Source: Rathayibacter sp. VKM Ac-2754 (lineage in GTDB: Bacteria > Actinomycetota > Actinomycetes > Actinomycetales > Microbacteriaceae). From it: a stretch of DNA of 64,000 bases. Shown here one piece after another: positions 1-64,000 of this stretch (positions are counted from its first letter, which is position 1; every line of letters begins with the position of its first letter). Where the stretch lies: positions 124,001-188,000 of the forward strand of contig NZ_WUCC01000004.1 in the NCBI RefSeq assembly GCF_009807095.1. The letters run 5' to 3'. A program made the position numbers and the translations under genes. Below the pieces are notes generated by a model, which made no database searches, was not told where the DNA came from, and worked only from the letters and a program-made list of their open reading frames with translations.

Positions 1-56
1 AACGCCGCGGCGTCGCCGATCGGGACCTGACGGGGCGGGGTCGGGAACGGGTGCAT
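1..56 (-). CDS. Possible N-terminus of a gene cut by the window edge
   Basis: An ATG on the minus strand opens a frame that stays open to the window edge. It begins MHPFPTPPRQVPIGDA. A purine-rich GAGAGG lies a suitable distance upstream, which argues for a real start. Only about 18 residues are visible, so no family can be assigned. The frame could also be chance in GC-rich DNA. Confidence 0.3.
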   Translation of the reverse strand, partial: MHPFPTPPRQVPIGDAAA

Positions 57-142
57 GGCGGACCTCTCGGAGCGGGACGGGACGTGCTTCGAGCAGACCA
101 CATGACGCTGCGGCAGGTGCAAGCTGCTGGTTCGATGACTCC

Positions 143-613
143 ATGACCGAGACCACCGAGCAGAAGTGGGCGAACCCCGAGCCGGAGATCCACCGAGCGC
201 TCGCGCGGTGGGCCGCCGACTGTGCAGAACGAGCCCTTCCCGTGTTCGAGGAGTGGGATCCGATCGACACCCGCCCACGACACGCGCTCGATGTCCTCCG
301 AGCCTGGGAGCGGGGAGAGGTGCCCATGACGGAGTGCCGTTCCGCTGCGTTCGCGGCTCATGCCGCCGCACGGTCCGCCACTCAGGCCGGCGCCACCGCA
401 GCGACCGCCGCCGCGAGAGCAGCCGGGCAGGCCGCGGCCGTCGCCCACATGGCCGATCACGCGCCTCATGCCGCGACGTACGCGGCGAAGGCGATCGCGC
501 TGCACGGATCGGGCGACGGCGACCGGGAAGCCGAACGGCGACGCCAGTGGGAGATGCTCGACCCCGACCTCCGTCCGATCAGCTTCTCGAAGGGGCTCCC
601 GACCGTCTCGTAG
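143..613 (+). CDS. Imm-5-like putative immunity protein
   Basis: This 156-residue protein is rich in alanine. It resembles a family annotated as putative immunity proteins: a WAADCAERALPVFE segment near residues 24-37, then RPRHALDVLRAWERGE, then a long helical Ala-rich stretch and a short polar tail. The family is thought to neutralise a polymorphic or contact-dependent toxin, but that is by association and not shown here. No toxin gene is next to it. What follows is decayed DNA (remnants at 0.67-1.8 kb), so the partner may have been lost. The start is the first ATG, with a stop-rich region before it. The family call is from motif memory only. Confidence 0.6.
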   Translation: MTETTEQKWANPEPEIHRALARWAADCAERALPVFEEWDPIDTRPRHALDVLRAWERGEVPMTECRSAAFAAHAAARSATQAGATAATAAARAAGQAAAVAHMADHAPHAATYAAKAIALHGSGDGDREAERRRQWEMLDPDLRPISFSKGLPTVS

Positions 614-666
614 GGGGATGGATCGGCGGTCGCGTCTCACGTCGCCATGCCTGCCCTGAAGAGGGA

Positions 667-1321
667 TCAGCGCGCCCGTCTCGGCCAGGCCTCCCACACT
701 CGGCTCCACGGCGGGGACAGCTGCCGGCCGTCGTGGTCGCTCACCGGGTGCCGGCCCTCGGTAGTGCTGTATCCGCTCGTCAGGCCGAGCTCGTCGGAGC
801 CGCCGATGCGGTAGCCGACGGTGAGACTGTCGTCACCGGCGGTGATGCTCTCCTCGTAGCGGCCCGCGACGACGTCGAGGATCGCGCGCTCGAGGTCGTC
901 CGCGAGGGCGGTCCAGCCGTCGTCGCAGGCGTCGCATCCGCAGACGGGGTACTCGAACCGATGCAGTCCTCCGGCGTGCAGGAGGATGCCGGGGAAGACG
1001 GTGTAGACGATCGTCAGCGGTGCGGCCCCGGCGGTCGCGGGGGTCAGACGGACGGCGCGGGTGGCCCAGGAGATCTCGGCCTCGTCCCTGGACGCCAGGG
1101 CCGGGTCGTCCTCGATCGTGACGTCGCAGGTTCGCACGAGGTGCTCGATCAGAGCGTCAGCGATCGTGTGGAGGGGGCGGAAGCGCTCGGTGTCGCTCGT
1201 GACGGAGTAGCTCTCGTCGGGAGGTGATCCTCCTCCCCACCGAGTGCCGTAGGGGGATGGGCCGACCGTCCTCGTCGGTGAAGACGCGGTCCTCGACAGC
1301 GGGTCGGGCGTAGTCCGTCAT
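667..1321 (-). pseudogene. Frameshifted copy of the DUF6226 gene
   Basis: This stretch is a close copy of the intact gene at 7773-8426, including its start codon, its stop codon and about 20 bases upstream of the start. It is one base longer (655 against 654). The extra base is in a G run at 1252-1256, which has five Gs where the intact copy has four. The insertion puts the first 20 or so codons out of frame with the rest. A downstream start (near 1137) could still give a 156-residue C-terminal product. Either a true inactivating mutation, a slippage-prone tract or a sequencing error could explain it. Confidence 0.75.
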
Positions 1322-1344
1322 GGAGGAGAGAGTACGAGTCGTCG

Positions 1345-1580
1345 CCTCGTCCGGCCGGCAGCGTTTCGTCGAGGGACGGGCGGGTGGGCGATCCGGCGTC
1401 GAAAGGCGGGTGCGGGTCGTACTCCACGGTGAGCTGGACGGCTCGTGCTGTCGCCTCGTCGTAGACCTCGGCGGCCACCGTCAGCGCGAAGTCGATGCCG
1501 CTCGTGACCCCTCCGCCGGTGATGAGGCTGCCGTCGCGACGGACCTTCAAGGCGGACGACACGAGCCCGTTCTGCCGATC
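1345..1580 (-). pseudogene. C-terminal remnant of a DJ-1/PfpI isocyanide hydratase-like protein
   Basis: One minus-strand frame reads RRDGSLITGGGVTSGIDFAL, then a helix, then a VEYDPHPPFDAGSP segment. This order is typical of the C-terminal third of cyclohexyl-isocyanide hydratase-like members of the DJ-1/PfpI superfamily. The N-terminal two thirds, with the catalytic cysteine, are absent upstream. The fragment ends by running into the DUF6226 copy. It has no start codon of its own in a sensible place. I read it as a relic left by a deletion. Confidence 0.5.
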
Positions 1581-1636
1581 GGAGGTGTCGTCGCTCGCGT
1601 TGTCCCGCTCGACTGCGTCGTCCCGTCCGGGATCGA

Positions 1637-1793
1637 TCAGCGGATGCCGAGGTCGTCGCCCGGTTCGACGTCCGCCGGACGGAACCGGCCGGCGTGGAGC
1701 GGGCCGGTGCTCCACGGGGCGATGGTCGCCCGGCCGAGGCCGGCGTGCGCGACGGAGCCCGGGCCGTCGACGACGAAGCGGCCACCGGCGAGG
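1637..1793 (-). pseudogene. C-terminal remnant paralogous to the gene at 11134-11658
   Basis: The minus strand encodes a tail reading LGRATIAPWSTGPL, then FRPADVEPGDDLGIR and a stop. It aligns closely with the last 45 or so residues of the hypothetical protein at 11134-11658 (LGWATIAMWSTGPL, then FRLAEVESGDDLRVR). Nothing upstream matches the rest of that protein. This is therefore a truncated second copy of an unknown family. Confidence 0.5.
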
Positions 1794-1824
1794 TGCCGGC
1801 GGCCGCTTCTCGGGTGAGTCGTGC

Positions 1825-2694
1825 TCAGGCGCAGCGGGCGAGGTACTGCGTCACGTCGGCTCGGGTGAGGGTCTTCAGTGCGTCGAGGTCGTGGCTCCGG
1901 AGGTATGCGCGGGCGGCGGCGGTGGCCTTCGCGAGGGTCGGCTTCGAGCGGTCGAGGCAGGGGGCGGAGTCGAGCGGGTCGGTGCTCGGAGTGCGCAGGT
2001 CTGCGTCGATGCCGGTGATGGCCTGGTCGAGGCTGGTGATGACGATGGGCTCGGCACCGTCCTGGGTCGGGCTGTTGGGCCACCACTGCTTCGCGTCGCC
2101 CGTCCGGTCGTCGAAGGCGACGGTGTAGAAGTCGATGTCGAGGCCGCGGATGGTGTAGTCGCCGTTCGCGTCCGTGTAGGTGTCGACGTAGCTGCCGTAG
2201 GGCGGCCGGACGAAGGCGGTGACGGGCACGGGGGCGCCGTCGTCGGTCGCGACGTGGCCGCTGATCGTGGCTCCGAGCGGGAGCACGTACTCGGGGAGGG
2301 ACAGGGTCTCGCCGGCGCCCACGGAGAAGACGGTGCCGGGGGCGTTCGGGCGGGTCGAGCCGAGGTTGCGCTGGACGTGCAGGCCGTCCTCTACGAGGGC
2401 GGCGACGGTGTAGGTCTCGTCGGGCACCACGGTGGCCTCGAAGACGCCGTCGGCGTCCGTCGTCGCGAGGACGAGCGGCTTCACCTCGCTCGTGCTGGTC
2501 GGACGCAGGAGCACGTCGGTGCCGGCGGGTGCGGGCGTGTCGGGCGTCCCCTCGAGCAGGACCAGTCCGGTGATCGTGCCGGTCGCCTCCTGCTCGTCGG
2601 CGAAGGCCGGTGTCGCGAGTGCGGAGCCGGCGACCAGGACGGCGGCGGCGAGAGCGATCGTCCGCCGGACGGCGGCGCGCGAGAGCACAGACAT
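1825..2694 (-). CDS. Secreted protein with carboxypeptidase-regulatory-like beta-sandwich repeats
   Basis: The 289-residue product begins with a Sec signal peptide: an Arg-rich start, an Ala/Val/Leu core and a TPAFA cleavage site near residue 32. Two modules with the pattern of carboxypeptidase regulatory-like or SdrD B-like folds follow. The first covers about residues 38-105 (GTITGLVLLEG, TDADGVFEATV, YTVAAL). The second covers about 140-195 (ATISGHVATDDG, YTDANGDYTIRGL, YTVAF). The last 60 residues are an Ala/Leu-rich domain with two cysteines. No anchor signal is visible, so it is probably released. No enzymatic motif is seen and the substrate is unknown. Confidence 0.65.
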   Translation of the reverse strand: MSVLSRAAVRRTIALAAAVLVAGSALATPAFADEQEATGTITGLVLLEGTPDTPAPAGTDVLLRPTSTSEVKPLVLATTDADGVFEATVVPDETYTVAALVEDGLHVQRNLGSTRPNAPGTVFSVGAGETLSLPEYVLPLGATISGHVATDDGAPVPVTAFVRPPYGSYVDTYTDANGDYTIRGLDIDFYTVAFDDRTGDAKQWWPNSPTQDGAEPIVITSLDQAITGIDADLRTPSTDPLDSAPCLDRSKPTLAKATAAARAYLRSHDLDALKTLTRADVTQYLARCA

Positions 2695-2999
2695 GGGATC
2701 CCCTCAGCGGGGGCACAGCGCCCCCATCGCTGCCGACACTAGAGGTCGAGCGAACCGCGACGCGAGCACCTCGTGCGCCGCCCGCGCTCGGGGAGCTCGG
2801 GGAAGCGGTCGGCCCGACCGGTGCCCGAAGGGGACAGTAGTGCGGTGCTCCACTCGTGGACCGTGGACGACGGAGTGTCGCGGTCGACTGCCGATGCGCG
2901 GTCGATGACCACCCGGGACGCTCCGGTTGCGAACCCTCGACCCCAGAACCTCCGCAGGAACTCGAGAGCCGACTCGGTCGCGCTTTATCGAAGACGCCG

Positions 3000-4076
3000 T
3001 CAGTGCTGGTGCTCGTCCTCCCAGAGGGGGAACGGGTCGGGATACGTCGCCCAGGTGTCGGGGCCGGCGAGCAGCTCCTCCGAGGTGAGGAGGCACTGGT
3101 CGAGGACTCTCGTCAGCTCGTCTCGGTCGAGGTCGGTGCCGAAGAACGCGAGTTCTTGGCCGATGGGCGCGTCCGGGTCCCAGCTGCGCATGCTCGTCGG
3201 GTCGAGCGCGACGATGTCGCCGGCGATCGACCAGGATCCGACGCGGTCGGGACGGGTCGCGAGGCGCACGAGCCCTCGAGAGCGCAGGATCCGACCGACT
3301 CGCGCGGGGACGAGGTCCCTGGTGATGGCCTCGTCGAGGCGTCCGGGATGGAAGGGGAGCGGATCGCGGAACAGGTGGCTGCGAACTCGTCCGATGTCAC
3401 CGACCCGGAGGGGCGAGTTCCCGGTGAGGACCCGTTGCCATCCCAGGCTGGACGCCAGCCGGTGCGCGTGGTGCGGCGTCAGGCGAGCGGGCCGGCGGCG
3501 GTACTGCTCGAGATCGCAGGAGGCGAGGATCTCGGCTGCCGGTGCCATCGCGCGCAGCAGATCCACTGCTTCCCCTTCGCACGCTCTGCCGTCGGCGTCG
3601 GTCAGCACGATGAGGTCCGCGAACTCGATGCGGCCCGCCAGCTTCTCCGCCGCGTCGACGTCCGCCTCGGACGCGGTCGGGGTGAACGCTGCGGGCTGTC
3701 CGAGGAGGACGTGGGTCACCTCGGCGAGGGAGGTGACCGCGACGACATCGAGAATGCCGATGCGCGTGTCTGCCGGGTGGCGTCGCTCGCAGAGGTGCTC
3801 GAGGACGAGGCCCACTTCCATCGGGTCCGCGGCGGCATCCAGTGCGAGGACGGTGACGCCGGTCTCGCCGTCGTCCGCCTGCCGGGCGAGCTCGGCGGCC
3901 AACTCGCCCGCGAACGCTGCGCTGTCGGTGTCGGGGCGCTCGAGGGTCCAGTGCGTGTTCTGCGTCGTGCGACCGGCGAGAGCTGCGGCGGCCGAGGCGC
4001 TGTCGCTGCACTCGGTGGCGCTGACGAGCGTGACGGCGAGGATCGGAAGGCGGTGCGGTGTCGAGGAGGGCTCCAT
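3000..4076 (-). CDS. CobW-like (COG0523-type) protein of the zinc-limitation response, without a P-loop
   Basis: The 358-residue protein has the overall plan of a CobW/COG0523 GTPase. There is an N-terminal nucleotide-binding-like domain (residues 10-210) with the LTDAD stretch near 155. A CobW C-terminal domain (about 225-350) follows, containing GRVRSHLFRDPLPFHPGRLDEAI. The Walker A motif is missing, because the expected GxxGxGKT position reads SATECSDSASAAAALAG. In mycobacteria a CobW-related protein in the zinc-repressed alternative ribosomal protein cluster (Mrf) recruits a ribosome hibernation factor; this could be a counterpart, but that is inference. It diverges from the bL36 operon across a Zur-like palindrome, so low-zinc induction is expected. 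Confidence 0.7.
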   Translation of the reverse strand: MEPSSTPHRLPILAVTLVSATECSDSASAAAALAGRTTQNTHWTLERPDTDSAAFAGELAAELARQADDGETGVTVLALDAAADPMEVGLVLEHLCERRHPADTRIGILDVVAVTSLAEVTHVLLGQPAAFTPTASEADVDAAEKLAGRIEFADLIVLTDADGRACEGEAVDLLRAMAPAAEILASCDLEQYRRRPARLTPHHAHRLASSLGWQRVLTGNSPLRVGDIGRVRSHLFRDPLPFHPGRLDEAITRDLVPARVGRILRSRGLVRLATRPDRVGSWSIAGDIVALDPTSMRSWDPDAPIGQELAFFGTDLDRDELTRVLDQCLLTSEELLAGPDTWATYPDPFPLWEDEHQH

Positions 4077-4087
4077 GACGAGCTACT

Positions 4088-4110
4088 CTATCGAGAACCG
4101 TTCTCAATAG
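4088..4110. promoter_or_regulatory. Zur-type operator between the CobW-like gene and rpmJ2
   Basis: A 23-bp palindrome has outer arms CTAT/ATAG and a perfect inner core GAGAAC-C-GTTCTC (4093-4105). Only one outer pair and the centre are asymmetric. It lies 11 bases before the CobW-like start and 15 bases before the rpmJ2 start, so one site could block both promoters. The layout matches actinobacterial Zur boxes (TGAAAA/TTTTCA arms around a short centre), though more GC-rich. Its position in front of a zinc-free bL36 gene is the main support. Confidence 0.7.
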
Positions 4111-4125
4111 AAGCAGGAGACCCGC

Positions 4126-4248
4126 ATGAAGGTAAGGAACTCGTTGAAGTCGATGAAGAGGATGCCCGGTTCGCAGATCGTCCGACGCCGCGGCCGTGTC
4201 TTCGTGATCAACAAGCTGAACCCGCGCTTCAAGGCCCGTCAGGGCTGA
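4126..4248 (+). CDS. rpmJ: Ribosomal protein bL36, zinc-independent (C-minus) form
   Basis: A 40-residue basic protein starts [15 protein letters not shown] and ends [12 protein letters not shown], which is clearly bL36. It has no cysteine, so it lacks the zinc-binding residues of the usual form. Bacteria with both forms use the C-minus paralogue to free zinc when the metal is scarce, normally under Zur control. A good ribosome binding site (AGCAGGAG) lies between the Zur-like palindrome and the ATG. It appears to be the first gene of an operon with the permease pair downstream, although a 164-base gap follows. Confidence 0.9.
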
Positions 4249-4412
4249 CCTCGGGAACAGCGAAGGGTGCAGTCCCGAGGGGCGACGCCCTGGAGCGTCG
4301 GTGGAGCCGTCCGCCACCGGGCGGCGGGTTCCAGGTCCTCGGTCCCGTGCTCATCCGAGCGGACGTGCAGGCGACGCGTCGCTCGCCGTCCGCCCGCTTA
4401 CGATGGAGCGCG

Positions 4413-5438
4413 ATGACGATCGAGCGGGCCGCAGCCCCTGCCCGCAGCGCTCCGCGCCTCGGTCGGCGACTGGCTGCCGGGCTCGCGCTGGTCGCCGCGG
4501 CCGTGGCTCTGCGCGTCCTCGCCCCCGACTCGGCCGGTGATGCCCTGTCGGACGCGGTGCGCGACTTCCTCACGCTCTCGATCAGCGTCGTCATCGAGTC
4601 GCTGCCGTTCGTGTTCCTCGGCATCGTGCTCTCGATCGCCGTGCAGCTGTGGGTGCCCGAGGCGGTGCTCGTCAGGATCCTGCCGAAGCGCGCTCTGCCG
4701 CGGCGGCTGGTGATCTCGTTGCTCGGCGTGCTCCTCCCGGTCTGCGAGTGCGGCAACGTGCCGCTCGCGCGCGGACTGATCGTGAAGGGGCTGTCGGTCT
4801 CGGAGTCGATGACCTTCCTGCTCGCGGCGCCGATCGTGAACCCGATCACGATCATCACGACCTACCAGGCGTTCGGCTGGGCCGACGGGATCCTCGTGTG
4901 GCGCATCGTCGGCGGCTTCGTCATCGCGAACCTCGTCGGCTGGATCTTCAGCCGCCACAGCGACCCGATGGCGCTGCTGACCGACCGGTTCCGCGCGGCG
5001 TGCGAGGCGGGCGAACGGCCGTCGCGCTCCCTCCGCGACCGCTCGCGCCGCAGCGTGCTGCTCTTCGCCGAGGAGACCGGCGCGATGATGCCGGCCCTCT
5101 TCGTCGGCGCAGCGCTCGCCGGGCTCATCCAGGTCGGTGTCTCGCGAGACGTGCTGACGACTCTCGGTGGCGATCCGCTCTGGTCGGTGCTCGCGCTGAT
5201 GGTGCTCGCCTTCGTCATCTCGATCTGCTCGAACGTCGACGCGTTCTTCGTCCTCTCCTTCGGATCGACGTTCCTCCCGGGAGGCATCATCGCGTTCCTG
5301 GTGTTCGGACCCATGATCGACATCAAGATGCTCGCCCTGCTGCGCACCACCTTCTCCGTGCAGACGCTCGTGCGAGTGACGGTGCTGGTGGGCCTCGCCT
5401 CCGCGGTGCTCGGACTGGCGGTCAACCATGCGCTCTGA
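4413..5438 (+). CDS. COG0701 (YraQ/YcgR-like) permease
   Basis: A 341-residue integral membrane protein with about eight hydrophobic helices. It carries two hallmarks of the COG0701 permease family: PVCECGNVPLARG near residue 110 and the ICSNVDAFFVLSF motif in the second half. Family members pair with a TIGR03943 subunit, and that partner follows here with an 11-base overlap. The substrate is not established. The context (zinc-free bL36, Zur-like box, His-rich partner) points to a role in metal limitation, which is inference. The start is the ATG whose product begins MTIERAAAP; the open frame upstream has no coding look. Confidence 0.75.
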   Translation: MTIERAAAPARSAPRLGRRLAAGLALVAAAVALRVLAPDSAGDALSDAVRDFLTLSISVVIESLPFVFLGIVLSIAVQLWVPEAVLVRILPKRALPRRLVISLLGVLLPVCECGNVPLARGLIVKGLSVSESMTFLLAAPIVNPITIITTYQAFGWADGILVWRIVGGFVIANLVGWIFSRHSDPMALLTDRFRAACEAGERPSRSLRDRSRRSVLLFAEETGAMMPALFVGAALAGLIQVGVSRDVLTTLGGDPLWSVLALMVLAFVISICSNVDAFFVLSFGSTFLPGGIIAFLVFGPMIDIKMLALLRTTFSVQTLVRVTVLVGLASAVLGLAVNHAL

Positions 5439-6225
5439 GCGTCTGCTCACCCGGTGGAAGGGGATCGCGCTGAGCCTCATCGGCGTCGTCTCGACCCTCT
5501 GGCTCGCCGCCACCGGACGCCTCGGCCTCTACATCCACCCCCGGTACTTCGAGTTCTCGGTCGTGCTCGCGGTGCTGGCCGCGATCCTGCTGCTGCTGGC
5601 GTTCGCGATCGTGCCGGGCGCCGACGACGACGAGGATCCGCACGGAGGCGTCGAGGAGGCGGACGCCCACGGTCACCTGCACGACCACGCGCCTGGCCGG
5701 CCCTGGCGCGCGCGGCTCGCCGTCGTCGCCTCGCTCGCGATCATCGCCTCCGCCGCCGCCGCCCTGCTCGTCGTGCCGCCCTCGGCGCTCACCGCGTCCA
5801 CCGCGACGCAGCGCGAGGTGAACACGAGCGCCGTCGACTCCTCGGCCGTCGCCGCCGCGCCCACCGGAGACACCGCCGACTTCAGCGTGCGCGACTGGGC
5901 GACGCTGCTGCGGCAGGGCGCGAGCGAGCAGTTCCTGGCGGGTCGGACGGCCACCGTCAGCGGCTTCGTCACGCCCGACGCCTCCGACCCCGAGAACGTC
6001 TTCTACATCGCCCGCTTCATCGTCACCTGCTGCGCCGTGGACGCGCAGCCGGTGGGTGTGCCGATCCATCAGCCGGGCTGGGCCGACATGTACGCCGAGG
6101 GCGAGTGGCTGGAGGCGACCGGCGGGTTCGGTGCGAACCCGAGTGTCACGAGCGCCGAGACGGTCGTGCTCGAGCCAGACTCGGTCGTTCCGATCGACGA
6201 GCCGGCGATGCCCTATGTCTACTGA
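5428..6225 (+). CDS. TIGR03943/DUF1980 permease subunit (YcgQ-like)
   Basis: This 265-residue protein has two N-terminal membrane helices (about 10-30 and 42-65), a His/Asp-rich loop (residues 70-90, including DAHGHLHDHAPG), a third helix near 95-115, and an extracytoplasmic domain. The last domain holds the family motif IVTCCAVDAQPVGV (about 195-208). Its start overlaps the end of the COG0701 gene by 11 bases, and its own end overlaps the next gene by 11. This tight coupling suggests a single complex. The histidine cluster suggests metal contact, but no transported ion is known. Confidence 0.75.
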   Translation: MRSERLLTRWKGIALSLIGVVSTLWLAATGRLGLYIHPRYFEFSVVLAVLAAILLLLAFAIVPGADDDEDPHGGVEEADAHGHLHDHAPGRPWRARLAVVASLAIIASAAAALLVVPPSALTASTATQREVNTSAVDSSAVAAAPTGDTADFSVRDWATLLRQGASEQFLAGRTATVSGFVTPDASDPENVFYIARFIVTCCAVDAQPVGVPIHQPGWADMYAEGEWLEATGGFGANPSVTSAETVVLEPDSVVPIDEPAMPYVY

Positions 6226-7648
6226 CGAGGGGTCGCCGGAAGCGTCCGGTCGGGAGTACCCGGGGAAGCGGCCCGAGCGGCGCTCGCCGCGCGCGTTCGC
6301 TCGCGCCTTCTGGGGGGCGACGACCGCTCTCGTGCTGGCGGTCGGCGCGCTCACCGCCGCGACGATCGGCCAGGGCCCGAGGGTGACCGCCGTCGAGGTG
6401 AGCCGCGACGGCGTCGTCGAGCGCGACGGCGGCCGAGTCAGGATCCACCTCGACCAGTCGCTCGAGCCCGACGCCCTCGAGCGCGTGCAGGTGACCCCCG
6501 AGACACCGCACGAGGCCGAGCTCGACGGGGGCGTGCTGACCGTGACCTTCGCCGACACCCTCCGCTACGCCACCACCTACGACATCACGATCGACCGGGC
6601 GCGCGGTGTCGCGACAGGGTCTGCGGCCGACATCAGCGCCTCCTTCACGACCAAGGACCCCGACCTCTTCACCCTCGATCGAACCCCCGGTCCGGCCGAG
6701 CCGGACTCGATCCGGGTGCGCCCCCTCTCGGGAGGCGAGGCTCGCGTCGTCGCGACCGCCGACCGCATCCAGGACTACGTCGTCGTCGGCCCGGTTCTCG
6801 TGATGGCGACGCTCGAACCCGATGACACGACGCTGCTCCGCACGGTCACGCTCGACACCGGCTCGGAAGGAGTCATCCCGCTGCCCGGCCGAGGAGTCGT
6901 CCGCGAGCTGCACGCTTCCGCGGAGAAGGGCGTTCTCGGCTGGACCTTCAGCGGCGACACCCCGACCGGCCCTCTCGACCGCGCGCTCTACTCCTACGAC
7001 CTCACCGACCAGAAGGGTGAGGCGGTAGCGGTCACCGGGATCGACGGCGGGCCGCTGCGCGCTCGCGACTGGCTCGTCGTGCCGGGCACCACCTCCGCGG
7101 TCACCCACTCGCCCGACGACACCGTGCTGTTGATCGACCTGCTGGACCCCGCCTCGATCAGCCCGCTCGGGCAGCACGCCGAGCTGCGCGGCTTCGTGCC
7201 GGGAGCGAACGCTCTCGTCGTGGCCGACCCCGAGTCCGGGTCGCTGATCGACCTGGTCGACGGCTCGGTCGAGACGCTCGCGCTGCCCACCGCCGACGTG
7301 GCAGCGACTGCATCGCCGGTGCAGGTGCTGCTGCTCGATTCCGGCAGCTATCTCGAACTCGAAGCGGACTACGCGGCCGACGCGGGCACGACGCAGTACT
7401 CCGTCGTGCGCGTGGATGCGGCAGGGACGACCGAGATCTTCCGGACGTCCCCGACGGGACGCATCCGCAGCATCTGCCTCTCCCCCAACGGGCAGTTCGT
7501 CGCCGTGCAGGCGGTGTCGGAGGAGGGGGTCGCCGACGGCTACCCGGATGTGCCCGGCTTCAGCGCCACCTCGACGGTGCTGGTCGACCTCGACAGCGGC
7601 GACACGACCCGCAGCGTCAACGGGGTCTCCCGCGACTGGTGCGCCTAG
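6215..7648 (+). CDS. Membrane-anchored Ig-like and beta-propeller-like protein of the zinc module
   Basis: A 477-residue protein with a short cytoplasmic tail, one membrane helix (about 30-50) and a large external part. Residues 55-145 look like a Big_5-type Ig-like domain, ending in the ITIDRARGVATGSAADISASF stretch. The rest (about 150-475) has repeating beta blades with DPD, DLTD and LDS turns, like a six- or seven-bladed propeller. It overlaps the YcgQ-like gene by 11 bases, so it is probably the last gene of the rpmJ-led operon. A role as a surface lipoprotein-like receptor or assembly factor for the permease is a guess. Confidence 0.6.
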   Translation: MSTDEGSPEASGREYPGKRPERRSPRAFARAFWGATTALVLAVGALTAATIGQGPRVTAVEVSRDGVVERDGGRVRIHLDQSLEPDALERVQVTPETPHEAELDGGVLTVTFADTLRYATTYDITIDRARGVATGSAADISASFTTKDPDLFTLDRTPGPAEPDSIRVRPLSGGEARVVATADRIQDYVVVGPVLVMATLEPDDTTLLRTVTLDTGSEGVIPLPGRGVVRELHASAEKGVLGWTFSGDTPTGPLDRALYSYDLTDQKGEAVAVTGIDGGPLRARDWLVVPGTTSAVTHSPDDTVLLIDLLDPASISPLGQHAELRGFVPGANALVVADPESGSLIDLVDGSVETLALPTADVAATASPVQVLLLDSGSYLELEADYAADAGTTQYSVVRVDAAGTTEIFRTSPTGRIRSICLSPNGQFVAVQAVSEEGVADGYPDVPGFSATSTVLVDLDSGDTTRSVNGVSRDWCA

Positions 7649-7772
7649 GCATCGGCTGCCGGTCTCTCCTCCGGTGCGCTCTCGGGCAGCGGATGTGCTC
7701 CGCTCGGCTTCCCGGAGGGGCTCCAGGTCGTCCCGCAGGGACTCACGTCGCTGTGCCCGGCCGGAAGAGGAG

Positions 7773-8426
7773 TCAGCGCGCCCGTCCGGGCCAGGCCTCC
7801 CACACTCGGCTCCACGGCGCGGACAGCTGCCGGCCGTCCTGGTCGGTCACGTGGTGCCGACCCTCGGTGGTGCTGTGACCGCTCGTCGTGCCGAGCTCGC
7901 CGTCACCCCCGATGCGGTAGCCGACAGCGATGCCACCGTCGCCGGCGGTGATGCTCTCCTCGTAGCGGCCCCTGACGACGTCGAGGACGGTGCGCTCGAG
8001 GTCGTCCGCGAGGGCGGTCCAGTCGTCGTCGCAGGCGTCGCATCCGCAGACGGGGTACTCGAACCGGTGCAGTGCTCCGGCGTGCAGGAGGATGCCGGGG
8101 AAGACGGTGTGCACGATCGTCAGCGGTGCGGCCTCGGCAGACGCGGGGGTCAGACGGACGGCGCGGGTGGCCCAGGAGATCTCGGCTTCGTCCCTGGACG
8201 CCAGGGCCGGGTCGTCCTCGATCGTGACGTCGCAGGTTCGCACGAGGTGCTCGATCAGAGCGTCGGCGATCGTGTGGAGGGGGCGGAAGCGCTCGGTGTC
8301 GCTCGTGACGGAGTAGCTCTCGTCGGGAGGTGATCCTCCTCCCCAGCGAGTGCCGTAGGGGATGGGCCGACCGTCCTCGTCGGTGAAGACGCGGTCCTCG
8401 ACAGCGGGTCGGGCGTAGTCCGTCAT
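7773..8426 (-). CDS. DUF6226 family protein, intact copy
   Basis: A 217-residue soluble protein starting MTDYARPAVEDRVFTDEDG. It has a pair of close cysteines (CGCDACDD, near residue 145) that could bind a metal, but no other recognised motif. The family has no known function. A near-identical but frameshifted copy is at 667-1321. The start was chosen from the shared ATG, which is conserved in both copies together with the bases just upstream. The longer open frame seen upstream is not supported, because the two copies diverge there. Confidence 0.7.
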   Translation of the reverse strand: MTDYARPAVEDRVFTDEDGRPIPYGTRWGGGSPPDESYSVTSDTERFRPLHTIADALIEHLVRTCDVTIEDDPALASRDEAEISWATRAVRLTPASAEAAPLTIVHTVFPGILLHAGALHRFEYPVCGCDACDDDWTALADDLERTVLDVVRGRYEESITAGDGGIAVGYRIGGDGELGTTSGHSTTEGRHHVTDQDGRQLSAPWSRVWEAWPGRAR

Positions 8427-8632
8427 GGAGGAGAGAGTACGAGTCGTCGAATCATCGGACCAGCGGCGTTCCGTGAGGGGGACGGGTCCTGTGCCGCCCG
8501 GCTCACGTCCGCGGCCTCGGTCGGCGGGCGCACACGACGTCGACCGGCATCTCAGCGGTCGCGTCGCTCCGGGGCCGCTCCTCAGGGACGCTCCCGTCCG
8601 GTGCGGTGCCTCGGAAGTGCGACCATGGCTCC

Positions 8633-9430
8633 GTGTCCACGACCCGAACCATCGCCGCACTGGGAAGCTCGTTCGCCGCCGGCCCGGGGATCGAGCCGAT
8701 CGTCGACGCTGCCGCCCTGCGGTCCGGGCGGAACTACGCGCATCAGCTCGCGGAGCGCCTGGACGCGGAGCTCGTCGACCTGACGGTGTCGGGCGCCACG
8801 ACGGCCAACGTCCTCGACGCGCCCCAGGCCGTGGGCGACGGGACGGAGCGTCCCCCGCAGGTGGAGGGGGTGCCCGAGACGGCCGCCGTCGTCACGATCA
8901 CGGCGGGCGGCAACGACCTCCAGTTCATCGGCGCGATGGCGTACGTCGCCTGGCACCGCCTCGAGCCGGAGTCGCCCATGCTGGCGCTCTTCGGGGACGC
9001 GTTCGCCGACGGGATCCCCGAGCCGACCGTGGATGCCGTCGAAGGGGCGACGGCGGGTCTGGTGCGGGTCGTCGAGCGGGTCGTCGAGCGGGTCCGCGCG
9101 CGGGCGCCGCGCTGCCGGGTGCTGCTCGTGGACTACCTCACCGTGCTGGATCGGGCGTCGCTCGGCCGCACGCCCTTCACCGCAGAGGAGCTGGAGCGGC
9201 TCCTCGACATCCAGGACGCCATCGCCACGGTGTCCCGTGACGCCGCCGCGCGCACAGGCGCCGATCTGATCCTGGCGTCCGAGCTGAGCGAGGGGCACGC
9301 GCTCGGCTCCGCCGACCCGTGGGTGCAGCCTTTCCACCGGGAGATGTCGCGCGCGGCGGGATCGTTCCACCCGAACGAACGGGGCATGACCGCCATCGCG
9401 GAGGAGCTGGAGCGGGTGCTCCGCGCGTAG
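8633..9430 (+). CDS. SGNH/GDSL-type hydrolase
   Basis: The protein (265 residues from this GTG) has the ordered SGNH blocks. Block I is ALGSSFAAGPG near residues 9-19, with Ser in place of the usual Asp of GDS. Block III is ITAGGNDL near 85, giving the GxND oxyanion residues. Block V is SFHPNERGM near 243, with His as the catalytic base. No signal peptide is seen, so it should act in the cytoplasm on an ester substrate that cannot be named. A start at 8606 is possible, but the nine extra residues have no family look. Confidence 0.75.
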   Translation: MSTTRTIAALGSSFAAGPGIEPIVDAAALRSGRNYAHQLAERLDAELVDLTVSGATTANVLDAPQAVGDGTERPPQVEGVPETAAVVTITAGGNDLQFIGAMAYVAWHRLEPESPMLALFGDAFADGIPEPTVDAVEGATAGLVRVVERVVERVRARAPRCRVLLVDYLTVLDRASLGRTPFTAEELERLLDIQDAIATVSRDAAARTGADLILASELSEGHALGSADPWVQPFHREMSRAAGSFHPNERGMTAIAEELERVLRA

Positions 9431-9532
9431 GGGTCGCCCTTCACGCCGCCCGGGAGCGGCCAGCGCGTTCGCGGCATCGCTTGTCGAGGTGCCCGCCGCA
9501 GTCACCGGCCGCACGGACACCCCGACCTCGCG

Positions 9533-10690
9533 TCAGGCCCGGGCGGCTCGACGGCGTCCGATGAGGAGTCCGGTACCGGCAGCGAGCAGGACGCCGGCGC
9601 CGAGGAGCGGTGCGGACGCATCCGCTCCGGTCCGGGCGAGGCGCGCCCCGGACGTCGTCGCGGCCGCGTGGGCCGTCGGGGTCGTGGCTGCCGGCGCGGG
9701 CGGCACGACGAAGGAGGCGGGGTTCCCGTCGACGTAGTGGACGTAGAAGGAGTGCTCGAGGTCGGGCTCGCCGTCGGCGCGGGCGATGTACTCGGCGAAG
9801 ACGAAGTAGCTGCCGGCGGGGACGGCGAGCGGGATGTCGCCTCCGTCGACGAACTCGGCGAGGTCGTACCAGCGTGAGGTCGGCGGCGTGTAGTCGCCGT
9901 CGTTGTCGAGCGTCGTGGTCGCGACCACTCGGATCTCTCCGGAGACGACGCAGTCGCGGAGGGTCAGGGGCTCGAGGTGCACGACGAGGCCGTCGGGCGC
10001 GGCTTCGGTCGTCCCGACCGGCTCGGTCGTGGTGGCGCTGGGGCTGAGTCCGACGACGTCGAAGCAGGTGTCATCGACCGGTGCCGGCGTGGCTGCCGGC
10101 GCGGGTGGCACGACGAAGGAGGCGGGGTTCCCGTCGACGTAGTGGACGTAGAAGGAGTGCTCGAGGTCGGGCTCGCCGTCGGCGCGGGCGATGTACTCGG
10201 CGAAGACGAAGTAGCTGCCTGCGGGCACGGCGAGCGGGATGTCGCCTCCCTCGGCGAACTCGGCGAGGTCGTACCAGTGTGAGGTCGGCGGCGTGTAGTC
10301 GCCGTCGTTGTCGAGCGTCGCGGTCGCGACCACTCGGATCTCTCCGGAGACGACGCAGTCGCGGAGGGTCAGGGGCTCGAGGTGCACGACGAGGCCGTCG
10401 GGCGTTGCTTCGGTCGTCCCGACGGGCTCGGTCGTGGTGGCGCTGGGGCTGAGCCCGACGACATCGAAGCAGGTGTCAACGACCGGATCGGGAGCAGCTG
10501 TGGGCGTCGGAGTCGGGACAGGAGCCGCCGTGGGTGCCGCTGAGGCCGTGGGCGTCGCAGTCGGAGTAGGAATAACCGAGGCGTTCGCCGACGGCGCGGC
10601 GATCAGCACTCCTCCCAGAGCGAGGCTCGAGGCTGCCAGCCCGAGGAGGAAGGAACGCGCCGAGCGGGCGCGGAGAGAGGGAGCGGGCAC
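9533..10690 (-). CDS. Surface protein with two near-identical 135-residue domains and an LAxTG sorting signal
   Basis: The 385-residue product has a signal peptide (residues 1-38, ending PSANAS), a Pro/Thr/Ala-rich linker (40-70), two copies of a 135-residue domain (about 72-206 and 207-341), a short Ala/Thr linker and a C-terminal sorting signal. That signal is LARTGA, a hydrophobic stretch and RRRAARA. LAxTG is the motif used by class E sortases in high-GC actinobacteria. Each domain has two cysteines (DTCFDVVG and RDCVVSG), suggesting an internal disulfide, and ends in a PASFVVPP strand. The start is GTG. Function unknown; cell-wall display is likely. Confidence 0.75.
   Translation of the reverse strand: MPAPSLRARSARSFLLGLAASSLALGGVLIAAPSANASVIPTPTATPTASAAPTAAPVPTPTPTAAPDPVVDTCFDVVGLSPSATTTEPVGTTEATPDGLVVHLEPLTLRDCVVSGEIRVVATATLDNDGDYTPPTSHWYDLAEFAEGGDIPLAVPAGSYFVFAEYIARADGEPDLEHSFYVHYVDGNPASFVVPPAPAATPAPVDDTCFDVVGLSPSATTTEPVGTTEAAPDGLVVHLEPLTLRDCVVSGEIRVVATTTLDNDGDYTPPTSRWYDLAEFVDGGDIPLAVPAGSYFVFAEYIARADGEPDLEHSFYVHYVDGNPASFVVPPAPAATTPTAHAAATTSGARLARTGADASAPLLGAGVLLAAGTGLLIGRRRAARA
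9683..10487. repeat. Tandem 405-bp duplication inside the surface-protein gene
   Basis: Two units (9683-10087 and 10088-10487) repeat with a period of 405 bases, exactly 135 codons. They differ at only a handful of positions, mostly single transitions. Such close similarity means a recent duplication or continuing homogenisation by recombination. Copy number of this domain may differ between strains. Confidence 0.85.
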
Positions 10691-10984
10691 AATGATGTCT
10701 TTCGCTGAGAGGATGGTCGTCGATCGAGACGCACCATCGTTTCCCCCGGGCGTTCATGAGATTTCTATCAGTCCATGGGCGGCGGACACAGTGGCCGAGG
10801 GCGGCCGAGCGTCTCCTTTGCATAACGGGGTGAAGTGATGCCGAGCGCATCCCTCCGGCTGTGAGGAAGACGCTGAATGCACCGGAAGGATCGCGTCGCG
10901 AAGGACGGCCCGTTTCGAGACGCCCGCCGGTCCGAGGAGCGCGATGCCGGCGACTCCATCGGTGATGCGTTGTCGGTCGGGCGT

Positions 10985-11137
10985 TCAGCCCCTCGTTGCA
11001 GGCCGGCTGGTGAAGTGCCGCACGCCGTAGATCGCGAGGAGGAGGATCCCGCTCAGCTGCAGCGCCAGCGAGAGGCCGGAGGAGAACTCCTCCGTTGGCC
11101 ACAGCAGCCCCGGAATGTCTCGCCGGGCGTCGATCAC
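10985..11137 (-). CDS. Small possible membrane protein coupled to the upstream gene
   Basis: A 50-residue frame starts at a GTG that overlaps the stop of the 11134-11658 gene in a GTGA. It contains one good membrane helix (LALQLSGILLLAIYGVRHF) after a short polar segment, and ends SRPATRG. The overlap suggests translational coupling and a real gene. It could equally be the tail of a broken larger membrane protein, as this area holds several remnants. No family is recognised. Confidence 0.35.
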   Translation of the reverse strand: MIDARRDIPGLLWPTEEFSSGLSLALQLSGILLLAIYGVRHFTSRPATRG

Positions 11138-11658
11138 CGGACGCGGAGGTCGTCCCCCGATTCGACCTCCGCCAGCCGGAAGGGCCCGGGGAAGAGCGGG
11201 CCGGTGCTCCACATGGCGATGGTCGCCCAGCCGAGGTCGGCGTGAGCGGCGGAGCCCTCCGGGATCGCGCGGGTGAACAGCGCGTAGTCGGTGCCGTCGA
11301 GGGTGAGTGGTTCGACGCTCCACCCGTCGCGGTCCTCGGCGAGAGCGGTGGATCGCATTCCGGCGGCGTCCATCGCGGCGATCGCCTCGCGTCGTTCGAG
11401 CCCCTCCGGGACCGCATCGAGGAGGAGGCAGTTGACAGCGAGGGAGGCGGTCGCCACCGCGTCGGTGACCTGCCCGTGCACGGAGGATCGCGGCCCGATC
11501 CGCAGTCCGGTGCGCAGCATCGTCCGGATCGAGCAGCGGCCTGCCTGCGGTCCGCGGTCGAGGGCGATCGTCAGCCCGTCGGTCGGTCCGTGGTTCGTGC
11601 TGCCCGCACCGGTGATCGACCAGCGCTCGTGTTCCGCGAGGGGGAGGAGTGTCCGCAT
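11134..11658 (-). CDS. Hypothetical protein with a paralogous remnant at 1.64 kb
   Basis: A 174-residue soluble protein beginning MRTLLPLAEHERWSITGAGS. It has a DGLTIALDRG strand-turn near residue 28 and a conserved-looking tail (LGWATIAMWSTGPLFPG, then EVESGDDLRVR). I do not recognise the family. The tail is repeated in the remnant at 1637-1793, which supports real coding. A longer frame runs upstream, but there it reads as part of a sigma factor, so the ATG at 11658 is preferred. Confidence 0.5.
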   Translation of the reverse strand: MRTLLPLAEHERWSITGAGSTNHGPTDGLTIALDRGPQAGRCSIRTMLRTGLRIGPRSSVHGQVTDAVATASLAVNCLLLDAVPEGLERREAIAAMDAAGMRSTALAEDRDGWSVEPLTLDGTDYALFTRAIPEGSAAHADLGWATIAMWSTGPLFPGPFRLAEVESGDDLRVR

Positions 11659-11699
11659 GTGCTCATCCAACTCGTCGCCCGGTGCTCCGTCGAGCCAGG

Positions 11700-11820
11700 G
11701 GCGCGACGCGGGAGTCCCGGGCGAGGTCTTCGCAGTGAGGAGGGGCAGGGCGGCGGCCGGACCGTCGGCGAACGCCACGGCGGCGGCCCGGTCGAGCGCG
11801 ACCGCACGGGTCCCACACCG
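11700..11820 (-). pseudogene. C-terminal remnant of an ECF sigma factor (DUF6596-like)
   Basis: Upstream of the hypothetical gene, and in the same frame, the minus strand reads AVALDRAAAVAFADGPAAAL. This closely follows a signature of the C-terminal domain of RpoE-like sigma factors with a DUF6596 domain (usually LNRAVAVAMAxGPAAGL). No sigma-2 or sigma-4 region is found nearby. The fragment has been joined to an unrelated gene, apparently by deletion. Confidence 0.45.
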
Positions 11821-11948
11821 CGCTCGAGACGACGAGCATCCTGCTGCCGGATCGACAGCCGGGCGGAGATCTTCTTCCAGCTTCTCCCGCGCCGCCGCCG
11901 TGCCGGCGTCCGCTCTGCGTGCTGAAGTGCACTCGAGCGGACCCTCGC

Positions 11949-12713
11949 TCAGTTCCCGTGCGGATCGAGTCCGTTGACCGCCGCCACGGTCTCGTCGTAG
12001 TCGCCTCGGGCCTCGCCGTAGCGGAGGAACTTCACCCGCTCGACCTGGATCTCGCGCGCGTCGGGCTCGGCCTCGATGAGCGCGACGACCTCGCCGATGA
12101 AGTCGTCCAGCGGCATCGCGAAGGAGCTGTCCCGCTGACCGGGCATCAGATCGGTCGCCACCGACGGGGGTTCGAGCTCGGTCACCGTCACGGTGGTGCC
12201 GGCCAGCTGCAGGCGCAGCGTCTCGCTCAGCATGTGGATCGCGGCCTTGGTCGCGTTGTAGCTCGGCGTGACCTTCAACGGAGTGAAGGCGAGCCCGGAG
12301 GACACGGTCATGATCGTCGCGTCGGGGCGCGTCCGGAGGTGGTCGATGAATGCGGCGATGAGCCGGATCGTGCCGAGCAGGTTCGTCGTCACCGTCTCCT
12401 CGGCACTGGTGAGGAACCCGTCGGGGGTGGTCCAGTCCTCGATGCGCATGACTCCCGCCATCGTGACGACGACATCGACCTCGGGGTGATCGGCGATCAC
12501 CCGGGTCGCCGCACGCCGGATGCTGTCGGGGCTGGTGATGTCGATCTCGACGGCGTGGATGCCGGGGTGCTCGGCCGTGATCCGGTCGAGCAGCTCGGTG
12601 CGGCGGCCTCCGATGACGACCTGGTTGCCCTTGGCCTGGAGTGCGAGCGCGAGCGCCAGGCCGATTCCGCTGGTCGCGCCGGGGATGAAGACAGTGTTTC
12701 CGCTGATGTGCAT
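11949..12713 (-). CDS. DltE-like short-chain dehydrogenase/reductase
   Basis: A 254-residue classical SDR. It has the nucleotide-binding motif TGxxxGxG variant PGATSGIGLALA near residue 11, an NAG-type strand reading VVTMAGVM near 83, a catalytic Ser in the VSSGLAF stretch, and YNATK (Tyr and Lys) about 13 residues later. Members of this subgroup use NAD(P)H on small carbonyl substrates. The start at MHISGNTVF was chosen because the longer frame adds a low-complexity lead. It diverges from the XRE regulator at 12815, which probably controls it. Confidence 0.8.
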   Translation of the reverse strand: MHISGNTVFIPGATSGIGLALALALQAKGNQVVIGGRRTELLDRITAEHPGIHAVEIDITSPDSIRRAATRVIADHPEVDVVVTMAGVMRIEDWTTPDGFLTSAEETVTTNLLGTIRLIAAFIDHLRTRPDATIMTVSSGLAFTPLKVTPSYNATKAAIHMLSETLRLQLAGTTVTVTELEPPSVATDLMPGQRDSSFAMPLDDFIGEVVALIEAEPDAREIQVERVKFLRYGEARGDYDETVAAVNGLDPHGN

Positions 12714-12761
12714 GCGTCCACCCTGCGACCGGTGCGCGGCGGCTGCCAGAGAGCGGTCATC

Positions 12762-12780
12762 CAGGGAGAGCGGGTCCCTG
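12762..12780. promoter_or_regulatory. Palindrome between an SDR gene and its divergent XRE regulator
   Basis: Arms CAGGGA and TCCCTG are separated by seven bases, in the 101-base divergent intergenic region. It is a candidate operator for the MmyB-type regulator starting at 12815. Comparable GC-rich palindromes lie upstream of the other three regulators of this family in the window. Confidence 0.35.
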
Positions 12781-12814
12781 GTTCCGCGTCCGCTGCGCAC
12801 CGATACTGGGGCAG

Positions 12815-13684
12815 ATGGACCCCGACGCTCTCGCCCAGTTCCTGACTCGTCACCGGGACGGTCTGCACCCCTCCGACGTCGGCCTGCCCGAGGGACCCCG
12901 TCGCCGCACAGCCGGCCTGCGGCGCGAGGAGGTGGCGCAGCTCGCGGGCATGTCCACCGACTACTACACCCGCCTCGAGCAGCGCCGCAGCACCCGGCCG
13001 AGCGCGCAGATCCTCGGCTCGCTGGCCCGCGCCCTCCGCCTCACGCCGGACGAGCGCGACTACCTGTTCCGCATCGCCGGGCTCGACGCGCCCGATCGTC
13101 ACAGCAGTGGCGACTACATCGCCCCCGGGCTGCTCCGCGTCCTCGACCGCCTCGCCGACACTCCCGCGATGATCCTGTCGCCCCTCGGCGAAGCCCTCGT
13201 GCAGAACGAACCGGCCAAGGCGCTCTTCGGGGATCTCAGCCGCTTCACCGGCCTCGAGCGCAGCGAGATCCACCGCTGGTTCCTCCGCCCCGAGACGGAG
13301 CGCCGCCGGTACCCGGAGGCCGACCACGAGCGGCAGAGCCGGTCCCAGGTCGCCTCGCTGCGGGCCGCCCTGGGCGTGATGGGGCCGCACTCCCGAGCCG
13401 CGGAGCTGGTCCGCGAGCTCAACCGGCAGAGCACCGAGTTCGCGGCCCTGTGGGATCAGCACGAGGTGGGCCGCCGTTTCGCCGACCACAAGATCCTCCT
13501 CCACCCCGACCTCGGACCGATCGAGGTCGACTGCCAGGTCCTCTTCACCGAGGACGACTCGCAGGCGCTCCTCGTGCTCACCGCGCCGCCGCGCAGCGAG
13601 GCCGCCGGCAGGCTCGAGCTCCTCGCCGTCCTCGGCAGCCAGCAGTTCGCCAGTGGTCGGGAGGACGCCGGGACGGGTCGCTGA
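12815..13684 (+). CDS. XRE-family regulator with MmyB ligand-binding domain (first of four)
   Basis: The 289-residue protein has an XRE helix-turn-helix at about residues 30-85 (TAGLRREEVAQLAGMSTDYYTRLEQRR) and an MmyB-like sensor domain at about 100-275. The sensor has the usual order of LSPLGEALVQNEPA, an RWF segment, and LHPDLGPIEVDCQVL. MmyB-type regulators typically act locally and may bind a hydrophobic ligand. It is transcribed away from the SDR gene at 11949-12713, its likely target. Three relatives sit at 25328, 27683 and 30754. Confidence 0.85.
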   Translation: MDPDALAQFLTRHRDGLHPSDVGLPEGPRRRTAGLRREEVAQLAGMSTDYYTRLEQRRSTRPSAQILGSLARALRLTPDERDYLFRIAGLDAPDRHSSGDYIAPGLLRVLDRLADTPAMILSPLGEALVQNEPAKALFGDLSRFTGLERSEIHRWFLRPETERRRYPEADHERQSRSQVASLRAALGVMGPHSRAAELVRELNRQSTEFAALWDQHEVGRRFADHKILLHPDLGPIEVDCQVLFTEDDSQALLVLTAPPRSEAAGRLELLAVLGSQQFASGREDAGTGR

Positions 13685-13771
13685 AGGACCGACTCGCGGT
13701 CGACTCCGGCAGGGGAGAGGCGCCCGCGTCGGCCCTCGCGTCCACAGGCGACCGCGCCCGTAGGTGACCGG

Positions 13772-14371
13772 TCAGGTGCGGGCTGCGGCCAGTGTCGAGA
13801 AGGCCAGCCGGACGAGGACGGACTCGACCGTCGCGAGCTCGGCGCCGACGCGGTCGATCAGGGGATCCCGCTCGGCGGAGTCGATCCACGCCGCATAGCC
13901 GTCGTAGTACGCGCGGACCCCGGCATCCGCGAGCACGCCTGCCTGGCGTGCATCGCCGAGTCGTGCGGTCAGGGCGGCACCGAGAGCGTCCGTGATCGCG
14001 GAACGCTTGAACGCCGCACGTTCTCGCAGCTCGGGGCTCGCGGGGATGATGACAGCGAGCAGCTGGCGGACCTGCCGCCGGTCGTCGGTGTGGACGGCGC
14101 AGAGGGGCAGGACCCCCGCCCGGAGGATCTCGAACGGCGTGCCGCCCGGTGTCGCGCCCTCCACGCCCTCGACGGCGAGGGCGACCAGCTCGTCCTGTCC
14201 CTGGAAGAGGATCTCCCGCTTGTCGGCGAAGTGCCGGAACAGCGTGGTGCGGGTCACGCCGGCCCGGTCGGCGATCTGCGCCGCCGTCGTGTCGTCGTAG
14301 CCGTGCTCGGCGAAGAGCTCCACCGCGGCGTGGAGCAGTCGTCCCCGCGTATCCGGTTCCCATCGAGCCAT
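13772..14371 (-). CDS. TetR-family repressor
   Basis: The 199-residue protein starts with a TetR DNA-binding domain: LLHAAVELFAEHGYDDTTAA, then IADRAGVTRTTLFRHFADKREIL (residues 10-55). The C-terminal helical ligand-binding domain is poorly conserved, as is usual. It diverges from the epimerase-like gene at 14570, with an inverted repeat in the gap. It probably represses that gene and itself. Confidence 0.85.
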   Translation of the reverse strand: MARWEPDTRGRLLHAAVELFAEHGYDDTTAAQIADRAGVTRTTLFRHFADKREILFQGQDELVALAVEGVEGATPGGTPFEILRAGVLPLCAVHTDDRRQVRQLLAVIIPASPELRERAAFKRSAITDALGAALTARLGDARQAGVLADAGVRAYYDGYAAWIDSAERDPLIDRVGAELATVESVLVRLAFSTLAAART

Positions 14372-14385
14372 GCCACGAGTCTAGT

Positions 14386-14404
14386 GATGCTATCGGGTTG
14401 CATC
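14386..14404. promoter_or_regulatory. Inverted repeat, candidate TetR operator
   Basis: GATGC and GCATC arms are separated by nine bases, 15 bases upstream of the tetR-type start and facing the divergent epimerase gene. The gap as a whole (14372-14569) is less GC-rich than its surroundings. The arms are short, so this is a weak candidate. Confidence 0.3.
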
Positions 14405-14569
14405 GAAGCGAAAGGGCACCCCACGGTCACCGCCTGTTTCTCGCGGAGATATCTGTCTGGTGATGCGACAGAGTTGCACCAGGTGTAGCGTCATGTGCCT
14501 GAGTCACATCACCGAAGGGACTCGGGCCGCCGCAGAGCGCGGCGACCCGTCAAGGACAGGAGCGATCAC

Positions 14570-15451
14570 ATGCGCGTATTCGTCACCGGAGCATCCGGCT
14601 GGATCGGAACGGCCCTCACCACCGAGCTCGTCGCGGCGGGACACGAGGTCCGCGGACTCGTTCGATCGGAGGCCTCGTCCGAGAAGGTGCGTCGCGCCGG
14701 CGTCACGCCCGTGAGGGGCGACATGGGCGATCACGATCTGCTGGTCGCGGAGGCCCTGGACGCGGATGCCACCGCGCATCTCGCCTTCACCCTCGACTTC
14801 GCCGCATTCGACGCCGCCGTGGACAATGAGGTGCGCCTCCTCGAGCGGATCGGGTCGGCGGTGGACAGCACCGGGAAGGCCTTCTTCGCCGCGTCGGGCA
14901 CTCCGACGAGCCTCGGGCGGCTCGCCACCGAGGAGGACGAGCTCGATCCCGCCGGGCCGGCGGGGGCGCGTGCCCGCACGGCGAGTGCCGTGCTGGCGCT
15001 GTCGAGCCGCGGAATCCGCTCCGGTCTCGTGCGGATGCCCCGCACGGTCCACGGAGAAGGGGACCGCAACGGCCTCATCGCCGCGCTCGTCGGGCTCGAC
15101 CGACAGCTCGGCACCGCCGCCTACGTCGGCGACGGATCGAACCGATGGCCCGCGGTGCACATCAGCGACGCCGGCCGGCTGTTCCGCATCGCGCTCGAGA
15201 CGGCGCCCGCCGGAGCCGTGCTGCACGCCGTCGGTGAGGAGGGGGTGGTGATGCGCGACGTCGCCGGGGCCATCGCCCGGAAGACCGGCCTGACGGCCTC
15301 GGCCGTCGACCCGGAGCAGCTCGGCGTGTTCGGCGCCCTGCTCGGAGGCGACCAGCCCGCCTCGAACGCCGTCACCCGGGACCTCGTCGCGTGGGAGCCG
15401 AGCGGCCCGACGCTGCTCGAGGACCTCGAGGCCGGCTACTACACGTCCTGA
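14570..15451 (+). CDS. NAD(P)-dependent epimerase/extended SDR
   Basis: A 293-residue extended SDR with the N-terminal motif TGASGWIGTAL (residues 6-16). Its C-terminal half has the family pattern of RWPAVHISDAGRLFRIALE (about 190-210). The usual YxxxK pair is not obvious where expected. That is common in the sugar-epimerase-like group annotated as SDR family oxidoreductases acting on small molecules. The start follows a ribosome binding site of the GGACAGGA type. It is probably regulated by the divergent TetR protein. Confidence 0.8.
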   Translation: MRVFVTGASGWIGTALTTELVAAGHEVRGLVRSEASSEKVRRAGVTPVRGDMGDHDLLVAEALDADATAHLAFTLDFAAFDAAVDNEVRLLERIGSAVDSTGKAFFAASGTPTSLGRLATEEDELDPAGPAGARARTASAVLALSSRGIRSGLVRMPRTVHGEGDRNGLIAALVGLDRQLGTAAYVGDGSNRWPAVHISDAGRLFRIALETAPAGAVLHAVGEEGVVMRDVAGAIARKTGLTASAVDPEQLGVFGALLGGDQPASNAVTRDLVAWEPSGPTLLEDLEAGYYTS

Positions 15452-15482
15452 GCCGGAGAAGCAGCGGCCCTCGACCCGTGGT

Positions 15483-16400
15483 TCAGCCCTTCTCGGCGCC
15501 CGCGGTGAGGCCGCCCGTGAGGAGGCGCTCGGATGCGAAGAACAGCACGATGATGGGCAGCGTGAGGATCACGGATCCCGCCATCAGCACGGTCGTGGGC
15601 ACTTCGATGCTGCCCCCCAGCTGCGAGAGGCCGAGAGACACCGTCCAGGTGTCGCGGCGCTCGACGAGGAAGAGCAGGGCGAACAGGAACTCGTTCCAGG
15701 CGATCATGAAGATGAAGAGCCCGTTGGAGACGATCGCGGGCATCGCGAGCGGGAGGCTGATCCGTCTCATCACCTGCAGGCGGGAGGCGCCGTCGATCGC
15801 CGCCGCCTCCTCGAGTGACACGGGGATGGTCGCGAAGTAGTTGCGCAGCGTGTAGATCGAGACGGCGACCACCTGCGACACGTAGACGATCAGCAGTCCG
15901 AGGAGCGAACCCCGGAGTCCGATCTGCGTGAAGAAGACGAAGAGCGGGACGGCGAGCAGGATCGACGGGAAGAAGTACACGGCGAGGAACAGCGCCGACA
16001 CCTGCCGCCTCCCGAAGAACGCGAGCCGGCTGACCGCGTAGGACCCGGGGATCGCGACCAGCAGTGTGAGGACGACGGTGCCGAGCGCGACGAGGAACGA
16101 GTTGCGCAGGAAGACGACGAATCCCTGGCCGCCGCTGTCCACCGGGGAGAGGACGTCGATGTACGTCGAGAGGTCGACCTCGCTCGGTGCGATCCAGATG
16201 GAGCCCGGGTTCTGCAGGAGCGAGTCGAGGCTGCGGAAGCTCAGGAGCACCATGTAGTAGAAGGGGAACACCGCGACGACGAGCAGCGCGACGATGATGA
16301 GCGGGCGCAGGACGCGGATGGCCGCGTTCTCGAAGCGGTCGCGGGCCACGCCTCGTCGATGGCCGGCGTCGGCGCTGCGGGGCCGGGTCTCCGTGGTCAT
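15483..16400 (-). CDS. Sugar ABC transporter permease (MalG/ThuG type), importer 1
   Basis: A 305-residue permease with six membrane helices. The EAA loop reads EEAAAIDGASRLQVMRRISLP (about 195-215) and the C-terminus GGLTAGAEKG is typical of carbohydrate uptake subfamily 2. Its ATG overlaps the stop of the preceding permease by four bases. With the partner permease and the binding lipoprotein it should import an oligosaccharide. No ATPase gene is present, as usual where one shared MsiK-like ATPase serves several importers. Confidence 0.88.
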   Translation of the reverse strand: MTTETRPRSADAGHRRGVARDRFENAAIRVLRPLIIVALLVVAVFPFYYMVLLSFRSLDSLLQNPGSIWIAPSEVDLSTYIDVLSPVDSGGQGFVVFLRNSFLVALGTVVLTLLVAIPGSYAVSRLAFFGRRQVSALFLAVYFFPSILLAVPLFVFFTQIGLRGSLLGLLIVYVSQVVAVSIYTLRNYFATIPVSLEEAAAIDGASRLQVMRRISLPLAMPAIVSNGLFIFMIAWNEFLFALLFLVERRDTWTVSLGLSQLGGSIEVPTTVLMAGSVILTLPIIVLFFASERLLTGGLTAGAEKG

Positions 16401-17428
16401 GACACCTCCTCCTCTCGGCCGAAGAGCCGCAGATAGACGGTGACGAGCACCGCGAGGATCGCCGCGAGGACGAGCGCCTGGGCGGAGGCGGCTCCGATGT
16501 CGCCGCGCGCCGTGAGGTAGTCGAAGACCCGGACGGAGACGACCTCGGTCCCGGCGCCTCCGCCGGTGAGCAGGTAGATGTCGTCGAAGTTGTTGAACGT
16601 CCAGATGAACCGCAGCACGCTGAGCACCGCGATCGTGGGGAGGAGCTGCGGCAGGAGGATGTGGCGGAAGCGCTGCGAGGGCGTGGCGCCGTCGATCCGG
16701 GCCGCCTCGTCGAGCACCTCCGGTACTGCGGCGAGTCGCGCGGTGAGGAAGAGGAACGCGAACGGGAAGGAGCGCCAGGCCTCGAAGAGGATGACGGTCA
16801 GGAGGGCGATCGGCAGCTGCACCTCCACCCCGAGCACCATCACCGGAAGCGAGCGCTGGGAGAGGAAGGCGACCGGGTCGTCCCACCCGAGGAGGTTCGT
16901 GCCGACCCAGTTGACGACTCCGAACTGCGGGTTGAGCATCGTCGACCACACGAAGGTCGCCGCGACGACCGGAGCCACGTACGGGAGCAGGAGCGCGGCA
17001 CGGACGAGACTGCGCCCGCGGAACGGCCGACGGAGAGCGAGGGCCGCGACGAGGCCGATGCCGATCGCCAGCGCGGTTCCGCCCACCGAGTAGACGACCG
17101 TCGTCCTCAGCGCGGCGAAGAACCCGGGCGAGGTCAGCACATCGGCGAAGTTCTCCAGGGTGTACTCGCCGAAGAAGCCGGCACCTCTGATGTTGAGCAG
17201 ACGGATGGGCTGGAACGCCAGTGCGACCGCCCAGAGGATGGGCACGACCACCGCGACGAGGACGATGACGAGGGTCGGGGCGAGGAGGAGGAGGCCGGTC
17301 CGGTTCTCCTCGCGATCCCGGCGGGAGCGCCGTCGGCCGCGGCCCGGACCGCGTCCGTCCGACGAGGGTCCGAGGTCGGCTGCGGGGGCGGGTCCGGTCG
17401 GGCCCGTTCCCCCCGCGAGCTGCGTCAC
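16397..17428 (-). CDS. Sugar ABC transporter permease (MalF/ThuF type), importer 1
   Basis: The 343-residue protein starts with a disordered Gly/Pro/Arg-rich tail of about 45 residues and continues with six membrane helices. The EAA loop reads LDEAARIDGATPSQRFRHILLP. It belongs to carbohydrate uptake subfamily 1. The GTG start overlaps the stop of the lipoprotein gene by four bases, and its end overlaps the next permease by four, so the three genes are one operon. Confidence 0.88.
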   Translation of the reverse strand: MTQLAGGTGPTGPAPAADLGPSSDGRGPGRGRRRSRRDREENRTGLLLLAPTLVIVLVAVVVPILWAVALAFQPIRLLNIRGAGFFGEYTLENFADVLTSPGFFAALRTTVVYSVGGTALAIGIGLVAALALRRPFRGRSLVRAALLLPYVAPVVAATFVWSTMLNPQFGVVNWVGTNLLGWDDPVAFLSQRSLPVMVLGVEVQLPIALLTVILFEAWRSFPFAFLFLTARLAAVPEVLDEAARIDGATPSQRFRHILLPQLLPTIAVLSVLRFIWTFNNFDDIYLLTGGGAGTEVVSVRVFDYLTARGDIGAASAQALVLAAILAVLVTVYLRLFGREEEVS

Positions 17429-18813
17429 TGAAGTGACTCCTGCACGCTCCGCACGGCTTCGGCGGCCGTCTCGGCCGCGTCACCCGGGTCGCCGCCCTGG
17501 CTGACGTCGTTGACCGCGGTCGAGACGGGCAGCTCGCCCTGCAGCGCTCCGAGGAGATCGCCCTGGCCCTGCGTGATGCCCCAGCGGGCGAGGTCCTGCG
17601 GGCCGGCGGCGACCGCGTCGAGCACCTCGGGGGCATAGAAGTCGGAGAGCGGAGCCTTGGTGTCCACGCCGGCCGGCAGGGTCGCCCACGCATCGGAGAA
17701 CCGTGTCGGCTCCTCCGCGGTGCCGGTGCGGACCGGCACCTTGCCCTCCGGGGCGATGCCGATCCACTGCTCGTAGCCGTCGCCCATCATGTACTCGATG
17801 AAGGCCTGCGAGTCGCCCGTGTTCGCACCGGCGGTGATCGTCCAGGAGGTGATCTCCCCGAACTGCGCGGGACCGTCGGCCTCGGGTCCGGTGAGAGCGG
17901 TCACGACTCCCGTGTTCTGGGCCAGGAACGCCGGGTCGGCGGCGCACTCGGGGCAGGAGGGCTTGGCGTCCTCCCGGAGCCCTGCCATCTCGTCGAGGAC
18001 GAAGCTCGACCAGATGAACATGGCGGCGTCACCGGCGAAGTAGGTGGCACGGGTCGTGTCGACGTCCTGCGCTCCGGGCACGGAGTACTCGGTCGTGAGG
18101 TCGCCGTAGAAGCTCAGCGCCTCGACGCAGGCGTCGGAGTCGATCGCCACGTCTCCGCCGTCATCCACGAGCTGGCAGTCGTTGCCGAGGGCGATCTGCT
18201 CGAACGTCTGCTCGGTGAACGCGTCGCCGGGGGCCGTGGCTCCCACGAACCCGGCGATGTCGTCGCTGTCCAGCGTTCGAGCGGCCTCGAGGATCGCGTC
18301 GTACGAGTCGGGAGCTTCGAGGCCCGCGGCCTCGAAGAGGTCGGTGCGGTAGAAGAGCAGCTGCGTCCACGACTCGCTCGGCACCGCGAGGCGGGTGCCG
18401 TCGTCGGAGGTGAGCTCGAGGGCGCGCTCCGAGAAGGTGGCGGTGTCGAGGCTCTCGATCGTCGTGCCGACGGCCTCGGTGTCGATCAGCTCGTTCGAGG
18501 AGAGGGTGCGCACCTGGGGGAGCGAGATCCCGCCGATGACGTCGGGCAGGTCTCCGGCGGCAGCGGACGAGGTGATGAGCTGGCTGAACTGGTCCTCCGC
18601 GACGGAGACGAGCTCGACCTGCACGCCGGTCTCCTCGGTGAAGGCGTCGACGATCGCCTGGGTCGCGGCCACCCGGTCGGGGAGATCCTCCTGCACCCAG
18701 AACGTGATCCCGTCCTCCGGGGTCTCCTCTGCGGTCGACGTGCACCCGGTCAGCGCGAGGGCCACCGCGGCGGCCACCGCCATCGACAGTCGCCGTGGGG
18801 TCGAGATCTTCAC
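17425..18813 (-). CDS. Sugar-binding lipoprotein, importer 1
   Basis: A 462-residue family 1 solute-binding protein with a lipoprotein signal (residues 1-22, lipobox LALTGC). The mature part begins with an acidic linker, then ITFWVQEDLPDRVAATQAIV, the usual first strand-helix pair. It contains six cysteines in the second half, more than usual. The GTG start was chosen because GGAGG lies six bases upstream and the signal peptide then has normal length. It heads the operon. No regulator is next to it, so the inducing sugar cannot be guessed. Confidence 0.85.
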   Translation of the reverse strand: MKISTPRRLSMAVAAAVALALTGCTSTAEETPEDGITFWVQEDLPDRVAATQAIVDAFTEETGVQVELVSVAEDQFSQLITSSAAAGDLPDVIGGISLPQVRTLSSNELIDTEAVGTTIESLDTATFSERALELTSDDGTRLAVPSESWTQLLFYRTDLFEAAGLEAPDSYDAILEAARTLDSDDIAGFVGATAPGDAFTEQTFEQIALGNDCQLVDDGGDVAIDSDACVEALSFYGDLTTEYSVPGAQDVDTTRATYFAGDAAMFIWSSFVLDEMAGLREDAKPSCPECAADPAFLAQNTGVVTALTGPEADGPAQFGEITSWTITAGANTGDSQAFIEYMMGDGYEQWIGIAPEGKVPVRTGTAEEPTRFSDAWATLPAGVDTKAPLSDFYAPEVLDAVAAGPQDLARWGITQGQGDLLGALQGELPVSTAVNDVSQGGDPGDAAETAAEAVRSVQESLQ

Positions 18814-19029
18814 TGTGCGCCTCCTTGCGCCCGCCATCGGGCCTGGATGCGCCGGCCGACGCACGAGTCAGAGAAACAAATCCCGTTGCTCGTGTCTACC
18901 CGTCGACCACGATCGGCCGGGGCACTAGGGAATGCCGGAACGGGTGCCGGCACGCGGGTGACGCAGGGGCCGTCCCGCGGGCGAGCATGGGAGGGCGCCG
19001 ACTCCTCGCGGACGAGAACCGGTACCCCG

Positions 19030-19761
19030 TTACCGCTGACGACGAGGAGGCTCACCCTCCACGGTCCGGGACCTCCTGAGCAGGAGGACACCCAGCCCGA
19101 TGAAGACGACGAGGGTGACGGCGATCGCCGGATCGGCCAGCGGCCGCAGCGACAGGATCGTCGTGAAGTCGGCCGCGGCGTGCAGGAGGATCAGCGGGAG
19201 GACCCAGCGGTAGCGGTACTGGAACGCGGCGAGTGCGAACCCGTAGCACCCGGACACCAGCACGTTCAGGGCGATGTCGTCCGCGGTGCGGTCCGTGGTC
19301 GCGAAGGCGGAGAGGTGCTGCAGCCCGAACAGCGCGGCGGTGATCGTCACGGCGAGGGGCGCAGCGAACGAGGACCGCAGCCGCTCGAGCACGACGACCC
19401 GGCTGATCAGCTCCTCGTTGATGCCGACGAGCAGCAGGGTGAGCGCCCACAGGCCGAAGCCCGGAGGACGGTCCTCGAGCCCGCCGGTCGTCCACGCGAG
19501 CACCTCGAGCAGCAGCGGCACGAGGAGGAGCAGCGCGGTCCGGCCGCGCCGGACGACGAGGATCCCGCTCGCGTGCCACAGTCGCCGCCAGGTCACGAGC
19601 AGTGCCGCGAACGCGACGCACGCGAGGTTCGCGGTCAGGCCCAGGTACCAGCCAGGCACCCCGATCGCGGCCGCCACTGCGAGCGTGCCCGTGATGACGC
19701 CGAACCGTGCGAGGTGGACGGCGACTCCGAAGAGGACGGCCCGCGACCGATCGTCTGACAC
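19030..19761 (-). CDS. CPBP-family intramembrane metalloprotease
   Basis: About 243 residues and seven or eight hydrophobic helices. The three CPBP motifs are visible in order: NEELISR (EExxxR) in the middle, FGLQH (FxxxH) about 38 residues later, and LHAAADF (HxxxD/N) near the end. These form the metal site of CAAX-prenyl-protease-like enzymes. Bacterial members act in membrane protein processing or bacteriocin self-immunity. No bacteriocin gene is adjacent. The start is uncertain; a TAGCGT box seven bases before the GTG suggests a leaderless transcript. Confidence 0.8.
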   Translation of the reverse strand: MSDDRSRAVLFGVAVHLARFGVITGTLAVAAAIGVPGWYLGLTANLACVAFAALLVTWRRLWHASGILVVRRGRTALLLLVPLLLEVLAWTTGGLEDRPPGFGLWALTLLLVGINEELISRVVVLERLRSSFAAPLAVTITAALFGLQHLSAFATTDRTADDIALNVLVSGCYGFALAAFQYRYRWVLPLILLHAAADFTTILSLRPLADPAIAVTLVVFIGLGVLLLRRSRTVEGEPPRRQR

Positions 19762-20230
19762 GTGGCGCACGCTAGCAGCGCTCGGCCCGACCGACCAGAG
19801 TCGGTGGGCGGGCGGCGCTCGTCCGGCAGCAGAGGTCGGGTCGAGCGGACGAAGCGGCACCGAGTCCCGCAACGGAATGGACGCTCGTCACGTCGAGAAG
19901 TGGAGGGGCTCCCGGAGGGCGGCGTCCGATCGGGTCGAATGCCGCCCTGTCGGCACCAGGACATGCGATCGGTCTTCGGAGCGGCCGGCGGAACGGATGG
20001 ATCGTGCCGCAGAGAAGTCCCCGACCGCCGCACTCAGAACGAGAGAGCACCTCCTGTCGGAGCTGCACCAGCGCCGATCGCCGTGATCCACCGCGGTGGC
20101 GGCGGCGAGTACCCCCGACGCAGCGACGCGGAGGCGGCGGGCGCGACTCCGTCGAAGAGCGATGCGGGTGGGCCGGACACCCCCCGCACCGCTCCTCCTG
20201 CTCGGACCGCCGAACTCCGCCTCGGCGGCG
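19762..20230. other. Intergenic region of 469 bases with no supported gene
   Basis: The frames open here on both strands are rich in Arg, Ser and Pro and have no ribosome binding sites or family motifs. The stretch holds the start side of the CPBP gene and the end of the hydrolase at 20231. I see no strong hairpin, repeat or RNA gene in it. Confidence 0.5.
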
Positions 20231-21067
20231 TCAGCCCCGGATGAACGCGAGGATGTCGGGGTTGATGACGTCGGCGTGGGTCGTCAGCATCCCGTGCGGG
20301 TAGCCCTCGTAGATCTTCAGGGTCGCGTCGCTGAGAAGCTCGGCCTGTTTCACGGCGGCGTCCCGATAGGGCACGACCTGGTCGTCGTCGCCCTGGAGGA
20401 CGAGGACGGGCACGGTGATGGCGCGCAGGTCCTCGGTCTGGTCGGTCTCCGAGAACGCCCTGATGCCTTCGTAGTGCGCGAGGGCGCTGCCCGTCATCCC
20501 TTGCCGCCACCAGTTGTCGATCACCGGCTCCGAGATCGTGGCGCCGGGGCGATTGAAGCCGTAGAACGGCCCGGAGGCGACCGCCCGGAAGAACTCGGCG
20601 CGGTTCGCGGCCAGCGCTTCGCGGAACCCGTCGAAGACCGAGATGTCGGTGCCCTCGGGATTCGCCTCCGTCTTCACCATCAGCGGCGGGACGGCCGACA
20701 CCAGGACAGCCTTCGTCACTCGATCCTGCGGCTGGCCGAACCGGGCGACGTACCGGGCGACCTGGCCGCCTCCGGTGGAGTGGCCGATGTGGACCGCGTC
20801 GCGCAGGTCGAGGTGCTCGACGACGGCGGACACGTCACTGGCGTAGTGGTCCATGTCGTGGCCGGTGCCGATCTGCGACGAGCGCCCGTGGCCCCGCCGG
20901 TCGGTCGCGATCACGCGGTAGCCCTCGGCCAGGAAGTAGAGCATCTGCGCGTCCCAGTCGTCCGAGGACAGCGGCCAGCCGTGGTGGAACACGATGGGCT
21001 GCGCGTCGTGGCTTCCCCAGTCCTTGAAGTAGATCTCTGCACCGTCGTCGGTGGTCACGTATCCCAT
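20231..21067 (-). CDS. Alpha/beta hydrolase of the non-heme chloroperoxidase (perhydrolase) group
   Basis: The 278-residue protein has the whole alpha/beta hydrolase set. HHGWPLSSDDW (residues 28-38) is the oxyanion region. GHSTGG gives nucleophile Ser97. The acid Asp lies in QGDDDQVVP (about 227-229), and His258 in YPHGM. The HHGWP and YxRxGQ-like segments are typical of cofactor-free haloperoxidases. These act as esterases and can make peracids. It lies 49 bases after a second hydrolase on the same strand and downstream of a large LuxR-type regulator. Confidence 0.85.
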   Translation of the reverse strand: MGYVTTDDGAEIYFKDWGSHDAQPIVFHHGWPLSSDDWDAQMLYFLAEGYRVIATDRRGHGRSSQIGTGHDMDHYASDVSAVVEHLDLRDAVHIGHSTGGGQVARYVARFGQPQDRVTKAVLVSAVPPLMVKTEANPEGTDISVFDGFREALAANRAEFFRAVASGPFYGFNRPGATISEPVIDNWWRQGMTGSALAHYEGIRAFSETDQTEDLRAITVPVLVLQGDDDQVVPYRDAAVKQAELLSDATLKIYEGYPHGMLTTHADVINPDILAFIRG

Positions 21068-21116
21068 GGTCGCCCTCCTGAGGCTGTTCGTCGGTGGTCT
21101 GGTGCCGGCTTCGGGG

Positions 21117-21833
21117 TCAGCCGAGTTCGGCGACGGCGTCGGTGATGAACGAGGCGACCTCGGTGGGGTGCGTCTGCATCACCAGGTGAGGTCCGTCGAT
21201 CTCGATCACCCTGCGGACCCCGGCGCGCTTGTAGCCGAAGCGTTCGACATCGGGGTTGATGGTGCGGTCGGCGCTCGAGACGATGCCCCAGGACGGCGTG
21301 GTCCTCCACGCGGCCGCGGATGCGGGCTCGCCGAACGCGACGGCGGACAACGGACGTTGCGAGACCGCGAGGACCTTCGCCTTCTCGAGTTCGAGCCCGT
21401 CCGCGAACACGGCGGGGAAGGCGTCGATCGCGACGGAGACGTCTGTTCCGGGCTCGGCGCCGTCGACGGGGTAGGGCGCGTACACGAGGTTCGCGGCGAG
21501 GTCGCTGTCGGGGAACCCTCCCTGGAGGGCGCCGAGGCTCTCGCCCTCCTCGAGCGCGTAGGCCGCGACGAACACGAGACCGACGACGTTCTCGGCGACG
21601 CCGGCGACGGTGAGGATCGCGCCGCCGTAGGAGTGCCCGGCGAGGAGGACCGGGCCGTCGATCTGCTCGACGAAGGACCTGATGTAGGCCGCATCCCCGG
21701 ACAGGCTGCGGTTGAACACCGGCGGAACGAGGACCTGGTGCCCCTGGTCGAGGAGGAGCTTCGTGACGGGCGCCCAGCTGGCGGCGTCGGCGAACGCTCC
21801 ATGGACGAGGACGATGGTGGGGGAGTCGGGCAT
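21117..21833 (-). CDS. Alpha/beta hydrolase, EstC/MES-like
   Basis: A 238-residue compact hydrolase. It has LVHGAFADAASW (residues 9-20), nucleophile GHSYGG (Ser68) and His near the end in DGPHLVMQTHP. The short cap region and the LVHGAFADA signature are typical of the plant-methylesterase-like group common in actinobacteria. The start at MPDSPTIVLVHG is where the family begins; the longer frame adds only an Arg/Ser-rich lead. It is likely co-transcribed with the hydrolase at 20231. Confidence 0.82.
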   Translation of the reverse strand: MPDSPTIVLVHGAFADAASWAPVTKLLLDQGHQVLVPPVFNRSLSGDAAYIRSFVEQIDGPVLLAGHSYGGAILTVAGVAENVVGLVFVAAYALEEGESLGALQGGFPDSDLAANLVYAPYPVDGAEPGTDVSVAIDAFPAVFADGLELEKAKVLAVSQRPLSAVAFGEPASAAAWRTTPSWGIVSSADRTINPDVERFGYKRAGVRRVIEIDGPHLVMQTHPTEVASFITDAVAELG

Positions 21834-21971
21834 GGCGATGTCCTTCCTGATCCGCGCGCGCTGGTGCGGAGCTGTGCCGGTGACGGAGGTGCGTGATTCC
21901 GTTCGTGACGGTACGGCCGCGCGCCGCGGCGGCGCATCGGTCACGATGACCGAGATCCGGCGCCGGGTGAC

Positions 21972-24710
21972 TTAGTCGTCCGCGGACGGACTCAGAGTGC
22001 CGTCGGTCGTCAGGGCCATCGGCAGCTGCTGCCGGCTCGAGATCCCGAGCTTCTGGAAGGCCGCGTACAGGTGCGCACCGACCGTCCGGGGCGAGACGAA
22101 GAGGCGCTCACCGATGGCACGGTTGCTCATCCCTCGCGCCGCGAGCGTGCAGACACGGAGCTCCTGCGGTGTGAGCAGTTCGAGGCCCCGCCGCCCGGAG
22201 ACCGGCGATCGCTCGCCCGTGGCCCGGAGGGCGTCTCGCACACGCTCCTCCCAGGCCGGTGCCGGCATCGCCCCGAAGAGGTCGAGGGCGGCGTGCAGAG
22301 CGGAGCGGGCGGCGTCGTTCCGGCCCGCCCGGTGAAGACGCCGGCCCAGTCGGAGGAGCGCGCGGGCCTGGAAGTACGGGATCGGCCAGCGTTCGTGCCG
22401 CAGTGCCGCCCACGCCGGCTCGAGCTGGTCGTCGGGTAGGAGCGCGAGCCGGGCGTAGTCGACGGCCGTCCGCACCATGGGTGCGTGCCAGCGCGCGTGG
22501 AGCAGCTCGAGGCCCGCCAGCCGCTGCTCGGCGTCCGTGCGCTTGCCGGACTCCAGCGCGGCGTCGACGAAGTCGTGCGAGGTCACGACGGCGAACCACG
22601 GGTGATAGGCGTCGTGGCCCGGGTCGAGCAGGCAGCGGAGGCGCTCGAGCGCCTCCGCCGCTCGGCCGGAGACGAGATGCGCGGCCCCGGCCGCCCCGAG
22701 GACGGTCGCCCGCATCGCGCTGGAGCGGAGGACCTGTCGGCCCGCGTCCGTCGCTGCCGCGATCCGCTCGACGTCCGGCTGCTCCCCCTCGAGGGCGTCG
22801 AACCAGGCGAGTGCGCACCGTGCCGCGGTCGAGAACCCCGGGTCTCCCAGGTCGTGGCCGAGCGTGAGGGCCTGCTCTGCGAGGACACGGGCTCCCGCGG
22901 CGTCGCCGGCGAGGTAGGTGGTCATGGAGCTCCCCATCAGCGCCTGAGGGAACGTCCGCAGGTCCCCCCTCGCCCGCATGCTCGCGAGGGCCCGGTCGAG
23001 CAGGACGCGGGCCGTGTCGATCTCGCCGACGAGGTTGAGGGCGTACCCGAGGAGCCATGCCGACTCCTCGTCCAGGGCCGTCGGGGCCGAGGCGAGTGCG
23101 CGTTCCAGCACACTGTCGCCGCGTGCCACGGGCTCGGTCCGGGCTGCCAGGAGGATCGACCGCGGATCGTCCTCCGGGAGCGCGAGGGAGTCGACGACGA
23201 CGAGCATCGGGTCGCCCGGGTTCGCCTCGGAGGTGTGATCCCAGGCGATCGCGGCCAGGTGCAGCAGAGCGGCCGCAGCGAGTCCGCTCCCGCCGGCCGC
23301 CTGCATCTCGGAGACGGCGTGCAGCGCAGGGGCGAGGTCGCCGGCGGCGAGCCTGTTCGTGCCGGTGGGCAGGGTCTCGGCGACCCACTTCGCGCGCGCC
23401 GCGAGCAGCCGATCGGGCGCCTCGTCGCGTGCTCGCTGCACCAGGAGCGACGCTTCGGAGATCCTCCCGGACAATCCGGCGAGCTCCGCTGCGATGACGC
23501 GCCGCTCGACTCGGCCGGCGACGTCGGATGTCAGTTCAGCCGCGCGCTCGTAGGCGCGGCTCGCAGCGAACGGGTCGGACATCGCCGCGCTGCCGTCGCC
23601 GAGCGCTGCGATCTCCTCGGCGAGCGGATCGTCGTAGCCGGTCGCCAGCTCGGCACGCCACCAGATCGTCCGCGCCGGATCGTGCTCGTGCTCGAGCACG
23701 AGCGACCGCAGGACCGCGGCCCGCTCGGTCGGCGACGCCGCTGCCAGCACGGCCGACTGGACGAGCGGGTGGCGGAAGCGGATCGCGCGCGGAGCGACCC
23801 ACTCGAGGAGTGAGGACGCCGACGCCTGCTCCGTCCAGGTCGGCGCGGGGAACCGCCCGATGGTGCGTGCGGCCACGCGCGCCGCTTCCTCCGCACTGGT
23901 GCCCTCGGACAGCGCCACGGCGAGGACGGCCAGCCTGATCGACGGGTCCAGCTTCGCGTATCGACCGGCGAACTCCTGCTCGACTCTGCCCGCGGTAGGC
24001 CGATCCCGCGTCCGGCCCGCCGACGCCGAGCGGCCGAGTTCGCGCAGCGCCAGCGGATTGCCCTCGGCTCGAAGCAGGAGGTCGCGTCGAGCCCGACCCC
24101 GGGGAGCCTCCGGAATCCCTTCGAGCAGTTCGTCGGCAGCCGCCTCGTCCAGCGGGGCGAGATGCAGGCGTCGAAGCCCCGCCTCCACCGCCGTGTCCGT
24201 GTTCCGTGTGGTCATGATCATGACGATCGGATCCTCAGCGACACGTCGCGCCATCATCCGCAGTGCCCATTCGGACGGCGCGTCGATCCAGTGCAGGTCC
24301 TCGGCGACGACCAGGAGAGGATGCTCGGCGACGGCGTCGGAGAGCAGGGTCAGCGCCGCGAGTCCCGCGAGCAGCGGCGAGGGCTGGACACCTGTCTCGA
24401 CCCCGAACGCGACGTCCAGTGCGTGTCGCTGCGGTGCCGGAAGCGACGGGATGCCGCCGCGCAACGGGTACAGGAGCATGTGCAGCGCGGCGTACGGCTC
24501 GGTCGACTCGGCCAGGGTGCCGGTGGTCGTCAGGATCCGCGCGCCGCGGCCGGTCGCGTACTCGATCACGTCCGCGACCAGCGACGTCTTGCCGATGCCC
24601 GCTTCACCGTCGATCACGAACGCGGAACCGCCGCTCTCGACGTCGCGGACAGCGTCTCGGAGGGCCTCGGACTCCCGCTCGCGTCCGATGACGGGCTTCG
24701 CCATCGTCAT
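21972..24710 (-). CDS. LuxR-family regulator with AAA ATPase domain (LAL type)
   Basis: A 912-residue regulator of the MalT/LAL class. An N-terminal ATPase domain has Walker A GEAGIGKTS (residues 35-43) and a Walker B-like strand ending VVAEDLHWID (near 130). The middle 500 residues are helical, TPR-like repeats. The C-terminus is a LuxR helix-turn-helix: TPQELRVCTLAARGMSNRAI, then FVSPRTVGAHLYAAFQKL (about 850-905). It is encoded just upstream of the two hydrolases on the same strand, 138 bases away, and may activate them. The inducer is unknown. Confidence 0.88.
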   Translation of the reverse strand: MTMAKPVIGRERESEALRDAVRDVESGGSAFVIDGEAGIGKTSLVADVIEYATGRGARILTTTGTLAESTEPYAALHMLLYPLRGGIPSLPAPQRHALDVAFGVETGVQPSPLLAGLAALTLLSDAVAEHPLLVVAEDLHWIDAPSEWALRMMARRVAEDPIVMIMTTRNTDTAVEAGLRRLHLAPLDEAAADELLEGIPEAPRGRARRDLLLRAEGNPLALRELGRSASAGRTRDRPTAGRVEQEFAGRYAKLDPSIRLAVLAVALSEGTSAEEAARVAARTIGRFPAPTWTEQASASSLLEWVAPRAIRFRHPLVQSAVLAAASPTERAAVLRSLVLEHEHDPARTIWWRAELATGYDDPLAEEIAALGDGSAAMSDPFAASRAYERAAELTSDVAGRVERRVIAAELAGLSGRISEASLLVQRARDEAPDRLLAARAKWVAETLPTGTNRLAAGDLAPALHAVSEMQAAGGSGLAAAALLHLAAIAWDHTSEANPGDPMLVVVDSLALPEDDPRSILLAARTEPVARGDSVLERALASAPTALDEESAWLLGYALNLVGEIDTARVLLDRALASMRARGDLRTFPQALMGSSMTTYLAGDAAGARVLAEQALTLGHDLGDPGFSTAARCALAWFDALEGEQPDVERIAAATDAGRQVLRSSAMRATVLGAAGAAHLVSGRAAEALERLRCLLDPGHDAYHPWFAVVTSHDFVDAALESGKRTDAEQRLAGLELLHARWHAPMVRTAVDYARLALLPDDQLEPAWAALRHERWPIPYFQARALLRLGRRLHRAGRNDAARSALHAALDLFGAMPAPAWEERVRDALRATGERSPVSGRRGLELLTPQELRVCTLAARGMSNRAIGERLFVSPRTVGAHLYAAFQKLGISSRQQLPMALTTDGTLSPSADD

Positions 24711-24767
24711 TCGGCCAGTATGTCAGCGGCGCTCGTCCTCGCCAGTGCGGCGCAGTACCGTCAGCGA

Positions 24768-25226
24768 ATGTTCTTCCACTCGAGCAAGCGTGATTCGTCG
24801 CAATTGCGTCCTGAACTCGAGCGGTTCCGCGAGGCTCTCGCTGAGGCATCATTCGAGGGTGAGCTAGCGGGCTACTTCTCGGTGCAGGTCGGCGCTCACC
24901 TCGCGGCCAGTGGCCGGTGGTGGAGACGGGAGCTGAGCGATCCGCGTTGGGGGATCGCGTGGACGTTCTTCTACGAGCCTGCCTTCGACGAATCCCATCC
25001 GCGCGTGGGCCCCGCCTACGAGGACGGTTTCGAGCTGGGGGATGAGTCGCTCTTCGAGGAACTTCTCGAAGCCTCGGTCGACGTCCGAGGGCGCGTGTAC
25101 TCGTTGCGCTGGATCGACCGCGCGAGCGAGCCGGAGCTATGGGCGGACAATTACGGGTACGTGCCAGCGAAGCGCCGAGTCGGGATCCCTGTACGCGTGT
25201 CGAGAGTGCGTCGTCGAGACCGATGA
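24768..25226 (+). CDS. Hypothetical protein, 152 residues
   Basis: A soluble acidic protein beginning MFFHSSKRDSSQLRPELERF. It has several aromatic clusters (GRWWRRELSDPRWGIAWTFFYEPAF) and ends with a basic tail. No family is recognised. Codon use fits the genome (G or C at most third positions), and it diverges from the LuxR gene across 57 bases. The end is followed by about 100 bases without a gene before the XRE regulator on the other strand. Confidence 0.5.
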   Translation: MFFHSSKRDSSQLRPELERFREALAEASFEGELAGYFSVQVGAHLAASGRWWRRELSDPRWGIAWTFFYEPAFDESHPRVGPAYEDGFELGDESLFEELLEASVDVRGRVYSLRWIDRASEPELWADNYGYVPAKRRVGIPVRVSRVRRRDR

Positions 25227-25327
25227 GCAGGATCTCTCGTCGGCACGCGGTCCCCTATGGGGATGGTTCTTCGGGACTGCGATTGTCGACCGGGCTACTG
25301 CTTCACCTCTCCGTGAAGGTCGGCTCT

Positions 25328-26218
25328 CTACCTTTTCTTCAAGTCCACCGTGCGGTCGGTTTCCGCCGGTGTGGTGAAGAGGGAGCCGAGGAGCAGGAGT
25401 GCGTCGTAGTCGGGGGAGCCGGGCTCCGCGGTGAGCACGGTGAGCTGGATCGCGGGGTGACCGACGAGGTCGAGTCCGTCGAAGTGGAGCGTCATCGTGC
25501 CGACGGCGGAATGGTGGTAGCGCTTGGTGCCGGAGTCGTGCTGCCAGACGTCGTGCTGGGCCCAGAGGTGCCGGAAGTGGTCGCTGCGGGTGGAGAGCTC
25601 GCCGACGAGGTCGTGCAGCTCCTTGCTGTGCGGGTCGCGCCCGGCCTCGGTGCGCAGCTGGGCGACATTCATGCGCGCGGCGGCGTCCCAGTCCGGGTAG
25701 AAGAGGCGGGAGGCGGGCTCGAGGAAGAGGAACCTGGCGAAGTTCGGCGGCTGTGTCGTCGCGGTGGCGATCAGGTCCGACATCAGCGCGCGGCCGAGGC
25801 GGTTCCCGGCGAGCAGATCGGTGCGGCCGTTCCCGATGAGGGCGGCGGCGGTGCCGACGGAGTCGAGCATCCACCGGACGCTGGGGGAGGGGGCCCACGC
25901 GGGCGCCGCCCTGTTCCGGCTGCGGGCCGACGGTCCGTCTCCTGCACCGCGAGCGAGTCTGCCGAGGTGCTCGCGCTCGGCGGCGTCCATGCGCAGGGCG
26001 CGGGCGAGTCCGTCGAGGACCGCCTCGGAGGCGCCGCCGATCGCGCCCCGCTCGAGCCGGGCGTAGTACTCGACGCTGACGCCGGCCAGCGCGGCGGCCT
26101 CGCCTCGGCGCAGGCCCGGCACCCGCCGGTCCGTCCCGCGCGGGAGGCCGACCTGCTCGGGTTCGACGCGGGCGCGGCGCGACACCAGGAACTCGCGGAT
26201 CTCGGATCGATCGACCAT
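25328..26218 (-). CDS. XRE-family regulator with MmyB domain (second of four)
   Basis: A 296-residue protein with an XRE domain (about 35-80, PGLRRGEAAALAGVSVEYYARLERG) and an MmyB domain. The latter has IGNGRTDLLAGNRLGRAL, an RLFYPDWDAAAR segment and KRYHHSAVGTMTLHFDGLDL. The start at MVDRSEIREFL matches the family. It diverges from the cyclophilin-like gene at 26384, its most likely target. A perfect 17-bp palindrome lies between them. Confidence 0.85.
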   Translation of the reverse strand: MVDRSEIREFLVSRRARVEPEQVGLPRGTDRRVPGLRRGEAAALAGVSVEYYARLERGAIGGASEAVLDGLARALRMDAAEREHLGRLARGAGDGPSARSRNRAAPAWAPSPSVRWMLDSVGTAAALIGNGRTDLLAGNRLGRALMSDLIATATTQPPNFARFLFLEPASRLFYPDWDAAARMNVAQLRTEAGRDPHSKELHDLVGELSTRSDHFRHLWAQHDVWQHDSGTKRYHHSAVGTMTLHFDGLDLVGHPAIQLTVLTAEPGSPDYDALLLLGSLFTTPAETDRTVDLKKR

Positions 26219-26253
26219 GCGGCAACAGTAGGTCGACCCTCGGCCGGAGTGGG

Positions 26254-26270
26254 GCGCCCTGAGAGGGCGC
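26254..26270. promoter_or_regulatory. Perfect 17-bp palindrome upstream of the second MmyB regulator
   Basis: GCGCCCT and AGGGCGC arms surround a GAG centre. The site lies 36 bases upstream of the regulator start in the divergent gap toward the cyclophilin-like gene. It is a candidate operator or autoregulatory site. Confidence 0.4.
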
Positions 26271-26383
26271 GTCAGCGACGGGACTCCCACGGGCACTCGC
26301 CGAGCGGTTCGCTGAGTCGTACCGCAGAGGCAGCACTGGTCGACCGCCGCGGTCACCGTTTCGATTCGACCACGGAGGCACAG

Positions 26384-27439
26384 ATGAGACTCCCCCTGAG
26401 CGCGACCGACGACCGCGAGACCGACGGCGCCCCGATCGTCCGCACGACGGCCGCGTCGTCGCGTCGCCGTCTGGGAGCCCTCCTCGGTGCTCTCGCCCAG
26501 GCAGGACTCATCGCGCTGCTCGCTCCGGCTCTCGCGTTCCCCGTTCCCGTCCCGCTCTCCTCCGCCGACGTGACCGCGATCACCATCGAGTTCGAGAACT
26601 CACCCGCCGCGCGCTCGATCGCGACCGGGCTCCCCGCCTCCCTCGTGTTCGAGGACCGTATGGGCGCCGCGCTCGTCGCCGAGGACGTCACCGTGTCGGG
26701 GGCCCTCGCCTCGGCGGAGGCGGTCGCCCACTACCGAGCGGGAGACGTCGTCTGGTCGCCGACCCACCGCGAGCTCGTCGTCTTCACGCACGACGGCTCG
26801 GGAGTGGGTGACGCCGCGCTCGTCCGGGTGGGCACGGTCCGGTCGGGACTCGCAGACCTGGAGGACTGTGTCCTCGACTGCGAACTCAAGGTGTCGTCTG
26901 TCGAGTCCGAGTCCCGAGAGGGGATCGTCGAGCGCTCACCGCGGGCTGATCGTTCTCGTCGGCGTTCGGGGAGACGGATCCCGCGCGTCAGCGCAGGTAG
27001 CGCACGTGCGTCGCCAAGGGCGAGTGCAGTACCTCGACCGGTCGGCGGCAGCCGGAGCCTGACGCACGGTGGACGCTCCGCCGGCGACGCGCACACCCTG
27101 GCCGTCGGCTGCTTCGACGGCTCGGGCGTGAGCGGTGGTAGAGCCTTCTGTGACGAAGTGGAAGGTCGTCCCGCTCGCCATCTCGATCGGGTCGTGAGGG
27201 TGATGCGTCAACACGAAGACGGGTGCGTGATACGGCGGTTCGTCGCCCCACCAGCCGCGCCATTCCTCGTCCCGACGACCTCGGACCGGGCCGAACCTGT
27301 TGCGGCCCATCACGTACGACCCGCGAGGGCGCATCAACCAGTCAGCGGCCTGCGCGTCCGCTTGAGTAGCGCGCGGATCGCCGATGTGCCAGGCGTGCAG
27401 CTCGATGCCGCGTATTCGAAGAGGTTCCTCCGACTCTGA
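26384..27439 (+). CDS. Cyclophilin-like fold protein with a long run-on C-terminus
   Basis: Only the first half looks natural. It has a charged start, a hydrophobic segment (residues 28-52), then a cyclophilin-like domain (about 63-175). Signatures are ITIEFENSPAARSI, LPASLVFEDRM, and VVWSPTHRELVVFTHDGSG. This fold resembles the DUF4430/cyclophilin-like group, where the usual members end soon after. From about residue 185 the frame continues to 27439 as Arg/Ser-rich sequence, antisense to a decayed reductase gene. I infer the original stop was lost by rearrangement. A GGAGG site supports the ATG. Confidence 0.55.
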   Translation: MRLPLSATDDRETDGAPIVRTTAASSRRRLGALLGALAQAGLIALLAPALAFPVPVPLSSADVTAITIEFENSPAARSIATGLPASLVFEDRMGAALVAEDVTVSGALASAEAVAHYRAGDVVWSPTHRELVVFTHDGSGVGDAALVRVGTVRSGLADLEDCVLDCELKVSSVESESREGIVERSPRADRSRRRSGRRIPRVSAGSARASPRASAVPRPVGGSRSLTHGGRSAGDAHTLAVGCFDGSGVSGGRAFCDEVEGRPARHLDRVVRVMRQHEDGCVIRRFVAPPAAPFLVPTTSDRAEPVAAHHVRPARAHQPVSGLRVRLSSARIADVPGVQLDAAYSKRFLRL

Positions 27440-27498
27440 TCCGGGCCGGCGACGGAACCGTCGAGCGAGAGAGACAGGTGTGCGGTCGTGTCCGGCAT
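26988..27498 (-). pseudogene. Broken dihydrofolate reductase-family (RibD C-terminal-like) gene
   Basis: Pieces of one protein appear in different minus-strand frames. The N-terminus MPDTTAHLSLSLDGSVAGPD is at 27498. After a frame change come YVMGRNRFGPVRG, EEWRGWWGDEPPYHAPVFVL and TTFHFVTEG. A nucleotide-binding GGASTVRQ stretch follows. After a further frame change and an apparent internal loss there is a C-terminal SPLATHVRYLR. These match the DHFR-like family of the RibD C-terminal fold. At least two frameshifts plus a deletion mean no functional product. Confidence 0.65.
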
Positions 27499-27600
27499 GA
27501 GCCGCCTCCGAGCTCGGTCCGTCGGCATGTTGGTCGAACGTAGCCCGGAGCGTCGCTGTTCAGCTGTCGCATTGAGCATCCGGCAAGGGGATCGGCGTCC

Positions 27601-27622
27601 GGGACGCTAGGAGGGGTGTCCC
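27601..27622. promoter_or_regulatory. Inverted repeat upstream of the third MmyB regulator
   Basis: GGGAC and GTCCC arms are 12 bases apart, with a GAGGGG run inside. A related arrangement (GGGAC, five bases, GAGGGG, one or two bases, GTC) lies at 31682-31701 upstream of the fourth MmyB regulator. This makes it a candidate shared operator. Confidence 0.35.
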
Positions 27623-27682
27623 GCGGAAGGGCGTACAACGTGGGCGTCCCTCGCATCGACGGGGGAACGTAGCGTCGAAGCC

Positions 27683-28558
27683 GTGGACATCAACGAGAAC
27701 AGCTTCGGGGTGTTCCTCTCCTCGCGGAGGGCGCGCCTCAGCCCCGAGCAGGCGGGGCTCCCTTCGGGTGGGACTCGTCGGGTGGCAGGTCTTCGGCGCA
27801 GCGAGGTCGCGATGCTGGCCGGTGTCAGCGTCGAGTACCTCGCCCGCCTCGAGCGCGGTGCGGTCCGGGGAGTGTCGGAGGCGGTGCTCGATGCGCTCGC
27901 TCGTGCGCTGCAGCTGGACGAGGTGGAGCGTGAGCACCTGATCCACCTCGCGCAGGTTCTCGGGGCCGGAGCTGTCCCGCGTCAGCGGCCTGTTCGCAGG
28001 CCGGTGATCCGCGCGAGCATGCAGCTCGTGCTCGACAGCGTGTCGAGCGTCCCGGCGGTGATCCGCAACGGCAGGGGCGACATCCTCACCGCGAACGAGC
28101 TGGGACGCGCGCTCTACTCGGAGATGTACGTGCAACCGGCCCGACCGGTGAACCACGCCCGCTTCGTGTTCCTGGATGCGCGCGCTCGACGGTTCTATCC
28201 CGAGTGGGACCGGTCCGCGGACGACATGGTGGCGCTGCTGCGCGCCGAGGCCGGCCGTGACCCGTACGACAAGGCCCTCACCGGTCTCGTCGGGGACCTC
28301 TCCACCCGAAGCAGTGAGTTCCGCAGCAGGTGGGCGGCGCAGAACGTCACCCGTCACGTGTCCGGTGAGAAGCACTTCCACCACCCCGTCGTCGGGGATC
28401 TGCGGCTGAACTACGAGGCCCTGATTCTCGGCCCGGACGAGGGCCTGACGATGCTCGTCTACCCGCCCACTCCCGGCACCCCCTACGAGGACGCGATCCG
28501 CCTCCTCGCCCTCTGGCAGGCGACCTCCGAGGGGGTTCCCGCCGACACCATCCCCTGA
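27683..28558 (+). CDS. XRE-family regulator with MmyB domain (third of four)
   Basis: A 291-residue protein with an XRE domain (about 33-80, AGLRRSEVAMLAGVSVEYLARLERG) and an MmyB sensor. The sensor has IRNGRGDILTANELGRAL, RRFYPEWDRSADDM and KHFHHPVVGDLRLNYEAL. The start is GTG. It is followed after 18 bases by a cupin gene and then a carboxymuconolactone decarboxylase gene on the same strand, so it may regulate its own operon. Confidence 0.87.
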   Translation: MDINENSFGVFLSSRRARLSPEQAGLPSGGTRRVAGLRRSEVAMLAGVSVEYLARLERGAVRGVSEAVLDALARALQLDEVEREHLIHLAQVLGAGAVPRQRPVRRPVIRASMQLVLDSVSSVPAVIRNGRGDILTANELGRALYSEMYVQPARPVNHARFVFLDARARRFYPEWDRSADDMVALLRAEAGRDPYDKALTGLVGDLSTRSSEFRSRWAAQNVTRHVSGEKHFHHPVVGDLRLNYEALILGPDEGLTMLVYPPTPGTPYEDAIRLLALWQATSEGVPADTIP

Positions 28559-28576
28559 CCGAGGAAGGCCTCACCC

Positions 28577-28996
28577 ATGAACATCGAACCCGCCGTTCCC
28601 ACCACCGTCGTGCCCGCCGCGCAGTTCGCCGGCGACGTGTGGATGGATCCCATCGCGCAGCCCCACGAGCCCGACCAGCACATGGTCGTCGTCACCGTCC
28701 GCTTCGCTCCCGGCGCCCGCACCGCCTGGCACTCCCACGAGCACGGCCAGTACCTCCGCGTCACCCAGGGCATCGGCCGCTTCGGCACCCGCGACGGCCG
28801 GATCATCGAGGTCCACCCCGGACAGACGCTCTACACCCCGCCCGGCCAGGAGCACTGGCACGCCTCGGCGCCCGGCGTGTTCATGGAGCACATCGCGATG
28901 GTCGAGAACGGCGAGGACCCCGCGACCACGAACACCTGGCTCGAGCACATCACCGACGACGACTACAACGGCACCGCGAACATCGCGGCCGCGTAA
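28577..28996 (+). CDS. Cupin-domain protein
   Basis: The 139-residue protein is a single cupin barrel. Motif 1 is TAWHSHEHGQYLRVTQG (residues 46-62), with three His and a Gln in place of the usual Glu. Motif 2 is PPGQEHWHASAP (about 91-102). These residues would hold one metal ion. Proteins like it pair with carboxymuconolactone decarboxylase-like genes, as here, and are often annotated as quercetin dioxygenase- or mandelonitrile lyase-like cupins. A GAGGAAGG site precedes the ATG. The substrate is unknown. Confidence 0.85.
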   Translation: MNIEPAVPTTVVPAAQFAGDVWMDPIAQPHEPDQHMVVVTVRFAPGARTAWHSHEHGQYLRVTQGIGRFGTRDGRIIEVHPGQTLYTPPGQEHWHASAPGVFMEHIAMVENGEDPATTNTWLEHITDDDYNGTANIAAA

Positions 28997-29024
28997 CCCG
29001 ACCCCACCCCCTGAAGGAGCAACC

Positions 29025-29363
29025 ATGACCGACGCGACCCAGCCCTCCGCGACCCAGCCCTCCGCGACCCAGCAGATGATCGGAGACTTCGCCCCGAAGC
29101 TCGTCTCCCTCACCGATGACGTCCTCTTCGCAGACGTCTGGGCGCGCCCGGAGCTCTCGCCCCGTGATCGCAGCCTGGTGACCATCACCGCGCTCATCAC
29201 CGGCGGCAACGCCGCGCAGCTGCCGTACCACCTCAACTACGGCAAGGAGAACGGCCTCACCGAGACCGAGATCATCGAGGCGATCACCCACGTCGCCTTC
29301 TACGCCGGCTGGCCCAAGGCCATGTCCGCGATCACCGTCGCCAAGCAGGTCTTCTCCGCCTGA
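29025..29363 (+). CDS. Carboxymuconolactone decarboxylase-family protein
   Basis: A 112-residue all-helical AhpD/CMD-like protein. The core ELSPRDRSLVTITALITGGN, AAQLPYHLNYGKENGLTETE and ITHVAFYAGWPKAMSA cover about 45-105. The CxxC redox pair of AhpD is absent, so a peroxidase role is unlikely. The N-terminus has a short repeat QPSATQPSATQQ, coded by an exact 15-base tandem. It is the last gene of the operon begun at 27683, and a strong hairpin follows 13 bases later. Confidence 0.87.
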   Translation: MTDATQPSATQPSATQQMIGDFAPKLVSLTDDVLFADVWARPELSPRDRSLVTITALITGGNAAQLPYHLNYGKENGLTETEIIEAITHVAFYAGWPKAMSAITVAKQVFSA

Positions 29364-29376
29364 CCACCTCGAAGAA

Positions 29377-29406
29377 CCCCGGACACCGACACGTCGGTGT
29401 CCGGGG
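29377..29406. terminator. Strong hairpin after the cupin/CMD operon
   Basis: A 14-bp perfect stem with CCCCGG at its base and a two-base loop, followed by CTCTTCT. It lies between convergent transcription units (CMD gene on plus, MFS gene on minus) and could end both. Confidence 0.8.
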
Positions 29407-29414
29407 CTCTTCTG

Positions 29415-29443
29415 CGTTCCGATAAGGGATCGCTCACCGGTAC
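29415..29443. repeat. Direct repeat, left copy, bounding the MFS/XRE/SDR block
   Basis: The core CGTTCCGATA followed by a purine-rich GATCGC segment is repeated at 32755-32783. The match is 17 of the first 20 bases and weaker beyond. Both copies sit just after a terminator hairpin. They bracket the three genes between 29561 and 32670. Confidence 0.45.
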
Positions 29444-29560
29444 ACGCAGAAGCGACACCGAGTGCCACGAAAATTTGTGGATGTTCGCGCTCGTTGGCGG
29501 TGAATTTGGCAGCGCTTGATGGCGTGGGTTTTGACGAACGCGACGAGTCCCGTGGGCTGG

Positions 29561-30757
29561 CTACACGGACACTCTCAGCGCGGGCCGCATTCCGACGAGT
29601 AGGACAGCAGAGGCGGCAACGAACACGAGTCCGGTGAGTGGGGTCGCGGAAACACTCCAGGTGGCGACGGCGACTCCACCTACGGTGGCTCCGAGGGCGA
29701 TTCCGAACTGCATCACCAGGACCGAGACGCTGGTGACTGTTTCGGGGGCTCGCTGGCCTGCGACGAGGACGGCTTGCTGGTTGAACAGGACGGCGGCGGC
29801 GAAGCCGGCGCCCCAGGTGATGAGAACGGCCACGACGAGCGATGTCGACAGGGGCGCGATCGCCAGCACCCCGAACGCGACAACGATCAGGGCCGGCGAG
29901 ACGAGGAGTCCTGCGAGCAGCGCTCGTCGGGGGACGCGGCCGGCGAGGGTGACGCCGAGGATTCCGGCGACGCCGAGAACGAAGAGGGAGCCGCTGACGG
30001 CGGCTCCGCCGAGGCCTGCGTCTTCGAGGTACGGGGCGATGTATGTGAACACGGCGAAGTGGCCGAGGAGCATCAGGGCCCAGCCGACCGAGACCCGCAG
30101 AGCGCCAGGGAGGCGAGCGGCTTGAAGAAAAGGCATGTGCTCGTGCTGCTGCATCTTGATGGGCGGGACGACCCGGAGCAGTACCGCCGCGGTGGCGAGC
30201 CCTGCGGCGGCGATGACGACGAAGGCCATGCGCCATCCGACCGCTCCGCCGAGGAGGGCGCTGAGGGGTGCGCCGGCGGCGAGTCCGAGGCTGTTGCCGG
30301 TGAAGACGATCGCCATGGCCCGGCCGGCGTGGGCGGGGTTGGCGATGCGACCGATGACGGGTGGTAGTACCGCCCAGAGGAGCCCGTGCGAGGCGCCGCC
30401 GAGGAACCGGCCGACGAGCGCCACGGGCAGGTTCGGGGCGAGGGCGACGACGATGTTGCTGGCGACGAACAGGAGGACCGTGCCGACGAGGACCCGGCGG
30501 CGGGTCATCGTCAGGGTGAGCCTGGTCAGGGGCAGCACGGTCAGGACGATGCCGAGCGCGTAGACGGAGGTCATGGTGCCCGTCACTGAGACCGACGCCC
30601 CGAGTGCGGGCGCGATCTCGGTGAGGAGCCCTGAGGGCATCAGTTCCGTGGTGACGCTGACGAACCCGGCGAAGGCCAGCACGAGCACGGAAAGCAGCGG
30701 AAATCTGCCAGCGCCGGCCGTAGTAGACGAGGCGCGGGCCGCGTCGTGGGCGGTCAC
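29561..30757 (-). CDS. MFS transporter of the AraJ/CmlR type
   Basis: A 398-residue permease with twelve predicted helices. It has the family signature FVSVTTELMPSGLLTEIAPALG in helix 1 and the GRFLGGASHGLLWAVLPP region of helices 4-5. The loop TRRRVLVGTVLLF holds the motif A-like basic residues. Relatives export sugars, chloramphenicol or other small toxic molecules with proton exchange. Its start overlaps the stop of the XRE regulator at 30754 by four bases, so the two are co-expressed. Confidence 0.85.
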   Translation of the reverse strand: MTAHDAARASSTTAGAGRFPLLSVLVLAFAGFVSVTTELMPSGLLTEIAPALGASVSVTGTMTSVYALGIVLTVLPLTRLTLTMTRRRVLVGTVLLFVASNIVVALAPNLPVALVGRFLGGASHGLLWAVLPPVIGRIANPAHAGRAMAIVFTGNSLGLAAGAPLSALLGGAVGWRMAFVVIAAAGLATAAVLLRVVPPIKMQQHEHMPFLQAARLPGALRVSVGWALMLLGHFAVFTYIAPYLEDAGLGGAAVSGSLFVLGVAGILGVTLAGRVPRRALLAGLLVSPALIVVAFGVLAIAPLSTSLVVAVLITWGAGFAAAVLFNQQAVLVAGQRAPETVTSVSVLVMQFGIALGATVGGVAVATWSVSATPLTGLVFVAASAVLLVGMRPALRVSV

Positions 30758-31668
30758 GCGGTGCCGCTCATACGGCTCGAGTCGGTGGCGGGCTCGGTGG
30801 GGCGTGCCGGCTGCTCGGTGGCGATCCAGCTCGCGAGGAGCCCGAGTGCGCCGGCCGAGGGCGAGCCGGGCTCGGCGGTGTAGGTGACGAGGATCTGGCC
30901 GTCATCAGCGGCGACATCGAACGACTCGAACGCGACGGTGAGGTCCCCGGCGATCGGGTGGTGGAAGCTCTTGCTGCCGGCGGAGTGGATGCGGACGTCG
31001 TGCTGGGCCCACCACTGGCGGAACGGCTGACTGTGGACCGAGAGGTCCCCGATCAGATCGGCCAGAGCCTTGTCCTCAGGGTGCCTGCCGGCGTGCAGGT
31101 GCAGCATCGCCACCGAGTCCGCGGCAGCTCGAGCCCAGTCAACGTAGAACTCGGGGGCCCGGGGGTCGAGGAACACGAACCGGGCGAAGTTCGCAGGCCG
31201 CTCCGGCGTCGCCCCGAACCCGAGGTAGAGGGCGTCCCCGAGGGCGTTGCTGGCGAGGATGTCCATCCGGCCGTTCTGAATCATCGCTGGGACGTCACCC
31301 ATCGAATCGAGGAGCAGCCGCACGCCGGGACGGACTTGCTGATGGGCCGGGGCGCGCAGTGCGCGGCGTCCGCGCGTGGACGGAGTGGCCACCAGGTCGC
31401 GAAGATGTGCTCGTTCAGCGTCATCGAGGCGCAGGGCCCGGGCGATGGACTCGAGAACGGTGTCGGAGACGCCGGCGATCTTCCCCGTCTCGAACCGGGT
31501 GTAGTAGTCGACGCTCACCCCCGCGAGCTGAGCAACTTCCTCACGGCGGAGCCCGGGGACGCGGCGCACGCCCCCGTAGGAGACGATGCCTGCTTCGTCG
31601 GGGGTGAGGTTCGCACGGCGCGACGTCAAGAACTCGCGCCGCTCTGCCTTCTGGTCCATGCCTTCCAC
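30754..31668 (-). CDS. XRE-family regulator with MmyB domain (fourth of four)
   Basis: A 304-residue protein with an XRE domain (about 38-85, PGLRREEVAQLAGVSVDYYTRFETG) and an MmyB sensor domain. The latter has IQNGRMDILASNALGDAL, PEFYVDWARAAAD and KSFHHPIAGDLTVAFESFDV. A start three codons later is possible. It is translationally coupled to the MFS gene downstream and diverges from the SDR gene at 31837. A palindrome in the gap makes both promoters likely targets. Confidence 0.87.
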   Translation of the reverse strand: MEGMDQKAERREFLTSRRANLTPDEAGIVSYGGVRRVPGLRREEVAQLAGVSVDYYTRFETGKIAGVSDTVLESIARALRLDDAERAHLRDLVATPSTRGRRALRAPAHQQVRPGVRLLLDSMGDVPAMIQNGRMDILASNALGDALYLGFGATPERPANFARFVFLDPRAPEFYVDWARAAADSVAMLHLHAGRHPEDKALADLIGDLSVHSQPFRQWWAQHDVRIHSAGSKSFHHPIAGDLTVAFESFDVAADDGQILVTYTAEPGSPSAGALGLLASWIATEQPARPTEPATDSSRMSGTA

Positions 31669-31695
31669 GGTAGATCGCGCCGGGACCGATAGAGG

Positions 31696-31712
31696 GGGGT
31701 CAATCCGACCCC
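31696..31712. promoter_or_regulatory. Palindrome in the gap between the fourth MmyB regulator and the SDR gene
   Basis: GGGGTC and GACCCC arms surround five bases. It begins 28 bases upstream of the regulator start and 125 bases upstream of the SDR gene. Just before it is the GGGAC...GAGGGG arrangement also found upstream of the third regulator. Confidence 0.4.
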
Positions 31713-31836
31713 GGGCAACTCATGCCCCGGGCGAACCTCGGCCACGTTCCCCCGCTCAGACGGTGGTGTCGTGGAGATCACGAGCACGCGAGCCGCGCTC
31801 TCGGCCCACAGGCCCAACTGACAGAAGGAGAACACC

Positions 31837-32670
31837 ATGACTGAGCAGCAGACCTGGTTCATCACCGGCGCGAACCGCGGCATCGGCGCATCCATCGCGA
31901 AGGCCGCCCTGGCCGCCGGCCACAACGTCGTCGCGACCGCCCGCCGCGCCGAGACGGTCACCGACGCCCTCGGCGCCTCCGACGCCCTCCTCGCCGAAGC
32001 CCTCGACATCACCTCTGCCGAGCAGATCACCGCGGCCGTCGCGGTGGCCGAGGCGAAGTTCGGTCGTATCGACGTCCTCGTGAACAACGCCGGCTACGGC
32101 CAGCTCGGCCTGTTCGAGGAGACCAGCTTCGACCTCGTGAAGAAGCAGATCGACACCAACCTCTACGGGACGATGGAGGTCACCCGCGCCGTTCTGGCCC
32201 TCATGCGCCGACAGGGCAGCGGCCACGTCATCACCATCTCCTCCATCGCCGGCACGTTCGGCGTCACCGGCAGCAGCGTCTACAGCGCCTCGAAGTTCGC
32301 CCTCGAGGGGTGGATGGAGGGACTGAAGAAGGAGCTCGCTCCCCTAGGGATCGAAGCGACCATCGTCGAGCCCGGGTTCTTCAAGACCGACTTCCTCGAC
32401 AGCAGCTCCGTCGTCTACGGCGACATCACCATCGAGGACTACGCCGAGGAATCCGCCGCGTTCCGCAAGTCCCAGGACGACATGAATCACCAGCAGGTCG
32501 GAGACCCCGACAAGCTCGCCCAGGCCACCCTCGACCTCGTGGCCGCCGACCGGCCGCCCCTGCGGTTCGCGGCCGGCGAGGACGCAGTGAGCGTCGTCGA
32601 GACGATCCTCGATCAGCGACGCGACGACCTCGACACCTGGCGCACCACCTCGACCTCCCTCGGACTCTGA
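31837..32670 (+). CDS. Classical short-chain dehydrogenase/reductase
   Basis: A 277-residue SDR with all classical motifs: TGANRGIGASIA (residues 10-21), NNAGYG (about 85-90), ISSIAGTFG with catalytic Ser near 139, and YSASK (Tyr about 153, Lys about 157). PGFFKTDF follows. NADP preference is likely from the ARRAE stretch after the second strand. A long C-terminal part (EDYAEESAAFRKSQDD...) is typical of the subgroup annotated as SDR family NAD(P)-dependent oxidoreductases. A good AGAAGGAG site precedes the start. Confidence 0.87.
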   Translation: MTEQQTWFITGANRGIGASIAKAALAAGHNVVATARRAETVTDALGASDALLAEALDITSAEQITAAVAVAEAKFGRIDVLVNNAGYGQLGLFEETSFDLVKKQIDTNLYGTMEVTRAVLALMRRQGSGHVITISSIAGTFGVTGSSVYSASKFALEGWMEGLKKELAPLGIEATIVEPGFFKTDFLDSSSVVYGDITIEDYAEESAAFRKSQDDMNHQQVGDPDKLAQATLDLVAADRPPLRFAAGEDAVSVVETILDQRRDDLDTWRTTSTSLGL

Positions 32671-32685
32671 CCCGGACAACGATGA

Positions 32686-32721
32686 CGGCGGGCACGCGGA
32701 CGTACGTCCGCGTGCCCGCCG
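32686..32721. terminator. Perfect 36-base palindromic terminator
   Basis: An 18-bp perfect stem with no unpaired loop bases (arms CGGCGGGCACGCGGACGT and its complement) is followed by CTCTGTT. It lies 16 bases after the SDR stop, and 65 bases before the end of the convergent peptidase gene. It can act on both strands. Confidence 0.8.
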
Positions 32722-32754
32722 CTCTGTTGTGAGGCCCTCTCGGGGGACGCCTGA

Positions 32755-32783
32755 CGTTCCGATAGGAGATCGCCGAGCGGGTA
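32755..32783. repeat. Direct repeat, right copy, bounding the MFS/XRE/SDR block
   Basis: This is the partner of the copy at 29415-29443, with the same CGTTCCGATA core in the same orientation. It ends two bases before the stop of the peptidase gene. Confidence 0.45.
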
Positions 32784-32785
32784 TC

Positions 32786-33811
32786 TCAGGGGATGAGCTG
32801 CTGGGTGATCGAGGCGGCTTCTCCGTCCAGCACGACGTCGGCGAGAGCTCCGTTGACGAGAGGCATCTGCGGAGGCTGGTGTCCGGTGTCGAAGTCGAGG
32901 ATCACGGGGATGTCGAGACCGCCGAGGGCGCGTCGTATCGAGTCGTCCTGGCTCAGTCCGGGAACGGTGCTACCGCCGGTCCGTCCGATCAGGACGCCGT
33001 TCGCGTGGTCGAACCAGCCGGCGAGGCGGAGGGAGGTGAGCATTCTGAGGACGGTGGGCGCGGTCGACTCGGCCGCCTCCAGGTAGACGATCGTGCCCTC
33101 CGGTGCGTGGCGCCGGGCGAAGCCCGGGACGTCACCGTACGGCGTGCCGGCCAGAGGGGAGACGGTCTCGAGGCAGCCGCCGATGAGCCGTCCCCGGATC
33201 GCGACGGCGGCGGTCCCGTCGAGGGATCGCCAGCGGGTCGGAGCCTCGTAGGCCCGATCGCGGTCGAGAGGTTCGTCCTCCCACGCTCCCCAGGGGCGGC
33301 TGCGGCGCCGCGGTGCGGCCCGCTGCGTGAAAGTGCTTCCCGCGGGGAGGGCGGCGACGTCCGTCCAGCGCTCGAACTCGACAGGCAGCTCCCACGGCTC
33401 GTCCATCAGGTTCGCGCCGTGCATCGTCGCGAGCCCGGTGAGGGTCGTCAGTGGCAGGAGCAGGGTCGAGATGTCGGACCAGCCGACGAACCAGGAGCGG
33501 GCGTCCGCCAGGGCTCGCCAGTCGATCGTGTCGAGCAGCTCGATGGCCAGCTCCCCGCCCCAGGGCGGGAGGACCGTGTCACCGCTCCGGAAGGCGTCGT
33601 GGAGATCGGCGACGCGCTCGGCGACGGACGGCGGAACGAGGCCGCCGATCATCACGTGCGGCCTGATGCGGACATCGAAGCCGCGCGAAGCGAGCTGGCG
33701 GACGGCAGAGTGCAGTCGCTCGTGCAGGTGCTCAGGTACTCCCATCGACGGTGCGGGCACTTCGACCCGACCGCCGGTAGGAAGCTGCTTCGGGTAGGAG
33801 ATGCTCGCCAT
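32786..33811 (-). CDS. S66-family LD-carboxypeptidase/MccF-like peptidase
   Basis: A 341-residue cytoplasmic peptidase of family S66. The catalytic Ser112 is in VGWSDIST, Glu245 in IVYLEAAEST, and His311 in DFDTGHQPPQ. The N-terminal half carries VEVPAPSMG, and the C-terminal half a RLIGGCLETV stretch near residue 209. Family members trim murein peptides or cleave microcin C-type acyl adenylates. The insertion between residues 160 and 195 is closer to the MccF side, but the assignment is open. It stands alone on the minus strand. Confidence 0.87.
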   Translation of the reverse strand: MASISYPKQLPTGGRVEVPAPSMGVPEHLHERLHSAVRQLASRGFDVRIRPHVMIGGLVPPSVAERVADLHDAFRSGDTVLPPWGGELAIELLDTIDWRALADARSWFVGWSDISTLLLPLTTLTGLATMHGANLMDEPWELPVEFERWTDVAALPAGSTFTQRAAPRRRSRPWGAWEDEPLDRDRAYEAPTRWRSLDGTAAVAIRGRLIGGCLETVSPLAGTPYGDVPGFARRHAPEGTIVYLEAAESTAPTVLRMLTSLRLAGWFDHANGVLIGRTGGSTVPGLSQDDSIRRALGGLDIPVILDFDTGHQPPQMPLVNGALADVVLDGEAASITQQLIP

Positions 33812-34019
33812 CCCTCGACGCTAGCAACGCGATGGGCGGTGCAGCTCATGAGGGTCGTCGACCGCCACGCTCGGACGAGGACACACCTCGCGGACCACTG
33901 CGGGGCGTTCCGTGCCGTATGAGCCGCCCGCTCATGCGCCCGGTGACGGGGCGCCGATCGGGACACGATCCCGGTCTGCAGAAGACCCCGAGGTCCCGAC
34001 CGCGCGCGCCCCGCCCCCG

Positions 34020-34382
34020 TCACCACGTCGACACGACCGTCCGGGTGATCACCCACGCCCCGTCGAGCTCGACGAGGCGGCTCGTCAGCTGCAGGCGCCA
34101 GGTGGCGTGGAGGCCGCCCATGGTGGCCTCGGTGAGGGTGCGCGAGGTCAGCACCGGGTGCGCCGCGCCTCCGGAGACCGCGCTCTCGACGTGGTCGATC
34201 GCGTGGTAGGACTTGCGGTCCTCGTCGAGATCGGCCAGCCACTCCGCCCGCGACTGCACGAGGCCGGTCGGGTGCTCGATGACGAAGCGCTCGTCGAGGA
34301 GGGTCTCGAGGGCGGGCAGGTCGGTCAGCTCCAGCGCGTCGAAGAGCTCGTCGTGCACGGCGCGCACGTCGTCGGCGCTCAC
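34020..34382 (-). CDS. NTF2-like/SnoaL-type small protein
   Basis: A 120-residue protein with the nuclear transport factor 2-like fold. It has an N-terminal pair of helices (VHDELFDALELTDLPALETLLDERFVIEHPTG), then strands with SRAEWLADL and a terminal ITRTVVSTW. Such proteins are small hydrolases, isomerases or binding proteins. Its start overlaps the stop of the LacI gene by four bases, so it is co-transcribed with the repressor, and it may act on the same sugar pathway. No catalytic residue can be assigned. Confidence 0.75.
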   Translation of the reverse strand: MSADDVRAVHDELFDALELTDLPALETLLDERFVIEHPTGLVQSRAEWLADLDEDRKSYHAIDHVESAVSGGAAHPVLTSRTLTEATMGGLHATWRLQLTSRLVELDGAWVITRTVVSTW

Positions 34383-35377
34383 AGGGGCGGTGCCGTCGTG
34401 GCGCGGCGCACGAGCTGCGTCGGGAGCTGGACGTGCATCGAGCGCGGGGTCTCGCCCGCCATCAGCGCGATCAGCATCTCGGCCGCGGTGGCGCCGAGGG
34501 TCTGCATCGGCTGGCGGACGGTCGTGAGCGGCGGGTCGAAACGGGCGGCCTCCGGGACGTCGTCGAAGCCGACCACCGAGAGGTCGCGCGGCACGTCGAG
34601 GCCGAGGTGGGCGGCGGTCTCGATGATGGCGATGGCCGAGACGTCGTTCGCGGCGAACACCGCGGTCGGCCGGTCGGGCTGCGACAGCATCGTCGACGCG
34701 GGCCGGCGCGCGGTGTCGTGGTCGTAGCTGCCGATGCGGAGGAGGCGCTCGTCGAAGGCGATCCCCGCCTCCGACAGTGCCGCGCGGTAGCCGGCCTCGC
34801 GCAGGCGCGCCGAGCGGAGGTCGACGCGGCCCGCCACGAAGCCGATGCGGCGGTGACCGAGCGCGATCAGGTGCCGGGTGGCCTGCAGCGCCCCGCCGAA
34901 GCTGTCGGACTCGACGGTGGGCAGGTCGGCCCGCCCGGTGTGCGGGTCGACGGCGACGAGCGGGATGTCGGACGGTGCGCTGACGACCGTGGGCGTGACC
35001 ATGATCGCTCCGTCGATGAGGGTGCCGCTCAGGCGGCTGAGCGAGCGCCGCTCCCAGCCCTCCTGCTCGCCCTCGTGCGAGCCGCTGTAGGCGAGCAGGT
35101 CGAAGCGCGACTGGCGGAGCACGGAGCCGACGCCCTTGAGGATCTCGGCGCTGAACGGCTCGAAGCCCGCGACGAGGACGCCGACGACCCCCGTCCTCCG
35201 GGAGCGCATGCTGCTCGCGACGAGGCTCGACTCGTAGCCGAGCTGGCGCACGATCTCGAGCACGCGCGAGGCCGTGGCGGGGGCCACTCCGTAGCGGCCG
35301 TTGACCGCCTTGGACACGGTGGCGACCGAGACGCCGGCGGCGGCGGCGACGTCGTGGATCGAGGGGCGCAGTGGCAT
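34379..35377 (-). CDS. LacI-family repressor of the neighbouring ABC/GH3 operon
   Basis: The 332-residue protein begins with a LacI DNA-binding domain: SIHDVAAAAGVSVATVSKAVNG (residues 6-27) and a hinge helix with SSLVASSMRSRRTG. The periplasmic-binding-like effector domain ends in VVGFDDVPEAARFDPPLTTVRQP. The start at MPLRPSIHDV fits the family; the longer frame is antisense to the operator region. It diverges from the importer at 35533 with two overlapping palindromes between them. Confidence 0.9.
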   Translation of the reverse strand: MPLRPSIHDVAAAAGVSVATVSKAVNGRYGVAPATASRVLEIVRQLGYESSLVASSMRSRRTGVVGVLVAGFEPFSAEILKGVGSVLRQSRFDLLAYSGSHEGEQEGWERRSLSRLSGTLIDGAIMVTPTVVSAPSDIPLVAVDPHTGRADLPTVESDSFGGALQATRHLIALGHRRIGFVAGRVDLRSARLREAGYRAALSEAGIAFDERLLRIGSYDHDTARRPASTMLSQPDRPTAVFAANDVSAIAIIETAAHLGLDVPRDLSVVGFDDVPEAARFDPPLTTVRQPMQTLGATAAEMLIALMAGETPRSMHVQLPTQLVRRATTAPPL

Positions 35378-35400
35378 GCGACCGACTCTAACGCCGCTCG

Positions 35401-35429
35401 TCGAAAATGATTTCGAAAACGTTTGTCGA
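35401..35429. promoter_or_regulatory. Two overlapping palindromes, candidate LacI operators
   Basis: The first (35401-35416) has TCGAAA and TTTCGA arms around four bases. The second (35413-35429) has TCGA ends around an AAACGTTT core, which is the usual LacI/GalR operator centre. Both lie in the 155-base gap between the divergent repressor and importer genes. The first also resembles a Zur box, but the gene context favours sugar control. Confidence 0.6.
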
Positions 35430-35532
35430 TCGTCGGGCCTCAACTGAGACTGAGCGTGCCCGCCTCGGTGGGCGCACCTCCGGCGCCGCTCTCCCTGGCG
35501 GCGCCTTCTCAGCGAAGAGAACGGTTCGAACG

Positions 35533-36819
35533 ATGAAGTTCAGAAAGCTCGCAGTGGCCACAGTCGCCCTGCTCGGCGCCGCGGCGGCCCTCAGCGGCTG
35601 CTCGGCCCAGGACGCGGGGTCCTCCGACGGCTCCGTCTCGATGACCCTCTGGCAGAACTCGACCACCGGCCCCGGCCAGGAGTTCTGGGAGAAGACCATC
35701 GCCGACTTCGAGGCGGCCAACCCCGGCGTCACGATCGACGCGCAGGCCATCCAGAACGAGGACCTGGACGGCAAGCTCCAGACGGCGCTCAACTCCGGTG
35801 ACGCGCCCGACCTCTTCCTCCAGCGCGGAGGCGGCAAGCTCCAGGCGATGGTGGCCGGCGGCCAGGTCAAGGACCTCACCGGCAGCATCTCGGACGAGGC
35901 CCGCAGCGAGATCCCCGAGGGCTCGTTCTCGGCGAACACGATCGACGACAAGGTCTACGCCATGCCCGTCGCCGTGCTGCCCGGCGGTGTCTTCTACAGC
36001 CAGGACCTCTTCACCGCGGCCGGCATCACCGAGACCCCGAAGACGATCGACGAGCTCGACTCGGCGGTGACCGCTCTGAAGGCGAGCGGGACCCAGGCCG
36101 TCGCGCTCGGCGGCAAGGACGCCTGGCCCGCCGCGCACTGGTTCTACTTCTTCGCGCTGCGCGAGTGCAGCGCCGACACCATGGCCGAGGCGGCCGACTC
36201 GAAGGACTTCTCGGACGAGTGCTGGCTGAAGGCCGGCGAGGACCTGCAGTCCTTCGCCGAGACCGAGCCGTTCAACGAGGGCTTCCTGACCACCGCCGCC
36301 CAGCAGGGCGCCGGCAGCTCGGCGGGTCTGCTCGCCAACCACCAGGCCTCGATGGAGCTCATGGGCGCCTGGAACCCCGGCGTCATCGCCTCCCTCACCC
36401 CCGACGAGCAGCCGCTGCCCGACCTCGGCTGGTTCCCCTTCCCCGAGATCGACGGCGGAGAGGGCGAGCCCGGCTCGATCATGGGCGGTGTCGACGGCTA
36501 CTCCTGCTCGGTCGACGCTCCCGATGAGTGCGTCGACTTCCTGAACTACCTCGCCACCTCGGACGTGCAGAAGGAGTACTACGCCGCCTTCAACGCCCCG
36601 CCGGTGAACACCGTCGCGCAGGAGGCCGTCACCGAGCCCTACCTGCAGGACATCCTCGCCGCGTACAACTCGGCGCCGTACGTCTCGCAGTGGCTCGACA
36701 CCGTCTACGGCCTCAACGTCGGCAACGCGCTGAACGTCGGAGTCGTCGACCTGCTCGCCGGCAAGAGCAGCCCCGAGCAGCTCGTCGAGGCCGTCAACGC
36801 CGCAGCGGCCAAGGCCTAG
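35533..36819 (+). CDS. Sugar-binding lipoprotein, importer 2
   Basis: A 428-residue family 1 solute-binding protein. The lipoprotein signal ends at LSGC (Cys near residue 22). The mature part starts with VSMTLWQNSTTGPGQEFWEK, and DLFLQRGGGKLQAMV is the usual early ligand-domain helix. Four cysteines in the C-terminal lobe probably form two disulfides. The longer open frame upstream includes the operator and is not coding. It is the first gene of an operon with two permeases and a GH3 enzyme. The ligand is unknown, but is probably a beta-linked gluco- or xylo-oligosaccharide. Confidence 0.88.
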   Translation: MKFRKLAVATVALLGAAAALSGCSAQDAGSSDGSVSMTLWQNSTTGPGQEFWEKTIADFEAANPGVTIDAQAIQNEDLDGKLQTALNSGDAPDLFLQRGGGKLQAMVAGGQVKDLTGSISDEARSEIPEGSFSANTIDDKVYAMPVAVLPGGVFYSQDLFTAAGITETPKTIDELDSAVTALKASGTQAVALGGKDAWPAAHWFYFFALRECSADTMAEAADSKDFSDECWLKAGEDLQSFAETEPFNEGFLTTAAQQGAGSSAGLLANHQASMELMGAWNPGVIASLTPDEQPLPDLGWFPFPEIDGGEGEPGSIMGGVDGYSCSVDAPDECVDFLNYLATSDVQKEYYAAFNAPPVNTVAQEAVTEPYLQDILAAYNSAPYVSQWLDTVYGLNVGNALNVGVVDLLAGKSSPEQLVEAVNAAAAKA

Positions 36820-36822
36820 ACC

Positions 36823-37830
36823 GTGGCGCTCCGCGAGAGCCCGCTCCTCGGAGCGGAACCGCCGCGCGAGCGTCCGACCACCGGGGGCGCCACTGCGGTG
36901 CCCCCGGTGCGCCGGCGCCGCCGGGGACTGGGCTGGTCAGGACGACTCGAGGTCGCGATCCTCGTCGGCCCGGCCCTGATCGTGTTCCTCGCCTTCGTGA
37001 TCTTCCCGGTCGTGATGGCGGCCTACTACGGCTTCTTCAGCTGGCAGGGCTACGGGGTCCCGACCGACTTCGTGGGCTTCAAGAACTACCTCACGATCCT
37101 CCAGGACCCGACGTTCCACGAGGCGCTCAGCCACAACGGCACGATCGTGATCCTGTCGCTCGTGCTCCAGGGGCCGGTGGCGATCCTCATCGCGCTGCTG
37201 CTGAACCGCAAGCTGCGCGGGCAGTCGATCATCCGCGTGCTGATCTTCGTGCCCTACGTGATCTCGGAGGTCGTGGTCGGCACCGGCTGGAGCCTGATGC
37301 TCCAGACCAGCGGTGCGGTCAACGGCTTCCTCGAGAACGTCGGCCTCGGCGCTCTGAAGCAGGACTGGCTGTCGGATCCGGCCATCGCCATCTGGACCCT
37401 GATGCTGATCATCACGTGGAAGTACGTCGGCTTCGCCGTCATCCTCTTCCTCGCCGGACTCCAGGGGATCCCCGAGGAGCTGTCCGAGGCGGCGGCCATC
37501 GACGGTGCGACGTACTGGCAGGTCCAGCGGAGGATCACCCTCCCGCTGCTCGCTCCGACGCTGCGCATCTGGGCGTTCCTGTCGATCATCGGCGCCCTGC
37601 AGCTGTTCGACCTCGTCTACATCATCTGGGGCCAGTACGTGTCCTCGACCGCCGGCACCTCGACCATGGCGACGTACCTCGTCACCAACGGACGCAACGC
37701 CGGCAACTACGGCTACGGCAACGCCGTCGCCGTCGTCCTCTTCCTCGTCTCGCTCATCGTCGCGCTGCTCTACCAGCGCTTCGTGCTGCGGCGCGACACC
37801 GACGGCGCACTCACGGGAGACAAGCGATGA
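36823..37830 (+). CDS. Sugar ABC transporter permease (MalF type), importer 2
   Basis: A 335-residue permease with an Arg/Pro-rich cytoplasmic tail (1-40) and six membrane helices. The EAA loop reads LSEAAAIDGATYWQVQRRITLP (about 220-242). It starts with GTG three bases after the lipoprotein stop, and it overlaps the next permease by four bases. Confidence 0.88.
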   Translation: MALRESPLLGAEPPRERPTTGGATAVPPVRRRRRGLGWSGRLEVAILVGPALIVFLAFVIFPVVMAAYYGFFSWQGYGVPTDFVGFKNYLTILQDPTFHEALSHNGTIVILSLVLQGPVAILIALLLNRKLRGQSIIRVLIFVPYVISEVVVGTGWSLMLQTSGAVNGFLENVGLGALKQDWLSDPAIAIWTLMLIITWKYVGFAVILFLAGLQGIPEELSEAAAIDGATYWQVQRRITLPLLAPTLRIWAFLSIIGALQLFDLVYIIWGQYVSSTAGTSTMATYLVTNGRNAGNYGYGNAVAVVLFLVSLIVALLYQRFVLRRDTDGALTGDKR

Positions 37831-38720
37831 GCACTCTGACAGCCGTACCGCCCGGCACCGCATCGCCGATCACGGTGAACAGGCAGAAGCCGCGCAAGCG
37901 CCCGCTCGGTCGCGGCACGCTCATCGCCTACGCGGTGGCGATCGTCGTGATCGCGCTGATGCTCGCCCCGGTGGCGTACATCATCATCGGCGGGTTCCGG
38001 ACGAACGCGCAGATCACCACCGACCCGGCGGGCTTCCCCTCGCCGTGGAACGTGCAGAACTACATCGACGTCATCACCGGAGGCATCTTCTGGCGCGAGG
38101 TGGGCAACTCCGCCATCGCCGCGCTCGCGACGACGCTGGGCGTCGTGGTGCTGGGGCTGATGGCGAGCTACGTGCTCGCCCGCTACTCCTTCAGCGGTCG
38201 CGGCGTGTTCTACGCGCTCTTCGCGGCCGGCCTGATGTTCCCGATGACCGTCGCGATCACTCCGCTCTACCTGGTGATCAAGAGCCTCGGCCTGATGAAC
38301 TCGCTCGCCGGAGTGGTGCTGCCGCAGATCGCGTTCGGCCTGCCGACGACGATCATCATCCTGGTGCCGTTCCTGCGCGCGATCCCCGACGAGATCCAGG
38401 AGGCGGCCTTCATCGACGGCTGCAGCCGCATCGGCTTCTTCTGGCGCATGGTCGTGCGCCTGGCGATGCCCGGTGTCATCACGACGGGCATCCTCGCGTT
38501 CATCGCGAGCTGGAACAGCTACCTGCTGCCGCTGTTCATCCTCAACGACGAGAGCACGTTCACCCTGCCGCTGGGCGTGCAGGCGTTCTCGTCGCAGTAC
38601 TCCGTCGACACGGCGAAGGTGCTCGCCTTCGTGTCGCTGTCGATGATCCCGGCGCTGATCTTCTTCAGCGTCTTCGAGCGCCGCATCGTCGGCGGGCTCA
38701 CCGGGGCCGTGAAGGGATGA
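37827..38720 (+). CDS. Sugar ABC transporter permease (MalG type), importer 2
   Basis: The 297-residue partner permease has six helices, the EAA loop IQEAAFIDGCSRIGFFWRMV (about 190-210) and the common C-terminus GGLTGAVKG. The start overlaps the stop of the first permease (ATGA). The stop overlaps the ATG of the GH3 gene in the same way. No ATPase is encoded nearby. Confidence 0.88.
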   Translation: MSTLTAVPPGTASPITVNRQKPRKRPLGRGTLIAYAVAIVVIALMLAPVAYIIIGGFRTNAQITTDPAGFPSPWNVQNYIDVITGGIFWREVGNSAIAALATTLGVVVLGLMASYVLARYSFSGRGVFYALFAAGLMFPMTVAITPLYLVIKSLGLMNSLAGVVLPQIAFGLPTTIIILVPFLRAIPDEIQEAAFIDGCSRIGFFWRMVVRLAMPGVITTGILAFIASWNSYLLPLFILNDESTFTLPLGVQAFSSQYSVDTAKVLAFVSLSMIPALIFFSVFERRIVGGLTGAVKG

Positions 38721-41125
38721 CGCTCGACGTCACCCGCTCCGCCGAGACCGGCCGCTCCAGCGAGACCGGAGGCTCCGCAGAGGATCACCGCGCCCCTGAG
38801 GACCGCCGCTCCACCGAGAACCGAGAGGATCGCACTGTGACCGCATCGCAGGCACCGTCCGCCCGCGTCACCGACCTCCTCGGCCGCATGACGCTCGAGG
38901 AGAAGCTGACGCAGCTCGTCGGGTACTGGGTCGACCAGGGCGGCGAGGTCGTCGCTCCGCTCGCGGGCGAGATGGCCACGTCGACCCGCTACGAGGACGC
39001 GACGCGGGAGGGGATCGGCCAGCTCACCCGGGTGTACGGCACCCGCCCCGTCGATCCGATCGAGCGCGCGCACTGGCTCTGGGCCGAGCAGCGGCGCCTC
39101 GTCGCGGAGACCCGGCTGGGCATTCCCGCGATCGTGCACGAGGAGTGCCTGACGGGGCTGGCGGCGTGGAAGGCTGCGACGTTCCCGACTCCGCTCGCCT
39201 GGGGCGCCTCCTTCGACCCCGCGCTCGTCGAGGAGATGGCCGCCGTGATCGGCGGCTCGATGCGCGAGCTCGGGATCCACCAGGGCCTCGCTCCGGTGCT
39301 CGACGTCATCCGCGACCCGCGCTGGGGGCGGGTGGACGAGTGCATCGCCGAGGACCCGTACGTGGTCGGCACGATCGGCACCGCCTACGTGAAGGGTCTG
39401 CAGTCGGCCGGAGTCGACGCGACGCTCAAGCACTTCATCGGCTACTCGGCCTCCCGCGGCGGGCGCAACCACGCCCCCGTGCACGCCGGCCCGCGCGAGA
39501 TCGCGGACGTGCTGCTGCCTCCGTTCGAGATGGCGATCCGCGACGGCGGCGCGCGCTCGGTGATGAACTCGTACGCCGAGATCGACGGCGACCCCGTCGG
39601 CGCCACCCCGGCCTACCTGACCGGGGTGCTCCGCGAGCGCTGGGGCTTCGACGGAGTCGTCGTCGCCGACTACTTCGCGGTCGCCTTCCTGCACCTCATG
39701 CACGCGGTCGCGGCCGACCTCGGGGAGGCGGCGCAGCTCGCCCTCGAGGCAGGCATCGACGTGGAGCTGCCGACCGGCGACGCGTTCCTCGCGCCGCTGG
39801 CCGAGCGCATCCGCTCGGGGGAGGCCGACATCGCTCTGGTCGACCGCGCGCTGCTGCGGGTCCTCGCGCAGAAGGAGCGGCTCGGCCTGCTCGACGCGCG
39901 CTTCGACGACGCACCGGAGTCGATCGACCTCGACTCTCCGGCGCACCGCGGCATCGCGCGCAGGCTGGCCGAGGAGTCGATCGTGCTCCTCACGAACGAC
40001 GGCGTGCTGCCGCTCGCCTCGCCGCACCGGATCGCGCTGATCGGACCCAACTCCGACAGCGCCCCGGCCCTGATGGGCTGCTACTCCTTCGCCAACCACG
40101 TGCTCGCGCACCACGAGGGCGTGCCGCTCGGCTTCGAGATCCCGACCGTGAAGGAGGCGCTCGCCGCGGAGTTCCCGGACGGCACCTTCGTGCTCGCCGA
40201 GGGCTGCGCGGTCGAGGGTGACGACGCGTCGGGGATTCCTGCGGCGGTGTCCGCCGCTCAGGGTGCCGACGTCGCCGTCGTCGTGGTCGGCGACCGCGCC
40301 GGGCTGTTCGGCCGCGGCACAGTCGGCGAGGGCAACGACGTCGAGAGCCTCGAGCTGCCGGGGCGGCAGCGCGAGCTCGTCGAGGCGGTCGTGGCGACGG
40401 GGACCCCGGTCGTGCTCGTGCTGCTGACCGGTCGGCCGTACGCGGTGGGCTGGGCGCTCGAGGGCCCGGCGGCCGTCGTGCAGGCGTTCTTCCCGGGCGA
40501 GGAGGGGGCGGGCGCGATCGCGGGCGTCGTCTCGGGGCGCGTGACCCCCTCCGGACACCTGCCCGTGTCGCTGCCGCGCTCGGCGGGCGCGCAGCCGTTC
40601 TCGTACCTGCACCCGATCCTCGGCGGGCCGTCGGACGTGACGAGCGCCGACAGCACTCCGGTGCTGCCGTTCGGGCACGGGCTGTCGTACACGACGTTCA
40701 CGCACGAGGGACTGGCGCTCGAATCCGGCGAGGCACCGACATCGGGAGCCTTCACGGCCTCGGTGCGCGTGCGCAACACCGGGGAGCGGGCCGGGGTCGA
40801 CGTGGTGCAGCTCTACGCGCGCGACGTCTACGCGTCGGTCACACGGCCGGTCGCGCAGCTGCTCGGCTACGCCCGGGTCGAGCTCGCGGCGGGCGAGGAG
40901 GCCGAGGTGCGCTTCGACGTGCCCTCGGCCCGCCTCGCCTTCACCGACCGGAGCGGCGTGCGCGCCGTCGAGGCGGGCACCGTCGAGCTGTGGGTCGGGC
41001 CGAGCTGCGCCGAGAAGGAGACGACCGCCGCGGTCGAGCTCGTGGGCGCCTCCGCCCCGGTCAGCACCTCGACGCGCCGCCTCGTCGGCGTCGAGGTGCT
41101 GCCGCGGGTGCCGGTCGCCGGCTGA
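38717..41125 (+). CDS. Family 3 glycoside hydrolase (beta-glucosidase/beta-xylosidase type)
   Basis: The protein (802 residues from this ATG) has a GH3 N-terminal barrel (about 60-370), a GH3 C-terminal domain (about 400-640) and a fibronectin III-like domain (about 700-795). The nucleophile is Asp318 in VVVADYF. KHFIGYSASRGGRNH and RDPRWGRVDECIAEDP are the substrate-site stretches. No signal peptide is present, so it hydrolyses imported oligosaccharides inside the cell. Residues 1-40 are a low-complexity Ser/Glu/Arg segment. A GTG at 38837 with a GAGAGGA site is a strong alternative start; the four-base overlap with the permease favours the ATG. Confidence 0.85.
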   Translation: MTLDVTRSAETGRSSETGGSAEDHRAPEDRRSTENREDRTVTASQAPSARVTDLLGRMTLEEKLTQLVGYWVDQGGEVVAPLAGEMATSTRYEDATREGIGQLTRVYGTRPVDPIERAHWLWAEQRRLVAETRLGIPAIVHEECLTGLAAWKAATFPTPLAWGASFDPALVEEMAAVIGGSMRELGIHQGLAPVLDVIRDPRWGRVDECIAEDPYVVGTIGTAYVKGLQSAGVDATLKHFIGYSASRGGRNHAPVHAGPREIADVLLPPFEMAIRDGGARSVMNSYAEIDGDPVGATPAYLTGVLRERWGFDGVVVADYFAVAFLHLMHAVAADLGEAAQLALEAGIDVELPTGDAFLAPLAERIRSGEADIALVDRALLRVLAQKERLGLLDARFDDAPESIDLDSPAHRGIARRLAEESIVLLTNDGVLPLASPHRIALIGPNSDSAPALMGCYSFANHVLAHHEGVPLGFEIPTVKEALAAEFPDGTFVLAEGCAVEGDDASGIPAAVSAAQGADVAVVVVGDRAGLFGRGTVGEGNDVESLELPGRQRELVEAVVATGTPVVLVLLTGRPYAVGWALEGPAAVVQAFFPGEEGAGAIAGVVSGRVTPSGHLPVSLPRSAGAQPFSYLHPILGGPSDVTSADSTPVLPFGHGLSYTTFTHEGLALESGEAPTSGAFTASVRVRNTGERAGVDVVQLYARDVYASVTRPVAQLLGYARVELAAGEEAEVRFDVPSARLAFTDRSGVRAVEAGTVELWVGPSCAEKETTAAVELVGASAPVSTSTRRLVGVEVLPRVPVAG

Positions 41126-41135
41126 CCCGCTGCAC

Positions 41136-41203
41136 CGAGGGAACCCCGGACCGTCGAGGGAGCCCGCCTTTCGAGGCGGCCTCGACGGTCCGGGGTTCCC
41201 TCG
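41136..41203. terminator. Long two-level hairpin after the GH3 gene
   Basis: Perfect 24-base arms (41136-41159 and 41180-41203) enclose 20 bases, which themselves contain a CCGCC/GGCGG mini-stem around TTTCGA. It starts 11 bases after the GH3 stop and ends before the DUF1801 gene. It is the longest perfect stem in the window. Confidence 0.8.
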
Positions 41204-41231
41204 TGGGCGTCCGGCTGGCCACACTGGGCCC

Positions 41232-41642
41232 ATGACCGAGCAGAAGACCCTGCCGACCGAGGCGAGCGTCGACGAGTTCCTCGCCGCCGTCACTCCCGAG
41301 CGCCGGCGCCTCGACGGGCTGCGGCTCGCCGAGGTCTTCCGCGAGGTGACGGGCGTCGATCCCGTGCTCTGGGGGCCGACGATGATCGGCTACGGCAGCT
41401 ACCGCTACGTCTCGCCGTCCGACCCGCGGCGCACCGGAGTCTGGCCGAGGACCGCCTTCTCGCCGCGGAAGGCGCGGCACTCGCTCTACGGGCTGAAGGA
41501 CCTGCCCGAGGGCGCGGAGCTGCTGCCTACCCTCGGCTCGTTCACCGAGGGAGCCGGCTGCGTCTACGTCACCCGGCTCGACGCGATCGACCTCGATGTG
41601 CTGCGGCGCCTCATCGCGATCGCCTGGTCGCGACCCGACTGA
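41232..41642 (+). CDS. DUF1801 domain protein
   Basis: A 136-residue protein with the YdhG/DUF1801 fold. It has an N-terminal helix (SVDEFLAAVTPERRRLDGLRLAEVF), the motif LWGPTMIGYGSYRYVSPS (about 47-64), FSPRKARHSLYG, and a C-terminal helix with LIAIAWSRPD. This fold is shared with frataxin-like proteins. The function is unknown. It follows the big terminator and stands alone. A second protein of the same fold lies on the opposite strand at 41931. Confidence 0.82.
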   Translation: MTEQKTLPTEASVDEFLAAVTPERRRLDGLRLAEVFREVTGVDPVLWGPTMIGYGSYRYVSPSDPRRTGVWPRTAFSPRKARHSLYGLKDLPEGAELLPTLGSFTEGAGCVYVTRLDAIDLDVLRRLIAIAWSRPD

Positions 41643-41709
41643 CCCGCCCGCGACGCCGCTTCGCGTCTCACTCGAGCAGTGGCGGAGAAGCCGAAGCACG
41701 TCACCCCCA

Positions 41710-41833
41710 TGCTGGTCGAGTAGCCCCGCAGGGGCGTATCGAGACCCACGAGCGTCAGCAGATGAGTCCTCAGATCCTGCCTTCTCACGCTGGTGGATCT
41801 CGATACGCCCGCTGTGCGGGCTACTCGATCAGC
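41710..41833. repeat. Long inverted-repeat element R1
   Basis: A left arm running from TGCTGGTCGAGTAGCC to CGTATCGAGACCC and a right arm running from GGATCTCGATACGCCC to GCTACTCGATCAGC enclose a variable centre of about 47 bases. Each arm also folds on itself (GCCCCGCAGGGGC). The same arms, with different centres, occur at 56249-56380 and 57386-57512. The element lies in the gap between two DUF1801 genes. Confidence 0.8.
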
Positions 41834-41930
41834 GAGGGGGAGGCGGCCGGTTGCCCGCGAATGCGCCGGTCAGCCCGCGGCGCGCGTCACCAGCGAGGGA
41901 GAGGCGGCCGCTCACCCGCGCTGACACCAC

Positions 41931-42377
41931 TCACCCCGCCGCGCGCCTCACCAGCTCGGTGAGCCGCGCCGCGCCCGCGTCGTCGAGGTGGTCGAGCGCG
42001 TACGAGGTCGGCCAGAGTCCGCCCGGCTCGTCGAGCTGCGCGTCGACGCTGAAGCCGAACGTGGAGTAGCGCGCCTTGTCGACCAGCCCGCTGCGGAAGA
42101 ACACGACGATCTTCCCGTCCTTCGCCCAGCCGGGCTGCCCGTAGTAGAGCTTCGGGAGCAGCGCGGGCGCTGCCTCCGTCACGAGCTCGTGCAGGCGCTC
42201 GGCCAGCGCCCGGTCGGGCTGGGGCATCTCGGCGATCTTCTCGAACATCGTCGCGCGGTCGGCCGCCGCCTTGTCAGCCGCCTTGCCGCGCCGCGCCTCC
42301 GCCTTCAGCTCGGCCGCGCGGGCCTTCATCGCGGCCTTCTCCTCGGCGGAGAATCCGCCCGTCCCGTCGGTGCTCAT
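41931..42377 (-). CDS. DUF1801-type (YdhG-like) protein with a charged N-terminal helix
   Basis: A 148-residue protein. Residues 8-48 are a highly charged Ala/Lys/Arg helix (AAMKARAAELKAEARRGKAA). The rest is the DUF1801 fold, with the motif LLPKLYYGQPGWAKDGKIVVFFRSG (about 93-117), YSTFGFSVDAQLDEPGG and a terminal helix. Related proteins are often called iron-chaperone-like, without proof. Start and length agree with family members annotated as DUF1801. Confidence 0.82.
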   Translation of the reverse strand: MSTDGTGGFSAEEKAAMKARAAELKAEARRGKAADKAAADRATMFEKIAEMPQPDRALAERLHELVTEAAPALLPKLYYGQPGWAKDGKIVVFFRSGLVDKARYSTFGFSVDAQLDEPGGLWPTSYALDHLDDAGAARLTELVRRAAG

Positions 42378-42490
42378 GTCGTCCTCTCGTCGTGCCCCTC
42401 ACGGTAGAGGCACGGCGTGCGGTCCGCTTCTCCGATTCTGCTCGGCGCGCAGCCGTGGCGCCGGGCGCTCGGGCGGGCCAGGCTGGGGCG

Positions 42491-43078
42491 ATGACGAGCC
42501 CCGACCTCAACGATCCGAAGCAGACCCTCCTCCGCTACCTGCAGGAGGGGCGCGACGCGCTCCTCCGCAAGCTCGACGGCCTGTCGGAGTACGACGTGCG
42601 GCGGCCGCTCGTGCCGACGGGCACCAACCTGCTCGGCCTGGTCAAGCACGTCTCGGGCACCGAGGCCGGCTACCTCGGCGCCACGTTCGGCCGCCCCTTC
42701 CCCGAGCCGATGCCGTGGATGGAGGACGAGTCGGAGCCCAACGCCGACATGTGGGCGACCGCCGAGGAGTCGCGCGAGCACGTGATCGCGCAGTACCGGC
42801 GGGTCTGGGCGCACTCCGACGCGACCGTCGCCGCCCTGCCGCTCGACGCCACCGGCCTCGTGCCGTGGTGGACGAACCGCGACGTCACGCTGCACCGCAT
42901 CCTGGTGCACATCACCGTCGAGACCCACCGGCACGCGGGCCACGCCGACATCGTCCGCGAGCTGATCGACGGCGCGGTGGGCCTCCGCTCCGACGGCGAC
43001 AATCTGCCGCCCGTTCCCGCCGAGTGGTGGCCGGGCCACGTCGCCCGCCTGGAGGAGGTGGCTCGGACCGCCGGCTAG
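42491..43078 (+). CDS. DinB-family (DUF664) putative metal-dependent enzyme
   Basis: A 195-residue four-helix-bundle protein. Three conserved histidines of the DinB fold are visible: GLVKHVSGTEAGYLG (near 50), TLHRILVHITVETHRHAGHAD (about 138-158). This arrangement is typical of the DUF664 branch, which includes mycothiol- or bacillithiol-dependent transferases. A role in thiol-dependent detoxification fits an actinobacterium but is not shown. It converges on, and overlaps by four bases, the membrane-protein gene on the other strand, sharing a CTAG stop. Confidence 0.82.
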   Translation: MTSPDLNDPKQTLLRYLQEGRDALLRKLDGLSEYDVRRPLVPTGTNLLGLVKHVSGTEAGYLGATFGRPFPEPMPWMEDESEPNADMWATAEESREHVIAQYRRVWAHSDATVAALPLDATGLVPWWTNRDVTLHRILVHITVETHRHAGHADIVRELIDGAVGLRSDGDNLPPVPAEWWPGHVARLEEVARTAG

Positions 43079-43623
43079 AGCGCCGCCTCGAGCCCGGCGG
43101 GCAGCCACCGCACCGCGGCGACCGGAGCGGCGAGCAGGAGGGTCGCTCCCATCGCCACTCCGATCGCGAAGCTCGCGGTCACGCCGCGGCGTCTCGCCAC
43201 GACCACCGCGGCCGCCACCAGGACGAGCTGCACGATGCCGAAGACGACGAGCCCCGCGTCCTCCAGCATCACGCCGAGCGGCACGAAGTGCGCCGCGACG
43301 ACCGCGCCGACCCCGGCCGCGAACCAGCGCTTGCGCCCTCGCGCCGCGAGGATCGCGCAGGCGGCCCCGGCGAGGACGACCTCGGCCGCCACGAGCACGC
43401 CGAACCAGGCGTAGCGCCCCTCGAGCGCGGAGGGCGTGCCCCACACCCGCCAGACGAGGAGCCCGCCGCCCACCCCCGCGAGGACGCCGATCCCGCTGCC
43501 GACCCCGAGCGGCACCTGTGCCCGCTTCGGCGGCGACTCCTGGGCCCAGCCGAGCCACACGCAGGTCATCAGCCCGAACCAGGCCATGAGGAAGAGCCCG
43601 TCTCGCAGGTACTCGGTCGTCAT
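43075..43623 (-). CDS. Multi-pass membrane protein of unknown function
   Basis: A 182-residue protein with six probable helices (about 10-28, 38-58, 70-92, 100-118, 122-140 and 150-170). It contains no charged motif that would identify a transporter. The stop is shared, antisense, with the stop of the DinB gene. It diverges from the lipoprotein gene at 43692. Confidence 0.6.
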   Translation of the reverse strand: MTTEYLRDGLFLMAWFGLMTCVWLGWAQESPPKRAQVPLGVGSGIGVLAGVGGGLLVWRVWGTPSALEGRYAWFGVLVAAEVVLAGAACAILAARGRKRWFAAGVGAVVAAHFVPLGVMLEDAGLVVFGIVQLVLVAAAVVVARRRGVTASFAIGVAMGATLLLAAPVAAVRWLPAGLEAAL

Positions 43624-43691
43624 CCGTCATCCCCCCGATGCGCGGGGCGACGATGCCCCCGCTCCGAGGGTAGGCGCCTAGGCTGACGCGC

Positions 43692-44183
43692 ATGCGGGGG
43701 CGTGCGGTGATCCTGGCCGGGGTGTGCGGAGTCGGACTGGCGATGCTCGGCTGCGCGCGCGCCGAGTCGCCCGCGCGGCCGACTCCGCCGGCGACGTTCG
43801 GCGCGCTGGAGCCCGCTCCCGAGGGGGCCGTCTACCGCTCCTTCTACCGGGGTGCCGTGAAGGCGTACATGGAGAGCCGTGCGCGCTGGCTCGAGGACGG
43901 GACGGGGTTCGAACTGACCATCACCGGCAGCGGGAACTGCCCCACGGTTCCGGCGGCGCTCGAGGTGCTCGCCGCCGACCACGTGCGCATCGAGACGGAG
44001 CTGCTGCAGTGGTCGGGCGGCGGTGGCTGTCAGGAGGACGCCGCGCACTGGAGCTTCGTGTTCGACACCCCGAGCGGCATCGACCCCGAGGTACCCGTCC
44101 GCGTGGACATCGTGCTCGAGCGGGGGACGGCCACCGAGGAGCTCGAGCCGGTCGCGGCGCGGCGCGAACGCCTGCTCAAGTGA
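43692..44183 (+). CDS. Small lipoprotein
   Basis: A 163-residue protein with a lipoprotein signal (lipobox AMLGC, Cys near residue 21) and a Pro-rich linker. The globular part has two cysteines (SGNCPTVPAA and GGCQEDAAHW) that may form a disulfide. No family is recognised. It is followed by a hairpin and stands alone. Confidence 0.6.
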   Translation: MRGRAVILAGVCGVGLAMLGCARAESPARPTPPATFGALEPAPEGAVYRSFYRGAVKAYMESRARWLEDGTGFELTITGSGNCPTVPAALEVLAADHVRIETELLQWSGGGGCQEDAAHWSFVFDTPSGIDPEVPVRVDIVLERGTATEELEPVAARRERLLK

Positions 44184-44192
44184 GGCCGAGAC

Positions 44193-44217
44193 GCCGGATT
44201 CCTCGCGGAATCCGCCG
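44193..44217. terminator. Hairpin between the lipoprotein and AraC genes
   Basis: GGATTCC and GGAATCC arms with a TCGC loop, extended by a few more pairs. It lies between convergent genes, about 10 bases after the lipoprotein stop. Confidence 0.55.
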
Positions 44218-44245
44218 CTGAGCCTTAGTTGCGAGGCTCGGCCGG

Positions 44246-45199
44246 CTACGAGTCGAGCGTCGTGCTCGGCCGCTCGCCGAACCGGTGCGCGTACGAGGCC
44301 GAGAAGCGGCCGAGGTGCGCGAATCCCCAGCGCCGCGCGACCTCCGAGACGGTGACCGCCCCGGGATCGCCGGCGCGCAGCTCCTTGCGCACGGCGTCGA
44401 GGCGGATGCGGCGCAGGTAGTCGACCGCGGTGAAGCCGAACTCGCGGCGGAACTCGCTCTGCAGGGTGCGCAGGCTCACGCCCGCCTGCTCGGCGATCGT
44501 CTCGGTGCGCAGCGGCAGGTGCGCGTTCGCGTACATGTACTCGACGGCCTGGCGCAGGCGCCCGCTCCGCGGCACGAGCAGGTCGCTGGGCGCGCCGAGC
44601 GCCTCGTGCGGGAAGGCGTCGAGGAGCGCGACCGCGACGGTGCGGTTCGCCTCCTGGCGCAGCAGAGCGGAGCTGTCGGCGTCGTAGATGACGCGGGCGA
44701 CCGTCGCGACCGTGGCCGACCACCGGCGCAGGACCTCGCCCTCGGGGCGCGCGGTGGTGTCGAAGAGCAGGGGACCGCCTCCGGTGCCCTCGACCTCGTC
44801 GGCGAGGCTCTCGAGGTAGGCGCCGTCGAAGTGGATCAGGTTCTGGCGGTAGTCGTGCACCTCGAAGGCACTGGGGCGGTCGTTCGCGAACATCGCCGGC
44901 CGCCCGTAGAGCATCTGCATCGGGTCGCCATCGAGATCGGTGGCGCCCTCGCCTGCGGTGAGCCAGGCGACGACGTACTCGCCCTCGGTCTGGATCCGGC
45001 CCTTCACCGAGCCGGCGAAGTGGCTGCCGCGCAGAGTGACGTCGGCATCGCCGACCGAGGTGTAGCGGTACGAGAAGTCGGCGCTCGGCTCGACGGTGAA
45101 GCGGTGGCCGTTGTAGACGTCCTCGAAGAGGGCGCGCGCCTCATCGATGTCCCGCCCGCCGATCTCGGAGCGGATGACCCCGCCGCTCTCCTCGTCCAT
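44246..45199 (-). CDS. AraC-family regulator
   Basis: The 317-residue protein has a C-terminal AraC DNA-binding domain with two helix-turn-helix units: LRTETIAEQAGVSLRTLQSEF (about 238-258), then VTVSEVARRWGFAHLGRFSASYAHRFGERPS (about 283-313). The N-terminal 200 residues resemble the cupin-like sensor of ring-hydroxylation regulators (AraC-binding-like domain 14 type). No target operon is obvious next to it. Confidence 0.85.
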   Translation of the reverse strand: MDEESGGVIRSEIGGRDIDEARALFEDVYNGHRFTVEPSADFSYRYTSVGDADVTLRGSHFAGSVKGRIQTEGEYVVAWLTAGEGATDLDGDPMQMLYGRPAMFANDRPSAFEVHDYRQNLIHFDGAYLESLADEVEGTGGGPLLFDTTARPEGEVLRRWSATVATVARVIYDADSSALLRQEANRTVAVALLDAFPHEALGAPSDLLVPRSGRLRQAVEYMYANAHLPLRTETIAEQAGVSLRTLQSEFRREFGFTAVDYLRRIRLDAVRKELRAGDPGAVTVSEVARRWGFAHLGRFSASYAHRFGERPSTTLDS

Positions 45200-45257
45200 C
45201 GCCGATCAGGCTCCCACGCCAAGGGGCGCGAGGTCGATGGGCCGGAGCGGGAATTCG

Positions 45258-45644
45258 TTAAGCGGATAAACCATCCAGGGGCGTGCGCGGCCCGAACGCC
45301 CGGGTCATGGCGTGCACGGTCGCGCCGCGGAACTCGGACAGCAGCACGAGGGTGTGCCGCGCGCCCGTCTCGACGGCGAGCGAGAAGGTGGCGCCGCCGC
45401 CGGAGGAGGTGTCCCACCAGCCGAGCACGTCGCGGGCGCGGAAGCTCATCGTCGAACCGACCTGGCTGAGCACCAACCGGCCGTCGCCGACGCGCGCACC
45501 GTCACTGACGCGCAGACCTCCGGTGACGCCTCCGCGGGTCGTCGAGCACTCGAAGCCCGCGGCGTCGTGGTCGTCTCCGCCGAGCTGCAGGAAGTCGGGG
45601 GCCCACGGGCCCTCGCTCCGCTGCCGTTCCTCCGTGCGCGTCAT
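45258..45644 (-). CDS. Hypothetical protein, 128 residues
   Basis: A soluble protein beginning MTRTEERQRSEGPWAPDFLQLGGDD. It has a Gly-rich middle and several beta-strand-like segments (GRLVLSQVGSTMSFRARDVLGWW, RHTLVLLSEFRG). I do not recognise it. It sits 55 bases upstream of the DUF7882-like gene's end and 58 bases before the AraC start, all on the same strand. Codon use is normal for the window. Confidence 0.5.
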   Translation of the reverse strand: MTRTEERQRSEGPWAPDFLQLGGDDHDAAGFECSTTRGGVTGGLRVSDGARVGDGRLVLSQVGSTMSFRARDVLGWWDTSSGGGATFSLAVETGARHTLVLLSEFRGATVHAMTRAFGPRTPLDGLSA

Positions 45645-45699
45645 GGTGTCCCCCTCCGACTCGCCGGCCTCCCGATGACGTGCACCGGGAGGATCGCGG

Positions 45700-46035
45700 T
45701 CACGCGGCCGTCGTGAGTCCGGCGCTCGCCGGCTGCTGCGCGGGCTCGGGCAGGATGCGCAGTCCGCGGCCGCTGTTGGCCTCGTCCATCAGCGCGCGGA
45801 CCCACTCGGGGTTGATCGCCGGCATGCGGCTGCCGTTGAACGAGAACTGCAGCGGAATGGACGGGTGGAGCCAGATCGTCTGGCGACCCGTGCCGTGCGC
45901 GCTCGAGGCGTCGAGCTGGAAGGCGAAGGCCTCGTTGCGACGGAACTTGTTGACCATGACGATCTGCAGGTGCGCGAGAGCGCGGTCGTCGATGTCGTGC
46001 GAGGTGGCAGGAGTGCCGTAGAGGAGTGCGCCCAT
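45700..46035 (-). CDS. DUF7882-like small protein typical of Microbacteriaceae
   Basis: The 111-residue protein begins MGALLYGTPATSHDIDDRALAHLQIVMVNKFRRNEAF. The opening MGxLxYG and the following DDRxLAHLxxVxxxKxRRxExF pattern are typical of a short protein family found in many copies in Microbacteriaceae. It is sometimes mislabelled as an ATP-dependent DNA ligase. TIWLHPSIPLQFSFNG in the middle is also a family pattern. The function is unknown. The 237 bases upstream of it hold no gene. Confidence 0.7.
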   Translation of the reverse strand: MGALLYGTPATSHDIDDRALAHLQIVMVNKFRRNEAFAFQLDASSAHGTGRQTIWLHPSIPLQFSFNGSRMPAINPEWVRALMDEANSGRGLRILPEPAQQPASAGLTTAA

Positions 46036-46272
46036 GTGCGGAGCCGCCGATCTGTGCTGGCGCCGCGGGGGTGGTCTGCCGCGGCTGGTCGAGGAGCGCC
46101 GGCGGATGCCGGTCGGAAGTCTGAGGGAGTCGGCCTTGCCGACAGCGGGGAGTGCCCGGGCGACGATGCGTCGGAGCGGGATGGTCGTCCGGCCCTGGGG
46201 AGAACGTATGCTCCCCAGCTCGGGGGTCGACGAGTGCTATCCGGTTTGCGAAGGCGGCTGAAGGGAGGCTGA

Positions 46273-47253
46273 GTGGCGGGCGAGGATGGACGGATGGGAG
46301 AGACCGCCGACTGGTACCGCCGCGCCGCCGTCGAGCTGGCGCAGACCTCGGAGCTGCAGGTGCAGTGGGCGCTCTCGATCGCCGCCGACGACGCGACGAT
46401 CGCGCTGATCGACGAGCTGCCGCGCGCGCACCGGCAGCCGTCGCTCGTCTTCTCGGTGGCGAGGCTGCTCGGGGCGCCGGCCTCGCCGGACATCGTCGAG
46501 TGGCTGCGGGAGGCGTGGCCGCGCGTCGCGCCGGTCGCGGCCGAGCGGCTCACCCAGACGAACGAGGCGCTGCGGTGCGCGCCGCTCGTCGCCGCGCTCG
46601 AGCGCCTCACCGCGCCCGACGAGCCGGTCGCGCTGATCGAGGTGGGCGCCTCCGCCGGGCTGTGCCTCGCGCCGGAGCGGTACTCCTACGCGTTCTCGGC
46701 GGAGGGGGTCGAGACGCGGCTGGGGCGCGGCGGGCCGCTGCTGCGCTGCGAGGTGACGGGCGGAGGCGCTCCGACGCGCCTCCCGAACGTCGCCTGGCGC
46801 CGCGGAGTGGATCTGCGGCCGCTCGACGTGCGCTCGGCGGAGGACCGCGCGTGGCTGGAGGCGCTGCTGCCGCCGGACCGGCCCGAGCGGACAGCGCGCC
46901 TGCAGGAGGCCATCGGGGTGCTGCGGGAGGATCCTCCCGAGATCGTCGCGGGCGACGCTGCGGACGCGCTGCCGCGCCTGCTCGACGCGGTGCCGCGCGG
47001 GCTGCGGGCGGTCGTGGTGTCGCTCGGGACGCTCGTCTACCTGCCGCGCGCCGCGCGCGAGCGGGTGCTGGCGGCGGTCGACGCGGGCGGGGCGAGCCTC
47101 GTCACGCTCGAGGCCGAGGGGCTGCTGCCGCAGGTCGCGGCCGCGCGGGCAGGCTTGTCGGCGCCGGCCCCGACTCCGTTCGTGCTCGCCGCCGACGGCG
47201 TGCCGCTCGCCTGCGCCACCCCGCACGGCGGTGCGCTCTCCTGGCTGACGTGA
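46273..47253 (+). CDS. DUF2332 family protein
   Basis: A 326-residue cytoplasmic protein. Family signs are the opening WYRRAAVELAQTSELQVQWALSIAADD, the LIEVGASAGLCLAPERYSY stretch (about 120-138) that resembles a SAM-binding GxSxG loop, and VVVSLGTLVYLPRAARERV (about 245-262). It may be a methyltransferase-like fold, but no function is known. The GTG start follows a GGGAGG site; an ATG at 46294 is the alternative. Confidence 0.8.
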   Translation: MAGEDGRMGETADWYRRAAVELAQTSELQVQWALSIAADDATIALIDELPRAHRQPSLVFSVARLLGAPASPDIVEWLREAWPRVAPVAAERLTQTNEALRCAPLVAALERLTAPDEPVALIEVGASAGLCLAPERYSYAFSAEGVETRLGRGGPLLRCEVTGGGAPTRLPNVAWRRGVDLRPLDVRSAEDRAWLEALLPPDRPERTARLQEAIGVLREDPPEIVAGDAADALPRLLDAVPRGLRAVVVSLGTLVYLPRAARERVLAAVDAGGASLVTLEAEGLLPQVAAARAGLSAPAPTPFVLAADGVPLACATPHGGALSWLT

Positions 47254-47286
47254 CGCCCCCGGTCTTGCACCCCGGCGATCCCTCAG

Positions 47287-47320
47287 AAGTTGCGGTAGTC
47301 GCGGTCGACTACCGCAACTT
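47287..47320. repeat. Short hairpin element A1
   Basis: Perfect 15-base arms (AAGTTGCGGTAGTCG and complement) around a four-base loop. It lies between the convergent ends of the DUF2332 gene and the lipoprotein gene. Related hairpins are at 61462, 63060 and 63234. It may act as a terminator here. Confidence 0.8.
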
Positions 47321-47371
47321 TCGAGTAGTCGAGGCCGCCGGACGTGATCGCGGCAGGAGCCGGGCGCGCGG

Positions 47372-48031
47372 CTACAGCGCGTCGACGAAGAGCTGGGTCG
47401 CCTGCGGGACGTAGGACGCGTTCGTCGACGGGTCCCAGCCGACCAGCGCGATCACGTCGCCGCCGACGCGCGCGGTGATCCCGACGAGCGTGAACGGCGC
47501 ACCGCCGACGTCGCCGGTGACCGTCCAGCCGAGCGCGTCGTCGGTGCCCGTGAGCGTCGGCTGCGTCTGCTCTACCGTCGTCTGCACCGGCACGCCCTGC
47601 ATCGCGAACAGCTCGGAGCCGTCGGCGCAGCGCTCGAGCGCGTCCTCGGCGTCGCCCACCAGGGCGGAGGCGGTGTCGGCGTCGCCGGTGCTCGCCACCA
47701 CCGAGGTCATCGAGCGGTCGGTGCTGGTGCCGTAGGTGACGGCGGAGTCGCCGAGCGTGTCGTCCGTGTCCCAGCCGGCACCGAACGGCGCCAGGCACGA
47801 GGCGTCCGAGACGGTGAGCCCTGGGTAGATCGACTCGAGCATCGCGGCGGTGCTCGCGTACTGGTCCGGGACGAACTGGATGTCGTCGAAGATCGTGGTG
47901 AGCTCGGCGGCGGTGTGCTGCGGCAGCGCCTCCGACGTGGGCTCCGGCTCGGCGGCCGTGCAGCCGGTGAGCGCCAGCAGCATCGCCCCCGCGAGTGCCG
48001 CCCCTGCGCGCGTCGTCGTCGTCCTCGTCAT
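47372..48031 (-). CDS. Lipoprotein of unknown function
   Basis: The 219-residue protein has a lipoprotein signal (Thr-rich start, lipobox LALTGC, Cys near 22) and an acidic linker. Two cysteines (SDASCLAPFG and LERCADG) could pair. The central segment with YASTAAMLESIYPGLTV and the VVASTGDADTASALVGDAEDALERC helix suggest a sensor-like alpha/beta fold. The family is not recognised. The start at MTRTTTT was chosen because it gives a normal signal peptide. Confidence 0.6.
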   Translation of the reverse strand: MTRTTTTRAGAALAGAMLLALTGCTAAEPEPTSEALPQHTAAELTTIFDDIQFVPDQYASTAAMLESIYPGLTVSDASCLAPFGAGWDTDDTLGDSAVTYGTSTDRSMTSVVASTGDADTASALVGDAEDALERCADGSELFAMQGVPVQTTVEQTQPTLTGTDDALGWTVTGDVGGAPFTLVGITARVGGDVIALVGWDPSTNASYVPQATQLFVDAL

Positions 48032-48181
48032 GTCGTCCCCCTCCGCCCCGCGGCGCCTCGCCGCGAGCCGATCGAGGCTAGCAGGGCCGGGAGCGTGCAC
48101 GACCGAGGTCAGGAGGCGCCGTCGGCCCCGATCCGGACCCGTCGAGCACTCCCGACCTCGGTTCTGCACGCCGAGCGCCCG

Positions 48182-49936
48182 TCACACCTCCGTGTGACCG
48201 AGCTCCGCCCCCGCGAGCAGCCGGATCTCCGGCTCCGCGATCGACTCGAGCTCGAGCACGACGACCTCGTTGCGGCCCGCGCGGGTCACCGGCGCCGGCA
48301 CGATGAGCGTCCGCTGCGGTCCGCGGCGCCAGTACCGGCCGAGCAGGAAGCCGTTCACCCAGACGAGTCCCTTGCCCCAGTGCAGCGTGTCGACGTAGAG
48401 GTCGGCGGGCTCGTCGAGCTCGAACGCTCCGGAGGCGAGCCCCGGGCCCGCGGCGAAGGCGGAGGCGGTGGCCGCGATCTCGGGCACGCACTCGAGCGCG
48501 AGCGGCCGGGCCGTCCAGCCCGTGAGCTCGACGCCGTCGAGCTGCACGCCGCCGATCAGACCCTTGTGCTCGCCGATCCGCGTGCCGTAGTTCACCCGGC
48601 CCTGGTTCTCGACCAGGATCGCGAGCGCGCCGTGCCCGCGCGGCAGCGTCAGGGCGCGCTCGTGGTCGTCGCGGGCGAGCACGCCGACCGGGGCGCCGTC
48701 GAGCAGCACCCAGGCGCGGTCGCGCACCTCCTCGCCGACGACGAGGCGGGTCGGCCCTGAGCCCCCGGACAGCGTCGTCTGGAACAGCACGAACCCGTCG
48801 TCGTGGTCGAGCTCGTCGAAGCTCGCCATCCCCTCGAGGCGCGCGGCGGGCCCGAAGGCCGCGTCGAGCTCGAGCAGCGGCGGCCCCGGCACGAGCGGGG
48901 CGACCAGCGCGGGCGCGGGCGCCTTCGCGGCGGGCACCTCGGCCGGCACGGGCGCATAGCGCGCGATGACCTCGCGGAACGCCCAGAACTTGGCCGTCGG
49001 GTCGCCGCCCTCGTCCAGCGGTGCGTCGTAGTCGTAGCTCGTCGTGATCGCGGCGTAGCGGCCCTTGTCGTTGGCGCCGCTGGTGAGGCCGAAGTTGGTG
49101 CCTCCGTGGAACATGTAGACGTTCACCGAGCCGCCCACCGCGAGCAGTGCGTCGAGCTCGCGGGCGGAGGCGGCCGCGTCGGTCGTGTGGTGCTGCGTGC
49201 CCCAGTCGTCGAACCAGCCGCACCAGAACTCCATGCACATCAGCGGACCGGTCGGCTGGAACTCGCGGAGGGTCGCGAGGCGCTCGGGGGTGCGCGATCC
49301 GAACGAGCCGGTCAGGTGCAGACCCGGGAGGCTGCCGTCGGCGAGCATCTGCGGCGTCGGCTGGTCGATGGTCGTCAGCGGCACGGTGATGCCGGCGTCG
49401 CGCGTCACACGGACCAGCTCGGCGAGGTACTCCTTGTCGGAGCCGTAGGCCCCGTACTCGTTCTCGATCTGGACCAGCACGACCGGCCCGCCCACGTCGA
49501 TCTGCCGCGGCGCGACGATCGCGTAGACCCGGCGGAGGTACTCGCTGACGGCCGCGAGGTAGTGCGGCTCCGAGCGGCGGACGCCCACCTCGGGGTCGCG
49601 GAACAGCCATGCGGGGAGTCCGCCGTTGTCCCACTCGGCGCAGATGTACGGGCCGGGACGCACGACGGCGTGCATGCCCTCGGCGGCGACGAGGTCGAGG
49701 AACCGGCCGAGGTCGAGCCCGTCGTCGGCGCGCCAGGCGCCGCGCTGCGGCTCGTGCGCGTTCCAGGCGACGTAGGTCTCGATGGTGTTGAGCCCCATCA
49801 GGCGCGCCTTGTGGATGCGGTCGGCCCAGAGGTCCGGGTGGATGCGGAAGTAGTGCAGCGCCCCCGAGAGGATCCGGTGCGGGCGGCCGTCGAGCTCGAA
49901 ATCGGTGGTGCCGATGGCGAAGCGGGAGGTGGTCAT
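48182..49936 (-). CDS. Family 35 beta-galactosidase
   Basis: A 584-residue GH35 enzyme. The barrel (about 10-330) has the acid/base Glu160 in VLVQIENEYG and the nucleophile Glu236 in LMCMEFWCGW. The Gly-rich opening FELDGRPHRILSGALHYFRI is typical. Two jelly-roll domains follow (about 390-580). No signal peptide is present, so it removes terminal beta-galactosyl residues inside the cell. It is the last gene of the operon that includes importer 3, and a hairpin separates it from the binding-protein gene. Confidence 0.9.
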   Translation of the reverse strand: MTTSRFAIGTTDFELDGRPHRILSGALHYFRIHPDLWADRIHKARLMGLNTIETYVAWNAHEPQRGAWRADDGLDLGRFLDLVAAEGMHAVVRPGPYICAEWDNGGLPAWLFRDPEVGVRRSEPHYLAAVSEYLRRVYAIVAPRQIDVGGPVVLVQIENEYGAYGSDKEYLAELVRVTRDAGITVPLTTIDQPTPQMLADGSLPGLHLTGSFGSRTPERLATLREFQPTGPLMCMEFWCGWFDDWGTQHHTTDAAASARELDALLAVGGSVNVYMFHGGTNFGLTSGANDKGRYAAITTSYDYDAPLDEGGDPTAKFWAFREVIARYAPVPAEVPAAKAPAPALVAPLVPGPPLLELDAAFGPAARLEGMASFDELDHDDGFVLFQTTLSGGSGPTRLVVGEEVRDRAWVLLDGAPVGVLARDDHERALTLPRGHGALAILVENQGRVNYGTRIGEHKGLIGGVQLDGVELTGWTARPLALECVPEIAATASAFAAGPGLASGAFELDEPADLYVDTLHWGKGLVWVNGFLLGRYWRRGPQRTLIVPAPVTRAGRNEVVVLELESIAEPEIRLLAGAELGHTEV

Positions 49937-49991
49937 GCGGGATCCCCCTCAGGATCGGAAGCGCCCGGCGAAGCAGGGCGGTGGGAACTGG

Positions 49992-50025
49992 ACGAGGCCG
50001 GCCGGAGTGATCCGACCGGCCTCGT
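49992..50025. terminator. Hairpin between the binding-protein and GH35 genes
   Basis: ACGAGGCCGG and its complement form the outer stem, with CGGA/TCCG inside, one mismatch and a four-base loop. It lies 13 bases after the binding-protein stop and 55 bases before the GH35 start. Inside the operon it could lower GH35 expression or stabilise the upstream message. Confidence 0.65.
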
Positions 50026-50037
50026 GCGCCGCGCGAG

Positions 50038-51387
50038 CTACTCGGAGACCGTGAAGCCCTGAGCGTTGCCGTACTCGACGAGCTGGCTCTGCCAGGCCGT
50101 GAGGCCGTCGTCGAGGCTGGTCTTGTTGGCGTAGGCCTGGCCGACCGTATCGCCGAACACGCTGTTCGCGTAGACCTGGAAGGGCAGGTACGACCAGCCC
50201 GGGCGGACGTCCTCCGACGCCTGCGTCAGCACCTCGTTGATCTTCTGGCCGCCGAAGTACTCGGACTCGGCGCCGGTGAAGTCGGGGTCGCTCAGGTCGG
50301 CCGAGGTCGCCGGGAATCCGCCGCTCTCGAGGAACACGTCGACCGAGGCCTGGTCGCTGTTCAGCCAGCGCAGGAACGCGGCGGCCAGCGCCGGGTTCTC
50401 GCTCTGCTTCGTGACCGACTGGCCGCCTCCGCCGTTCTCGGCGCTGACGGCGGTGCCGTCGTAGGTCGGGATGGGCGCGACGGCCCAGTCGCCGCTGGCG
50501 TCGGGGACGCTGGACTCGAGCACGCCGGGCATCCACGCACCGGTGATCAGCGACGCGATCGAGCCGTCACCGAGGCCCTTGTACCACTCGTCGCCCCAGC
50601 CGGGGGTGTCGGAGAGGAGGCCGCCCTCGACGAGCTGGTTCCAGACTCCGGTCCACTTCTTCGTGCCCTCGTCCTCGAGGTTCACGGTGACGTCGGTGCC
50701 GTCGGTGGCGAACGGCTCGCCGCCCGCCTGCCAGATCATGCTGGTCGCGAAGCCGGCGTCGCCGGTGTCGGCGGTGATGTACTTCGACGGGTCGGCGGCG
50801 TGCAGCTTCTCGGCGGCGGCGACGTACTCGTCCCACGTGGCGGGGACCGCGATGCCGTACTGGTCGAAGACGGTCTTGTTGTAGAACAGCGCCATGGGGC
50901 CCGAGTCCTGCGGGAGGCCCACGAGCTTGCCGTCGATGTTGACGCTGCCCCAGGTGGAGGCGGAGTACTTGTCCTCGAGGTCGCCCATCCCGTACTGCGA
51001 GAGGTCGAGCAGCGAGTCCGACAGCGCGAACTGCGGCATGGCGTAGTACTCGATCTGGACGACGTCGGGGGCACCGGAGCCGGCCTTGAGCGCGTTCTCG
51101 AGCTTGGTGTACTCGTCCTTGTTGGTGCCGGCGTTGACGAGCTCGACGTCGACCTCCGGGTACGCCTCCTCGAACGCGGCGACCTGGGCCTCGGCGCTCG
51201 GCGTCCAGCTCCAGTAGGTGATCTTGCCGCCGGCCTCGAGGGCGGCGTCGAGGTCGGCCGCGGTGCCGGAGCCGGCTGCGGCACCGCCTCCGGAGTCGGA
51301 GGAGCAGGCGGCGAGCGAGCCGGCGGCGAGTGCCGCGGCCGCCACGACCGTCAGGGTCCGCCGGAGGGCGGAACGGGCGTTCTTCAT
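50038..51387 (-). CDS. Sugar-binding lipoprotein, importer 3
   Basis: A 449-residue family 1 solute-binding protein with a lipoprotein signal (lipobox LAAC, Cys near 28) and a Ser/Gly-rich linker. ITYWSWTPSAEAQVAAFEEAYPEV (about 55-78) is the first strand-helix pair. It follows the two permease genes on the same strand. With the neighbouring GH35 and the shared LacI operator, the likely ligand is a galacto-oligosaccharide. The start at MKNARSALRRT is the better of two close ATGs. Confidence 0.88.
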   Translation of the reverse strand: MKNARSALRRTLTVVAAAALAAGSLAACSSDSGGGAAAGSGTAADLDAALEAGGKITYWSWTPSAEAQVAAFEEAYPEVDVELVNAGTNKDEYTKLENALKAGSGAPDVVQIEYYAMPQFALSDSLLDLSQYGMGDLEDKYSASTWGSVNIDGKLVGLPQDSGPMALFYNKTVFDQYGIAVPATWDEYVAAAEKLHAADPSKYITADTGDAGFATSMIWQAGGEPFATDGTDVTVNLEDEGTKKWTGVWNQLVEGGLLSDTPGWGDEWYKGLGDGSIASLITGAWMPGVLESSVPDASGDWAVAPIPTYDGTAVSAENGGGGQSVTKQSENPALAAAFLRWLNSDQASVDVFLESGGFPATSADLSDPDFTGAESEYFGGQKINEVLTQASEDVRPGWSYLPFQVYANSVFGDTVGQAYANKTSLDDGLTAWQSQLVEYGNAQGFTVSE

Positions 51388-51459
51388 GGTGTTTCCCTTC
51401 ACTTCTTCGTGCTGTGGGGTGGTGCGGGGCAGGACGCTCCGACTCGGGGGAAGAGGGCC

Positions 51460-52368
51460 TCAGCCCTTGACGCTTCCGGCGCTCAGCCCGGACTGCCAGA
51501 AGCGCTGGAGTCCGAGGAAGGCGACGACGATGGGGATGATCGTGAGCAGCGAGCCCGTGATCACCAGGTTGTAGATCGGCTGCGCGCTGACACCGGTGGC
51601 CTGCGCGTTCCACTGGTTGAGCCCGACGGTCAGCGGGTACCAGGAGGGGTCGCTCAGCATGATCAGCGGCAGGAAGTAGTTGTTCCAGGTCGCGACGACC
51701 GAGAACAGCAGCACGGTCACGATGCCGGGGGCCAGCAGGCGGATCGAGATCGTGAAGAAGGTGCGGAACTCTCCCGCGCCGTCCATCCGCGCCGCCTCGA
51801 GCAGCTCGGTGGGCACCGACTCGACCGCGTACACCCAGACCAGGTACAGCCCGAAGGGGCTGATCAGACTGGGGATGATGATCGCCCACGGGGTGTTGGT
51901 GAGGCCGAGCTGGCTGAACATCAGGAACGTCGGGACGGCGAGCGCGGTGCCGGGGACGGCGATCGCGCCGAGCACGACGGCGAAGACCGCCTTGCGACCG
52001 GCGAAGCGGAACTTCGCGAGGCCGTAGCCGGCGAGCGTCGCGAGGAGCGTCGCTCCTCCGGCCCCGACCACGACGTAGAGCAGCGTGTTGCCGAGCCAGC
52101 GGAGGAAGATGCCGTCGCGGTAGCCGAGCGTCTCGGCGATGTTCTGGAAGAGGACGAAGTCGCCGTCGAACCAGAGCCCGAAGCTCGAGAACAGCCCGGC
52201 CTGGGTCTTCGTCGCGTTGATGACGAGCCAGGCGAGCGGCACGAGGCTGTAGAGGATGAACGCCGACATCAGCAGGGTGAAGGCGATCGACTTCCTCGGC
52301 TGGACCGAGGAGCCGCGGCGGGGCGTGCGCTTCGGGGCGGAGGTGCGGGGTGCGGTCGCGAGGGCCAT
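51460..52368 (-). CDS. Sugar ABC transporter permease (MalG type), importer 3
   Basis: The 302-residue permease has six helices and an EAA loop reading LLEAARMDGAGEFRTFFTISI (about 193-213). It ends GLSAGSVKG. Its ATG shares one base with the stop of the upstream permease. The lipoprotein gene follows 72 bases later, a less common order than lipoprotein first. Confidence 0.88.
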   Translation of the reverse strand: MALATAPRTSAPKRTPRRGSSVQPRKSIAFTLLMSAFILYSLVPLAWLVINATKTQAGLFSSFGLWFDGDFVLFQNIAETLGYRDGIFLRWLGNTLLYVVVGAGGATLLATLAGYGLAKFRFAGRKAVFAVVLGAIAVPGTALAVPTFLMFSQLGLTNTPWAIIIPSLISPFGLYLVWVYAVESVPTELLEAARMDGAGEFRTFFTISIRLLAPGIVTVLLFSVVATWNNYFLPLIMLSDPSWYPLTVGLNQWNAQATGVSAQPIYNLVITGSLLTIIPIVVAFLGLQRFWQSGLSAGSVKG

Positions 52369-53309
52369 CAGTTCTCCTTCCGCGCGCCGCGGAGCTGGAC
52401 GACGTAGGCGATCACGGCGGTGATCACTCCCATGACGATCGCGACCGTGGCCGACGCGTTGTACTGCTGACCCGCGAAGGACAGGTTGTAGGCGTACATG
52501 TTGGGCGTGAAGTAGGTGGTGATGATGTTCGGCGCCAGCGTCCGGAGGATGTTGGGCTCGTTGAACAGCTGGAAGCTGCCGATGATCGAGAAGATCGAGG
52601 CGATGACGATCGCGCCGCGCAGAGCGGGCAGCTTGATCGAGGTGATGACGCGCATCGCTCCCGCGCCGTCGATCTCGGCGGCCTCGTAGAGCTCGCCGGG
52701 GATCGTCTTCAGCGCGGAGTAGAAGATGAGCATGTTGTAGCCCACGAACTCCCACGTGACGATGTTGCCGATGGAGGCGAGGATCCAGTCGCGCGAGAAC
52801 GGCTGGACGACGTCGGAGCCGAGCAGGTCGTTGACGTTCGCCGCGAGGCCGAAGTTGTCGCCGTAGATGAAGCCCCACATCAGCACGGCCACGACGGCGG
52901 GGACCGCGTAGGGGAGGAAGACGACGATGCGGAAGAAGCCGGTGCCGTGCAGGCGTCCGCTGTCGATCGCGAGAGCCGCGACCAGCGCGAGGACGAGCAT
53001 GATCGGGACCTGGACGACCAGGAAGAGCAGGACGCGTCCGAAGCCCTCCCAGAAGTTCGGGTCGCCGAACAGAGTGATGTAGTTCTCGAGCCCCACGAAG
53101 GAGTTGCCGCCGATGAGCTGCTGGCGGAAGAGGCTGAGGTAGATCGAGTAGACGACCGGCGCGATGAAGACGAGCAGGAAGACCACGAGGAACGGTGCCA
53201 CGAAGGCGAGGCCCTTCCACTCGCTCCTCGCCCGGGAGCGCGGCACGCCGAGCGGGTCGGTCGGAGGGGTGACCTCGCGCAGCGGCGCGGGTGGAGACGT
53301 CGTCGTCAT
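52368..53309 (-). CDS. Sugar ABC transporter permease (MalF type), importer 3
   Basis: A 313-residue permease with a Pro-rich cytoplasmic tail and six membrane helices. The EAA loop reads LYEAAEIDGAGAMRVITSIKLP (about 203-224). It is the first gene of the GH35 operon. Two LacI-type operator matches lie within 80 bases upstream of its start. Confidence 0.88.
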   Translation of the reverse strand: MTTTSPPAPLREVTPPTDPLGVPRSRARSEWKGLAFVAPFLVVFLLVFIAPVVYSIYLSLFRQQLIGGNSFVGLENYITLFGDPNFWEGFGRVLLFLVVQVPIMLVLALVAALAIDSGRLHGTGFFRIVVFLPYAVPAVVAVLMWGFIYGDNFGLAANVNDLLGSDVVQPFSRDWILASIGNIVTWEFVGYNMLIFYSALKTIPGELYEAAEIDGAGAMRVITSIKLPALRGAIVIASIFSIIGSFQLFNEPNILRTLAPNIITTYFTPNMYAYNLSFAGQQYNASATVAIVMGVITAVIAYVVQLRGARKEN

Positions 53310-53337
53310 CTGGGGATTCCGTTCGGGAGGGGGCGCA

Positions 53338-53351
53338 TGTTCACGTCAACA
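53338..53351. promoter_or_regulatory. LacI operator match upstream of importer 3 (site 1)
   Basis: The 14-base site TGTTCACGTCAACA is a near-perfect palindrome (TGTTnACGTnAACA). It is 29 bases from the permease start. The identical sequence occurs at 61391-61404 in front of the GH30 gene. Confidence 0.75.
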
Positions 53352-53372
53352 TGGCAGAGCCACACCGTAGCA

Positions 53373-53386
53373 TGATGACGTCAACA
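53373..53386. promoter_or_regulatory. LacI operator match upstream of importer 3 (site 2)
   Basis: TGATGACGTCAACA fits the same consensus with one mismatch. It lies 35 bases centre to centre from site 1, close to the 36-base spacing of the GH30 pair, and between the divergent permease and lacI-type genes. A weaker GTTGTGCAAC palindrome at 53425-53434 is nearer to the repressor start and may serve autoregulation. Confidence 0.6.
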
Positions 53387-53453
53387 CCCGCGACTGCGGC
53401 TCGATTCCGCGACCTGTCCGTTATGTTGTGCAACGCGCTATCAAGGGGGTGTC

Positions 53454-54494
53454 ATGGTCGTCGAGACGAACGCCGCAGCCGCCTCCGCTCCACGCCGTCG
53501 CGGTGTGTCGATGGCCGATGTCGCCCGACGCGCCAACGTCTCGGGCCAGACGGTCTCGCGCGTGTCGAACGGCAAGCAGAACGTCGACACCGAGACCCGC
53601 GAGCGCGTGCTCGAGGCCATGCGCGATCTCGGCTACCGGCCCAACAGCGCCGCGCGGGCCCTGCGCACCGGCCGCTTCCACAGCATCGGCGTGATCATGT
53701 TCACGCTGTCGTCGTTCGGCAACATGCGCACCCTCGACGCGATCGCGATCGCCGCAGCGGATGCCGGCTACTCCATCACCCTCATCCCCGTCTCGCACCC
53801 GACCCAGGGCGAGGTGTCTGTCGCGTTCCACCGCCTGAGCGAGGAGGCGGTCGACGGCGTGATCATCATCGTCGAGGCGCACCTGCTCGACGAGACCGAC
53901 ATCGTGCTGCCCCCCGAGCTGCCGGTCGTCGTCGTCGACTCGGCCGGAGGCGACAGGTACCCGGTCGTCGACACCGACCAGGTCTCGGGCGCGCGCCAGG
54001 CCGTCGAGCACCTGCTCGACCTGGGGCACCGCACGGTCTGGCACATCGCCGGACCCGAGCGCTCCTACTCGGCCGAGCGTCGCCGCGAGACGTGGGAGTC
54101 GACGCTGCGGGCGGCGGGGGCCCCCGTCCCCGAGGTGCTCGTCGGCGACTGGTCGAGCGCCTCCGGCTACCGCATCGGGCGCACGCTGGCGGCGGATCCG
54201 TCGGTGACCGCGATCTTCGCGGCGAACGACCAGATGGCGCTCGGCGTGCTGCGGGCGCTGCACGAGTCGGGGCGCGCGGTGCCCGGCGACGTGAGCGTGG
54301 TCGGCTTCGACGACATGGAGGAGTCGGCGAGCTTCTGGCCGCCGCTCACCACGGTGCGCCAGTTCTTCGGCGACACCGGGCGGCGCTCGGTCGACATCCT
54401 GCTGCGCGAGCTCGAGTCGGGCGAGCGCTCGGGCGTCTCGCTCATCCCGACAGGGCTCGTCGTGCGCGAGAGCACGGGGCCGGCGCGCGGCTGA
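53454..54494 (+). CDS. LacI-family repressor of the galactoside regulon
   Basis: The 346-residue protein has a LacI DNA-binding domain (SMADVARRANVSGQTVSRVSNG, residues 19-40, and hinge PNSAARALRTGR) and an effector domain ending VVGFDDMEESASFWPPLTTVRQ. It diverges from importer 3. From operator matches I infer that it controls both the GH35/ABC operon and the GH30 gene 7 kb away. It differs clearly from the LacI protein at 34379 in the recognition helix and hinge. Confidence 0.9.
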   Translation: MVVETNAAAASAPRRRGVSMADVARRANVSGQTVSRVSNGKQNVDTETRERVLEAMRDLGYRPNSAARALRTGRFHSIGVIMFTLSSFGNMRTLDAIAIAAADAGYSITLIPVSHPTQGEVSVAFHRLSEEAVDGVIIIVEAHLLDETDIVLPPELPVVVVDSAGGDRYPVVDTDQVSGARQAVEHLLDLGHRTVWHIAGPERSYSAERRRETWESTLRAAGAPVPEVLVGDWSSASGYRIGRTLAADPSVTAIFAANDQMALGVLRALHESGRAVPGDVSVVGFDDMEESASFWPPLTTVRQFFGDTGRRSVDILLRELESGERSGVSLIPTGLVVRESTGPARG

Positions 54495-54534
54495 GGCGCT
54501 GTGCCGGCGCTGGTGCGGCTGCGGGTGCGGTGCC

Positions 54535-55725
54535 TCAGCGCTCCAGGTGGGAGTAGTCGGGCAGGTCGATCGCCTCGGCCGGCGGAGTCGCGAAGCGCGC
54601 GGCCAGGCGCGAGCCGAGCGGAGAGGCTCCGAGCCTCACCGCCAGACCGAAGGCGGTGACTCCGGCCCGCGACCTCGGGTGGGCCAGGCGCGGGGTGCCC
54701 GGCGGCAGCTTCTGCGCCTGGTCGGCGTACGGGCGCATGCGGCGCTCGTAGCCCGCGAGTGCGTCGCGGTGGTCGACGTGCGCCGCGAGCTCGCCGGCGA
54801 GGACGTAGGCGCCGGCGATCGAGAGGCTCGTGCCCATCCCGCTGACCGGCGAGGCGCAGTAGGCCGCATCGCCCACGAGCGCCACGCGTCCGCTCGACCA
54901 GCGCGGCGCGTGCACCTGGCCGATCGACTCGAAGTAGAGGTCGTCGGAGTCGTCGATGCCCGCGAGCACGCGCTCCGCCTCCCAACCGGCGTCGGCGAAG
55001 ACCTCGCGCAGTCGCACCCGCTGCTCGTCGACGGAGCGGCGCTCGGCGCTGCGCTCGGTCAGGTACGAGAGTGCGACGCGCAGGGTGCCGTGCGAGTCGG
55101 GACGGAGGGTGATGCTGCGACCGCGCGCCGCGGTGTACCAGCGCCACCAGTCGTCGTCCTCGGCGGTGCGGGGCAGGGTCGCGTACGAGGTCTCGAGGCC
55201 GAGCGAGCGGATCTCGGGCTCGTCGCCGAAGACGAGGCGGCGGGTGCTCGATCCGATGCCGTCGGCGGCGATCACGAGGTCGAAGCGCTCGTCGGGGGCG
55301 GTCTCGAAGGAGGCGGTGACGGCGTCGCCGTCGTCGTCGAGCGCAGTGATGCGGTCGCCGAAGCGGTACTCGGTGGTCTCGGCGGTGCGGTCGACGAGGA
55401 GCCGGGCGAGATCGCCGCGCAGGATCTCGAGCTCGGCGGTCGCGCCTCCGGAGTCGGAGGTGCCGGCCGGGAACTCGGCGAGAGTCTGCCCGCGGGGGCC
55501 GACGAAGCGGGTGCCGACCTCGCCGGTCGTGGCGGAGCGGATGTCGTCCTCGAGACCCATGCGGCGGGCCACTTCCCGGCCGGCCCCGCGGACGTCGACG
55601 TTCTGCCCGCCGAGGCGGAGCTCGGGTGCGCGCTCGACGATCGTCGTCTCGCAGCCATAGCGGTGCAGCCAGAACGCGAGGGCGGGTCCGGCGATGCTGG
55701 CGCCGGAGATCAGGATGCGCGGCAT
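54535..55725 (-). CDS. FAD-dependent monooxygenase
   Basis: A 396-residue flavoprotein of the p-hydroxybenzoate hydroxylase type. It has the FAD Rossmann motif ISGASIAGPALAFWL (residues 6-20) with Glu31 in TTIVERA, the DG motif VIAADGIGSSTRR (about 150-162), and the GD motif RVALVGDAAYCASPVSGMG (about 278-296). Relatives oxidise aromatic compounds and some inactivate tetracyclines or rifamycins. The divergent MarR gene suggests induction by a small aromatic or antibiotic molecule. Confidence 0.88.
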   Translation of the reverse strand: MPRILISGASIAGPALAFWLHRYGCETTIVERAPELRLGGQNVDVRGAGREVARRMGLEDDIRSATTGEVGTRFVGPRGQTLAEFPAGTSDSGGATAELEILRGDLARLLVDRTAETTEYRFGDRITALDDDGDAVTASFETAPDERFDLVIAADGIGSSTRRLVFGDEPEIRSLGLETSYATLPRTAEDDDWWRWYTAARGRSITLRPDSHGTLRVALSYLTERSAERRSVDEQRVRLREVFADAGWEAERVLAGIDDSDDLYFESIGQVHAPRWSSGRVALVGDAAYCASPVSGMGTSLSIAGAYVLAGELAAHVDHRDALAGYERRMRPYADQAQKLPPGTPRLAHPRSRAGVTAFGLAVRLGASPLGSRLAARFATPPAEAIDLPDYSHLER

Positions 55726-55736
55726 TGTTGCCTCCG

Positions 55737-55747
55737 TTGATAATCAA
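55737..55747. promoter_or_regulatory. AT-rich palindrome, candidate MarR operator
   Basis: TTGATAATCAA is a perfect 11-base palindrome, in a 56-base divergent gap that is the most AT-rich stretch of the area. Outer TTGCC and GGCAA segments add a second level of symmetry. It should overlap both promoters. Confidence 0.6.
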
Positions 55748-55781
55748 TGAGATTGGCAATATACACGAGTACTCTGGCGGG

Positions 55782-56228
55782 ATGACCGACTCCGCCCCCT
55801 CCGCCGACCACGACATCCGCACGCGGGTGCGCCAGGTGACGGAGCGGCAGCGCGACTTCGAGCGCTCGCTCTCGCGGACCCTCGCGGTCGACCCGGTCGG
55901 GCTCGGAGCGATGACGCACCTGCTCGGGGCGGGTCCGCTGACCCCGACCGAGCTCGCGCGCCGGCTCGACATCTCGACGGCCGCGACGACGCTGGTGCTC
56001 AACCGGCTCGAGGCAGCGGGCCACGTGCGGCGCGACCGCCACCCGTCCGACGGGCGGAAGCTCGTCGTCACCGCGTCCGAGAGCTCGGCCGCGCTGGCGC
56101 AGGAGCGGGTGGCGCCGCTGATCGAGGGCGTCGAGGGACTGGTCGCGAGCCTCGACGAGGGCGAGCGGGCGACGGTGCTGGCGTTCCTCGATCGGCTGCT
56201 CGAGGTGTACGACGCGGCGACGGAGTGA
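55782..56228 (+). CDS. MarR-family regulator
   Basis: A 148-residue winged-helix protein. The core LTPTELARRLDISTAATTLVLNRLEAAGHVRRDRHPSDGRK (about 57-97) has the recognition helix and the wing with the conserved Asp-x-Arg. Helices at both ends form the dimer interface. The start at MTDSAPSADHD gives normal family length. It is divergent from the FAD monooxygenase, which it probably represses. Confidence 0.88.
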   Translation: MTDSAPSADHDIRTRVRQVTERQRDFERSLSRTLAVDPVGLGAMTHLLGAGPLTPTELARRLDISTAATTLVLNRLEAAGHVRRDRHPSDGRKLVVTASESSAALAQERVAPLIEGVEGLVASLDEGERATVLAFLDRLLEVYDAATE

Positions 56229-56248
56229 CGGGCCGCCTGTCTGCCCTC

Positions 56249-56380
56249 TTGCTGATCGAGCCCGCAGCCCGCGCAGCGGGCGTATCGAGATCCCTGCATG
56301 CCTGCAGCGGTGGGTCTGCACTCCTCGCCTGCTGGACATGGTGGGTCTCGGTACGCCCCTGCGGGGCTGCTCGACCAGCA
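56249..56380. repeat. Long inverted-repeat element R2
   Basis: Left arm TGCTGATCGAG...CGGGCGTATCGAGATCC and right arm GGTCTCGGTACGCCCC...GCTGCTCGACCAGCA, with a centre of about 55 bases unlike those of R1 and R3. It lies in the gap before the DUF808 gene, and R3 lies just after that gene. Confidence 0.8.
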
Positions 56381-56472
56381 GGCACACGGCCCCGACGCCT
56401 CTGCGGCGCCGACGCCACCCGCGCCCGCGATACTGTGAGCCCTCTCACCCGCATCCATCCAAGGAGACGCAC

Positions 56473-57363
56473 ATGTCGGTCGGCCTGCTCGCGGTTGTCG
56501 ATGACATCCTCACCGCCGCTCTGAAGGCGAGCGCCAAGACGGCGGGTGTCGTCATCGACGACGCGGCCGTCACTCCGCAGTACGTGCAGGGGCTGACCCC
56601 CGCGCGGGAGCTGCCGGTGGTGTGGAGGATCGCGCTCGGCAGCCTCTTCAACAAGTTCGTCATCATCATCCCGCTGGCGCTGCTGCTGTCGTCGTTCGCG
56701 CCCTGGGTCCTGCCGTACCTGCTGATCATCGGCGGCGCGTTCCTCTGCTTCGAGGGCGCCGAGAAGGTCATGGAGTGGTTCGGCGTGCACCACCAGGCCG
56801 GCGAGACGGAGTCGCGGGACGAGAAGAAGCTCGTCTTCGGCGCCATCCGCACCGACCTCATCCTGAGCACCGAGATCATGCTGATCGCGCTCGACGGCCT
56901 CGACACCGAGCTCGGCTTCGGCGGGATCCTCGGCGCGCTCGCCGTCGTGGGCCTCGGGATGACGCTGCTGGTCTACGGAGCCGTCGCGCTGCTGGTGAAG
57001 ATCGACGACGTGGGCCTGCGCCTGATGAAGAACGCGGCCCGCGGAGTCCGCCGCACCGGCGCGCGCATCGTCGCATCGATGCCGGCGGTCTTCCGCGGGA
57101 TCAGCATCATCGGCACGCTCGCCATGCTCTGGGTCGGTGGGCACCTCGTGATCTCGAACCTCGCCGAGACGTTCTGGCACGCGCCGGAGGACGTCGTGCA
57201 CGTCGTGACGCACGCGGTGGAGGGTGCCGGCCCGGTCGTCGTGTGGCTCGCGGACACCGCCGTGTCGATGGTGTTCGGGCTCGTGCTCGGGCTGATCGTC
57301 GTCGCCGTGATCACGGGCGTCTCGCGCCTGCTCAAGCGCGGCCGGCCTGCCGAGGCGCACTGA
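56473..57363 (+). CDS. DUF808 (YedI-like) membrane protein
   Basis: A 296-residue protein with five or six helices. Family signs are AKTAGVVIDDAAVTPQYVQGL (about 20-42), the GAFLCFEGAEKVMEWF stretch (about 92-107) and RTDLILSTEIMLIALD (about 128-143). E. coli YedI is the known relative, and no transport or enzyme function is established. AAGGAGA precedes the ATG. The gene is bracketed by long inverted repeats R2 and R3. Confidence 0.85.
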   Translation: MSVGLLAVVDDILTAALKASAKTAGVVIDDAAVTPQYVQGLTPARELPVVWRIALGSLFNKFVIIIPLALLLSSFAPWVLPYLLIIGGAFLCFEGAEKVMEWFGVHHQAGETESRDEKKLVFGAIRTDLILSTEIMLIALDGLDTELGFGGILGALAVVGLGMTLLVYGAVALLVKIDDVGLRLMKNAARGVRRTGARIVASMPAVFRGISIIGTLAMLWVGGHLVISNLAETFWHAPEDVVHVVTHAVEGAGPVVVWLADTAVSMVFGLVLGLIVVAVITGVSRLLKRGRPAEAH

Positions 57364-57385
57364 CGCGAGGCGGATGCCATCAACA

Positions 57386-57512
57386 TGCTGATCGAGCAGC
57401 CCGCGCAGCGGGCGTATCGAGATCCGCCTGCGTCAGAAGGCGTGGTGTGCAGGCCTCGGTTCTGACGCTGGTGGGTCTCGATACGCCGCCTGCGGCGGCT
57501 ACTCGACCAGCA
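57386..57512. repeat. Long inverted-repeat element R3
   Basis: Left arm TGCTGATCGAGCAGCC...GGGCGTATCGAGATCC and right arm GGTCTCGATACGCC...GGCTACTCGACCAGC, with a centre of about 50 bases. It begins 23 bases after the DUF808 stop. The rest of the gap up to the GH30 terminator has no other feature. Confidence 0.8.
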
Positions 57513-57612
57513 GGGCTGCGGCAGGCCTGGATTCGGCGGGCAGGCGTGCGGCAGGCAGGCGTGCGCAGGCCGCCCGGCGTGCTTGCACCCTGGGTGCGGG
57601 GCCCGCAACGAC

Positions 57613-57648
57613 GTGACCGCCCCCGGCCCGGGGGGCGGAGGCGGTCAC
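57613..57648. terminator. Hairpin after the GH30 gene
   Basis: GTGACCGCC and GGCGGTCAC arms with a C- and G-rich inner stem. It lies 14 bases beyond the GH30 stop on the minus strand. Confidence 0.7.
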
Positions 57649-57661
57649 GAGGGGGCGCGCG

Positions 57662-60600
57662 TCAGCTGCAGCTGCGCGCGGCGTACGCGGCGGGGATCAC
57701 CGTGGTGACGGCCTTGCCGTCGACGGTCCCGGTCGCGGTGACGGTCGACTCGCCGGCGGGCACCGAGGCGGCGCGCGTCGAGAAGGCGGCGCTGGCGTTC
57801 TTGCCGGGGGCGACTCCGGTGAACTCCTTCGAGCCGTAGGCCGAGGCCACGGTCATCGACACCGGGACGCCGGCGTTGTTCAGCGCCGTGACTGTGAGCG
57901 TCACCTTGCCGGCGATGCAGCGGGTCGTCGCGGTCACTGCGACGGCGAGGGCGGCGGGCTGCTTCAGCGTCACCGTCACCGTCGTCGTGGTGGTCGACGT
58001 CCCGTCGGCCGAGGTCACGGCGACGGAGGCGACTCCGCCGTTCGCGCTGGTCGGCTGAGTGACGCCCACCCGGGCCGCCGAGTCGGTGGCCACCGCGGTG
58101 ATCACCGGCATCGTCGTGCCCTCGACGGTCACCGCGTAGGAGGTGCGGGCCGGGTCGAAGCCGGCGACGCCGACTCCGTTCACGCGCAGCGCCCCGAGGG
58201 TGCTGACCGCGGCGGGCGACGCGACCGACTCGAACAGCTTCACCTCGGACACGATGAGGTGCGTGTTCGCGTTGGCGTTCATCACGATGCGGAACGCGGT
58301 CGCGGTGACCGGCGCGAAGCTCGCGACGAGCGTGGGCGCGGTGCCGTCGGCGGGGGAGGCGACGGGCTGCGCCGTCTCCCAGCCGGGGACCGAGGTCCAC
58401 GTGCCGTCCGCGGCCCGGTACTGGAGCTGCGCGCTCTGCGCCCAGCTGTTCGTGCCATCGCGGAAGAACTGCACCGACGCCTGCTGCACCTGGCGGGCAG
58501 CGGGGAAGGTGTAGGTCAGGGTGCTCTGCGCGGCCTTGGTGCCGCTGACCCAGTTCGACCAGCCCTTGTCGCCGTCGACTCCGTTGCGGGTGCGCTCCGG
58601 TCCGTAGCCCGACTCGGCCGACGTCGCCGTGGCGACGATGCCAGCATCCGGGTTGAAGTTCCGGAGCGTGCCCGCGGTGACGAGCACCGTGAGGGTGGCC
58701 GGCAGCGTGGCGCCGTCGGCGGTCGCGGTCCCCGTGATCGTCACGGAGCCGGGCTGGGCGAGGGAGGCCGTGGTGAGCGGCGTCCAGTCCCAGGTGACCG
58801 GCACCGCGAAGGTGCTGGTCGAGGCGCCGACGCGAGCGGGCACGGTGGTGGGTGCGGCGGCCCTCACTCCGGCGACACCGGCTCCGGAGGCGACGGTCAC
58901 CGAGACCGGGTCGGTCGCGGTGAGTCCGCCCACGTCGACGAGCGCGGTGACGGGGATCGACTGGCCGAACAGGTCGGTCGCGGTGCCCTTCACCTCGACG
59001 CGGCCGGCGGTGCCGTAGGCCGAGTCGGCCGGGCGCTGCCAGGTGACGGCGACCGGCGAGCCGGCGCCCCACGAGTACTGCGGGGTGACGCTTGCGGGCA
59101 GGGTCGGAGCGACGCCCACGGTCGTGCGGACCGCGACCGTCTGCGTCGCGGCCGGGGCGAGGTCGCGGAGGGTCCACGACTGGTTCGCTCCGCCGTTCGA
59201 GCCGTAGACGCCCACCGCGGTGTTCTCGGTGCTCGACTGGCCGTTGACGTCGAGCGACTGGGCGATCGACTCGTTGACGAGCGTGAAGTTCACTCCGTCG
59301 GTCGAGTTGACGATCCAGCGCGTCGCAGCCGTGGTCTTTGCGGAGTCGACCGAGACGGAGCGGAGGTCGGTCCCGGCGGTCGTCGCGCCGAGGACGCGTC
59401 CGTCGGTCGTCTGGAGGACGACGCGGCGGGTGGCCTCGCGCTCGCCGGCGGGCACCTCGTGCACCGTCCAGTTCTGCTTCGCGGCGGCGGCGGAGTCGGT
59501 GGCGAGCGTCGTGATCGTGGTCGCGGCTCCGGTCGTCGTCGCGGTCAGGGCCTTGCCGCTCTGCGTGCCGACCAGCTGGTAGTGGTGGCCGTCGCGCAGG
59601 GCGGGGGCGGAGTCGGCGACTCCCGACACTCCGTCGATCGCGAAGGTGGTGACCGACTTGGCGGGCACAGTGACCGTCGCGGTGCGCGACTCCCGGTCGA
59701 CGACGACCGCGGTCTTCTGCACGAGCGCGTTGCCGGTCGGCGCGGCGGCCGAGGAGGCCTGGGTCGTGACGTAGGGGGTGACCTTCGCGCCGTCGGCGAT
59801 CGTGCCGAAGCGGGAGAGGTCGAGCGTGATGGTCTGCGAGGCCGTGGCGGTGTTGCTGTGCACGATGGTCGCGCCCGTGCCGTCGGCGCGGACGGCGGCG
59901 GTGCTGGCGGTGTCGTTCACCGACATCAGGCGGTCGCCCTCGGAGATGAACTTGGTGAAGTTGCGGATCGTGTTGAACTTCGAGTTGGTCTCGACTCCGC
60001 AGACCGGGGCCTTCGTCGAGTCGCCCCCGGCATCGGCGACGCGGCGGGCCGACTTCCAGACCTCGCCGCCCGCCTCCTGGTACGGCTGGCAGTCGAGGTC
60101 GATGAAGATCGAGCCCCAGTTGAGGTTCTCGCCCTTCGGGCTCATGTTGTAGAGGTCCTCGACCGGCTGCCAGAGCACCCAGGCCTTCGGCTCGAGCTCG
60201 CGCAGGTCGTCGTGGATGCGGCCCGCGATGCCGAGGCCGTTCTCGATGTTGACGGGGTTGTAGCCCTGGACCCAGTTGCCCTCGATCTCGCTCATCCACA
60301 GGTCGGTGTCGGCCTGCTTCGAGAGGTCGCGAACGGCGAGGCGGTCGGAGGTGCCGTAGGTGTGCACGTTCATCCGGTCGACCTGGGCGCGGATCTCGGG
60401 CGAGTAGGCGGCCCAGTTGGTCTTGAAGATGCTGGGGTTGGTCTCGTCCATCGCGGCGAGCCCGGCCTCGGTGGTGGAGCCGTCGAGGGCGGCGACGACG
60501 TCGGGGATGAGGTCGGTCTGGCGGGTCGGGCCCATGTGCATGCCCTCCTGCCGTCCGCCGGTGGGGACGCCGTTGGTGAGCTGCGTGCCCCAGTAGTTGG

Positions 60601-61318
60601 TGTTGGGCTCGTTGAAGGGGTCGAGGGTGTCGAACTCGATGCCGTACTCGTCCTCGACGTGCTCGGTGACGTTCACGAGGTACTTGGCGAACTGCTGCTC
60701 GGCGGCCGGCTTCAGCTGCTCGCTCGACGCGTTGAAGCCTCCCGAGACGTAGCCGCTCTCGGTCATGAAGTACGGGGCGGAGTTGGCGAACGCCTCCCAG
60801 TGCGAGATCTGCTGCTCCTCGGCGAGCTTCTCGACCCACCAGCGCTGCGTCTCGTCGGCGGTCCAGTCGTACGAGGCGGGGTCGTCGGCGTTCCACTTGG
60901 CGAGCAGGGCCGCGCGGTCGGCGTAGTTCGTCGTGGTGCCGCCGTACGCGGCTCCCGTAGTGTCGGGCTTCCACCAGCCCTCGACGGCGCCGCCGGGGCG
61001 GAGGTAGTCCTTCACATCGGAGGCGTTGCCGCCGCCGATGTTGTAGCGGGCGATGTTGAGGTCGAGGCCGTCCTCGCCGAACACCTTCTGGTAGAGGTCC
61101 TCGCGGAGGGCCTCGGGGTAGTCCCCGGTCGCGTTGGCGAACCAGACGAGGCTCGTGCCCCAGCCCTCGTAGGCCTCACCCGCGGTGGCGGGGTTGGGGG
61201 TGATCCGGAACGCGTCGGCCGCTTGCGCGGGGGCGGCGGCCGGCACTGCGAGCAGTGCTCCGGCGGCCAGGGCGGCGCTCGTGGCGAGCGCGGCGAGTCT
61301 TCTCGCGGACATCGACAT
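57662..61318 (-). CDS. Secreted multi-domain GH30 glycosidase, possible endo-beta-1,6-galactanase
   Basis: The 1218-residue protein has a signal peptide (1-33, ending PAQA). A GH30 barrel (about 36-430) has acid/base Glu237 in LDPFNEPNTNYW and nucleophile Glu344 in LWMSEIEG, followed by its beta-sandwich (to about 560). Next are a ricin-like trefoil region (about 575-735), two Ig-like domains (about 740-890), an F5/8 type C (CBM32-like) module (about 895-1040), a cadherin-like beta domain and a terminal domain with two cysteines. The barrel resembles GH30 subfamily 5 endo-galactanases more than xylanases, a judgement from motifs. No anchor is seen, so it is released. Two LacI operator matches lie upstream. 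Confidence 0.8.
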   Translation of the reverse strand: MSMSARRLAALATSAALAAGALLAVPAAAPAQAADAFRITPNPATAGEAYEGWGTSLVWFANATGDYPEALREDLYQKVFGEDGLDLNIARYNIGGGNASDVKDYLRPGGAVEGWWKPDTTGAAYGGTTTNYADRAALLAKWNADDPASYDWTADETQRWWVEKLAEEQQISHWEAFANSAPYFMTESGYVSGGFNASSEQLKPAAEQQFAKYLVNVTEHVEDEYGIEFDTLDPFNEPNTNYWGTQLTNGVPTGGRQEGMHMGPTRQTDLIPDVVAALDGSTTEAGLAAMDETNPSIFKTNWAAYSPEIRAQVDRMNVHTYGTSDRLAVRDLSKQADTDLWMSEIEGNWVQGYNPVNIENGLGIAGRIHDDLRELEPKAWVLWQPVEDLYNMSPKGENLNWGSIFIDLDCQPYQEAGGEVWKSARRVADAGGDSTKAPVCGVETNSKFNTIRNFTKFISEGDRLMSVNDTASTAAVRADGTGATIVHSNTATASQTITLDLSRFGTIADGAKVTPYVTTQASSAAAPTGNALVQKTAVVVDRESRTATVTVPAKSVTTFAIDGVSGVADSAPALRDGHHYQLVGTQSGKALTATTTGAATTITTLATDSAAAAKQNWTVHEVPAGEREATRRVVLQTTDGRVLGATTAGTDLRSVSVDSAKTTAATRWIVNSTDGVNFTLVNESIAQSLDVNGQSSTENTAVGVYGSNGGANQSWTLRDLAPAATQTVAVRTTVGVAPTLPASVTPQYSWGAGSPVAVTWQRPADSAYGTAGRVEVKGTATDLFGQSIPVTALVDVGGLTATDPVSVTVASGAGVAGVRAAAPTTVPARVGASTSTFAVPVTWDWTPLTTASLAQPGSVTITGTATADGATLPATLTVLVTAGTLRNFNPDAGIVATATSAESGYGPERTRNGVDGDKGWSNWVSGTKAAQSTLTYTFPAARQVQQASVQFFRDGTNSWAQSAQLQYRAADGTWTSVPGWETAQPVASPADGTAPTLVASFAPVTATAFRIVMNANANTHLIVSEVKLFESVASPAAVSTLGALRVNGVGVAGFDPARTSYAVTVEGTTMPVITAVATDSAARVGVTQPTSANGGVASVAVTSADGTSTTTTTVTVTLKQPAALAVAVTATTRCIAGKVTLTVTALNNAGVPVSMTVASAYGSKEFTGVAPGKNASAAFSTRAASVPAGESTVTATGTVDGKAVTTVIPAAYAARSCS

Positions 61319-61353
61319 TGATGCGGTCTCTCTTTCGCCTGTGAAAGTCGAGT

Positions 61354-61369
61354 GTGTTCACGTGAACAC
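61354..61369. promoter_or_regulatory. LacI operator match upstream of GH30 (proximal)
   Basis: The 16-base site is a perfect palindrome containing TGTTCACGTGAACA. It is 35 bases from the GH30 start. Confidence 0.72.
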
Positions 61370-61390
61370 GCTCAGAGGGCCGACCATACA

Positions 61391-61404
61391 TGTTCACGTC
61401 AACA
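61391..61404. promoter_or_regulatory. LacI operator match upstream of GH30 (distal)
   Basis: TGTTCACGTCAACA is identical to site 1 of importer 3. The two GH30 sites are 36 bases centre to centre, between three and three and a half helical turns. Confidence 0.72.
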
Positions 61405-61461
61405 AGCGGAAGGCGCGCGAGAGGCGCGGGTGGGGGCCGCCGGGCCGCCGCGATTCCGCAG

Positions 61462-61495
61462 AAGTTGCGGTAGTGGCGTGCGACTACCGCAACTT
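61462..61495. repeat. Short hairpin element A2
   Basis: Same arms as A1 with one mismatch near the loop and a four-base loop. It lies in the gap between the GH30 start and the ArsR stop. Confidence 0.75.
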
Positions 61496-61539
61496 TCGCT
61501 GACTCGAGCGCGCCTCCCGAGGGTCCGGTGCGCGAGTGC

Positions 61540-61582
61540 GCAGGAGTTGTCGTGCTGGGCGATCGAGTGCGACGACTTCTGC
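61540..61582. repeat. Short hairpin element B1 (variant family)
   Basis: The arms resemble the A family (GCAGGAGTTGTCG against CGACGACTTCTGC) but with other bases. Every position that is not a Watson-Crick pair in the outer 17 pairs is a G-T combination, so an RNA copy would still pair fully. It lies just past the ArsR stop. Confidence 0.6.
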
Positions 61583-61594
61583 GGAGTCGGAGGG

Positions 61595-62008
61595 TCAGGG
61601 GTGCGCGGGCGGGTCGCACGCCTCCGGGGCCGCAGGGTCGGAGGGGGACGGCGCGGCGACGGTGTGCACGAGCACGGTGTGGCCGACGTGCGCGAGGCCG
61701 AGCTCGAGGAAGTCGCGGACGTGCTCGTCGGCGAGGGCGTACTCGGCGGTGCGGCCCTCGCGATGCGCCTCCACGACGCGGTGCGAGCGGAGGAGGCGCA
61801 GGGCGTGCGAGGTCGCGGACGGGCTGAGTCCGCTGCGGTCCGACAGCTCGTTCACCCGCAGGGGGCCGCCGAGCAGTGCGAGCAGGATCCGCATCCGCCC
61901 CGGGTCGCCGAGCAGCCCGAAGACGTCGGCCAGGTCGGCGATCGCGGCGTCGGGGGGGAGCCCGGTGCGCGCCTCGACGCCGTGCGGGCGGGGGGTGTCG
62001 GCTGGCAT
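61595..62008 (-). CDS. ArsR/SmtB-family metal-sensing repressor
   Basis: The 137-residue winged-helix protein has the ArsR core: LADVFGLLGDPGRMRILLALL (about 28-48) and NELSDRSGLSPSATSHALRLLRSHRVVEAHREGRTAEY (about 55-92). The C-terminal helix contains HVGHTVLVHTVAA. Together with DEHVRD in the previous helix, this gives Asp and His residues at places used for zinc in CzrA/SmtB-like sensors. It follows the CDF gene by 70 bases on the same strand and probably represses the pair. Confidence 0.88.
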   Translation of the reverse strand: MPADTPRPHGVEARTGLPPDAAIADLADVFGLLGDPGRMRILLALLGGPLRVNELSDRSGLSPSATSHALRLLRSHRVVEAHREGRTAEYALADEHVRDFLELGLAHVGHTVLVHTVAAPSPSDPAAPEACDPPAHP

Positions 62009-62078
62009 GTCGGCTCCGGTGGCGAGGGGTGGCGTGAGGTGGCGAGTGGGATGGCGGGGGCGGACGCGGGTGGTCCGC

Positions 62079-62990
62079 TCAGACCCGGTGCGTCTGCTCC
62101 GGGAACTCCTCCGGCTCGCACTGGATCGTCGCGTGGTCGATGCCATGATCCTCCCGCAGAACCGTCAGCACCGCGCTGAGCGCCGTGCGGTAGTCGGCGT
62201 CGGGCGCGACCACGATGTGGCCGCTCGCGCTCTCCATGCCGGAGGTGATCGTCCAGACGTGCAGGTCGTGCAGCGCGAGCACGCCGGGCACCGCGCAGAC
62301 GTCGCGCTCGACCGCGTCGAGGTCGATGTGCGGCGGCGCCGACTCCATCAGGATGCCCAGCGCCTGGCGGGTGAGCGACCAGGTGCGCGGCAGGATCAGC
62401 AGCCCGATCAGCACGCCCACGATCGGGTCGGCCCACGCCCAGCCGGTCGTGAGGAGCAGGATCGCCGCGACGATGACGCCGACCGAGCCGAGGGCGTCGC
62501 CGAGGACCTCGAGGGAGGCTCCGCGGAGGGTGATGCTCTCCTTCGCGCCGGCCGAGAGCAGGCGGAAGCTGACGAGGTTGATCAGCAGACCGATGATCGC
62601 GGTGATCAGGAGGGGGAGTCCGGGGACCGCGGGCGGCTCGGCGAAGCGGCGCACCGCCTCCACGATCACGAATCCTGCTACGGCGAAGAGCAGGAGCCCG
62701 TTGGCGAGCGCGGCGAGCACCTCGAGGCGGTAGGAGCCGTAGGTGCGGCCCTTCGCGGCGGGGCGGGCGGCGAGCGAGATCGCGGCGAGCGACATCCCGA
62801 GGGCGATGACGTCGGTGCCCATGTGCGCGGCGTCCGAGATGAGGGCGAGGGAGCCGGTGCTGAAGCCGACGACGAACTCGACGATCATGTACGCCGCGGT
62901 GAGGGCGAACGCGATGACGAGGGGCCGCCGGTGGCGCGACGCGGCGGATCCGGCGTGACCGCCGACTCCGTGCGAGTGTCCTGCACCCAT
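62079..62990 (-). CDS. CDF-family (CzcD-like) divalent cation exporter
   Basis: A 303-residue cation diffusion facilitator. It has a His-rich N-terminus (GHSHGVGGH), six helices, the helix 2 metal site in SDAAHMGTD and the helix 5 site in VLGDALGS. A C-terminal cytoplasmic domain (about 220-300) has HDLHVWTITSG. Such proteins export zinc, cobalt or cadmium by proton exchange. The palindrome upstream and the downstream ArsR gene indicate metal-induced expression. The start at MGAGHSHG fits the family, and the longer frame upstream is not coding. Confidence 0.88.
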   Translation of the reverse strand: MGAGHSHGVGGHAGSAASRHRRPLVIAFALTAAYMIVEFVVGFSTGSLALISDAAHMGTDVIALGMSLAAISLAARPAAKGRTYGSYRLEVLAALANGLLLFAVAGFVIVEAVRRFAEPPAVPGLPLLITAIIGLLINLVSFRLLSAGAKESITLRGASLEVLGDALGSVGVIVAAILLLTTGWAWADPIVGVLIGLLILPRTWSLTRQALGILMESAPPHIDLDAVERDVCAVPGVLALHDLHVWTITSGMESASGHIVVAPDADYRTALSAVLTVLREDHGIDHATIQCEPEEFPEQTHRV

Positions 62991-63012
62991 GGCTACCGCT
63001 CCTCTGAACACT

Positions 63013-63026
63013 TGTTCATATGAACA
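63013..63026. promoter_or_regulatory. Candidate ArsR operator upstream of the CDF gene
   Basis: TGTTCATATGAACA is a perfect 14-base palindrome, 23 bases before the CDF start. Sites of this type (TGAACA arms) are typical of ArsR/SmtB-family repressors. It differs from the proximal GH30 LacI site only in the central two bases. Confidence 0.7.
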
Positions 63027-63059
63027 GTCTTGCACACTATGGCGCTCGCCACCCCTCGA

Positions 63060-63093
63060 AAGTTGCGGTAGTCGGACGCGACTACCGCAACTT
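63060..63093. repeat. Short hairpin element A3
   Basis: Perfect 15-base arms identical to A1, with a different four-base loop (GACG). It lies upstream of the CDF operator. Confidence 0.8.
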
Positions 63094-63134
63094 CTGAGGA
63101 ATGGGCGGGCCTCGCGGCCGCACGCGCGTCCAGT

Positions 63135-63180
63135 GCGCAGGAGTTGTCGTACTCGGCGCTCGAGTCCGACGACTCTCGCG
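63135..63180. repeat. Short hairpin element B2 (variant family)
   Basis: Related to B1 (GCGCAGGAGTTGTCGT in the left arm, CGACGACTC in the right), with a few mismatches. It lies between A3 and A4. Confidence 0.55.
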
Positions 63181-63233
63181 GACTGGGCGTCGCGGGGCGA
63201 GCGCTGACGACGGCCCGGCCGGCGAGTACGCAG

Positions 63234-63268
63234 AAGTTGCGGTACTCGGTGGTCGACTACCGCAACTT
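63234..63268. repeat. Short hairpin element A4
   Basis: A-family arms with one internal mismatch and a five-base loop. It ends 36 bases before the stop of the gene at 63304. The 313-base gap between that gene and the CDF gene thus holds three hairpins and the ArsR site, but no gene. Confidence 0.75.
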
Positions 63269-63303
63269 TCGCGGAGTGGGCGTCGGAGGGAGGGCCCGCG
63301 CGG

Positions 63304-63792
63304 TCAGGGCACCGGGTCGGAGTGCGGCGCGTCCGAGTCCCAGATCGTCTGCAGCGGGTCCTCGGTGTCGTCGCCGACGAGGTGCACGCCCCGGCGGCGC
63401 GCGGCCTCGGCGGCGGTGATCTCGCCCAGGTGCTCGGAGGCGCGGATCGCGGCGGACGCGCCTCCGTCGCGGGTGAGGAACGGGTCGGAGGGCGTCGCGA
63501 AGCGGAAGCCGTCGCGCGGATCGAACGGGTGCGCGACGACGCCCGTGACATCGGGTGACGAGGCGAGCAGAGCCATCGTGACGCGATCGGCGGCGCGCCA
63601 GGCGGTGACGGAGGAGCGGCGCTCGACGCCTATCGATCCGTGCGGAGTCGACACGGTCAGCCGCTCGATCTCGGGGAGGAGGCGGAGGATCCTCACGGCC
63701 GCCTCGAGCGTCTCGGGCAGCACCTGCTCGAACGCCCCCGAGAAGACGGGGACCCATTCCTCCACCGGGAGGCGACTGCGCCACTGATCCAT
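63304..63792 (-). CDS. Hypothetical protein, 162 residues
   Basis: A soluble protein starting MDQWRSRLPVEEWVPVFSGAF. It has an alternating helix/strand pattern (LEAAVRILRLLPEIERLTVSTPHGSIGV) and a conserved-looking VVAHPFDPRDGFRFATPSDPF segment. I do not recognise the family. Codon use is normal. The 208 bases from its start to the window end hold nothing I can support. Confidence 0.55.
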   Translation of the reverse strand: MDQWRSRLPVEEWVPVFSGAFEQVLPETLEAAVRILRLLPEIERLTVSTPHGSIGVERRSSVTAWRAADRVTMALLASSPDVTGVVAHPFDPRDGFRFATPSDPFLTRDGGASAAIRASEHLGEITAAEAARRRGVHLVGDDTEDPLQTIWDSDAPHSDPVP

Positions 63793-64000
63793 CGTGGGTC
63801 CTCTTCTCGGGAGGCTCGCTCATCGGGGCGCCGGCACCGGGGTCAAGGGTGGGTCAGTGGGAGTGACTGCTGCCAGATTACCGCTCGTGCCCGGCGGATG
63901 GGGGGTCTGCGTCGACCGATTCCCGAACGTCGATCGGCGATGACCGCTCCTCCGGGCGACCTGTCGAGAAGTGCGGGCGAAGAGCTGCGCGGAGCGCGGG

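Follow-up and report, generated by a model that had tools for sequence, protein, structure and literature searches.

A single Zur-like palindrome in a Rathayibacter genome appears to be the Zur operator of two divergent promoters, those of a gene for a CobW-like protein and of a gene for a cysteine-free ribosomal protein bL36, and the three genes following bL36 (a permease, its TIGR03943 partner and an Ig-like protein, together referred to as the trio) appear to form a separate unit with its own boxless promoter. We hold this explanation as a whole with reasonable confidence. The window, the whole stretch of DNA analysed, comprises 64,000 nucleotides of Rathayibacter sp. VKM Ac-2754, and all of these genes lie in it in the order given by an earlier reading made from the sequence alone (CobW_C, bL36, permease, TIGR03943, Ig-like). 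The core of the finding, one box common to a CobW-like gene and a ribosomal gene, is real, yet known in kind.

The palindrome, a candidate operator with no strand assigned, occupies positions 4088–4110 and reads CTATCGAGAAC-C-GTTCTCAATAG. It is an inverted repeat centred on C4099, with 10 of the 11 arm pairs matching, and its 13-bp core GAGAACCGTTCTC (4093–4105) is perfectly symmetrical, with the GAGAAC/GTTCTC pair that the sequence-only reading had described. Actinobacterial Zur operators are recognised by a palindrome of the GANAAnnnTTNTC type in the target promoter, and such a palindrome is found here; one flank of the site departs from TGA...TCA, having CGA instead. The scoring matrix combined the genome's own znuA box with eight published entries for actinobacteria, among which a single M. 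smegmatis box appears twice, once per strand. With this matrix, the palindrome scores 28.4, the top value in the window, where the runner-up reaches 18.7. The 17-bp form TTGAGAACNGTTCTCAA with up to three mismatches occurs once in the window, where 100 shuffles gave 0.04 on average, and the palindrome is the sole match to TNGANAACNGTTNTCNA with zero mismatches in the 3.97-Mb genome. When up to two mismatches to TNGANAACNGTTNTCNA are allowed, the whole genome contains 17 matches and the reversed control gives 11, so chance may account for a large part of the weaker ones. Likewise, the looser core GANAANNNTTNTC has seven genome matches versus four for its reversed control; the core alone is thus little proof, and the evidence lies in position and conservation. 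The block TACTCTA (TAGAGTA on the minus strand; 4084–4090, no strand assigned) is present in eight of the 13 upstream regions compared and may represent overlapping −10 elements of the divergent CobW and bL36 promoters. A scan of positions 2900–8000 found no sigma-70-type promoter, and promoter assignments are therefore based on conservation.

The genome also contains zur itself and boxes other than the palindrome, as would be expected of a Zur operator in actinobacteria. The single zur gene (L018 5252–5680, Pfam FUR) is the last gene of a znuA-znuC-znuB-zur operon (Pfam ZnuA, ABC-3 and FUR), and the box TATTGATAACGATTGTCAAAA, located about 60 bp upstream of znuA, resembles the palindrome. The search for further copies, which had been proposed together with that for zur, yielded the znuA box and a candidate at C19:741, but no second copy of the zero-mismatch TNGANAACNGTTNTCNA form.

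The CobW-like protein is encoded on the minus strand (3000–4076), and its sole Pfam match is to the CobW C-terminal domain (PF07683). The NCBIfam models NF047431 and NF038288 match it far under their cut-offs (64.1 bits versus 375 bits for NF047431), and it is therefore named MRF-like here rather than filed as MRF. Neither Walker A nor CxCC was found in any of the 13 CobW-like reading frames examined, which come from the window, ten other genomes with CobW homologues, Herbiconiux solani (L148) and Leucobacter (L140). A CobW C-terminal domain without Walker A is the mark of Rv0106/MRF-like COG0523 proteins, and Rv0106 is described as lacking Walker A and CXCC in the relevant passages of Haas et al. 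(PMC2770081). The ribosomal gene (4126–4248, plus strand) encodes a type B bL36 (PF00444), with zero cysteines and a score of 79.4 bits against the 70-bit cut-off of NF002021, which agrees with the earlier statement that this form lacks zinc ligands. A second bL36 copy, at C2:140125, has a C-C-C-H pattern, which we take to be zinc ligands.

A CobW homologue is present in 11 of the 37 genomes searched. All 11 have a Zur-like palindrome, scoring 16–34, between this homologue and a divergent cysteine-free bL36 gene; the arms vary by species with the symmetry mostly kept, G006 and G013 being examples of asymmetry at one core pair. The presence of one Zur-like box between two divergent zinc-sparing genes is thereby supported. 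Taken with the matrix score and the matching znuA box, this recurrence bears out the Zur-like operator of the sequence-only reading, and the palindrome is very probably, as judged from sequence, the Zur operator of the CobW-like/bL36 pair.

A similar arrangement occurs in M. smegmatis, where the sites listed for rpmB (MSMEG_6068) and MRF (MSMEG_6069) in PMC7174638 are mutual reverse complements and so represent one shared box, placed between the CobW-like MRF and a zinc-free ribosomal operon. The ribosomal arm there comprises rpmB, rpmG, rpsN and rpsR, whereas here it is a lone bL36, and no permease trio is mentioned beside rpmB/MRF in the parts of that paper dealing with these genes. In C. 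glutamicum, as far as the sections of PMC2823685 on cg0794/cg0795 describe it, a COG0523 gene is likewise paired with another Zur target, but with two sites and an oxidoreductase as the partner. The Zur regulons predicted in the same source for actinobacteria, including Leifsonia xyli, contain ribosomal paralogues, with RpmJ among them, as bL36 is here; COG0701, however, is absent from the text. The present locus indicates that Rathayibacter, too, has a Zur box placed between genes for an MRF-like CobW protein and a zinc-free ribosomal protein, the ribosomal arm being bL36.

The trio begins with an ArsP_1-family (COG0701-type) permease (4413–5438, plus strand; PF03773, E 1e-57, 196 bits versus a cut-off of 32.3), whose PVCECGN motif is found in 42 of 42 aligned permeases. 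Its scores against the NCBIfam equivalogs for SO_0444 Cu/Zn efflux and SaoE efflux (71.4 of 300 and 65.1 of 325 bits) do not place it in either. The adjoining gene (5428–6225, plus strand) encodes the TIGR03943/DUF1980 partner (147 bits, cut-off 88.8), the neighbour that defines the permease pair; the protein has a CC motif and a His-rich loop (13.1% His versus 0.9% elsewhere), and the AlphaFold model (mean pLDDT 81.5) predicts a β domain at the C-terminus. The third gene (6215–7648, plus strand) encodes an Ig-like protein with a Big_5 match under the Pfam cut-off, which is presumably located in the membrane, judging by eye from an N-terminal hydrophobic stretch. TIGR03943 was found in 22 of 60 genomes, and 22 loci fetched from 21 such genomes make, with the window, a set of 23 in which the three genes are always together (23/23). 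A GTDB scan returned 288 relatives; among the best 80 of them, which represent the nearest relatives only and come partly from the same genomes as the other set, the permease is present in 80 of 80 loci and an Ig-like match in 78, and the Ig-like gene lies upstream of TIGR03943 in only four.

Several lineages link the trio to zinc. Among the best 80 of the 288 relatives, 15 loci have a homologue of Zur, Znu, CobW or bL36 no further than 3.5 kb from the trio; in two of these (Arthrobacter L084 and L094) bL36 is the sole sign of zinc, and the L084 bL36 frame contains a stop. In the 1.5 kb preceding the permease, nine of the same 80 loci have a box scoring at least 20 and eight have the strict motif TGANAANNNTTNTCA, which occurs 11 times over all 80 loci compared with none for its reversed form. 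The motif is found 72 times in 37 whole genomes versus four times when reversed, and its background of about 0.5 per Mb (some 135 Mb summed) corresponds to about 0.06 occurrences expected in the 115,440 upstream bases. Within 350 bp upstream of the permease, exact matches to the 13-bp core number five versus none reversed, but matches with one mismatch three versus three. On a tree of 88 permeases, 20 of which carry the zinc-linked label, the label must change at least 13 times (starred branches force eight) versus a mean of 18.2 for shuffled labels; the zinc link is therefore partly inherited and loci of the same lineage are not independent, and the tree has long branches, L062, L136 and L056 among them. 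A Zur-like box adjoins the trio's own promoter-like element in G035, G028 and Leucobacter L140, one box is common to the trio and a divergent znuA in L082, L117 and L118, and in G036 the trio follows zur on the same strand. This recurrent linkage supports a place for the permease pair in zinc biology, and the trio probably acts as a transport system in zinc homeostasis, as far as gene neighbourhoods and boxes indicate. The comparison thus provides evidence for a pair without an assigned function in zinc homeostasis, at least in several lineages, and names the lineages in which the link is open to direct testing.

Coupling of Zur-controlled zinc-sparing genes to this permease pair had been regarded as non-standard, a claim weakened by a report on B. 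anthracis (PMC6336718). According to the relevant parts of that report, EMSA showed binding of Zur to the stretch separating an ArsP_1-family permease operon (BAS1632) from yciC (BAS1633), so that a Zur-bound region is common to such an operon and a COG0523 gene; unlike the present case, the organism is a Firmicute, there are two Zur boxes, and no ribosomal protein gene lies between. A TIGR03943 gene after the permease is not mentioned in those parts.

In the window, bL36 and the permease are on the same strand and are separated by 164 bp containing hairpins and a promoter-like block, but no other gene; it is thus not clear that they form the single operon proposed earlier. The block CTTACGATGG (4397–4406, plus strand) is a putative −10 element of the permease operon, assigned by conservation in the genus. 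It has no Zur box, and C[CT]TACGATGG lies within 20 nt upstream of the approximate permease start in 11 of the 13 copies of the genus; it is missing in G009 and in one copy from G011, which has two, and a contig end truncates a fourteenth copy (L060). The hairpin region downstream of bL36 (4249–4300, plus strand) has a best single hairpin of −19.1 kcal/mol. The seven Rathayibacter whose CobW homologues are close have −27.8 to −38.2 kcal/mol, and another four loci (G018, G010, G011 and H. solani) have hairpins of −11.4 to −19.8 kcal/mol. The interval from bL36 to the permease yielded no T-rich terminator, so co-transcription, by read-through from bL36 into the trio, is possible. The trio adjoins a CobW-bL36 pair in two of the 23 loci, the window and that of Rathayibacter sp. 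Leaf185 (G007), and is absent within the 12–13 kb fetched around nine other such pairs.

In Leaf185, the interval between bL36 and the permease contains a hairpin of −30.2 kcal/mol and two genes on the opposite strand (L058 3167–3874), encoding a small protein rich in His and an SmtB-like member of the ArsR family. Positions 4320–4396 of the window (plus strand) align to the 5′ end of the Leaf185 smtB gene and the smtB–permease spacer beside the permease, the rest being missing; the best match to smtB in the source genome is 35% identical, and a search of the genome, run without a positive control, found no homologue of the His-rich gene. The closeness of bL36 and the trio in the window therefore looks derived, the simplest reading being that smtB and the His-rich gene were lost. 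Five further Rathayibacter loci have an smtB homologue (88–90% identical) beside CobW-bL36, and three have a homologue of the His-rich gene there. The claim that the palindrome switches both arms of the module thus has support for CobW and bL36; against its extension to the trio stand the 21 of 23 loci in which the trio lies away from the pair, its own block and the two Leaf185 genes apparently lost from the window. Control of the trio by the palindrome is on balance doubtful; the trio appears to have its own promoter and would be at best partly switched with CobW and bL36.

With ample zinc, Zn-loaded Zur would occupy the palindrome and block both divergent promoters; when zinc is low, Zur would leave, and the MRF-like CobW_C protein and the zinc-free bL36 would be made, the latter standing in for the zinc-binding copy. 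Transcription of the trio would start at the boxless promoter near 4400, and the palindrome would reach it only by read-through from bL36 past the weak hairpin. The CGA flank of the palindrome, the two of 13 genus copies without the permease block, and the 65 of the best 80 loci that lack a zinc gene up to 3.5 kb from the trio count against this explanation. It is unlikely that the palindrome controls all five genes, with bL36, permease, TIGR03943 and Ig-like genes forming one Zur-repressed operon. The common strand, the gene-free gap, a hairpin weaker than in seven relatives and the missing T-rich terminator are consistent with such an operon, as are the boxes of the trio in other lineages (its own, shared with znuA, or a place after zur), but the conserved block, the strong hairpin and opposite-strand genes of Leaf185, and the nine CobW-bL36 pairs with no trio nearby speak against it. 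That the palindrome is bound by a different regulator, such as the Fur paralogue encoded beside a catalase gene, or that the repeat arose by chance, is very improbable. Fur-family boxes are alike and the genome has two Fur-family genes; the one other than zur, however, adjoins a catalase gene, whereas the neighbours of the palindrome are of zinc-sparing kinds and a similar motif precedes znuA, and chance would hardly place a repeat between this one pair of genes in all 11 genomes with a CobW homologue.

A further reading is compatible with the preferred explanation of two divergent Zur-controlled promoters and a separate trio: the trio may be a zinc efflux or stress system, under a divergent SmtB-like repressor in Leaf185, with the Zur links reflecting activation or clustering rather than starvation-induced uptake. 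We consider this unlikely. In its favour are the ArsR-family gene (HTH_5) divergent from the Leaf185 permease, whose C-terminal D-x-H...H-x-x-E spacing we take to match the SmtB/CzrA α5 zinc site, and the permease matches to Cu/Zn-efflux and SaoE models, far under cut-off as they are. The B. anthracis boxes point the same way, being placed upstream of a predicted −35, and the authors suggest activation of the permease in the section concerned (PMC6336718). However, five other Rathayibacter have an smtB homologue with CobW-bL36 and no trio in the stretch, and the boxes of G035, G028 and Leucobacter sit next to promoter-like elements, where a repressor would be expected to bind. A broader proposal, which we regard as rather unlikely, treats the trio as an uncharacterised system for zinc transport in Microbacteriaceae and their kin and supposes that its control was rewired more than once, through a Zur box of its own, one in common with znuA, a position behind zur or a place next to CobW-bL36; loss of the SmtB-like and His-rich genes would have put the trio of the window behind the Zur-controlled bL36 promoter, and zinc shortage would raise it by read-through.

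Other sites and transporters were noted along the way. At 35399–35431 of the window, the genes for a LacI-family regulator and a solute-binding protein flank two overlapping box-like sites with scores of 15.7 and 18.7, which are more likely the operator of this regulator than a Zur box. In four Rathayibacter (L190–L193), a second ABC transporter with ZnuA/ZnuB-like subunits (25–30% identity) and its own Zur-like box adjoins the CobW-bL36 pair. The candidate on C19 of the source genome is a third Zur-like box, TAGTGATAATCCTTATCGTTA (G000:C19:741–753; L220, L217), with a score of 21.4, located about 50 bp upstream of an operon encoding an ABC ATPase, an MFS protein, a family-5 solute-binding protein and a fused permease, which presumably resembles opine-metallophore import/export loci.
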